A DNA stretch of 33,076 nt. Origin: Cytophagaceae bacterium (lineage in GTDB: Bacteria; Bacteroidota; Bacteroidia; Cytophagales; Spirosomataceae). Position numbers and translations under genes: made by a program. The notes below the pieces were generated by a model. The model searched no databases. It was not told the DNA's origin and saw only the letters and a list, made by a program, of their open reading frames with translations. The stretch lies in contig JAHEAY010000019.1 of the NCBI GenBank assembly GCA_024642485.1, forward strand, positions 1-33,076, in the 5' to 3' direction. Within the stretch, counting starts at the first letter, position 1; the number at the start of each line of letters is the position of its first letter. Below are positions 1 through 33,076 of this stretch, piece by piece.

Positions 1-227
1 GTTCATTGAATCGCGTGACGCGTGTGATTAAGGTATTAGGGATGGTCAATGCGACGGATGATTTTTTACGTCATCCCTATGTGATTAATGGCTGTTCTGA
101 ATTATTTGCCAAAGTTTGGGGTGAAGAAAATGGCATCGGTGTTCGCTCTGCTGTGGGTATGGGGACCTTGCCGGATAATATCCCAGTGGAGATTGAGGCG
201 ATGTTTGAATTGGACGCTGGCTTGTAG
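1..227 (+). CDS. RidA/YjgF-family protein, C-terminal part only
   Basis: This is the 3' end of a gene that begins before the window; the frame is open from base 3. The visible residues (VIKVLGMVNATDDF, then NGCSELFAKVWGEENGIGVRSA and VGMGTLPDNIPVEIEAMFEL) match the C-terminal half of the RidA/YjgF fold, including the conserved Arg-Ser-Ala and the Leu-Pro-x-x-x-Pro-Val-Glu-Ile strand. Family members are small trimeric proteins; the best known deaminate reactive enamine/imine intermediates from pyridoxal-phosphate enzymes. The subfamily and exact substrate cannot be told from this fragment. The TAG stop (225-227) lies inside a copy of the dispersed AGACGCGA hairpin repeat, so the last two or three residues may have been changed by arrival of the repeat. 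Confidence 0.8.
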   Translation, partial: SLNRVTRVIKVLGMVNATDDFLRHPYVINGCSELFAKVWGEENGIGVRSAVGMGTLPDNIPVEIEAMFELDAGL

Positions 228-540
228 AGACGCGATACTCGCGTCTTACAGACGGTGGACTTTAGACGTTGGACGTTAGTTCCTTTGGCAAATTACTATG
301 GATATGTATTTATGAATGTAGAGACGCGATACTCTCGTATTACAGACGGTGGACTTTAGACGTTGGACTTTAGTTCCTTTGGCAAAGCTTGTAGAGACGC
401 GATACTTCGCGTCTTTTTGTTTTTGTAGACGCGAGGTATCGCGTCTCTACAATTTGGAATCGGCGCAAGGCGCCTCAAACTTTGGCAATGCTTAAAGCTT
501 TGCCAAAGAGTCTATAGACGCGAAGTATCGCGTATCTACT
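223..540. repeat. Cluster of dispersed palindromic repeats between ridA-like gene and nadA
   Basis: This gap is almost all repeats. Hairpin A (AGACGCGA-N3/4-TCGCGTCT) occurs at 223-246, 390-414 and 424-451, with degenerate copies at 317-340 and 513-540. Copies one and two are each followed by the same tail, about 50 bases carrying GACGGTGGACTTTAGACGTTGGAC and ending in CCTTTGGCAAA, so 223-292 and 317-386 form a near-identical direct repeat. A hairpin C copy (CTTTGGCAA/TTGCCAAAG) lies at 480-508, preceded by a GGCGC/GCGCC stem near 461-474. The copy at 390-414 is followed by five T, so it could act as a terminator. The same modules recur near 7400, 9300, 25100 and 25700. Confidence 0.85.
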
Positions 541-1525
541 AAGCAGAAATTTCCAACATCGCCTTCAGCGCCTTATATGCCGGCACGCGGATGGATTCTT
601 CCAAATTGATTTCAGGTAATTCGTAGTACAAGGCATTGTACAACTTCTCCAAAGTATTCATTTTCATGTAAGGACATTCGGAACAAGCACAGGTGTTTTG
701 TTCATTCGCCGGTGCCGGAATCAAATGCTTATGCGGCACGGCTTGCTTCATTTTGTGCATGATTCCCGCCTCGGTCGCCACGATGAAAGTGGAATTTGGG
801 GAGGTTTCTACGTATTTCAACAAGGCTGTTGTCGAGCCTACGTAGTCCGCTTCTTTCAAGATGATTTCTTTGCATTCTGGGTGGGCGATCAACAAAGCAT
901 CTGGATATTCCTTTTTCAAGGCGGCTAATTTCTCTAATGAAATATCGATGTGCACCATGCAAGCTCCTTCCCAAAGAATCAATTCCCGACCGGTCTTGTG
1001 AGCTACATAGCGACCCAAATTCGCATCCGGTGCAAAGATGATTTCGCGATCCGCTGGAATGGACTCGACGATTTGAACCGCATTGGATGAGGTGCAAATG
1101 ATGTCGGTCATAGCCTTGATTTCTGCCGAGCAGTTGATGTAGGAAACCACAATCGCATCGGGATGGGCTGCTTTTAATGCCGCAAATTCCGAAGCCGGAA
1201 CTGAATCCGCTAGGGAACATCCCGCGTTGAAATCGGGTACCACTACTTTTTTCGAAGGGTTTAGGATTTTAGCCGTTTCACCCATGAAATGCACGCCACA
1301 GAAGACGATTAAGTCGGCCTCTGTTTTTTCCGCTGCTTGGGACAAACCTAGGGAATCGCCAACATAATCAGCTAATTCCTGGATTTCTCCGTCTACATAA
1401 TAATGGGCTAAAATCACCGCGTTTTTCTCCTTTTTCAGGCGCTGGATTTCGGTAATTAACTCAACACCTTTGGGAGTCGAGCGGGCGATGTACCCAACGG
1501 ATTTGGCTTCGTCTATTAAATTCAT
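539..1525 (-). CDS. nadA: Quinolinate synthase A
   Basis: Quinolinate synthase is a cytoplasmic [4Fe-4S] enzyme that condenses iminoaspartate with dihydroxyacetone phosphate to quinolinate, the second step of de novo NAD synthesis. The 328 residues fit the usual bacterial length. Visible signatures are ILAHYYVDGEIQELADYVGDS near the N-terminus, CGVHFMGETAKILNP (Cys76), YINCSAEIKAMTDIICTSSNA (132-149), PDANLGRY, a Cys189 in EGACMVH, and CSECPYMKMN (Cys281/Cys284). By homology Cys76, Cys189 and Cys284 are the likely cluster ligands. The ATG overlaps the nadC stop by four bases (ATGA), so the two are translated together and quinolinate passes straight to NadC. No nadB is visible here. Confidence 0.97.
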   Translation of the reverse strand: MNLIDEAKSVGYIARSTPKGVELITEIQRLKKEKNAVILAHYYVDGEIQELADYVGDSLGLSQAAEKTEADLIVFCGVHFMGETAKILNPSKKVVVPDFNAGCSLADSVPASEFAALKAAHPDAIVVSYINCSAEIKAMTDIICTSSNAVQIVESIPADREIIFAPDANLGRYVAHKTGRELILWEGACMVHIDISLEKLAALKKEYPDALLIAHPECKEIILKEADYVGSTTALLKYVETSPNSTFIVATEAGIMHKMKQAVPHKHLIPAPANEQNTCACSECPYMKMNTLEKLYNALYYELPEINLEESIRVPAYKALKAMLEISA

Positions 1526-2376
1526 TTCGCTTTGAGGCTAAGGTCTAAACTTTTCACTTGGTGCGTTAAGGCACCTACGGATATGTAATCTACTCCCGTT
1601 TCGCCGTAGGCGCGGAGTGTTTGTTCATTAATTCCACCAGAGGCTTCGGTCACGAACCGACCGTCTATTTTACGGATGGCAGCGCGGAGGCGATCTGGGC
1701 TGAAATTGTCTAGCATGATTCGTTGAACGCCGCCGATAGCCAATACTTGGTCTAATTCGTCTTCGTTGCGCACTTCGATTTCAATGGCTAAAGGTTCTGG
1801 CAAAGACGCATTGTAGGTAAAAGCTTTTTCTAAAGCCGCTTTGATTCCACCCGCAAAGTCGACGTGATTGTCTTTTATCAGAATCATATCGAACAAACCA
1901 TAGCGGTGATTTACTGCTCCACCTATCTTGCAGGCCCATTTTTCCGCCAAACGGAAGTTGGGCGTCGTCTTCCGCGTATCCAACAATTTGGCCCGCGTTC
2001 CTTCTAAAATATTAACTAATGTGCGCGTATATGTCGCGATTCCCGACATTCTTTGCATGCAGTTTAATACCAAACGTTCTGCTTTTAAAATCGATTGCGA
2101 TGATCCGCTTACTTCCAAAACGACTTGACCCGGTTCGATCCAAATGCCATCGTGGATGAAGACTTTCACCTCTAGGGCCGCGTCCACTTCCTTGAAAATC
2201 GCCAAAGATAATTCCGCCCCAGCGAGAATTCCACGGTCTTTCACGAGCAATTGTGCTGTACCTGTCGCATCAGCAGGGACGGTGGAAAGGGAGGTATGAT
2301 CTCCGTCGCCAATGTCCTCCGCGAGGGCAGCTTGGATAAAAGCTTGAACGTAATGTGGTTCTAAATAATTGAACAT
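1522..2376 (-). CDS. nadC: Nicotinate-nucleotide pyrophosphorylase (quinolinate phosphoribosyltransferase)
   Basis: NadC uses PRPP to convert quinolinate to nicotinate mononucleotide plus CO2, the step after NadA. Recognisable elements are AEDIGDGDHTS near the N-terminus, MQRMSGIATYT, the phosphate/quinolinate-binding stretch LLDTRKTTPNFRLAEKWAC followed by GGAVNHRYGLFDMILIKDNH, then IEIEV, IMLDNF and EASGGI in the barrel strands. I chose the ATG at 2374-2376 (284 residues). A longer reading would begin at a TTG (2395-2397) that lies inside a perfect TAnnTTTG promoter box, so it would be untranscribed. First gene of a nadC-nadA operon. Confidence 0.96.
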   Translation of the reverse strand: MFNYLEPHYVQAFIQAALAEDIGDGDHTSLSTVPADATGTAQLLVKDRGILAGAELSLAIFKEVDAALEVKVFIHDGIWIEPGQVVLEVSGSSQSILKAERLVLNCMQRMSGIATYTRTLVNILEGTRAKLLDTRKTTPNFRLAEKWACKIGGAVNHRYGLFDMILIKDNHVDFAGGIKAALEKAFTYNASLPEPLAIEIEVRNEDELDQVLAIGGVQRIMLDNFSPDRLRAAIRKIDGRFVTEASGGINEQTLRAYGETGVDYISVGALTHQVKSLDLSLKAK

Positions 2377-2394
2377 GGCGATTTTTTCGAAAGG

Positions 2395-2402
2395 CAAATT
2401 TA
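2395..2402 (-). promoter_or_regulatory. Promoter -7 box of nadCA
   Basis: On the minus strand this reads TAAATTTG, a perfect Bacteroidota TAnnTTTG box, 18 bases before the nadC ATG. No TTG is seen at the expected upstream distance, so only half the promoter is supported. It also rules out the upstream TTG as a start codon. Confidence 0.5.
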
Positions 2403-2420
2403 CGAAAATTCCATTCCGAA

Positions 2421-2450
2421 TTGATTTCTAAGAAAATTATCCTATTTTTG
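2421..2450 (+). promoter_or_regulatory. Bacteroidota-type promoter of the small gene at 2460
   Basis: TTG (2421-2423), a 19-base spacer, then TATTTTTG (2443-2450) fit the TTG / TAnnTTTG consensus. The ATG follows only nine bases after the box, so the transcript would have a very short or no leader. It points away from nadC, so the two promoters are back to back. Confidence 0.6.
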
Positions 2451-2459
2451 CTACTTATC

Positions 2460-2786
2460 ATGCAAAAGAAGGTTAACGTTTTTCATTTATTGTTGTTTAT
2501 GCCCGTGCTGTTTTGGCTCGTGGCTAAGCCAATATCTTTCGTTAAAGCCGATCAAGCAAAGGTAAAAACCGAGAAACAGCAAAAGACGATTCAAGTAGCA
2601 GAACAGCATGTTTACCAAACAAGCTCTAGCACCCAACTAGATTTTCCACAAGATTTTGTGTTTCCAAGCCTTCAGGTTTTTATTCCGAAGGTTCTTCATG
2701 TGTCCATTAAATTGCCCTCAGTTATTCATCGGACGCAATTCATGCGAATTTTATTGACTCAATTTATCGCCACGCTGGCGCCCTGA
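2460..2786 (+). CDS. Small hypothetical protein with N-terminal membrane or signal segment
   Basis: A 108-residue protein of unknown function. It starts with Lys-Lys and a hydrophobic stretch of about 18 residues (HLLLFMPVLFWLVAKPI) that is either a signal peptide or an anchor, so the rest probably faces the periplasm. A polar, Gln/Lys-rich segment follows, then a Pro/Phe-rich one (LDFPQDFVFPSLQVFIPK), and the end is hydrophobic (RILLTQFIATLAP). I used the ATG at 2460; the frame is open back to a TTG at 2421, but that TTG is part of the promoter. The gene lies between divergent nadC and secDF, 116 bases before secDF, and a stretch of repeats separates it from secDF. Confidence 0.6.
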   Translation: MQKKVNVFHLLLFMPVLFWLVAKPISFVKADQAKVKTEKQQKTIQVAEQHVYQTSSSTQLDFPQDFVFPSLQVFIPKVLHVSIKLPSVIHRTQFMRILLTQFIATLAP

Positions 2787-2792
2787 GGAACA

Positions 2793-2854
2793 GTCGTCAG
2801 TCGCTAGTCACTAGTCGCTAGTCAAATGACCAACGTCCAACGTCCAACGTCCCA
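2793..2854. repeat. Short tandem-like repeats (AGTCGCTAGTCACTAGT and CAACGTC units)
   Basis: Between the small gene and secDF are overlapping units of GTCGCTAGTCACTAGTCGCTAGTC followed by three tandem CCAACGT units. Related pieces occur on the opposite strand at 24961-25034 (GACGTTGGACGTTAGTC, then GTCGCTAGTCACTAGTC) and at 263-280 and 357-372. No coding potential is seen here. Confidence 0.7.
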
Positions 2855-2902
2855 AAGGGACAAATTATTTACAATTTTTTATTTTCAATTTAACTTAAAG
2901 TT

Positions 2903-5827
2903 ATGCGTTACAAAAGTGCCGTTATTTGGCTGTCTACGATTATTTCAGCCTTATGTATTTTCTTCCTATCGTTTACATGGAAGTCAAACCAATTAAAAGA
3001 TCAAGCAATTCAATATGCGACTACAGCCGATGGCAAAGTAGATGCAGCGAAGCGTTTACATTTCATTGATTCCCTTTGGAAACAACCGGTTTACATTGGA
3101 TATACCTTACAAGAAGTTACGCAATATGCTTTGCAAAAAGGTCTTGACTTAGAAGGTGGTTTACACGCGGTATTAGAGGTTTCTCCGGTAGAAATCTTGC
3201 GTGCTCTTTCTGGACAATCAAACGACCCGAATTTCGAGAAGGCTTTAGCGGAGGCAAGTGCTGCACAAGCAACTTCGACTTCATCGTTTAATGAGTTGTT
3301 CTATGATGCATTTGCGCGTATTGCACCGAAGCAAACATTAGCTTCTGTATTTGCCAACTCTGTTAACCGTGGAAAAATCTCATCTACTTCATCTGATTCT
3401 CAGGTAAAGCGTGTGATTGATGCGGAAATTGACGGAGCGGTAGATCGTGTATACAAAATTATCCAAGCGCGTATTGATAAATTTGGTGTTGCGAATCCAA
3501 ATATCCAACGTTTGCCAGGTTCAAACCGTATTCAAGTAGAATTGCCAGGGGTAGAGAACCCAGAGCGTGCACGTAAATTATTATCAGGTGCAGCGAAATT
3601 AGAATTTGTTGAGTGTTATGAATTGAACGAATATGGTTCAGGTTTAAATGCTTTAGGCGCGATTTTAGAGCGTGAGGCGAAAGCTCCAACTGTTGCGGCT
3701 TCAGCAGCAGCTCCAGCGGCGAAAGATACAGCATCGAATGCATTGGCATCTCAATTAGCAGCTCCTGCGAAAGATTCAGCAGGAAAAGCAAAAGCGGATA
3801 CTTCTGGTTCAGCTTTGACGAAATTGTTTATCCAAATGGGTAACGGTATCGGTGTTTATGTAAAAGATACAGCGCGTGTGAACGCATTGTTCCGTCGTGC
3901 AGATGTGAAAGGTTTCTTCCCAGCGAATTTGAAATTTGCTTGGGCAGCGAAAGGTGTTCCAGCAACGAATGGAGATGAGATTTTAGCATTGGAAGCTTTG
4001 AAACAAGCGGAAGGCCAAAAGGCTCCTTTGGAAGGTGATGTTATTACAGATGCAGCACAAGATTTTGACCAAACAGGTCGTGCAGAGGTAACCATGTCAA
4101 TGAATGGTACAGGTGCTCGTATCTGGAAAAACTTGACAGGCGCGAACATCGGTCGTCGTATTGCGATTGTATTAGATGGTTATGTGTATTCTGCTCCAGT
4201 AATTAATGGAGAAATTCCAGGCGGTCGTTCTTCGATCTCAGGAAGTTTCACAGTAGAGGAAGCAAAAGATTTAGCGAACGTATTGAAAGCAGGTAAATTG
4301 CCAGCTCCTACACGTATCGTGGAAGATGCATTCGTAGGTCCATCATTAGGTGCGGAGGCGATCAACCAAGGATACATGTCGATGTTATTAGGTTTGTTAT
4401 TGGTTATCGTGTTCATGGTAGGTTACTATGGAACTCCAGGTTGGATGGCTAATTTGGCCTTGTTCTTCAACTTGTTCTTCATCGCAGGTGTTTTGGTTCA
4501 AATCCAAGCTGCTTTGACCTTGCCAGGTATCGCAGGTATCGTGTTGACATTGGGTATGGCGGTAGATGCCAACGTATTGATCAACGAGCGTATTCGTGAA
4601 GAATTGCATGCTGGTAAAGGTTTATTGGAAGCCATCAACGTAGGTTACGAGAAAGCATTAAGTGCGATTTTGGATGGTAACATTACGACGGTTTTAGTCG
4701 GTGTGATCTTGATTATCTTCGGTTCAGGTTCTGTGAAAGGATTCGGGGTAACGCTTTGTATCGGTTTGGTTACATCAGTATTTACTGCGGTGTATATTTC
4801 ACACTTGTTGGTAGATTGGATGGCAAAACGTGCAATCAAAGCTGGCAAAGAGAAAGAAATGACGTTTGAGACATTTATCTCACGTGATTTGTTCAAAGGC
4901 ATGAATTTTGATTTCATCGGTAAGCGTAAGTATTCATACTGGTTCTCTTGGTTGTTAATCGCTGCAGGTGCGATCGTTGTGATTATGCAAGGTGGTTTCA
5001 ACTTAGGTGTTGACTTCAAAGGTGGACGTTCGTATGTGGTTGAGTTTAACCAAGCAGTTCCTACGGATAAAGTAAAAGAAGCTTTGGCGGATGATTTCGG
5101 TGGAAAAGGCGTTGAGGTGAAGACTTTCAACGGTCCTACGAAATTGAAGGTGACTACCTCTTACTTAGTAGAAGATGAGTCGATTGTTGCGAACAACAAA
5201 GTACGTACGGCATTGGAAACAGGTTTGAAGGATTTTGCTTCAGCTTCTCCAAAAGTATTGTCGGAGTCAAAAGTAGGGGCAACGGTTGCGGATGATATCT
5301 TGATGCAATCATTTGTTTCAATCTTCTATGCCTTGATCGCAATCTTTGTTTACATCTTGCTTCGTTTCCGTAAATGGCAATATTCATTGGGTGGTATTGT
5401 TGCCTTGTTACACGATACATTAGTGGTATTGGGTATGGTAGGTATCGTTCGCTTGTTCGGTTTCGAATTGGAAATTGACCAAGTATTCATCGCAGCGGTC
5501 TTGACGGTTATTGGTTATTCAATTAACGATACCGTGGTCGTATTTGACCGTATCCGTGAGGAAATCGGTGTGAATCCAGATTTGGGTAATAAGGCCTTGA
5601 TGATCAAAACGATCAATGAGTCAATTAACCATACGATGTCACGTACTGTAATGACAGCAACAACGGTATTCTTGGTAGTAACGGTGTTATTGATTTTCGG
5701 TGGTGATGTATTACGTGGATTCTCGTTTGCGATGTTCATCGGGGTTGTTTTTGGTGCATATTCTTCTATTTTTGTAGCGGCGCCAATTGTAATCGACTTA
5801 GGAACATCTTCTAAACCAAAGAAATAA
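2903..5827 (+). CDS. secDF: Protein translocase subunit SecDF (fused SecD-SecF)
   Basis: SecDF is an RND-type membrane protein that uses the proton motive force to help pull proteins out of the SecYEG channel on the periplasmic side. The 974 residues hold SecD then SecF. SecD shows a first membrane helix (AVIWLSTIISALCIFFLSF), the DLEGGLHAVLEV motif near residue 80, a P1 domain with RIDKFGVANPNIQRLPGSNRIQVELPG, and the helix-4 motif LTLGMAVDANVLINERIREEL near 550. SecF begins around 660 with GVDFKGGRSYVVEF and has GYSINDTVVVFDRIREE near 870. These Asp/Arg pairs belong to the proton pathway. An Ala/Lys-rich low-complexity insert occupies about residues 258-303. Most single SecD or SecF proteins are shorter; the fusion is normal in this phylum. 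Confidence 0.97.
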   Translation: MRYKSAVIWLSTIISALCIFFLSFTWKSNQLKDQAIQYATTADGKVDAAKRLHFIDSLWKQPVYIGYTLQEVTQYALQKGLDLEGGLHAVLEVSPVEILRALSGQSNDPNFEKALAEASAAQATSTSSFNELFYDAFARIAPKQTLASVFANSVNRGKISSTSSDSQVKRVIDAEIDGAVDRVYKIIQARIDKFGVANPNIQRLPGSNRIQVELPGVENPERARKLLSGAAKLEFVECYELNEYGSGLNALGAILEREAKAPTVAASAAAPAAKDTASNALASQLAAPAKDSAGKAKADTSGSALTKLFIQMGNGIGVYVKDTARVNALFRRADVKGFFPANLKFAWAAKGVPATNGDEILALEALKQAEGQKAPLEGDVITDAAQDFDQTGRAEVTMSMNGTGARIWKNLTGANIGRRIAIVLDGYVYSAPVINGEIPGGRSSISGSFTVEEAKDLANVLKAGKLPAPTRIVEDAFVGPSLGAEAINQGYMSMLLGLLLVIVFMVGYYGTPGWMANLALFFNLFFIAGVLVQIQAALTLPGIAGIVLTLGMAVDANVLINERIREELHAGKGLLEAINVGYEKALSAILDGNITTVLVGVILIIFGSGSVKGFGVTLCIGLVTSVFTAVYISHLLVDWMAKRAIKAGKEKEMTFETFISRDLFKGMNFDFIGKRKYSYWFSWLLIAAGAIVVIMQGGFNLGVDFKGGRSYVVEFNQAVPTDKVKEALADDFGGKGVEVKTFNGPTKLKVTTSYLVEDESIVANNKVRTALETGLKDFASASPKVLSESKVGATVADDILMQSFVSIFYALIAIFVYILLRFRKWQYSLGGIVALLHDTLVVLGMVGIVRLFGFELEIDQVFIAAVLTVIGYSINDTVVVFDRIREEIGVNPDLGNKALMIKTINESINHTMSRTVMTATTVFLVVTVLLIFGGDVLRGFSFAMFIGVVFGAYSSIFVAAPIVIDLGTSSKPKK

Positions 5828-5833
5828 GTTCTG

Positions 5834-5867
5834 ATGCCGGTTGCTTGAAAGGGTGACCGGCATTTAT
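5834..5867 (+). terminator. Possible terminator after secDF
   Basis: An 8-bp stem ATGCCGGT (5834-5841) / ACCGGCAT (5856-5863) with a 14-base loop starts six bases after the secDF stop. The following bases are TTATATATTT rather than a clean T run, so termination may be weak. Confidence 0.45.
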
Positions 5868-5890
5868 ATATTTCAACAAATTAATCAACT

Positions 5891-7339
5891 ATGAACAACA
5901 GTATCTGGAGAAAGAAACCCATGCACATGTTTGAGCAAGACATGCAAAAAAGTGAGCTCAAACGCGTATTGGGAAAATGGAGCTTAACGGCGATTGGTAT
6001 CGGAGCGATTATTGGAGGTGGGGTTTTTGTATTAACAGGAACAGCCGCGCATTTCCACGCAGGACCAGCCTTAGCGATTTCATTCATTATTGCAGGTATC
6101 GGCTGTATTTTTGCCGCGCTTTGCTATGCCGAATTTGCGGCAATGTTACCTGTAGAGGGTAGTGCCTATGCTTATGCTTACGGAACCGTAGGTGAATTAT
6201 TTGCCTGGATTATCGGTTGGGGACTTATCCTCGAGTATGCCATGGGTGCGATGACCGTTGCGGTTTCGTGGTCGGGCTATTTCAATAAACTCTTGCATCT
6301 CTTTGGGATACATTTACCTGCCAACTTAACCAATGACCCGGTGTCATTTGGTGGTGCTTCGGTGAATTTACCAGCTTTAGTGATCGTATGGTTTGTGACT
6401 TGGATCTTGGTTAAAGGGATCAAAGAAGCAGCGAGTGCGAACAATTTAATCGTGGTATTGAAAGTAGCGGTGATCTTGTTTGTGATCATCATGGGTGCGT
6501 TTTACATTGATGTGGCCAACTGGACTCCATTCATTCCGGAGGAAACATTGGTACAACATGAGAATGGTGAAATGTTGCCAGCTTACGGTTGGGGTGGTAT
6601 CATCTCAGGTGCGTCGGCGATTTTCTTTGCATACATTGGATTTGATGCGGTGTCTACCCAAGCGGGTGAGGCGATCAATCCGAAGAAAGATATGCCATTT
6701 GCGATCATTGCGTCCTTGTTGATCTGTACTGTATTGTACATCGCGGTATCTTTGGTGTTGACGGGTATGATTAACTACAAGAACATTACGGGTGATGCGT
6801 TAAAAGCGCCAGTTGCCTATGCCTTTGATGTTGCGGGTCAGCCTTGGGCGGTATTTGTGATTACAGCAGCAGCGACAGCAGGTTTGCTTTCGGTGATGTT
6901 GGTGATGATGTTAGGCCAAACGCGTGTCTTCTTAGGCATGGCGAAAGATGGTTTATTGCCAAAGTTCTTTGCGGAGGTTCACCCGACGTTCAAGACACCT
7001 TGGAAATCGACGATTTTAGTGGGAGCAGTGGTTTCGATCGTTGCTGGTTTTACCCCGATTTCTTTATTGGGTGATATGACAAGCTTTGGTACTTTATTTG
7101 CCTTTACGATGGTGTGTTTAGCGGTATGGATTTTACGTTTCCGTGATCCAAATCGTGATCGTCCATTCAAGGTTTCAGGTTTGAACATCGTGGCTCCTTT
7201 GGGAATCTTGGTGAATACCTTTTTGATTTTGAATTTAGGTCGGACAGCCCAATTATTCGCATTAGCGTGGTTGGTGTTCGGTTTGGTGGTCTACTTCTTG
7301 TACGGCCGACCGAAGTCGCACTTGAATACGAGAGAGTAA
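5891..7339 (+). CDS. APC-family amino acid permease (cationic amino acid transporter type)
   Basis: This 482-residue inner-membrane protein belongs to the amino acid-polyamine-organocation superfamily. The first helix carries the substrate-binding motif GIGAIIGGGVFVLTG (about residues 36-50), which in relatives breaks the helix and binds the amino-acid backbone. Further signs are CYAEFAAMLPVEGSAYAYAYGTVGE (helices 2-3), FFAYIGFDAVSTQAGEAINPKKDMP (helix 6 and following loop) and MLGQTRVFLGMAKDGLLPKFFAEVHP. About 12 hydrophobic segments can be counted. The layout is closest to the CAT/YfnA group, but the transported amino acid cannot be read from sequence. The first Met at 5891 gives a 12-residue leader before a second in-frame Met (MHMFEQDMQ), and either may be used. 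It stands alone, with hairpins on both sides. Confidence 0.9.
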   Translation: MNNSIWRKKPMHMFEQDMQKSELKRVLGKWSLTAIGIGAIIGGGVFVLTGTAAHFHAGPALAISFIIAGIGCIFAALCYAEFAAMLPVEGSAYAYAYGTVGELFAWIIGWGLILEYAMGAMTVAVSWSGYFNKLLHLFGIHLPANLTNDPVSFGGASVNLPALVIVWFVTWILVKGIKEAASANNLIVVLKVAVILFVIIMGAFYIDVANWTPFIPEETLVQHENGEMLPAYGWGGIISGASAIFFAYIGFDAVSTQAGEAINPKKDMPFAIIASLLICTVLYIAVSLVLTGMINYKNITGDALKAPVAYAFDVAGQPWAVFVITAAATAGLLSVMLVMMLGQTRVFLGMAKDGLLPKFFAEVHPTFKTPWKSTILVGAVVSIVAGFTPISLLGDMTSFGTLFAFTMVCLAVWILRFRDPNRDRPFKVSGLNIVAPLGILVNTFLILNLGRTAQLFALAWLVFGLVVYFLYGRPKSHLNTRE

Positions 7340-7342
7340 TGG

Positions 7343-7370
7343 AAAAGCCCCTGTGTAAGGGGCTTTTTTT
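7343..7370 (+). terminator. Rho-independent terminator of the APC permease gene
   Basis: A strong stem AAAAGCCCCT (7343-7352) / AGGGGCTTTT (7358-7367) with a five-base loop is followed by a run of T. It starts four bases after the stop codon. Confidence 0.9.
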
Positions 7371-7383
7371 GTGTGCTGTTGCC

Positions 7384-7610
7384 CCTTTGGCAATCCTTTT
7401 AGGTTTGCCAAAGGTTGAGGCGCTTTTTGTGCCGATTCCCCAGGCTAAAGTCTGGGGTTTTTAATAACCTTAGGCTTCAGCCTAGGGATTTGGGGGCCCC
7501 ATCATCCTAATTTTATAACCCTAGGCTTCAGCCTAGGGAATCGATGCTGCGCATCTCAAACTTAGGCAAAGTGCAAAGCTATGCCTAAGAGATAAAGGTT
7601 TGCCAAAGAG
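7384..7610. repeat. Dispersed palindromic repeat cluster upstream of prfC
   Basis: The gap between the APC gene and prfC is a chain of palindromes. Hairpin C (CCTTTGGCAA...TTGCCAAAGG) is at 7384-7414. A GGCGC-type stem follows near 7419-7434. Palindrome D appears as CCCCAGGCTAAAGTCTGGGG (7438-7457), CCTTAGGCTTCAGCCTAGGG (7468-7487) and the perfect CCCTAGGCTTCAGCCTAGGG (7519-7538). A variant hairpin runs from CTTAGGCAAAG to CTATGCCTAAG at 7561-7589, and a lone GGTTTGCCAAAG ends at 7608. No coding potential is seen. Confidence 0.85.
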
Positions 7611-7630
7611 CTATTTTTGGCGTATTTTTG
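7599..7630 (+). promoter_or_regulatory. Promoter of prfC
   Basis: TTTG (7599-7602), a 20-base spacer and TATTTTTG (7623-7630) fit the Bacteroidota promoter form very well, 17 bases before the prfC ATG. The TTTG lies inside the GGTTTGCCAAAG unit of the dispersed repeat, so the repeat supplies the upstream promoter element. Confidence 0.7.
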
Positions 7631-7647
7631 CAGCTTGATTTATCATT

Positions 7648-9240
7648 ATGCAAAAGCTTGACGCGGAAATTGCCAAACGACGGACCTTTGGTATCATCTC
7701 TCACCCCGATGCGGGAAAAACAACCCTGACAGAAAAATTGCTACTCTTCGGAGGGGCCATTCAAACGGCAGGGGCCGTAAAATCGAATAAAATTAAGAAG
7801 GGGGCGACCTCCGACTTCATGGAAATCGAGCGCCAAAGAGGGATCTCGGTGGCGACGTCCGTGATGACTTTTGAGTACAATGATGTGAAAATCAACATCT
7901 TGGATACGCCGGGTCACAAGGACTTTGCGGAGGATACCTATCGGACTTTGACGGCCGTAGATTCCGTGATTTTGGTGATTGACTGTGTAAAGGGTGTCGA
8001 GGAACAAACGGAACGTTTGATGGAAGTTTGTCGCATGCGCAAGACGCCCGTGATTATTTTCATCAATAAAATGGACCGTGAAGGCCAAAACCCGTTTGAC
8101 CTACTGGACGAATTAGAACAGAAATTAGGTATCTCGGTGCGTCCTTTGACATGGCCGATTAATATGGGCCAAAACTTCAAAGGCGTTTACCATTTGTTGG
8201 ATCGTTCCCTGAACTTATTCTCTGCGAATAAAACGAAGATTGAGAAGAATGTCGTGTCAGTAGATATCGCAACGCCGGAATTGGATGCACGTGTGGGTGA
8301 ACGTGATGCGAACCAATTGCGCGAAGATGTCGATTTGATTGAAGGGGTTTACGAAACTTTTGACAGAGAAGAATATTTAAGTGGGGAGTTGGCGCCCGTG
8401 TTTTTTGGCTCGGCGGTCAATAACTTTGGTATCCAAGAATTGTTGGATACGTTTACCAAAATCGCTCCTCCCACCCAAGCACGTGGTACGGATGTGCGTG
8501 TGGTGGAACCAAATGAGAAGAAATTTACAGGATTCGTATTCAAGATTCACGCGAATTTAGATCCGAAGCACCGTGATCGGATTGCGTTCTTGCGCATTTG
8601 TTCGGGCGTGTTTCATCGCAATACATTTTACCAACATATTCGTTTGAAGAAGAACGTACGCTTCGCGAATCCGTATAATTTCATGGCGCAGGATAAAGAG
8701 GTCGTGGAGGAAGGATTCCCGGGGGATGTAATCGGTTTGTACGATACAGGTACCTTTAAAATTGGCGATACGCTGACCGAAGGAGAGGTGATGAACTACC
8801 AAGGAATTCCGAGCTTCTCGCCGGAGATTTTCAAGGAATTGATCAATTTGGATCCGATGAAATCCAAGCAATTGGAAAAGGGAATCGATCAGCTCACCGA
8901 CGAAGGTGTTGCCCAGTTATTTACGCAACCCCAATTAGGTAATCGGAAGATTGTGGGAACGGTGGGTGATCTTCAGTATGAGGTTATTCAATACCGTTTG
9001 GAGCATGAATACGGCGCGAAGTGTCGCTTTGATGGCATGTCGGTGACTAAAGCTTGTTGGATCACCTCCGAAGACCCGAAAAAACTTCAAGAATTCGTTC
9101 GTTTGAAAGGCCAAAACATTGCGCAAGATAAAGATGGCAATTACGTGTTCTTAGCGGAATCAGATTGGATTCTTCGCATGAACCAAACGAATAATCCCGA
9201 GATTGAATTCCACTTTACGAGTGAGTTTAAGTTGGCGTAG
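7648..9240 (+). CDS. prfC: Peptide chain release factor 3
   Basis: RF3 is a translational GTPase that removes RF1 or RF2 from the ribosome after the peptide is released. The 530 residues match the family length. The G-domain has the P-loop SHPDAGKT (18-25), switch I around [22 protein letters not shown] (86-90) and NKMD (140-143). The sequence [22 protein letters not shown] and the later [34 protein letters not shown] and CRFDGM separate RF3 from EF-G, which is longer. The ATG at 7648 fits the promoter just upstream. It stands alone between repeat clusters; its TAG is four bases before a hairpin C copy. Confidence 0.97.
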
Positions 9241-9243
9241 TCT

Positions 9244-9419
9244 CTTTGGCAAAGCTTCGCGCTTTGCCAAAGTTAGAGGCGCTTTTCGCGCCGATTGTTG
9301 TAGAGACGCGATACCTCGCGTCTAGTCCCCCAGGTTAAAACCTGGGGTTATAAATAAAAAAGACGCGAAGTATCGCGTCTCTACAGTTATTAGTTTATTT
9401 AGACGCAATTTTCGCGTCT
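9244..9419. repeat. Dispersed palindromic repeat cluster between prfC and the phosphoglucomutase gene
   Basis: In order: a perfect hairpin C with 12-bp arms (CTTTGGCAAAGC 9244-9255 / GCTTTGCCAAAG 9261-9272); a GGCGC/GCGCC stem near 9277-9292; hairpin A at 9299-9323; the perfect palindrome CCCCAGGTTAAAACCTGGGG (9328-9347) followed by TTATAAAT; hairpin A inverted at 9361-9385; and a degenerate hairpin A at 9401-9419. The two genes here converge, so these hairpins may also end transcription in both directions. Confidence 0.85.
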
Positions 9420-9467
9420 TTAAATGGAATTGCTAAAGAATAATCTCTTAACTCTTAGCTCTTAACT

Positions 9468-11204
9468 CTACACTAACCCCAGATCCTTCTGAATCACCCC
9501 AACCTTCTCCTGCAAAGCAGCAAAGGTCTTATCGAAATCAGCTGCGGATGCCAAAGGAGCATTCACCGATACATAGAACTTAATCTTCGGTTCTGTGCCG
9601 GATGGACGCGCGGAGACTTTGGAGCCATCTGCAAGGATGAGTTGGATTACATTGGAGGCTTCGATGCCACGGCCAACGGTGATAGGCGTTTGTTTGCCCG
9701 TCAAAAGGTCCGTCGAAACGAGGCCTTCGTAGTCCAATACGGTTACCGGTTTAGAACCCGCCACGGATGCAGGAACATTTGAACGCAAATTGATCATCAT
9801 TTGCTTGATTTCCTCAGCACCAGCTTTGCCCTTTTTGGTTAGGGAAATTAAGCCTTCGTAATAGAAATTATTCTCAATGTACATTTCGGCTAAGAAGTCG
9901 AACAGGGATTTGCCCTGATCTTTCGCGTAAGCCGTTAATTCTGCGATCATGGCACAGGAGGCCACCGCGTCTTTGTCGCGGACTGCATCGCCAATTAAAT
10001 AGCCGTAGGACTCTTCGCCACCTCCGATGAACTTTTCTTTGCCCTCCAACTCGCGGATGACCTGCGCGATGTATTTAAATCCGGTCAAGGTATTGTAACA
10101 TGGCACGCCTTTGGAAGTACACATTTTATCGATCAAATCCGTGGTCACAATCGTTTTGGCCACAAATTCATTGCCTTTTAAATCTGTTACTTTCAATAGG
10201 TAGTACAGAATCAAACTGGCCATTTGGTTACCGTTCAACAGTACCCATTCGCCGTGCTGATTTTTCACGGCTGCACCCACGCGATCCGCGTCAGGGTCCG
10301 TGGCAATCACTAAATCCGCATCGATCGCTTTGGCTTTGTTTAAGGCCAAAGTCATCGCTTCTTTTTCCTCCGGATTAGGATATACGACGGTTGGGAAATT
10401 GCCATTCGGAATGGCTTGCTCTTCCACGACCGTTACGGCCTCAAAGCCTAATAGGTCTAATGCTTTGGGAACTAAGGTTATTCCCGTTCCGTGGATAGGA
10501 GAGAAGACGATTTTAAGGTCTTTTTGACGTTGGATGACGTCTGGCTTCCGACAATTCGCTTGGATGGTTGTCAAATATGCCGCATCGATGGATTCGTCCA
10601 ATAAATGTAAAAGGGAATCATTGCCCTCAAATTTGATGTCGGCAACCGATGAAATGGCATTTACCTCCGCAACGATGTTCTTGTCATGCGGCGCTACGAC
10701 CTGAGAGCCATCGGCCCAATAAGCCTTGTAGCCATTGTATTCTTTTGGGTTGTGGGATGCGGTGATCACCAAACCGGCTTGGCAGCCCAACTCGCGTACG
10801 GTGAACGATAGCTGCGGGGTAGGGCGCAAGGCAGGGAAGAGATAGACCTCAATGCCATTTGCGGTGAAGATATTCGCTGCGATGCGCGTGAATTCCGGAG
10901 AATTATTGCGGGAATCGTGCGCGATCGCCACTTTGATTTTTTGGTTAGGTAGACATTTGTTCAGGTAATTCGCAAAACCTTGTGTCGCAGCACCCACGGT
11001 GTATTGATTCATGCGGTTGCAACCCACGCCCATCTCGCCGCGCATGCCGCCCGTCCCAAATTCCAGGGATTTGTAGAAGGAATCCGTCAAAGCGGTCTGT
11101 TCGCCGGCAGCGATCATCGCTTGAATTTGTGTTTTGGTTTCGGCGTCATAGGGGCCGTTTAACCATTGGTCGATGTTTGCTTGGGTCGTTGCGTCAAATG
11201 TCAT
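9468..11204 (-). CDS. Phospho-sugar mutase (phosphoglucomutase/phosphomannomutase family)
   Basis: This 578-residue enzyme of the alpha-D-phosphohexomutase superfamily interconverts 1- and 6-phosphates of a hexose, probably glucose, by way of a phosphoserine. All four signature loops are present: the catalytic serine loop TASHNP (148-153, Ser150), the magnesium loop DPDADR (303-308), the sugar-binding loop GEESYG (396-401) and the phosphate-binding loop RPSGTEPK (533-540). The N-terminal FGTGGMRGEMGVGCNRMN is typical of the longer PgcA/Pgm2-like branch. It is the last gene of a minus-strand unit after dapF, 11 bases away. Phosphoglucomutase is more likely than phosphomannomutase from length and loop sequence, but this is not certain. 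Confidence 0.93.
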   Translation of the reverse strand: MTFDATTQANIDQWLNGPYDAETKTQIQAMIAAGEQTALTDSFYKSLEFGTGGMRGEMGVGCNRMNQYTVGAATQGFANYLNKCLPNQKIKVAIAHDSRNNSPEFTRIAANIFTANGIEVYLFPALRPTPQLSFTVRELGCQAGLVITASHNPKEYNGYKAYWADGSQVVAPHDKNIVAEVNAISSVADIKFEGNDSLLHLLDESIDAAYLTTIQANCRKPDVIQRQKDLKIVFSPIHGTGITLVPKALDLLGFEAVTVVEEQAIPNGNFPTVVYPNPEEKEAMTLALNKAKAIDADLVIATDPDADRVGAAVKNQHGEWVLLNGNQMASLILYYLLKVTDLKGNEFVAKTIVTTDLIDKMCTSKGVPCYNTLTGFKYIAQVIRELEGKEKFIGGGEESYGYLIGDAVRDKDAVASCAMIAELTAYAKDQGKSLFDFLAEMYIENNFYYEGLISLTKKGKAGAEEIKQMMINLRSNVPASVAGSKPVTVLDYEGLVSTDLLTGKQTPITVGRGIEASNVIQLILADGSKVSARPSGTEPKIKFYVSVNAPLASAADFDKTFAALQEKVGVIQKDLGLV

Positions 11205-11215
11205 ATTCTAATCGC

Positions 11216-11983
11216 TTAAATTTCTCCAGTAAATACGTGTTTGGCAGGGCCAATTAAAAATATTTGGGTAAATCCGTCTGTGCTGTTTCCTTCGAATTGC
11301 ACGGCTAATTCACCACCTAAAGTCTTGATTTGAATGGGGCTAGGCATACCTTTGGTGGTATTGGATACCAAAGCCGCTGCCGTCACGCCCGTTCCGCAGG
11401 AATAGGTCTCGTCTTCCACGCCGCGCTCGTAGGTCCGAACGAAGAGGGTTTGGGGATCTAATTTCTCCACGAAATTCACGTTGGTGCCATTTTGGCCTTG
11501 ATAAGCCTCCGAATAACGGATCGCTGCGCCGATGTTCTTCACGTCGGTGAATTGCACCTGTTGGACGTAACGCACCACATGCGGCGAGCCGGTATTGGTA
11601 AAATAATCGTCATCGTGCTGGGTGATATTCGCCACATCTTGCATCTGCAAGGAGATTGTTGAGGGTGTGATATAGGCCAAATGCGGGCCATCCACCGCGA
11701 TAAAGTGTGCTTTTTCTTGTACGATGCCTAAATCTGCGGCAAAGCGTACCAAACAACGGCCGCCATTTCCACACATCGTTCCCTCGGTGCCGTCGGAATT
11801 AAAATAAACCATGCGGAAATCGTAACCTTCAGCCATTTGGAGCAACATCAAGCCATCCGCACCGATTCCAAATCGGCGGTGGCACAATTGCGCAATCGCT
11901 TGGGTATCGAGGTTAAAAGCTTGATTTCGGTCGTCGATGATGACAAAATCGTTTCCGGTTCCTTGGTATTTGTAAAATTGCAT
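11216..11983 (-). CDS. dapF: Diaminopimelate epimerase
   Basis: DapF converts LL- to meso-diaminopimelate without a cofactor, for lysine and peptidoglycan synthesis. The 255 residues show the N-terminal KYQGTGNDFVIID, CHRRFGIGADGL, the first active-site loop MCGNGGRC (Cys71) and the second SCGTG (Cys196), plus the substrate-binding GTNVNF and YERGVEDET. Both catalytic cysteines are present. It lies 8 bases after the dinB-like gene and 11 before the phosphoglucomutase gene, so the three are probably co-transcribed. Confidence 0.97.
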   Translation of the reverse strand: MQFYKYQGTGNDFVIIDDRNQAFNLDTQAIAQLCHRRFGIGADGLMLLQMAEGYDFRMVYFNSDGTEGTMCGNGGRCLVRFAADLGIVQEKAHFIAVDGPHLAYITPSTISLQMQDVANITQHDDDYFTNTGSPHVVRYVQQVQFTDVKNIGAAIRYSEAYQGQNGTNVNFVEKLDPQTLFVRTYERGVEDETYSCGTGVTAAALVSNTTKGMPSPIQIKTLGGELAVQFEGNSTDGFTQIFLIGPAKHVFTGEI

Positions 11984-11991
11984 GACCCAAT

Positions 11992-12519
11992 TTAAGAAAA
12001 ATGTGGAAAGTATCGTGCTCGAATGACGTTAAGATGATGTTTTTCGTGTCCGGCGATCATCCAACACAGCGCTCGGACGGAAATCGAATTACCGTTGGCC
12101 TGCCCTAATTGATTCGCCTGCGTTTCTGTCAAGGAGCTCATAAACAAGACATTGGCCTTGCGAACCGCTTCGTATTGTTCGATGACTTGTGCCAAAGTCT
12201 GGTTTTCATAGCCAGCTTGTAGCATGTAGGCATTCTCGTCGAAACCGGGTAGGGATTGCGTCTCTCCCCGACTGATCGCTAAGGCGCGGTAGGAAAAGAT
12301 GCGTTCGGTATCGATCATGTGTCCCAAGGTTTGTTTGAGGCTCCATTTGCCAGTTGCGTAGGCGTAATTGCCGTCTTGCTCTGTTAGGCCCTGATAGATA
12401 TGCAGGATTTCAGCCGTTTGGGCTTCATATACCTCAAAGAGATTTGCATCTGCGGGGAAATCCAAGTATTCGGCGAAATAGGGTGCGTTCGGGTATTCGT
12501 AGTTGGCAGGGAAATGCAT
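11992..12519 (-). CDS. DinB-like domain protein
   Basis: A 175-residue protein of the DinB/YfiT-like four-helix fold. Members often bind a divalent metal through three histidines; some are bacillithiol transferases, most have no known role. Candidate ligands are the His in LKQTLGHMIDTERIFSYRALAISRG (helix 2) and two in WMIAGHEKHHLNVIRARY near the C-terminus. The motif GHMIDTERIFSYRAL is characteristic of this group. It is first in the dinB-dapF-phosphoglucomutase unit; there is no clear metabolic link to the other two. Confidence 0.85.
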   Translation of the reverse strand: MHFPANYEYPNAPYFAEYLDFPADANLFEVYEAQTAEILHIYQGLTEQDGNYAYATGKWSLKQTLGHMIDTERIFSYRALAISRGETQSLPGFDENAYMLQAGYENQTLAQVIEQYEAVRKANVLFMSSLTETQANQLGQANGNSISVRALCWMIAGHEKHHLNVIRARYFPHFS

Positions 12520-12568
12520 GGTGTCGATGGGTTTATTCGTTTACCTAGGGTAATCATTCAAGCTTTAT

Positions 12569-12576
12569 CAAAGGTA
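12569..12576 (-). promoter_or_regulatory. Promoter -7 box of the dinB-like/dapF operon
   Basis: The minus strand reads TACCTTTG, a perfect TAnnTTTG match, 49 bases before the dinB-like ATG. No TTG is seen at the usual upstream spacing, so support is partial. Confidence 0.4.
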
Positions 12577-12738
12577 CAGGGGAAAAAGGAAAATGGGAAG
12601 CATAGAACTGATAAAGCGAATCAAGAAATTGATTTTTTATTGAAGGTATGCTGATTCGCCAAAGCCGTGATTTTCAGTTGGATAAGCGTGCGCATCCCCA
12701 CGGCCCCTAATTTTTTCATATTTTTTTTCACGCATCTA

Positions 12739-12768
12739 TTGCATCCAAGCAGAATTTCCCTAATTTTG
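12739..12768 (+). promoter_or_regulatory. Promoter of tRNA-Asp
   Basis: TTG (12739-12741), a 19-base spacer and TAATTTTG (12761-12768) match the Bacteroidota consensus. The tRNA begins 18 bases after the box, which leaves a short 5' leader for RNase P to remove. Confidence 0.75.
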
Positions 12769-12786
12769 TGCCACCAATTACAAGAC

Positions 12787-12863
12787 GGTCCGGTAGTTCA
12801 GTTGGTTAGAATACATGCCTGTCACGCATGGGGTCGCGGGTTCGAGTCCCGTCCGGACCGCCA
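12787..12863 (+). tRNA. tRNA-Asp (anticodon GTC)
   Basis: The 77 bases fold as a cloverleaf. The acceptor arms are GGTCCGG and CCGGACC with discriminator G; the D arm has GTTCAGTTGGTTAGAAT; the anticodon loop is CTGTCAC (anticodon GTC, reads GAC/GAT codons); and the T arm has GGTTCGAGTC. The CCA end is encoded. It has its own promoter and terminator and marks the left edge of an AT-rich block. Confidence 0.97.
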
Positions 12864-12871
12864 ACTAAGAG

Positions 12872-12902
12872 AAAAGCCTCAGAGAAATCTGAGGCTTTTT
12901 TT
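12872..12902 (+). terminator. Rho-independent terminator of tRNA-Asp
   Basis: A 12-bp perfect stem AAAAGCCTCAGA (12872-12883) / TCTGAGGCTTTT (12888-12899) with a GAAA tetraloop is followed by further T, nine bases after the CCA. Confidence 0.93.
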
Positions 12903-13502
12903 GTACTTATGATAAATGGGCTACTGTATTTCAGAATTATTTAATTTTATCAAAATTCATTTAATTTAAATAACAATATTTTACTGTTTATAAATGGTGC
13001 TAAAATCTATAGTCAAAACTTTCTAAAGCTAATGGTAATTATTAAGACATTTAAGAATGTTGAAATCTTTAAAAATACTAGTCATACCATAATTCCTTAC
13101 AGCTTATATTTCATTAGTAAGTTTCTTTTTTTAATATCCTATATATTGTTTAGCTCGAAATCGTGATCGCATCAAATGCTTATAGGCTTAAATATTACGA
13201 AAACATCAAATCAATTAGACAGATATGGTTTGAATTCTATTTAGAACTGCTCTTTAATAAAAAGAGTTGGCCTGTGGAACCATTAAATCAATTCATGCTA
13301 TTAGTTTTTTAGGTCACGAATAGCAAGTTGGTTAGTGGAATAGCCTTTTCAATCAGAAAGAGGGTTTATTTAAGGTTATTAATATCTATAAATAACCTTT
13401 CTATCAGCTTACTTTTGTTTAACTATGTGCAAGAATAGAAATCAGAAAAGAATATTAATCTTAATGGAAATTGAACCGAAAAATATTTAATAATTAATTT
13501 AT
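12903..13502. other. AT-rich gap with no convincing gene
   Basis: About 600 bases lie between the tRNA terminator and the ATPase gene. It is strongly AT-rich and has no dispersed repeats of the kind found elsewhere. A plus-strand frame is open from 13157 to 13312 (51 codons, no ATG near its start) and continues in the same frame after one TAG to 13438; this may be a decayed gene or chance. A hairpin AAGGTTATT (13372-13380) / AATAACCTT (13391-13399) could end transcription of the ATPase gene. Confidence 0.5.
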
Positions 13503-14777
13503 CTAGCCTGCTATAAGATTTGGTAATCCTGACTCTTTTAATATGTCATCTCGATTTTGATTATTCAACCAAATTATAAAACCCTTGTCAACAATATTTA
13601 TTTTTTTTGTTGTTGAATCATAATCTATTATGATAGGTGTTATTCCATTCCTTACCTGAAGTGATGCGATTGAAGTTAATGCTTGTGTAAGATTACCAGG
13701 ATTTAAATCACTACCTCGTGGATGTTTTTGAGTAATTAAATCATTAATTGTATTTCTTCTTAAGCCATTCTCTAATTCATTCACTTCAGAAACTATTATA
13801 GTGTATAAAATCCATTTATACATTTCCAGTTCTGTTGGTTGAAAACCGTCTGAAAAATCTGAAATAAATTTTGAATATCTACCAGAATGTTGACTTACTA
13901 CTTGATCCAAATATTTATTTAATTTTGAACAATCTAATGCCAATTGCTCACCTTCATATGTATGTACAATACCATTTTCTTTACAAATCAGATAGCAAAC
14001 CTCTTGAATTACATAAACATTTTGCAAGCTTTCTTTTATCAACTTTTCTTTAAATTCATCACTAAATGAAATATTCAATAAATATTCTCCATCATCAATT
14101 AATTTTTTTAATTCTCCATCTTCCCATTTATCCGCATTTACTGATTTAACACGACCAGCTAAGTCACCATTCAATGCAATTAATCTATTTTCTTCCAACC
14201 ATACGCCTACTATTAAAAAAGTGATTTTAGAATTTTCATGAAAAGCCTTTAAAGCTATTGAAAAGTCTTCTTGGGTCTGAGGCTTCAAATAGTGAAAATC
14301 TTCTAAAACAATTATTTTTGAAAATTGATTGTCTTCCAAAGCTTTAATTATATCATTAACATCATCAATATCAATATCCAAACTTTTTACTATTTTTTCT
14401 TTTTGCTTACCTAACTCTCCTTCAACTTCGACATTAGATTTTACAAAAAAATCCCACCCTAAAGTTGCTCTAACTTTTGCCTTTCCTGAAATTGTCAAAG
14501 ATTCAGATAATGATAATTCATAACCCGCTTGTTTTAATATATTATTATGAATTTCACTGAGGTTCATCTTGTTATTACAATGAACGAGAATATAATCATC
14601 TTCATTTATATTCTTTTTTCTAAGTGATGTTTTTCCTTGCTTAGAGCTTCCATATATTACGACATGGTGCGACCGATCTAATGAATCAACCAAAATTGTA
14701 TCAGCAAATCTTTCAATATAATTTAATGGCAAATCCCTTTGGATTCCAAAAACATCTTTCGTTTTATTTACATTCAT
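13503..14777 (-). CDS. P-loop ATPase of unknown role, next to type I restriction genes
   Basis: A 424-residue ATP-binding protein. Walker A is GSSKQGKTS (43-51) after VVIYG, and a likely Walker B is IIVLEDFH (155-162); Asp/His follow the acidic pair as in AAA/STAND-type ATPases. FLIVGVW near 205 could be the sensor strand. The C-terminal 120 residues (TELEMYKWILYTII... to GFIIWLNNQ) look like a winged-helix domain, which STAND NTPases and Orc/Cdc6-like ATPases use to bind DNA or partners. I chose the ATG at 14775-14777; the frame also opens eight codons earlier at a TTG. It lies 261 bases after hsdR on the same strand, with a 16-bp inverted repeat in that gap. A defence or RM-regulating role is inferred from location only. 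Confidence 0.75.
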   Translation of the reverse strand: MNVNKTKDVFGIQRDLPLNYIERFADTILVDSLDRSHHVVIYGSSKQGKTSLRKKNINEDDYILVHCNNKMNLSEIHNNILKQAGYELSLSESLTISGKAKVRATLGWDFFVKSNVEVEGELGKQKEKIVKSLDIDIDDVNDIIKALEDNQFSKIIVLEDFHYLKPQTQEDFSIALKAFHENSKITFLIVGVWLEENRLIALNGDLAGRVKSVNADKWEDGELKKLIDDGEYLLNISFSDEFKEKLIKESLQNVYVIQEVCYLICKENGIVHTYEGEQLALDCSKLNKYLDQVVSQHSGRYSKFISDFSDGFQPTELEMYKWILYTIIVSEVNELENGLRRNTINDLITQKHPRGSDLNPGNLTQALTSIASLQVRNGITPIIIDYDSTTKKINIVDKGFIIWLNNQNRDDILKESGLPNLIAG

Positions 14778-14825
14778 ATTCACATTTCTATAAAATTTCA
14801 ATTAAGTGTATGTAAATGTTTATGG

Positions 14826-14894
14826 GTCCCTAATTAACAGTTAACTTAAAATTAAAGGTTTTCATCAATTCTAAACTGACTGTTAATTTGGGAC
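14826..14894. repeat. 16-bp inverted repeat upstream of the ATPase gene
   Basis: Arms GTCCCTAATTAACAGT (14826-14841) and ACTGTTAATTTGGGAC (14879-14894) pair at 15 of 16 positions around a 37-base spacer. The right arm begins 102 bases, and the left arm 49 bases, before the ATPase ATG. It could be an operator, a hairpin or a recombination site; nothing in the window decides which. Confidence 0.8.
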
Positions 14895-15038
14895 AATTAC
14901 AACTCTACATAATACCCCTGAATCTCTTTTTTTATCTAAAATTGATTTATTGAAACTGTTGATAACTTCACAATTTCAATTTTAAATAGCTTTATTGATA
15001 TACTAATTGCTAAAATTGCGCTTCAACATAAGATGAAA

Positions 15039-18000
15039 TTAAATCCCCAACATTCTTTTTATCGTATCCTGCATAGCACTTTTAAAGCCATCATCTTGTG
15101 AAATTAATCGATACAGATCTAATTCGTTTTTACGTTGCTTACCCATTACGTCATCAAAAATCTTATTAAAAGCAATCTCTCTATTCTGAGCATCTTTATT
15201 ATCAGCATATTTTTCTTTAAAGTCGCTGTGCTCTCTTATTTTTTGGGCAAGGTTTATAAATTTTGCTCTTTGCTCGTCAGGTGTGGCCTCCCACCCTTGA
15301 AACCAACGTTCATTAAAACTCTTTACAATTAAGTCCAAATCGTCTAATTCTGATTCTCCTCCATGTGCAGCTCTGGGATTGGGGTTCTGAGGTTCAACTT
15401 CGGTCTCTGATGAATCAAGACCTATACTTGAGTTTAGCTTTACTCGTTCTAGACCATAGGTTGAAAGATCAACAGAATTCAATAAGCCATCCAATGCATC
15501 ATCCTCATTGTTTACAATTACAAGTTTAGGGATCAAGAATTTTAAAAACCAAAAGAGTTTTTCCCACCTTTGAACTTCATATGGCATAATGGAAGCCATT
15601 TGTCCATATACTTTCACAAAATGCTTCGCTTTAATTTTATAATCTGCTTTTGACTTATCATCTAGTTCCAAAGTGAGATTAAAACGCTCAGCAGCTACAT
15701 CAATTATTGCGCTTAATTCTTGAGCATCTACACCGTCAAAGTATTTATTTACAAAATCCTCTACTTCAGCCCATTCGTAAACCCCTGGCTCGTCTAAATT
15801 TGATTTTAATTCGTGGAGCACATTAATATCGGTGGCACTACTTAATGATGTTGCAGTATAGAAAGGATCAAAGGATTTTTTTATATCCTCAGTAGAATTA
15901 TAAAAATCGAGAATAAATAAATCTTCTGTTTTCTTACCCAATTTATCCGATGAACGATTTAATCTTGATAAGGCTTGAACGGCAATTACCCCTTGTAATT
16001 TCTTATCAACATACATCGCTGATAATTTCGGTTGATCATATCCCGTAAGGTATTTATTCGCCACTACTAAAATTCGGTATTCATCCAAATCGACATACCT
16101 TGCAATTTTGTCTGATATGTAGCCCGGATCAGTTGATTTGGTTGTGTCTAGATTTGCGGGAAAGTCATTAATGTTATCCTCCGTATATTCTATTCCCTTA
16201 ATTTTCTTCATTCCTGAAAAAGCAATAGCGATCTTAAAGGGATTACCCCGTTCTTCAAGCATTTCTTTAAATGCGAAATAATAATTGATGGCAGATTCAA
16301 TACTTTGAGCAGCGACAATAGCTTTGGCTTTACCTTTTAACTTTTTAGTATTTACTAATTTTGTCAAAAAGTGCTCAAGCATTATATCCGCTTTAGTAGC
16401 AATGGTTTGTTTATTCTGCTCAACGTAGGTACGTAATTTCTTTTGTGCCTTTACTGTATCAAATAAAGGATTTTCTTGAATCGATTTTTCAATTTCGTAA
16501 TAGCTTTTATATGTAGTGTAATTTGCTAATACATCTAAAATAAATCCTTCTTCTATGGCTTGTTTCATAGAATACAAATGGAAAGGTTTGTATTTCCCAT
16601 CTGCCTGCTTAACTCCAAAACGCTCAAGTGTATTATTCTTCGGTGTTGCAGTGAAAGCTAGGTAAGACGCATTGCCACGCATTTTGCGTGAACGCATAGC
16701 CTCAAGAATTTTATCTTGTGGGTCTTGATCCTCGTCTTCATCGGTTTCAGCTAATGAATTGCCCATAGCTTGATTCATCTTTCCTGCGGCACTACCGCTT
16801 TGACTCGAATGAGCCTCATCTATAATGACCGCAAAACGCTTTTCGCTTAAATCTGCAATACCATCAACTATAAATGGAAACTTTTGAATGGTAGTGATGA
16901 TTATTTTCTTACCACTCTCCAAACTTTCTTTTAGATCTTTGGATGAGTATGCTGGAGCAACAATATTTTTAACCTCAGAGAATTCTTTAATATTTTCACG
17001 AAGCTGTTTGTCTAATAAACGCCTATCGGTTACTACTATTACCGAATCAAATAACGGATTTGTTATCCCTTTACTTCCAGGGATTGAATCACTTTCAGGA
17101 TAGGTCTCGATAAGTTGATATGCTGCCCAGGTGATTGAATTCGATTTACCAGAACCGGCGCTATGTTGAATCAAATAGGTTTGTCCAACACCTTTGCTGC
17201 TGGCATCAGCAATTAACTTTCTCACCACATCTAATTGATGATATCTGGGAAAATAAAGTGTTTTTTTATTTAAAGGATCTGTATCTTTTCCATCAAAGCG
17301 GACAAAATGCTGAATGATGTTAGCAACGCTTTTTCTAGTCAAAATCTCATCCCATAAATACGATGTTTTATGGCCAAATGGGTTAGGAGGATTTCCCTTT
17401 CCAAATAAAGGTTCACGTTGACCTAAATTAAAAGGCAAGAAAAACGTACTTGCACCATTTAGTTTAGTGGTCATGTATACCTCATCTGTATCAACAGCAA
17501 AGTGAACAATGCATCGACCAAAATTTAAAAGGGGTTGCGTTATGTCTCTTTTATTCTTGTATTGATACTGACCATGAACCTTTGCATTTTGACCAGTCCA
17601 ATGATTCTTAAGCTCCATTGTAGCAAATGGCAAACCATTTACAAAAAGAACCATATCAATCTCCTCACCAGTAGGGGATGTCGAATATCGAAGTTGACGA
17701 GTTGAACTAAATTGATTGCTTTCGAAATTCGACTTAACAGTTTCACTGCTACTTGCAAGTGGCAACGGATAGAGTAAAGTAAAGTGCGCATCGTCTATGT
17801 CTAAGCCTTTGCGAAATAAACGAAGAATACCGTATTTTTTAATCATACGATCTAGGCGTTCTAAAATTTTTAGCTTCCAATCAGTTTGCTTTTGGAGCTT
17901 AGCTAATTCTTCTCTTTGAGTGGTTTGCATGAAGTCCCAGAATCGAAATTCATCAATTGCGTATTTGGCATTGAAATCTTCTGGCAATCCAATATAATAG

Positions 18001-18143
18001 CCATTGCCGGAACGATAAATCTCAGTTCGTTCATTGACCGTGTTTAAAGGAACATTCTGTTCCTTTAATTCTTCCAGACAACTTCCAGTAAGTCTCTTTT
18101 CGATAGTGGCTTCTAGCGCCTGTTCATTCGTTTTACTCGGCAT
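15039..18143 (-). CDS. hsdR: Type I restriction enzyme, restriction and translocation subunit
   Basis: HsdR cuts DNA after ATP-driven translocation when the HsdMS core binds an unmethylated site. The 1034-residue protein begins with a PD-(D/E)XK nuclease domain (Asp163 in EIDMVLFVNG, then Glu177-x-Lys179 in MELKN). The SF2 motor follows: Walker A HSAGSGKSNS (GSGKS 330-334), DEAH (442-445), then AFTATPKNNT, and the second RecA lobe with VVANKYLTGYDQPKLSAMYVDKKL and QALSRLNRSSD. The C-terminal helical region would contact the methylase core. All nuclease and helicase motifs are intact, so it should be active. Its start overlaps the hsdS end by 11 bases, which suggests coupled translation. Confidence 0.96.
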   Translation of the reverse strand: MPSKTNEQALEATIEKRLTGSCLEELKEQNVPLNTVNERTEIYRSGNGYYIGLPEDFNAKYAIDEFRFWDFMQTTQREELAKLQKQTDWKLKILERLDRMIKKYGILRLFRKGLDIDDAHFTLLYPLPLASSSETVKSNFESNQFSSTRQLRYSTSPTGEEIDMVLFVNGLPFATMELKNHWTGQNAKVHGQYQYKNKRDITQPLLNFGRCIVHFAVDTDEVYMTTKLNGASTFFLPFNLGQREPLFGKGNPPNPFGHKTSYLWDEILTRKSVANIIQHFVRFDGKDTDPLNKKTLYFPRYHQLDVVRKLIADASSKGVGQTYLIQHSAGSGKSNSITWAAYQLIETYPESDSIPGSKGITNPLFDSVIVVTDRRLLDKQLRENIKEFSEVKNIVAPAYSSKDLKESLESGKKIIITTIQKFPFIVDGIADLSEKRFAVIIDEAHSSQSGSAAGKMNQAMGNSLAETDEDEDQDPQDKILEAMRSRKMRGNASYLAFTATPKNNTLERFGVKQADGKYKPFHLYSMKQAIEEGFILDVLANYTTYKSYYEIEKSIQENPLFDTVKAQKKLRTYVEQNKQTIATKADIMLEHFLTKLVNTKKLKGKAKAIVAAQSIESAINYYFAFKEMLEERGNPFKIAIAFSGMKKIKGIEYTEDNINDFPANLDTTKSTDPGYISDKIARYVDLDEYRILVVANKYLTGYDQPKLSAMYVDKKLQGVIAVQALSRLNRSSDKLGKKTEDLFILDFYNSTEDIKKSFDPFYTATSLSSATDINVLHELKSNLDEPGVYEWAEVEDFVNKYFDGVDAQELSAIIDVAAERFNLTLELDDKSKADYKIKAKHFVKVYGQMASIMPYEVQRWEKLFWFLKFLIPKLVIVNNEDDALDGLLNSVDLSTYGLERVKLNSSIGLDSSETEVEPQNPNPRAAHGGESELDDLDLIVKSFNERWFQGWEATPDEQRAKFINLAQKIREHSDFKEKYADNKDAQNREIAFNKIFDDVMGKQRKNELDLYRLISQDDGFKSAMQDTIKRMLGI

Positions 18144-19395
18144 CGTTATATACTTTAATTTTACCTGTTACTGCACTATTTATCAATGTGGCTTTGTATT
18201 CTTTTAGCTTTTCTATTTCTTGTTCTTTCAGGGAAATAGTGGTAGAAATTTTATCAGATACAGTTTCTAAATAGGAAGAAATTTCGTCTAAATCTTTTAG
18301 AGTAGGGACAATTACTTTGACCGCACTTAGATTTCCTCTTGACAATTTGGGTTGTGCAGCTCCTGAAATAAAAACTGTGTAATCAATTAGGCTTAGTTGT
18401 TCTGCCCAATAATTAAATCCTTCGAATAATGGCCTCAATATATGAGCATGATTATTAACCCAAAATTTACCATTAGCGACAAATGCCAATGGTGTAGATT
18501 TGCTAAGTAAATTAGCACCATCTTCACCGATAAGAATTAATTTCTCATCAAATATATATTGATCTATGTAATCAATAATTCCACTTGCTCCGTAATAAGG
18601 GAAATTGCCTACCATATTTTCTCTTTCTATCGCACTTAAAGGAATTCTTTTATTATTTAAAAATTCAAAAGCATACCTAAGATTTTTAACTTCCCAATGT
18701 TCAGGAATCTCCCCAATCCATTCCACACCACTATCCTTCATTTTAACATCAGGATTTAACCCATGGGTAACTGCTTTGTGAATGAGTATTTGTCTACGTT
18801 CTTGAAGCAGCTCAATTTGCTTTTGTTTGATGTCAATCGCTTGGTCGATTAACGCTGTTTTACGATCAAGAAATGCAGCAATTGCGGTTTGTTCGCGAAG
18901 GGGAGGGAAAATTAAGTCGCAATTGGCAATGTCATTCCAGTTGAGTGTTTGCCTTACTCCCGAACCTAATACCTTCATAAAGGCAACATCAAATCGATGT
19001 AAGAAGTACTTATAAAAAGTTTTATCAAGTTGGACGGAATTACTTAAAACAATATAACCTGAACTAACAACTACATCAATATTTGATAATGCAATTCGTA
19101 AACTAATTAGGTCATAATTTAGATTCAATGGGTTTACTAAAAAATCACCTTTATTTACAACTTGATAAGATTTTTTTGTTGATTCTGGTATTTTTTCATC
19201 ATCCTTATAAACTACTTTTCCAAAACTAATTGAACCGCAATTCAAATTAGGATTGCTACGTTTCTTTATTTCATAGAAGACCCTTTTAAATTTCTTCACT
19301 TCCCAATGAGCTGGTACATCCTCAACCCATTCAATACCAGAATTCTTATATGCCGAGTATCTAATTGACGGCATATTTTTTATCGTAGTTTCCAT
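18133..19395 (-). CDS. hsdS: Type I restriction enzyme, specificity subunit
   Basis: HsdS reads the bipartite DNA target. The 420 residues show the typical two-fold plan: TRD1 opening with SGIEWVEDVPAHWEVKKFKR and TRD2 opening with SGVEWIGEIPEHWEVKNLR. Each is followed by a conserved helical spacer: PPLREQTAIAAFLDRKTALIDQAI then IKQKQIELLQERRQILIHKAVTHGL in the centre, and LETVSDKISTTISLKEQEIEKLKEYKATLINSAVTGKI at the end. The two TRDs differ in their variable parts, as expected for two different half-sites. Its ATG overlaps the hsdM stop by one base (TAATG). The recognition sequence cannot be predicted by eye. Confidence 0.95.
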   Translation of the reverse strand: METTIKNMPSIRYSAYKNSGIEWVEDVPAHWEVKKFKRVFYEIKKRSNPNLNCGSISFGKVVYKDDEKIPESTKKSYQVVNKGDFLVNPLNLNYDLISLRIALSNIDVVVSSGYIVLSNSVQLDKTFYKYFLHRFDVAFMKVLGSGVRQTLNWNDIANCDLIFPPLREQTAIAAFLDRKTALIDQAIDIKQKQIELLQERRQILIHKAVTHGLNPDVKMKDSGVEWIGEIPEHWEVKNLRYAFEFLNNKRIPLSAIERENMVGNFPYYGASGIIDYIDQYIFDEKLILIGEDGANLLSKSTPLAFVANGKFWVNNHAHILRPLFEGFNYWAEQLSLIDYTVFISGAAQPKLSRGNLSAVKVIVPTLKDLDEISSYLETVSDKISTTISLKEQEIEKLKEYKATLINSAVTGKIKVYNDAE

Positions 19396-21761
19396 TAAGC
19401 TAGATTTAAAATTTCACGAATTAAACCATCACTCAAATCTTCCAACTTCAAGATGTCAGAGCTTATTTCATCTATGTCACGAATTGGTTTGTGTCGGTAG
19501 AAGTATTTATTGAAACTAATTTCATACCCAATTTTTGTAGCGTCTAGATTTATCCAAGCTTCATCTACATGAGGCTTTACTTCACGCAAAAAGTAACTAT
19601 AAATGTTTTCTTTGAGAGGTACATTTTCTGTGTCACGCAAATCACTCTCGGTTTCATATTCAAGGTATTCGCCTTTTACATCGGTAGCAAAATAACCATA
19701 GCTTGCTAGTTCATTTTCACTACAATCCAAATGTTCCAGCAATTGATCTAGTTTATCGCCGGTTAATTTTTTGACTCCTTTAACCACTTTTTCTGCTTCA
19801 AGATCATACCAACTCACTGCATTTAAAATAGTGCTTTTCTCCGACGCTGATAGTTTTATTTTTTTAACTTTCAATACCTCATCTACCGTCTCTTTAAGTA
19901 AATTAAAGTCGCTGCATTCTTCATTACCTATTTTTTGCATTAAATCAGTAGCGATATTTAATAATCCCAATTGCTTATCCCATAAAGCTTCACTCACTAA
20001 TGCTTTGCTTTGTTTGGCATTTAAATTCAGTTCATTTCTTTCACACCATTCAATAATTTCTTTTTCGATTTTGGCAATATCTGTATAAACCATTTCTCCA
20101 AAGGTTTCATAAGCCCAAACCATCGCTTCACGTAATGATTTGTCAAATCGTAATTCGGCAATTCGCTCTTCAGTAAATTGTGCTTTTAAACGTTTAGGTC
20201 GCTCAATGGTAACTTTATAATAACCAAAATCTGTATTGTCAAATAATTGAGATGCAATACCTTCTTCCTCTTTTGTTTCATCATTAATAACACGATCTAC
20301 AGCTTGCATATTTGAATAAACGGAAACAATTTCCCGAATATGTTCAGGTGCAAACTCGCAATTTTTATTGCCTAGATTCTTACGCAATTTGCGGAACAAT
20401 AAACCTGCATCAATCAATTGCACCTTACCTTGCCTATTCTTAGCTTTATTGTTACTTAAAATCCAGATGTAAGTTGTTATACCAGTATTGTAGAACAAGT
20501 TATTGGGCAGTTGCACAATGGCTTCTAACCAATCATTTTCGATAATATATCTCCGAATGTTGCTTTCTCCTCCACCAGCATCTCCGGTAAATAAACTACT
20601 TCCATTATGCACAGAAGCAATTCTCGAACCTAATGGACTTTGAGATAATGGCTTCATTTTATTTACCATCTCCATTAAAAATAGTAATTGTCCATCTGAT
20701 GAACGAGGTGTCGCATCAGCATCTTCCTCTATACCCCAATAATTGCTAAGCCTAATTTGAAAACGGGGGTCTATTATATCTTTACCGTCCTTAATGTATT
20801 TTTTCTCTGTATCCCACGATTTACCGTAAGGGGGATTAGAAAGCATAAAATCAAAGGTAGTTCCTGCAAATTCATCAGTACTCAGCGTTGAACCTACACG
20901 AATGTTTTCAGGGTTATTCCCTTTGATCATCATATCCGATTTACAAATAGCATAGGTCTCATCATTGATCTCCTTGCCGTATAAATAGACATCCCCTTTT
21001 GCCTTAATTTCTCCTTCTTCATCCTTTACAAAATTTTGGGATTCTGTCAGCATTCCACCGCTACCACATGCAGGATCATAAATGGTCATTACAGGAGGGA
21101 GTTTATCTTTGATTGGCTCAAAAATAATATGGGTCATTAAATCAATTACTTCACGAGGAGTAAAGTGCTCCCCAGCTTCCTCATTATTGTCTTCATTGAA
21201 CTTACGAATCAGTTCCTCAAAAACATAACCCATTCCAAGATTGGTCAAAGGAGGCAGTTTACGCCCATCTGGATCATTCTTTTCGAAAGGTGTAAGATTT
21301 ATATATGGTGAAGTAAATTTCTCCAAAACGTTTAGCAAGACATCTTTTGAGGCCATGTGACGAACCTGACTCTTGAGTTTAAACTTCTCTATTATTTCTT
21401 TCACATTACCACTAAAACCGTTCAAATAATCCTCAAAATTGGCTTGAAGAATTTGCTGGTTATTAGTTGCAGTATCGTGTAAACGTTGCAAAGTCCACTC
21501 ACTCGTATTGTAAAAAACATAACAGCTTGCTTGTCTTAATCCATTTTCATCCCATTCCGTAAACTTTGCCACGTCTCGTTGAAACGCCAACTCTTCCAAC
21601 ACTGCAGCTTTTGTTGTTTCAAGTAATGCATCCAATCTACGTAGTACCACCATCGGTAAAATTACATCACGGTATTTTCCTCGGACATATACGTCACGAA
21701 GACATTCGTCTGCTATTGACCAAATGAATGAGATTGATTTATTGTGGACTGATTGGTTCAT
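19395..21761 (-). CDS. hsdM: Type I restriction enzyme, N6-adenine methyltransferase subunit with long C-terminal extension
   Basis: HsdM transfers methyl groups from S-adenosylmethionine to adenine in the site chosen by HsdS. The N-terminal helical domain (IADECLRDVYVRGKYRDVILPMVVLRRLD) is followed by HFTPREV (199-205), the SAM motif DPACGSGG (229-236) and the catalytic NPPY (309-312). At 788 residues it is well beyond the roughly 500-550 of classical HsdM. The extra part, after about residue 520, is helical and charged with no motif that I recognise; it may contact HsdR or HsdS. It is first in the hsdM-hsdS-hsdR operon. No clear TAnnTTTG promoter box is visible in the gap before it. Confidence 0.95.
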   Translation of the reverse strand: MNQSVHNKSISFIWSIADECLRDVYVRGKYRDVILPMVVLRRLDALLETTKAAVLEELAFQRDVAKFTEWDENGLRQASCYVFYNTSEWTLQRLHDTATNNQQILQANFEDYLNGFSGNVKEIIEKFKLKSQVRHMASKDVLLNVLEKFTSPYINLTPFEKNDPDGRKLPPLTNLGMGYVFEELIRKFNEDNNEEAGEHFTPREVIDLMTHIIFEPIKDKLPPVMTIYDPACGSGGMLTESQNFVKDEEGEIKAKGDVYLYGKEINDETYAICKSDMMIKGNNPENIRVGSTLSTDEFAGTTFDFMLSNPPYGKSWDTEKKYIKDGKDIIDPRFQIRLSNYWGIEEDADATPRSSDGQLLFLMEMVNKMKPLSQSPLGSRIASVHNGSSLFTGDAGGGESNIRRYIIENDWLEAIVQLPNNLFYNTGITTYIWILSNNKAKNRQGKVQLIDAGLLFRKLRKNLGNKNCEFAPEHIREIVSVYSNMQAVDRVINDETKEEEGIASQLFDNTDFGYYKVTIERPKRLKAQFTEERIAELRFDKSLREAMVWAYETFGEMVYTDIAKIEKEIIEWCERNELNLNAKQSKALVSEALWDKQLGLLNIATDLMQKIGNEECSDFNLLKETVDEVLKVKKIKLSASEKSTILNAVSWYDLEAEKVVKGVKKLTGDKLDQLLEHLDCSENELASYGYFATDVKGEYLEYETESDLRDTENVPLKENIYSYFLREVKPHVDEAWINLDATKIGYEISFNKYFYRHKPIRDIDEISSDILKLEDLSDGLIREILNLA

Positions 21762-22025
21762 TCTTTTCTAGTGTTATTTTATATAATTCTATTTGATTTT
21801 ATTCGTTAGGTATTTTTTTTCATAAACATACCCGATTTCTATTTCGTTTTTAATCTTAAAAGGCACTTCAATTCTCCTATAATCTTAATCTTTAATGTCG
21901 TAGAATTTGATAAAAATAATTTAATTAACTACCTCATTTAATTATTGAATAAAAAAGTCAGTAGCCGTTGTATATTTTTGATGTTTTTCCATGTAGATTA
22001 ATTGATAATGCAAATACCTAATTAA
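21762..22025. other. AT-rich gap before hsdM with no recognised feature
   Basis: This 264-base stretch separates the hsdM start from the end of the frame that follows the OLD-type gene. It must contain the hsd promoter unless the operon is read through from the OLD gene, but I find no exact TAnnTTTG box on the minus strand. No repeat of the host families and no convincing small gene are present. Confidence 0.4.
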
Positions 22026-22190
22026 TTACTTCAGATTATTCCTTATTGCTCTCGTTATTATTTTTAGAATTGTGTCAAGTTGAAACCATAGGTTTTCAGC
22101 CTTAGTAATAAGATTATTTTCTTTTAAATGTTGATGCAGAGAAATATAGTTATAGAGCAAAAAAAATGCCAAAGGGCACTTATCCGCCAA
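22026..22190 (-). pseudogene. Out-of-frame continuation of the OLD-type gene (probable frameshifted C-terminus)
   Basis: Overlapping the stop of the OLD-type gene, the +1 frame is open from 22244 down to a TAA at 22026-22028 and reads as a plausible helical protein (ADKCPLAFFLLYNYISL, then HLKENNLITKAENLWFQLD and ILKIITRAIRNNLK). There is no ATG; only a TTG (22188-22190) could start it. Removing one base from the T run at 22207-22210 (A run on the coding strand) would join it to the OLD protein, giving 627 residues. Either this is the lost C-terminus or it is a separate 54-residue gene; I favour the first. Confidence 0.5.
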
Positions 22191-23910
22191 TTTTATTAGA
22201 CTCTTGTTTTGTGGTGCTGTTAATTTGCTTGTTAATTTTAGCCGCTAGTTTATAAAATTCACTAAAATATGTTTCGTCAAATTTAATGTCTTTTTTAAAC
22301 TCGGTTAAATACAGCGATTTCAGTCTTTTTTTAGCTGATTCTCTTTCGTCTTTATCTTCAGATTGAATTGCAAAAACTAACTCCGCATTTTCAGCATTTA
22401 CTTTTGTCTTGATAAAGTCAGGGAGAAGTCCTTCTACACAGCGGTAGCCTGGTTTGTCTATTCCAATTTTAAAATAATCGACTTCGTTACGATATCCCGC
22501 TTTGTCAAAATTTGATCTTACATGACCAATTGCGTCAAGGTCAATTGTCACAATTAGTTTATTGAAACGTTCTTTAAGAAACTTCAATAAAACAGGATTA
22601 TTTAAAAATCCAAAGCCATCATATGGATATAATTCACCTTCAAACTGAAGTCTTTTTGTCCCGTGTTTTTTGTCCCTTAATAGGTTGAAATATTCAACAT
22701 CAATTTTTCCTTCCAAAAGTATTATGTTGTTGGACTTGCTAAAAAACGCTTCTTTTAAACTTTCAAATTCTGGCCCTACCATACCTAAAGCTAACTCAAA
22801 TGGATCTCTCCAGTTTTCACCTTCTATATTTTCAATTACAGACTCTCTGGTTTTATTTCTAATAATATTTCGCTTTACCAAAATATTCGATTTGGGATTG
22901 TAATGACTCAGTAAATACGGGCTATGGGTTGTAGCAATAACTTGAATTTCTAGCTCTTTACTTAAGTCTTGCAGAATTCTTCCAAATTCAGATTGAGCCG
23001 AAGGGTGCAAAAAAGATTCAGGTTCTTCAATAATTACTATAGGGGTAATTTTATTAGATTCATCATCATGATTGATTAAGTTTTTTGCATTGAAAATGCT
23101 ACTTAAAATCAAAGTTCTATTTTTTGTTCCACTTCCCCATTCTTCGAGAGGTAATTCAAAATTACTTTCACCTAATGATATTTCATAAGGTATATTCTCA
23201 TAGTCCATATCAAATCCACTGATCGACAAACTTACTTCATACTTTTCAGTTAATCGCCCGATTAACTCCTGTAACTCTGACTTGTGTTTTTTAATTGCTT
23301 TGGATAACTCTTTGTTAATTTGATTAACTTTTCCTTCAATCAACTCTTTTGTTTTAACATTTAAACTATCCAATTGTCCGTGTTGTTGTGACCGTCTAAA
23401 CGGATTCATCGGTTGCGTGGAATTATGAAATACAATAACCTGTGCAAAGTTTATACGCCTTAAGATTTCACCTACTTTATAAATATCGGTTACGGTCTTG
23501 TCATCAACTGAAATATTAATCTGATTTTCCTTAGGATTAGGAGTCACTATTAACTTTATGATAAGTAAAGTGTCCTCTATTTCTAACTCTTGAAATTCTT
23601 CTTTGCTTTCTTGCAAAAACACATTTAAGAATTTTATTAGCCCAATATCTCCAGTTTTGTCAAGTTGAACTTGAACTGTGATTTCAATATTTTCTTTAGT
23701 AGACTTCGCCTTCCATATTGGGAAGTCTTGATGATAATTTATTCTATTTCTGGGTCCCATTTGTCTTTCAAAAACATTTAGGATGGCTCTAATAATATTA
23801 GATTTTCCAGAATTATTCTTACCACAAATTGCAGTATAGAAATCTTCAAATTCAATGTTGCAATCTTCAAAAGACCTAAAATTTTTTAAATGTATGTCTT
23901 TTATTTTCAT
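22180..23910 (-). CDS. OLD-family ATPase/Toprim nuclease
   Basis: This 576-residue protein joins an ABC/SMC-like ATPase to a Toprim nuclease, the arrangement of OLD-family nucleases such as phage P2 Old and the GajA part of Gabija. The ATPase shows KNFRSFEDCNIEF, Walker A GKNNSGKS (30-37), a signature-like WGSGTKNR (258-265), Walker B IVIIEEPE (291-298) and the H-loop TTHSPYLL (327-334). A coiled stretch lies around 185-222. The Toprim part has Glu400 in NIILLEGKIDVEYF and Asp457-x-Asp459 in LIVTIDLDAIG. No GajB-like helicase lies beside it, so a lone class 1 OLD nuclease is more likely than Gabija. It is the first gene of the defence block. The C-terminus seems to be cut by a frameshift. Confidence 0.88.
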   Translation of the reverse strand: MKIKDIHLKNFRSFEDCNIEFEDFYTAICGKNNSGKSNIIRAILNVFERQMGPRNRINYHQDFPIWKAKSTKENIEITVQVQLDKTGDIGLIKFLNVFLQESKEEFQELEIEDTLLIIKLIVTPNPKENQINISVDDKTVTDIYKVGEILRRINFAQVIVFHNSTQPMNPFRRSQQHGQLDSLNVKTKELIEGKVNQINKELSKAIKKHKSELQELIGRLTEKYEVSLSISGFDMDYENIPYEISLGESNFELPLEEWGSGTKNRTLILSSIFNAKNLINHDDESNKITPIVIIEEPESFLHPSAQSEFGRILQDLSKELEIQVIATTHSPYLLSHYNPKSNILVKRNIIRNKTRESVIENIEGENWRDPFELALGMVGPEFESLKEAFFSKSNNIILLEGKIDVEYFNLLRDKKHGTKRLQFEGELYPYDGFGFLNNPVLLKFLKERFNKLIVTIDLDAIGHVRSNFDKAGYRNEVDYFKIGIDKPGYRCVEGLLPDFIKTKVNAENAELVFAIQSEDKDERESAKKRLKSLYLTEFKKDIKFDETYFSEFYKLAAKINKQINSTTKQESNKIGG

Positions 23911-24039
23911 AATGTCGGTCTATTTTTAAAATGCCACAATTCACTTATTCAAGAATAATCTTTTCGTTTATCCCTCATAATTTAGAATTAATTAATAAGG
24001 GTTTTCTTGGCTCCTCCCTTAAAATAATAGTCAAATTAT

Positions 24040-24873
24040 TTATACAACCATTTCCACCTCTCCCGGCATTCCCCTCAAAATCCGTTCCACCGGCTCCATA
24101 CTATTTACCTCCCCTTCCAGCAACCAAGATCCGTCCGCTTGTTCCTTCAAAAAAGGTGCCGTTGCCGGATAATCATCTTTTAAGAAGAGCATGGCCCGCA
24201 TGCTTAATTTTAGCTTGATTGGGAATTTGGAGCCTGTCTCGTTGAAACCAAAGACATCCGGTTTCAATAGGAGATGTGCTTCTTTAAATTTATGATTTTC
24301 TACTAATATTTCAATGGCAAACATGCGTTCCAGTTTGAAATATTTGTTCTGCGCTGACGCTGGTTCATAAGCACAGAGGTATTGATAGTTGGCCGTAAAT
24401 CCAATCGGCTCCACGCGTCGGTCGCTGATGCTTTCGCTGCTGGCCGACTGGTATTTATGCAGGATGATTTGTTTTTCGGTGGATATCGCCTCCTTGATTT
24501 GCGTGACGAGTTTGGCTAAATGACCAGCGAGGATGTGTTGGCCCATCGCATGTTGTTCATCCAAATAAGGCAACTTACTCAAAATGGATGCGGCCAAGGG
24601 ATGGTTTTTGGCAGCTACGGTAATCGTCTCGTGGATCAAAGTCGCTTCCTCTTTGGTCAAGGGTTCCGAGAAATCCTCTGCCGGGATGAAGAATTTGTTG
24701 TGCGCATCCTTTTCCACCACAAAACCCAGTTCGGCCAATAAATCCAAATAGCGGTAGCAAGACCGTTCGGAGATTTCGAGGGATTGTGCGAGGCGTTTGA
24801 TGGACTTGTTGGGAAAAGCCTTCAACAAACTGATCAACTTGAATACGCGTAAAATACGATGTTGGTTGAACAT
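24040..24873 (-). CDS. HTH-WYL transcriptional regulator
   Basis: A 277-residue regulator. The N-terminal winged helix-turn-helix (RVFKLISLLKAFPNKSIKRLAQSLEISERSCYRYLDLLAELGFVV, about residues 9-53) is of the DeoR/HTH_11 type. A central helical part follows. A WYL-like domain then runs from about residue 155 (VEPIGFTANYQYLCAYEPASAQNKYFKLERMFAIEIL), in which such proteins bind nucleic acid or small ligands. WYL regulators often control defence genes, but the base composition here matches the host chromosome, so this is probably the first resident gene right of the AT-rich block rather than part of it. Its targets are unknown. Confidence 0.82.
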   Translation of the reverse strand: MFNQHRILRVFKLISLLKAFPNKSIKRLAQSLEISERSCYRYLDLLAELGFVVEKDAHNKFFIPAEDFSEPLTKEEATLIHETITVAAKNHPLAASILSKLPYLDEQHAMGQHILAGHLAKLVTQIKEAISTEKQIILHKYQSASSESISDRRVEPIGFTANYQYLCAYEPASAQNKYFKLERMFAIEILVENHKFKEAHLLLKPDVFGFNETGSKFPIKLKLSMRAMLFLKDDYPATAPFLKEQADGSWLLEGEVNSMEPVERILRGMPGEVEMVV

Positions 24874-24954
24874 AAATTCGATTTAAGAATTTAAACATAA
24901 TGAATTGTTTTTTAGGGATTTGGGGAAATGACTTGATTTGTCAGTAAAATTTAG

Positions 24955-25178
24955 ACATTGGACGTTAGACGTTGGACGTTAGTCCGGAGGGAATAGTCCG
25001 AAGGGATTAGTCGGGAGTCGCTAGTCACTAGTCTGGAGGGGGGCTGAAAGAATATTAGATTTTAGATTCAAGATTTATGGGTACGTTTTTTTGACCCCCC
25101 CCAGGTTAAAACCTGGGGTTATAAATATCCCTAAGCTTTAGCCTAGGGAATAGACGCGAGGTATCGCGTCTCTACACG
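24955..25178. repeat. Dispersed repeat cluster upstream of the gene at 25274
   Basis: The units are GACGTTAGACGTTGGACGTTAGTC (about 24961-24984), an AGTCSGxxGGGA-type string, GTCGCTAGTCACTAGTC (about 25016-25032), the perfect palindrome CCCCAGGTTAAAACCTGGGG (25099-25118) followed by TTATAAAT, CCCTAAGCTTTAGCCTAGGG (25129-25148), and hairpin A at 25151-25176. The pair 25099-25126 repeats 9328-9355 base for base. No gene is seen between 24874 and 25273. Confidence 0.85.
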
Positions 25179-25273
25179 CATCGATAAATTCTTGTCATTT
25201 CGGGTCGCTCCCAGAATATTGACCTTGTCTGTCAAAAGATCGCTGCTACTTGCCGGAAACAAAATATAAACAC

Positions 25274-25588
25274 ATGAAAAAAATAGTCCTAGTTCTTAGT
25301 TTAGTGGTAGCAAGTGTGTCTGTCAATGGGCAGTCGGTGGTGGTGTCACCTTGTAACGATAGCCTGTATACGGTCTTGAAATCACGTCCCATTGCACAGA
25401 TGTCGGATCGTGAATTTGCTTATTTTAATCAGAAGGAGAAGGATTGTGCTGAGTATCGCAAGGCCTTGATGCAGGAAGAGGTGAAGGTGGAATCTTTGAA
25501 TGTGGCAAAGAAGACGATGAATACGTATTGGACGGTGGCGATTATTGGGGTGGCGCTGTCTTTGGTGCCTTTGTTGTTGTTGAAGTAA
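25274..25588 (+). CDS. Small hypothetical protein, signal peptide and C-terminal membrane helix
   Basis: A 104-residue protein I do not recognise. It starts MKKIVLVLSLVVASVSVNGQS, a good signal peptide with cleavage expected after Gly20 or so. A short polar domain follows with two Cys (SPCNDSLY and KEKDCAEYRK). A single hydrophobic helix ends the protein (YWTVAIIGVALSLVPLLLLK), so it is probably anchored in the inner membrane with its polar part in the periplasm. I used the ATG at 25274; the frame opens 24 bases earlier at a TTG. Repeat clusters lie on both sides. Confidence 0.65.
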   Translation: MKKIVLVLSLVVASVSVNGQSVVVSPCNDSLYTVLKSRPIAQMSDREFAYFNQKEKDCAEYRKALMQEEVKVESLNVAKKTMNTYWTVAIIGVALSLVPLLLLK

Positions 25589-25624
25589 TTATATTTCTAT
25601 TGTGATTTGCGTGCATGGGCCAAG

Positions 25625-25794
25625 CTTTGGCAAACCGGTGAGGTTTGCCAAAGAGGGCTACTCAAGACTGTATTATGCATTACCCAGGGCTTTGGCCTAG
25701 GGACTAGACGCGAGGTGTCGCGTCTCTACAGTCAAAGGATCAATCGACGCGAAATGCGTCTCAAACTTTGGCAATCCCAGGAGGTTTGCCAAAG
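25625..25794. repeat. Dispersed repeat cluster before the TPR lipoprotein gene
   Basis: Hairpin C with 12-bp arms (CTTTGGCAAACC 25625-25636 / GGTTTGCCAAAG 25642-25653), a D-type palindrome CCCAGGGCTTTGGCCTAGGG (25683-25702), hairpin A (25705-25730), a short GACGCGAAATGCGTC stem (25745-25759) and a second hairpin C (25766-25794). This is the order seen at 390-508, partly inverted. Confidence 0.85.
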
Positions 25795-25887
25795 AAAAAA
25801 TGGGTATGAATTTTGTCACTGAAATTTCCTTCACCGTTTTTGGCCTATTGTGTAATTCGCTTTCTTGCAGCTAATTACCGTAGGGAT

Positions 25888-26838
25888 ATGCAAAAAATCA
25901 TTTGGGTTATATGTTTGTTGGCCTGTCTGGGCTGTCGGGAATCGACGCTGGAATGGGGGCAGAATTTATTGAAAGCCAAAAATTATGAGAAAGCGCGGGA
26001 GGCGTTTTCGTTGTCGATTCAGGAGGATGAGACGCATTGGGAGGCGTATTACGGTCGGGCGCAATGTGAGACCGCCATGAATTTGTCGGCGGAAGCCTTA
26101 GCCGATTATGAAAAGGCCTATATCATGCATCCTACAGCGGAGACTTGTACCGGATTGGGGAAAGGGTATTGGGATGAGCGGAATTTGGAAAAGGCCAAAT
26201 CCTATTTGAACCGGGCCATCGGGATGGATGCAGATTACGCAGATGCCTATCTGAATCTGGGATTGATTTATGCGAAAGAGGAGGAGTTTCCTAAGGCCTT
26301 GCCCTATTTGCTACATGCGAAAGGACTGTATAAGCAAATGCCTGAAGAGCTGACGATGGCTTTGATGTTGGTTTATTTTGAGACGGGAAATGATCCCGCT
26401 TGTTTAGAAATCATTCGCTCCTATAAAACGTCGGATACGGTGCGTGCTGACGCTTATGAATACCAGGGGCGAATATATCAGCGTAAAAAGCAGTACAAGC
26501 AGGCGCTGAAGGAGTTTAATGCGGCTTTGGATATTGATTCTCTGCGTGGACTCTCGCGACTTTGTCGGGCGGATACCTACAAGGCTTTGGAGGAATTTGA
26601 TAAGGAAATCCTTGACCGAACGGAGATCATCCGGGAGATGGAGGCCACAATAGATGATGCGTATTTGATTGGGCAATCCTATTATTACCGGGGCATTGCC
26701 AAAGGGAATGCGGGCGATAACCGGGGAGCGCTGCAGGATTTCAATAAGAGTTTAGCTCTGACGGGTCCTGAGGCAGGGGCCTATTTCAGCAGGGCGATTG
26801 CTAAGATTCATTTGCATGATTTGTCGGGGGCCTTATAG
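25888..26838 (+). CDS. TPR-repeat lipoprotein, interrupted by an in-frame amber codon
   Basis: This is a lipoprotein with tetratricopeptide repeats. The start (MQKIIWVICLLACLGCRES) carries a lipobox LACLGC with Cys16 as the lipid site. At least six TPR-like units follow, e.g. AKNYEKAREAFSLSIQEDE, EAYYGRAQCETAMNLSAEAL, YLNLGLIYAKEEEFPKALPY and YQRKKQYKQALKEFNAALDI. TPRs serve protein-protein contacts, so it is probably a periplasmic or outer-membrane scaffold. The frame stops at TAG (26836-26838) in the middle of the last TPR (LSGAL-stop-DYQKAV). The family pattern expects Gln or Glu there, and CAG to TAG is a single change. The same frame then continues to 26976. I chose the ATG at 25888, since the longer reading has no signal peptide. 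Confidence 0.8.
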   Translation: MQKIIWVICLLACLGCRESTLEWGQNLLKAKNYEKAREAFSLSIQEDETHWEAYYGRAQCETAMNLSAEALADYEKAYIMHPTAETCTGLGKGYWDERNLEKAKSYLNRAIGMDADYADAYLNLGLIYAKEEEFPKALPYLLHAKGLYKQMPEELTMALMLVYFETGNDPACLEIIRSYKTSDTVRADAYEYQGRIYQRKKQYKQALKEFNAALDIDSLRGLSRLCRADTYKALEEFDKEILDRTEIIREMEATIDDAYLIGQSYYYRGIAKGNAGDNRGALQDFNKSLALTGPEAGAYFSRAIAKIHLHDLSGAL

Positions 26839-26976
26839 GATTATCAGAAGGCGGTTCTATTGGTGAAGAGTGTGGCATTTGATGAATATTTGACGGAAGA
26901 CCCGGAGGCGTTTCCGGAGTTTTTGGCGTATTGCAGACAACGGGGTATACGTTTATCTACGCCTAAATCTTCCTAG
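26839..26976 (+). pseudogene. C-terminal remnant of the TPR lipoprotein after the amber codon
   Basis: In frame with the gene before it, 45 more codons read DYQKAVLLVKSVAFDEYL, then TEDPEAFPEFLAYCRQRG and IRLSTPKSS, to a TAG at 26974-26976. DYQKAVLL finishes the TPR broken by the stop, so the original protein was probably 362 residues. Confidence 0.75.
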
Positions 26977-27001
26977 ACATGACGCAGACGAAACATGCTT
27001 T

Positions 27002-27030
27002 TTTGTTTTGAATTATTTAATTTAAATTTG
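27002..27030 (+). promoter_or_regulatory. Possible promoter of a short RNA
   Basis: TTTG (27002-27005), a 17-base spacer and the perfect box TAAATTTG (27023-27030). The spacer is shorter than the 19-20 seen at the prfC and tRNA promoters, so support is moderate. Confidence 0.45.
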
Positions 27031-27036
27031 TTTGGC

Positions 27037-27112
27037 CGTGCCCAACTATGCTTTGATGTAGAACTGCACGTTAAAAAGTATTCATAACCCAGACTCGATC
27101 TGGGTTTTTTGT
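27037..27112 (+). ncRNA. Candidate small RNA, about 75 nt
   Basis: A promoter-like site is followed about 55 bases later by a strong terminator, with no start codon and useful frame between. The predicted transcript would begin near 27037. It contains CGTGC (27037-27041), which can pair with GCACG (27066-27070), and ends in the terminator stem at 27086-27106. It does not resemble a tRNA, 6S or RNase P RNA. It could instead be a leftover leader, or the terminator may serve the TPR gene. Confidence 0.35.
27086..27110 (+). terminator. Rho-independent terminator
   Basis: An 8-bp perfect stem AACCCAGA (27086-27093) / TCTGGGTT (27099-27106) with loop CTCGA is followed by TTTTGTTTTTG. It ends either the candidate small RNA or the TPR lipoprotein transcript. 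Confidence 0.85.
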
Positions 27113-27277
27113 TTTTGTGCTACTTTGACGATTTTTCAGATAGAGCATTGAATAATTCTTCTTATTTCAAGCAATCAACAGAATCAAAGACTCGTAAAAT
27201 CCGAATAGTTCAAATGGAGGATTCATCAATGCAATAATTTACCCTGTTTTCGAATAAGCAGCTGTTGGTATTCCGCG

Positions 27278-27285
27278 TAAGTTTG
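27278..27285 (+). promoter_or_regulatory. Promoter -7 box of the two-gene unit at 27304
   Basis: TAAGTTTG is a perfect TAnnTTTG match 18 bases before the ATG at 27304. It lies inside the longer frame that opens at a TTG at 27265, which supports the later start. No TTG at the right upstream distance was found. Confidence 0.4.
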
Positions 27286-27303
27286 GGTATTAAATCAAAG
27301 GGC

Positions 27304-27483
27304 ATGGACTTTTATACACAACAAATTGAATCATTGAATCTTTTGGCCAAAAAGCTGAAGGCACAAAAAAGAACGAAAGCGGAAATTTTAGCTGATTTTG
27401 TAGGTGCTGGAATATTAGACACGAATGGGGATTTTACGGAACCGTATAAGGAATTGCAAAAATTTAAGCGGACAAATAAATAA
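27304..27483 (+). CDS. Small protein, possible antitoxin partner of the next gene
   Basis: A 59-residue, Lys-rich, probably helical protein (MDFYTQQIESLNLLAKKLK, then AEILADFVGAGILDTNGDFTEPYK). The pattern ILADFVGAGILDxNGxFTEPYKEL is one I associate with small Bacteroidota proteins, but I know no characterised member. Its TAA shares a base with the ATG of the next gene (TAATG), so the two are made together. Small-first, enzyme-second order with overlap is the usual layout of toxin-antitoxin pairs and also resembles DUF3791-DUF3990 pairs. The antitoxin role is inferred. Confidence 0.6.
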   Translation: MDFYTQQIESLNLLAKKLKAQKRTKAEILADFVGAGILDTNGDFTEPYKELQKFKRTNK

Positions 27484-28100
27484 TGTATAATTTCCGCCAC
27501 AACCTTCAAATCGGATTCCATGGTTGCGATGAATCTGTAAGGGATATATTAATTACTTTGCCCCATCAGGTTAAAAAATCTCAAAAGCCCTATGATTGGC
27601 TGGGCAATGGATTTTATGTTTGGGAAAACAATCTCTTGCGTGCGAGGAGGTGGGCAGAAGATAAATTTAAGCGTAATGAAATCGAAAAGCCATCCGTGGT
27701 TGGGGTTATTTATACTTTATCAAATTGTTTAGATTTTACGGATAGTGTATTTATTGATTCAATTGAGCAACATTTTTATCAAATGCGGCGTGACTTTATA
27801 GATTTGAAAATTGAATTGCCGATAAATGAACAAGTACAAAATGATCTGCACCAAGACAAGCTAATTAGAAGATTAGATTGTTCTGTTATTGAATATTATC
27901 ATTTTAAAATTGCTTCAGAGAGCCATTTTCAACGAATTTCGACAGGCTTTTCAAGTATTAGTAATTTTGATACTGTTCGAGGAATATTTACGGAAGGTGG
28001 TCCTGCATTTCCAGGTGCGGGATTTCATAAAAAGAATCACATTCAGGTTTGTATTAGGAATCTCGATATGATTAAGGGATTTTTCATTCCGAAAGTCTAG
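27483..28100 (+). CDS. ADP-ribosyltransferase-like protein (DUF3990-like), possible toxin
   Basis: A 205-residue protein with no membrane segment. The N-terminal half follows the plan of ADP-ribosyltransferase-fold families such as DUF3990: GFHGCDES (His13, which would bind NAD), then WLGNGFYVWENNLLRARRWAEDKF (Tyr in a GxGFY motif with an A-x-x-W-A helix), then a strand VVGVIYTL. The C-terminal part has FTEGGPAFPGAGFHKKNHIQVCIRN; its Glu could be the third catalytic residue, but that is a guess. It overlaps the upstream 59-residue gene. A toxin that ADP-ribosylates a host target is the likeliest role; the target is unknown. A weak hairpin CCGAC/GTCGG follows near 28122-28138. Confidence 0.6.
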   Translation: MYNFRHNLQIGFHGCDESVRDILITLPHQVKKSQKPYDWLGNGFYVWENNLLRARRWAEDKFKRNEIEKPSVVGVIYTLSNCLDFTDSVFIDSIEQHFYQMRRDFIDLKIELPINEQVQNDLHQDKLIRRLDCSVIEYYHFKIASESHFQRISTGFSSISNFDTVRGIFTEGGPAFPGAGFHKKNHIQVCIRNLDMIKGFFIPKV

Positions 28101-28196
28101 TTGTTTTTGTCACTGAAATCCCGACAAATAGAGTCGGAGCTTTTCTAAATTTCCCGGAATTTTGTAAATTGATGTATACGGTAAAATTCAAACGAT

Positions 28197-28526
28197 ATGA
28201 ATCCGAGCATCGAACTATTGACAATTAAGCGTGCGGATGTGCGTGTCTACATGAACCTCGGTTTCGAGGGCGAAGATCTAAAATTTGATGGGCATGATTT
28301 GGGAACCACGGTGGATGAACACTGGGGTAGTTCCGAATATGAATATACGGCAACCGTGCTTGCCAAAGATTTGGCAGCGCTCTATGCCTTGCATGGCATT
28401 GTGCCGGGCGATAAGGAGGCATTGCTACATGCTTTGGCCCCAATGTTTTCGAATAATTCAGGCTATACCCTGTTCAAGAAATACTTAACGAAGGAGGGAA
28501 TTCCCTTTGATACATTTACATATTAA
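28197..28526 (+). CDS. Hypothetical protein
   Basis: A 109-residue soluble protein that I do not recognise. It is acidic in its first half (GFEGEDLKFDGHDLGTTVDEHWGSSEYEYTATV, rich in Asp/Glu/Gly and likely beta) and helical in the second (LAALYALHG, then KEALLHALAPMF), ending TLFKKYLTKEGIPFDTFTY. It has no signal peptide and no Cys. The metallophosphoesterase gene starts nine bases after its stop and a third gene two bases after that, so it probably heads a three-gene operon at 28197-29848. Confidence 0.65.
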   Translation: MNPSIELLTIKRADVRVYMNLGFEGEDLKFDGHDLGTTVDEHWGSSEYEYTATVLAKDLAALYALHGIVPGDKEALLHALAPMFSNNSGYTLFKKYLTKEGIPFDTFTY

Positions 28527-28535
28527 GAATTATTT

Positions 28536-29456
28536 ATGGTTGATTTGATTGGAGATATTCATGGCCATGCCGACAAGCTCGAGGAGATTTTGGCAATCAT
28601 GGGCTATGTGAAAGAAGGGGGTGTGTACCAACATCCCGCAAAACGGAAATTGGTTTTCTTGGGTGATTACATTGATCGGGGTCCTAAAATTCGGGAAACG
28701 CTCCAAATCGTCAAGTCGATGTGTGATGCAGGCCACGCGCTCGCAATCATGGGCAACCACGAATTCAATGCCATTTGTTTTCATACCAAAGACAAAGTGA
28801 AGGGAGGGTTTTATCGGAAGCATACGGTTGTTGAAATAGACCAACACATCGAAACCCTTCGCCAGTTTCGGAATTATGCCCAAGAATGGGAACAGGTCTA
28901 TTTGCCTTGGTTTCATACGCTGCCGCTCTATTTAGAACTTGATGATTTTCGTGCCGTGCATGCTTGTTGGGATGATGCGCACATCAACTGGCTTGAAACC
29001 AATACCATTTACGAAGAAATTCAAGGCCAAAAACGTATTTCCGAAAATGTTTTGGCTCAATACGCTTCCAAAGAATCTCCGGTTTACGAGGTATTGGAGG
29101 AGTTATTGAAGGGCAAGGAATTTGATTTGCCAACAGGGCAGGAGTTTGTAGATAAAGATGGAACGACAAGGAAAAGCGCTCGGATCAAATGGTTCCAACC
29201 TGTGGAGGATCGAAAATTACATAAGGACGTCTTCTTGGGAATCGGGGAGGAGTTTGGCGAATTGGTCCTGGATGAGTCGATACATGATGCTTTACACAGA
29301 TATGATGCGGAAAAATCGGTGTTTTTTGGTCATTATTGGTTGAAGGGCAAACCCACGGACGCATTAGCCAAATCCATTTGTTTGGATTACAGTGTGGCCA
29401 AAGATGGTCATCTTGTCGCGTACCGACTAGATGCACAGGAATTTGTTATTGTATAA
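28536..29456 (+). CDS. Metallophosphoesterase (PPP-like, PrpE/ApaH type)
   Basis: This 306-residue enzyme belongs to the calcineurin-like metallophosphoesterases. The metal-binding blocks are in order: GDIHGH (6-11), GDYIDRGP (43-50), GNHE (73-76), a His in VHACWDD (near 150) and GHYW near the C-terminus. GDIHGHADKLEEIL and GDYIDRGPKIRETL resemble bacterial PrpE and other diadenosine tetraphosphatase/Ser-Thr phosphatase relatives, so the substrate may be a dinucleotide polyphosphate or a phosphoprotein. An insert of about 100 residues (about 175-260) lies between the fourth and fifth blocks. It is the middle gene of a likely operon with two unknown proteins. Confidence 0.85.
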   Translation: MVDLIGDIHGHADKLEEILAIMGYVKEGGVYQHPAKRKLVFLGDYIDRGPKIRETLQIVKSMCDAGHALAIMGNHEFNAICFHTKDKVKGGFYRKHTVVEIDQHIETLRQFRNYAQEWEQVYLPWFHTLPLYLELDDFRAVHACWDDAHINWLETNTIYEEIQGQKRISENVLAQYASKESPVYEVLEELLKGKEFDLPTGQEFVDKDGTTRKSARIKWFQPVEDRKLHKDVFLGIGEEFGELVLDESIHDALHRYDAEKSVFFGHYWLKGKPTDALAKSICLDYSVAKDGHLVAYRLDAQEFVIV

Positions 29457-29458
29457 GT

Positions 29459-29848
29459 ATGTGTGAAATCACCGACCAAATCAAGTTTTGCACCTGCACC
29501 CAAGGGCATTACTCCAAACTCCCACATTATTGGTTGTATTACCGCGTGGGGGAGATGAAGCAGAGTATCATGATGGGAACAGCAATTATTCCTGATTATC
29601 TAAGTATGCCTGATTACATAGAAAATCAATTCAAACTCCTTGAGCGTTTAAATAATCCGGATGCCTTTGATGTAGAAATCCATCCCAAGGATGGGGATCG
29701 GATGGAAATTGTATTGAATAATTTAGGAAAGGCTAGGGCTGAATTTCATTTTATCTTTCAAGACTCAAGTTGGGATTGGGAAAATCATAATCCTTTTGAG
29801 GTGTTGAATCACCACATTGAAAAACTCGCCAAAGGCCCCATTTGCTAA
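29459..29848 (+). CDS. Hypothetical protein
   Basis: A 129-residue protein that I do not recognise. It opens with a Cys-rich start (MCEITDQIKFCTCTQGHYSKLPHYW; Cys2, 11 and 13) that could hold a metal. Later it has EIVLNNLGKARAEFHFIFQDSSWDWE and ends NHHIEKLAKGPIC. No signal peptide or membrane segment is seen. I used the ATG at 29459, two bases after the metallophosphoesterase stop; the frame also opens earlier inside that gene. The gene ends tail to tail with the next, overlapping by four bases. Confidence 0.65.
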   Translation: MCEITDQIKFCTCTQGHYSKLPHYWLYYRVGEMKQSIMMGTAIIPDYLSMPDYIENQFKLLERLNNPDAFDVEIHPKDGDRMEIVLNNLGKARAEFHFIFQDSSWDWENHNPFEVLNHHIEKLAKGPIC

Positions 29849-30120
29849 GTGAATAAATTGAGACCGATAATCAAGTTGAGGATCAAAGCCGTGATTGTCA
29901 AATAAAGCATCACATTGCAAACGATCTTCGTAAGTCGGTATTCGTTACTTACCTCGGCTTTATAAAGGTTCATAAATGGCAAAGGGAAGAATAGGATGCT
30001 TTGCCAGGTTTTGGCCTTTCCCATCGCCTGGTCCAAATAGACATGTAAGCAGACTTTCACGCAAAAAGCCAATACGATGATCATGCCTGAGGCGGTATGT
30101 AGCTGGTGTAGGTTGAACAT
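29845..30120 (-). CDS. Small membrane protein, three predicted helices
   Basis: A 91-residue inner-membrane protein of unknown function. Hydrophobic segments are TASGMIIVLAFCVKVCLHVY, ILFFPLPFMNLY and IVCNVMLYLTITALILNLIIG. A His-Gln-Leu-His start is followed by the first helix; the loop DQAMGKAKTWQ between helices is positive. I chose the ATG at 30118-30120; the longer reading starts at an upstream codon within a repeat-bearing region. Repeat C lies just upstream. Confidence 0.6.
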   Translation of the reverse strand: MFNLHQLHTASGMIIVLAFCVKVCLHVYLDQAMGKAKTWQSILFFPLPFMNLYKAEVSNEYRLTKIVCNVMLYLTITALILNLIIGLNLFT

Positions 30121-30158
30121 GGTTGATTTTGTTACCTTTGGCAATCCCCCCACCCCTT

Positions 30159-30202
30159 TACCTTTGGCAAACCTGGTTGGAGGATTGCCAAAGGTAGCGC
30201 GT
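30159..30202. repeat. 44-bp dispersed repeat, copy 1
   Basis: A hairpin C element: TACCTTTGGCAA ... TTGCCAAAGGTA arms around ACCTGGTTGGAGGA, then GCGCGT. It matches 31844-31887 at 43 of 44 positions. A related partial copy lies just before it (30133-30146). Confidence 0.9.
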
Positions 30203-30241
30203 TTCTAGCAAAATTTTGAACAGGTAATTGATAAAATTGAT

Positions 30242-30637
30242 ATGGATTCCTACAACCTCAATCGCTTTCTCCTTGCACAAGAAATCACATACGATCAAGC
30301 GCTTCGCGAGATTCAAGCGGGTCGCAAAATGAGCCATTGGATGTGGTTTATTTTTCCGCAAATTAAGGGTTTGGGCACTTCGTATAATTCAACGTTTTAT
30401 GGAATCAGTGGGAGGGAAGAGGCGGAGGCCTATTTGACACATCCTGTATTAGGGCCCCGAATAATTGAAATTTCGAAGGCTTTGTTGGCGCATGCTGATA
30501 AACCCATCGAGCATATTTTAGGTCATACAGATTCCCTCAAACTTAAATCTTGTGTGGAATTATTCTGTTCCTTGCCAGGGGCGCATCAAGTTTTTAATGA
30601 AATTCGATTGCGGTTTTTTGGGGAAACCAACAAATAA
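30242..30637 (+). CDS. DUF1810-family protein
   Basis: A 131-residue protein of the DUF1810 family. The core GRKMSHWMWFIFPQIKGLG (about residues 31-49), with SHWMW and FPQ, then EEAEAYLTHPVLGPRI, is diagnostic. The fold is thought to be related to NADAR-type proteins, which act on ADP-ribose compounds, but no function has been established as far as I know. The protein is cytosolic and complete. It stands alone, between a repeat and a bidirectional hairpin shared with the DUF4382 gene. Confidence 0.88.
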   Translation: MDSYNLNRFLLAQEITYDQALREIQAGRKMSHWMWFIFPQIKGLGTSYNSTFYGISGREEAEAYLTHPVLGPRIIEISKALLAHADKPIEHILGHTDSLKLKSCVELFCSLPGAHQVFNEIRLRFFGETNK

Positions 30638-30641
30638 ATAG

Positions 30642-30670
30642 AAAGCAGGTAATCGATGAAAACCTGCTTT
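30642..30670. terminator. Bidirectional terminator between convergent genes
   Basis: A 9-bp stem AAAGCAGGT (30642-30650) / ACCTGCTTT (30662-30670) with an 11-base loop lies between the stops of the DUF1810 and DUF4382 genes. T-rich sequence follows on both strands, though neither side has a long T run. Confidence 0.6.
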
Positions 30671-30684
30671 CGATTTGGTACTTG

Positions 30685-31572
30685 TTAAAGGCTACTGTTC
30701 ACGAGCGTTGATTTCTTACTTTCAACAATAACGCCAGCGATTGTTTTCTCTACCTTACTTATTCCTGCGCTTGATTCAGAAACGATGATTAAATCATAGC
30801 TACCAGCTGCCAAAAAAGAGAATTGATAGCTGCCATTGCTTTCTAATTTTGTACTAGTAATGGCATTGGGGAACGAAACGTTTTCACCTGTTGGCTCGCT
30901 ACTTTCACTTGCCGTGTATTTATCTTTTTCGTACACATAGATAATGTATTTGTTCGTGCTCAATAGGTTTGATATGGTCCCCTTTATTTCGCCTGCTTGA
31001 TTATTGACAATAATTTTAAGAGTTGGATTAAGAATATAGGTGCTGCCTGATCCTGTCAATACAACAGATTTTCGTAAGTCAAAATCAGCAGTAACTGCCA
31101 CAGTTCCATTGATCGGGACTGTGAAATTTCCATTGGCTTTGTAGCCAGATTGTGAACCACTAGGTACAAATAGTGGTTTCTTTTCTCCGCTTGTTAATTC
31201 TACATAGCAGCCGGGATTGCTCGGAGTGTTTCCCCCTCTACTAGGTGCGTCAAGTTTGAAGCGCAAACCAGTATAATTACCAGAATTCAAATTGAATTCT
31301 CCTAGTAAAGAAGTTCTGCCATTTTGTAAATCAAGTAAATTGATGAGTTGGGCTTTCGTGAATTCTGTTGCAGTGATCCAATTTCCACCACTGATTTGAT
31401 ATTCTAAACCCGTAAATGTGACATAAACAGCTTTGACATTGCTTGCATCAATCGGAGAGTCTGTGACGCTCAAAGCTAATTTTCCGGTTCCGGAGGCGGC
31501 ATCGTCTTTTTGACAAGAAAAAAGAAGGGAAGCAAATACAAAGAGATAGGCAATTGATTTTATACGTTTCAT
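30685..31572 (-). CDS. DUF4382-domain lipoprotein
   Basis: A 295-residue exported lipoprotein. The signal peptide ends in a lipobox LLFSC (Cys20), followed by QKDDAASGTG, a usual Bacteroidota lipoprotein linker. The DUF4382 domain spans about residues 30-190: LALSVTDSPIDASNVKAVYVTFTGLEY, then LINLLDLQNGRTSLLGEF and NYTGLRFKLDA. Its DSP-x-D near the start is typical. The rest (GEIKGTISNLLSTNKYIIYVYE to the end) resembles a carboxypeptidase-regulatory-like beta sandwich. It is probably anchored on the outer membrane facing the periplasm or cell surface. No partner is nearby and its role is not known. Confidence 0.85.
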   Translation of the reverse strand: MKRIKSIAYLFVFASLLFSCQKDDAASGTGKLALSVTDSPIDASNVKAVYVTFTGLEYQISGGNWITATEFTKAQLINLLDLQNGRTSLLGEFNLNSGNYTGLRFKLDAPSRGGNTPSNPGCYVELTSGEKKPLFVPSGSQSGYKANGNFTVPINGTVAVTADFDLRKSVVLTGSGSTYILNPTLKIIVNNQAGEIKGTISNLLSTNKYIIYVYEKDKYTASESSEPTGENVSFPNAITSTKLESNGSYQFSFLAAGSYDLIIVSESSAGISKVEKTIAGVIVESKKSTLVNSSL

Positions 31573-31670
31573 AGCTTGAGTAGTTTTTTCTTTCTTAACG
31601 AAAAATGATCCATAAAAGTGCTAGAAACCTGCTATTTTTTCAGATGGATGGTTTGCCTACCCGCATAAAC

Positions 31671-31702
31671 AAAAAACCAGGAATCTATTGATAGCCTGGT
31701 TT
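31671..31702 (-). terminator. Rho-independent terminator of the small Lys-rich gene
   Basis: On the minus strand the stem AAACCAGG / CCTGGTTT (31674-31681 with 31695-31702) is followed by a TTTTTTG run. The stop codon of the small gene lies in the loop, so coding sequence and terminator overlap. Confidence 0.8.
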
Positions 31703-31789
31703 CTTGTCTTTCTTTTCTAATTTCTTCTCCTTAGGAGTCTTCGCGGGTTCCTTCTTCTCCGCCTTCTTGGAATTCATGCCTTTTGCCAT
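31685..31789 (-). CDS. Very small Lys-rich protein (34 residues)
   Basis: A minus-strand frame of 35 codons reads MAKGMNSKKAEKKEPAKTPK, then EKKLEKKDKKPGYQ. Half of it is Lys/Glu; it should be disordered or helical and strongly basic. I associate similar MAKG-NSKK...KTPKEKK proteins with Bacteroidota genomes, but no function is known to me. It is supported by a terminator overlapping its end and by good codon use (AAG/AAA mix). It is too short for most gene callers. Confidence 0.6.
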   Translation of the reverse strand: MAKGMNSKKAEKKEPAKTPKEKKLEKKDKKPGYQ

Positions 31790-31843
31790 GTTGTTGGGGT
31801 TTAGGCTCACAAGAACGGGAAATTATTTGGATTTATTCCCACT

Positions 31844-31887
31844 TACCTTTGGCAAACCTGGTTGGAGGATTGCCAAAGGTAGTGCGT
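31844..31887. repeat. 44-bp dispersed repeat, copy 2
   Basis: Same orientation and sequence as 30159-30202 except for one base (GTGCGT for GCGCGT). A half copy (GGTTTGCCAAAGCTATTGAG) is at 31990-32009. Bases 31890-32018 hold no other feature I can support. Confidence 0.9.
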
Positions 31888-32018
31888 GGGTAGTAATTTA
31901 AAAGCTGATAAACTGATTCAAATTATCAACAAGCTGGTTATTATAAAGCCTATATGTCCCAATTTCCCCGTAGATTTGGCACTCCTTCAAGGTTTGCCAA
32001 AGCTATTGAGGGGGTAAA

Positions 32019-32909
32019 TTAAAAACGCATGTTATAAGCCAAATAGGGTATTGCCGCCTGAGCCCCCGTAGGTGTCAAAAATCCCACATCAAAGGCCGTT
32101 TTTCTGCCTAAAATCCGCACGCCTGCCGAAAGTATTCCCTCGTAGTTGGATACCCGATTGACAAATTGGCCCGTACCATCATCGTAATTGACCGAGGTTA
32201 CATTGAATATCCAATTCTCCGACATCAACATCACGCGCTTCGATATACGCGTCATGCCCGAGAGTGTCATCATCGGTTTGTTGGCAAATTTCCAGGTATA
32301 ATCCGAACTCCCCAATCCCGTATTTTCCTTCACAGCTCCCAAACCCAAATTCACTGTTAGGTTATGTTCATGCGTTCCATAGGTCATCGAACCATATAAG
32401 GCCCCCACGCCAAAATTTAAATCACGAATCAATGATGTCGCAAAAAGCACCCCTCCGCCCAAATGTAATTTAGGCGCTACTTGATAGCCAATTTTCGGTG
32501 TTAAAAATAGCGCAAAAGGTATAAGAACCCCGCCACCCACAGAGAGATGATCATTCAGGCCTATTTGGAGGGAATTCAATAAAAAGTATGCGTTTTGGTA
32601 ATATTTATCCCCTTTCTTTAGCGGAATCGCCGAAGGCCCAAAGAAATATCGATTGGGATGCGGATTGGCCCAGCGACCTCCTTGACCAGGGATTTCATTG
32701 GGATTTAAGCGAATAACGGCCTGCACGCTCTCCCAAGGAATGGTCAATAGGCCTGTGTCAGGTATCTCAATACTGATGCTCTTGTCGTTTTGATGCTGCA
32801 ATTTGCCTTCAACCGGAGCACCTTGTTTTAGTTCGATACGAACGTAAGTTGAATCTTGCGCCGACATCTGAAAACTAACTAACAGAAAGAATATGAGTAA
32901 ACTGCGCAT
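32019..32909 (-). CDS. Outer-membrane beta-barrel-type protein
   Basis: A 296-residue exported protein of unknown function. The signal peptide is MRSLLIFFLLVSFQMSAQ. Next comes a small beta domain (YVRIELKQGAPVEGKLQHQNDKSISIEIPDTGLLTIPWESVQAVI), which reads like a short SH3- or Sm-like fold. Then many alternating 8-10-residue strands rich in Gly and aromatics follow (LSVGGGVLIPFALFLTPKIGYQV, KLHLGGGVLFAT, NFGVGALYGSMTYG). It ends in AYNMRF, a typical C-terminal Phe barrel signal. I chose the ATG at 32907-32909; the longer frame adds 23 residues before the signal peptide. It is divergent from the gene at 33031. Confidence 0.75.
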   Translation of the reverse strand: MRSLLIFFLLVSFQMSAQDSTYVRIELKQGAPVEGKLQHQNDKSISIEIPDTGLLTIPWESVQAVIRLNPNEIPGQGGRWANPHPNRYFFGPSAIPLKKGDKYYQNAYFLLNSLQIGLNDHLSVGGGVLIPFALFLTPKIGYQVAPKLHLGGGVLFATSLIRDLNFGVGALYGSMTYGTHEHNLTVNLGLGAVKENTGLGSSDYTWKFANKPMMTLSGMTRISKRVMLMSENWIFNVTSVNYDDGTGQFVNRVSNYEGILSAGVRILGRKTAFDVGFLTPTGAQAAIPYLAYNMRF

Positions 32910-33030
32910 ATTGCTTGGGTTTAGGAAAGAAAGATACACAAAATTGGGAATCCCCAAGGGGCCATTTACATCCTCCATTTGAGGATTCTTGCCTAAATTA
33001 CATTAATTTTCAAAGCACATCTGTCATTCT

Positions 33031-33076
33031 ATGAAATACCGCGACCTCATTTGGAAATATTTAATCATCATCAGCT
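33031..33076 (+). CDS. Start of a gene cut by the window end
   Basis: An ATG at 33031 opens a frame (MKYRDLIWKYLIIIS) that runs off the window. The hydrophobic end suggests a signal or membrane segment. Fifteen codons are too few to name a product; the gene is inferred from the divergent layout with the barrel-protein gene. Confidence 0.4.
   Translation, partial: MKYRDLIWKYLIIIS

Follow-up and report, generated by a model that had tools for sequence, protein, structure and literature searches.

Introduction

REPs are usually described inside genera, and the BIMEs of enterobacteria are mosaics of REPs in alternating orientation, interspersed with other short motifs. The published systems closest to the repeats analyzed here are cited from excerpts of the respective papers. 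GTAG REPs and the REPINs that they form (Di Nocera 2013, PMC3733652; for REPINs also Bertels and Rainey 2011, PMC3116915) have a terminal GTAG, an 8-bp stem and a short loop, and are arranged as head-to-head dimers. They are intergenic and clustered, have heterogeneous stems and are associated with RAYTs, all of which is found again in the module A described below. The excerpts of the survey PMC3733652 report GTAG repeats in Proteobacteria, Cyanobacteria, Chloroflexi and the PVC group, Bacteroidetes not being listed there, and state that REPtrons can be missing in REP-bearing species. TnpA-REP of E. coli binds single-stranded DNA at GTAG and at the foot of the hairpin (excerpts of PMC8266576 and PMC6006769). 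RAYTs of subclass 2.4 (group 4; Quentin 2018, excerpts of PMC6006769) come from Cyanobacteria, Bacteroidetes and scattered phyla, with canonical and double-foot REPs and with REP insertions in the gene. In the TIRtrons, a RAYT-like gene, the TIRYT, lies between inverted repeats unlike GTAG REPs, and related palindromes are dispersed (excerpts of PMC3733652 and PMC6006769). Subclass 2.1 is provisionally equated with these TIRYTs, and no REP-like sequence was found at its genes, according to the excerpts of PMC6006769, where the BIMEs of enterobacteria are described as well.

The window is the whole stretch of 33,076 nucleotides that was analyzed, contig C32 of a MAG (G000) of 2.54 Mb in 238 contigs, 89% complete. 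Its intergenic gaps contain a mosaic of short palindromes that is real, lineage-specific and partly ordered; the families are new, and the kind of system is known. Most probably, small non-autonomous REP elements have piled up in a BIME-like manner, moved by transposases acting on single-stranded DNA (RAYT/TnpA-REP, HUH-Y1). In contrast to enterobacterial BIMEs, the gaps are occupied by two unrelated palindrome systems together with the orphan modules B and D. A text search of the literature for the literal string GTAGAGACGCGA matched no paper, which as a string match means that the repeat could still be published.

Modules in the window

The hairpins A, B, C and D are all found where a preliminary description, made from the sequence of the window, had placed them, and the view that several short palindromic families are interleaved within intergenic gaps was confirmed. 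Nine copies of A are present in the window, and B, with its GGCGC stem, adjoins C. The sequence TAGAGACGCGA is present 11 times if up to one mismatch is allowed; shuffled sequences gave an expectation of 0.24. Three copies of C had been missed: two of a TACC..GGTA form, which are listed, and a diverged copy near 31975.

224-246, plus strand: A, GTAG-tagged REP hairpin
318-340, plus strand: A, slightly decayed
391-414, plus strand: A, head-to-head REPIN with 427-450, spacer 12 nt
427-450, minus strand: A, REPIN partner of 391-414
458-479, plus strand: B hairpin (AATCGGCGC..GCGCCTCAAA)
480-508, unstranded: C palindrome (CTTTGGCAA..TTGCCAAAG)
516-539, minus strand: A, slightly decayed
7385-7413, unstranded: C palindrome
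7414-7437, minus strand: B hairpin, joined to C and abutting D (by eye; outside the B pattern match)
7438-7457, unstranded: D palindrome
7468-7487, unstranded: D palindrome, 10 nt after the D at 7438-7457
7519-7538, unstranded: D palindrome
7539-7560, plus strand: B hairpin, GATGC..GCATC variant
7561-7589, unstranded: C variant (CTTAGGCAA..ATGCCTAAG; by eye)
9244-9272, unstranded: C palindrome
9273-9296, minus strand: B hairpin
9300-9323, plus strand: A, left REP of a REPIN with D in the spacer
9328-9347, unstranded: D inside the A...A spacer
9361-9384, minus strand: A, right REP of the 9300-9323 REPIN
25099-25118, unstranded: D palindrome
25129-25148, unstranded: D palindrome, 10 nt from the D at 25099-25118 and 3 nt from A
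25152-25175, minus strand: A
25625-25653, unstranded: C palindrome
25683-25702, unstranded: D, decayed
25706-25729, minus strand: A
25742-25765, plus strand: B hairpin, GACGC..GCGTC variant
25766-25794, unstranded: C palindrome
30162-30193, unstranded: C palindrome, TACC..GGTA form
31847-31878, unstranded: C, second TACC..GGTA copy, 88% identical over 59 nt to the form at 30162-30193

The C variant at 7561-7589 and the C-B at 7385 bracket the D array in inverted order. Beyond the window the modules are numerous, as had been anticipated: 81 strict A matches (none in the backwards control) and 45 D sites are spread across the whole genome.

No A, B, C or D module was found between 12903 and 24039, in agreement with the preliminary description. 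This absence is weak evidence, as the chance that five clusters all fall in the other two thirds of the window is about 0.13 by simple arithmetic. In the region 12787-24873, a tRNA-Asp precedes a type I restriction-modification cluster with HsdR, HsdS and HsdM, as well as genes for an AAA_15-type ATPase, an AAA_22-like protein and a WYL regulator; the lack of modules from 12903 to 24039 in this region is as in a recently gained island. A search of the window with Rfam returned the tRNA alone, which was typed as tRNA-Asp by ARAGORN.

Covariation of the stems was examined in hand-chosen rows, 20 for C (13 distinct), 18 for A (13 distinct) and 15 for D from the own genome (14 distinct); kinship among rows inflates the scores of such sets. 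The score of A was 0.218, against 0.068 in shuffles, none of 500 being as high, and all cells were paired; the number of further pair types was reached by 56 of 500 shuffles. GTAG and the first five stem pairs are invariant among the 18 sequences, a constancy that is partly due to selection, as the rows were picked with a GTAGAGACG foot. For C, six pairs showed changes on both sides and the score was 0.444 against 0.183 (0/500 as high), with the count of both-side-changed pairs reached by 53 of 500 shuffles and that of further pair types by all 500; ten of the 20 rows have a T-T mismatch at pair 10-20. For D, the score was 0.344 against 0.199 (0/500 as high), and the corresponding counts were reached by 34 and 448 of 500 shuffles. 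The modules had been described as shuffled and inverted with their internal pairing kept. The pairing is upheld by the covariation. Free shuffling is not, in view of the orientation of neighboring A copies and of the recurring short junction spacings presented below.

Module A is a GTAG REP

The A unit reads GTAG-AGACGCGA-TAYY-TCGCGTCT and consists of GTAG and an 8-bp stem; a GT[AG]G tetranucleotide is present at the foot of the hairpin, on the 5' side. Among strict A matches of the own genome lying within 250 nt of each other, 15 neighbors are plus-minus, none minus-plus, nine plus-plus and six minus-minus. A relaxed scan of the stretches fetched from this genome gave 24 plus-minus, 0 minus-plus, 14 plus-plus and 10 minus-minus neighbors, in addition to two pairs that include a double-foot copy. 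The lack of minus-plus neighbors means that GTAG faces outward, as in REPINs. The spacers of the relaxed plus-minus pairs measure 9-15 nt in 17 of 24 cases. An exception to the orientation rule was found outside the genus, in G454, which has a minus-then-plus A pair 81 nt apart. Double-foot palindromes, perhaps left by deletion, account for three of the strict A sites. In the fetched stretches, one of the 81 copies lies largely inside an ATG open reading frame of at least 150 residues. A was compared with the GTAG repeats of PMC3733652 by their description in the excerpted text and not by consensus sequences, and may or may not coincide with one of the cyanobacterial families of that survey.

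Module C resembles palindromes flanking a second RAYT

The own genome appeared to be devoid of RAYT when searched with Pfam PF01797 (Y1_Tnp), which gave no match. This was overturned by a protein query, which found a RAYT gene, unrecognized by Pfam, on contig C114. This second RAYT is present in 24 of 38 genomes of the genus at E < 1e-55; a twenty-fifth genome was matched by the query only via another RAYT lineage. In the loci that were read, its neighbors are presumably genes of fructose-bisphosphate aldolase, siroheme synthase or pirin, which they resemble. Palindromes of 29-31 nt flank the gene on both sides in 23 of the 24 loci; the remaining locus is truncated and has one on a single side. 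These palindromes differ by lineage through paired substitutions. RAYT and flanking palindromes changed together in 24 genomes of the genus, which provide a set for matching protein residues to the stem bases that are read.

The arrangement is like that of the TIRtrons. The motifs NHFH (HUH) and YIHVNP then SS (Y) are close to those tabled for subclass 2.1 in the excerpts of PMC6006769, to which the second RAYT probably belongs, judged by motif. Unlike the description of subclass 2.1 in those excerpts, its flanks are self-complementary hairpins of 29-31 nt with stems covarying over 24 genomes. Neither this RAYT nor the A-type RAYT presented below was matched in sequence by a solved structure at E 0.01.

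The flanks of the C114 gene read CTTTGCCAA, whereas CTTTGGCAA is the reading of all 12 clear dispersed copies of C within about 392 kb of own sequence. These 12 remained from 14 C-pattern matches after two ill-fitting ones (L049 and L051:6584) were set aside. Dispersed C copies of the own-flank form were absent from the 392 kb, GGC being found in dispersed copies against GCC at the RAYT flanks. The two forms have the same length and share eight of nine outer letters; they differ at pair 6-24. Among the RAYT flanks read, those of G023 alone match the dispersed form. Dispersed C is likely linked to the second RAYT, inexactly, as the copies differ from the own RAYT flanks at one stem pair.

Two further RAYT types were observed in the genus. 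One lineage (L251, L252, L254, L256) has AACGCTG[TC]C-type flanking palindromes; it was not found in the own genome, the stretches of which contain three AACGCTGCCGGGGTC-type hairpins. Another type in G033, G016 and G025 (L327, L328, L329, L353) scores above the NF047646 cut-off and is flanked by GTTCGACATG-type inverted hairpins. It may correspond to the published Bacteroidetes subclass 2.6.

Modules D and B and the order of the mosaics

D occurs in seven of 38 genomes of the genus (G000, G003, G006, G011, G012, G023 and G035). All 16 genomes that are clean and at least 90% complete lack it. A set of 193 RAYT-type loci, with many duplicates, contained neither D nor B, and no mobilizer for either was found. 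The approximately 392 kb of own sequence contain 48 clusters, of which 34 combine at least two modules and 12 at least two kinds; the counts of B, C and D are biased, as the stretches were picked for holding A.

Several junctions recur. C is followed at 3 nt by B in six clusters, B abuts D (0 nt) in three, and D lies 2-4 nt from A in four; the spacing between D copies is 7-13 nt in most pairs. One cluster (L059:132-256) shows the complete order C-B-D-D-A, and in L048 D is located on the GTAG side of A. With their ordered clusters of REPs and other motifs, these mosaics have the arrangement of BIMEs.

Such C-B, B-D, D-D and D-A junctions, and the single cluster with the full order, would be explained if one composite element, C-B-D-D-A, had been mobilized whole and then trimmed, instead of families nesting within each other. 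Most clusters, however, consist of A alone, and those with at least two kinds are the minority counted above. Elsewhere, D and A are 9-18 nt or farther apart. D is absent from the congeneric genome G001, in which A has 35 strict matches, and in the permease-prfC gap described below a D core that is alike in G011 and G000 lies between A copies in the former and between C-B modules in the latter. A single composite element is an improbable origin of the mosaics, which are better read as families nested in each other.

Turnover of the permease-prfC gap

The intergenic gap between a permease gene and prfC was compared among relatives. This comparison is between species. The gap contains, by eye, C-B-D-D-D-B-C in G000; A-D-D-D-D-A, with one decayed D, in G011; D-D in G003; C, C-B and a partial A in G006; and variants of C only in G012. 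The relatives with differing mosaics are 87-90% identical in prfC, and the ends of the gap are alike. In G023 the gene upstream differs, and D, B and C modules are present. In G007, G020, G022 and G031, about 80% identical at prfC, the gap is free of modules and contains a terminator-like hairpin only. The preliminary description had named, as the case against mobility, the same copies at the same places in all relatives; at the level of gap contents between species, this is contradicted by the differing mosaics found here. The comparison shows a fast turnover of intergenic DNA.

These data also bear on the explanation that the hairpins are mainly functional elements of the host, such as terminators, stabilizers of mRNA 3' ends or a nucleoid-protein site, kept under selection and without active movement. 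Almost every copy examined is intergenic, and the stems covary, with a few G-U cells in D, as those of RNA hairpins would. Such elements are nonetheless difficult to reconcile with a gap whose contents vary among close relatives, with a number of strict A matches per genome that ranges from 0 to 81 within the genus, and with the tie of A to a transposase gene across phyla. This explanation is improbable, and the pile-up of mobile REP elements is retained.

The same gap in G019 and G036 (L303, L306) has CTTTGGCAATCC half-site arrays and longer CTTTGTCAAACC...GGATTGACAAAG palindromes, a different and expanded C-type system.

Module A and its RAYT across phyla

Among the relatives, A was found in 22 of 59 genomes (own included), and in 18 of 37 in the genus by a hand count. 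In an even draw of the phylum, A was found in 26 genomes out of 395, the own genome among them, and in 15 of 171 genera. When 257 Gb of species genomes were scanned for exact matches, at least 119 stretches were returned, against about 0.5 expected by chance from simple arithmetic with uniform bases. Among the matches listed, titles name Cyanobacteria, Bacteroidota, Balneolia, Gammaproteobacteria and the candidate phyla Moranbacteria and Torokbacteria, and named isolates of Nostoc, Calothrix, Fischerella, Hymenobacter and Mucilaginibacter are included.

A RAYT associated with A was found by searching the 38 genomes of the genus with the NCBIfam profile REP_Tyr_transpos. In G011 and in G001, a RAYT gene lies between copies of A, and the two genes are 64% identical; the RAYT of the G011 type has 167 residues. 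This A-type RAYT was found in two of the 18 A-bearing genomes of the genus; the assemblies are incomplete, and repeats break contigs. In the own MAG, no A-type RAYT was detected at E 0.01, nor any family member at E 0.1 except the C114 gene. The link with a RAYT that had been raised for the palindromes was borne out in the genus, where RAYT genes lie beside A- and C-type palindromes. The A-type RAYTs possess HUH and Y motifs. They match REP_Tyr_transpos at 6e-14 and 9e-16, and four proteins of other lineages do so at 3e-6 to 3e-13, all below the 80-bit cut-off; the A-type proteins of the genus score under the cut-off of NF047646.

A homologue of the A-type RAYT is present in 24 of the 33 A-bearing genomes from the cross-phylum scan. 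A tree of 26 sequences groups in a single clade (support 98/96) the 18 that have GTAGAGACG palindromes inside the gene or no more than 300 nt away, and the other eight have none; these yes/no labels were set by hand, those of L370 and L373 included. Ten members of the clade are from Bacteroidota, four from Cyanobacteriota, three from Patescibacteria and one from Balneolota. Over the whole tree, phyla change seven times, the minimum being three and the mean of shuffled trees 10.9, with 2 of 200 shuffles as low. Phyla are more clustered than in shuffles, so transfer of the RAYT between phyla is not free; the distribution is mixed, not random.

Sequences left out of the tree were either partial, broken, off-family or without full frame (L369, L374, L376, L377, L379, L380, L383, L385), or repeats of included rows or genus relatives (L387-L402). 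Outside the tree, GTAGAGACG palindromes are found at L374, L379, L383 and L385, and other GTAG hairpins at L376 and L377. L392 and L393, RAYTs of the genus with the same N-terminal motif in A-free genomes, have no GTAG hairpin in their loci.

The cross-phylum match could be ascribed to chance likeness or mis-binned contigs, as many of the listed genomes are MAGs, but the numbers of the scan, the named isolates and the RAYT homologues with GTAGAGACG palindromes in those genomes make this barely credible. Many RAYTs in A-bearing genomes of other phyla are members of other subfamilies with different palindromes, and these were dropped as partners of A. Plasmids were considered as the vehicle of the A-type RAYT, and there was little sign of this, with a homologue in four of 72,556 records, the best 39% identical.

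The features of the A-type RAYT clade fit the published subclass 2.4, in which it is placed by these features and not by subclass profiles. The likeness extends to the mixture of phyla and to the canonical and double-foot REPs, whereas the genus members L331 and L354 have REPs beside the gene instead of insertions in it (compared with excerpts of PMC6006769). The claim that the mosaic is a system larger than a REP family does not hold as to its kind: A belongs to the GTAG REPs and REPINs, C resembles the palindromes that flank RAYTs, and both kinds are published (excerpts of PMC3733652 and PMC6006769). The 20 defined letters of A, together with a linked transposase clade in at least four phyla, offer a test of the conservation or the transfer of a RAYT recognition site.

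Proposed origin of the mosaics

The intergenic hairpins have the look of hitch-hikers on enzymes of two kinds, both of which cut single strands. The subclass 2.4 RAYT probably reads the constant part of A, GTAG and the AGACG foot. By analogy with E. coli TnpA-REP, its binding to single-stranded DNA would probably be at GTAG and the foot of the hairpin. The head-to-head A pair, a REPIN whose two halves are most often about 10 nt apart, would be the probable unit that is cut, copied or inserted, and its spacer can hold D. REPINs would spread as non-autonomous elements into tolerant gaps, including the spacers of earlier elements. C would be related to the palindromes that flank the second, chromosomal RAYT, and D and B would ride with A and C at the recurring junctions, perhaps as passengers. 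It is presumed that the RAYTs cut and move the repeats, and that A was spread in the own species by a RAYT of the G011/G001 type, since lost or missing from the assembly. Any selective role of the repeats would be conjectural.

A bolder version, offered tentatively and thought unlikely, is that one RAYT lineage carried a near-unchanged hairpin (GTAG-AGACG) between phyla, and that the REPINs of the genus bracket D arrays as cargo, forming composite nested elements that are mobilized even in genomes now lacking the enzyme.

Period-7 tracts

Degenerate tracts with a period of seven (GACGTTG/GACGTTA and AGTCGCTAGTC types) are found beside palindromes at 250-281, 344-375, 2829-2852 and 24955-25040. 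TAACTGA heptamers in Beggiatoaceae are the subject of PMC4679880 (excerpt). An enrichment of such tracts near A was considered. They accompany 12 of 81 A copies against 7 of 1488 random positions, yet 78 of 1260 intergenic positions have them too; they were not built on, as the excess over intergenic positions is modest. In other genomes, period-7 tracts were found near 15 of 144 A copies and at 293 of 6761 intergenic controls.
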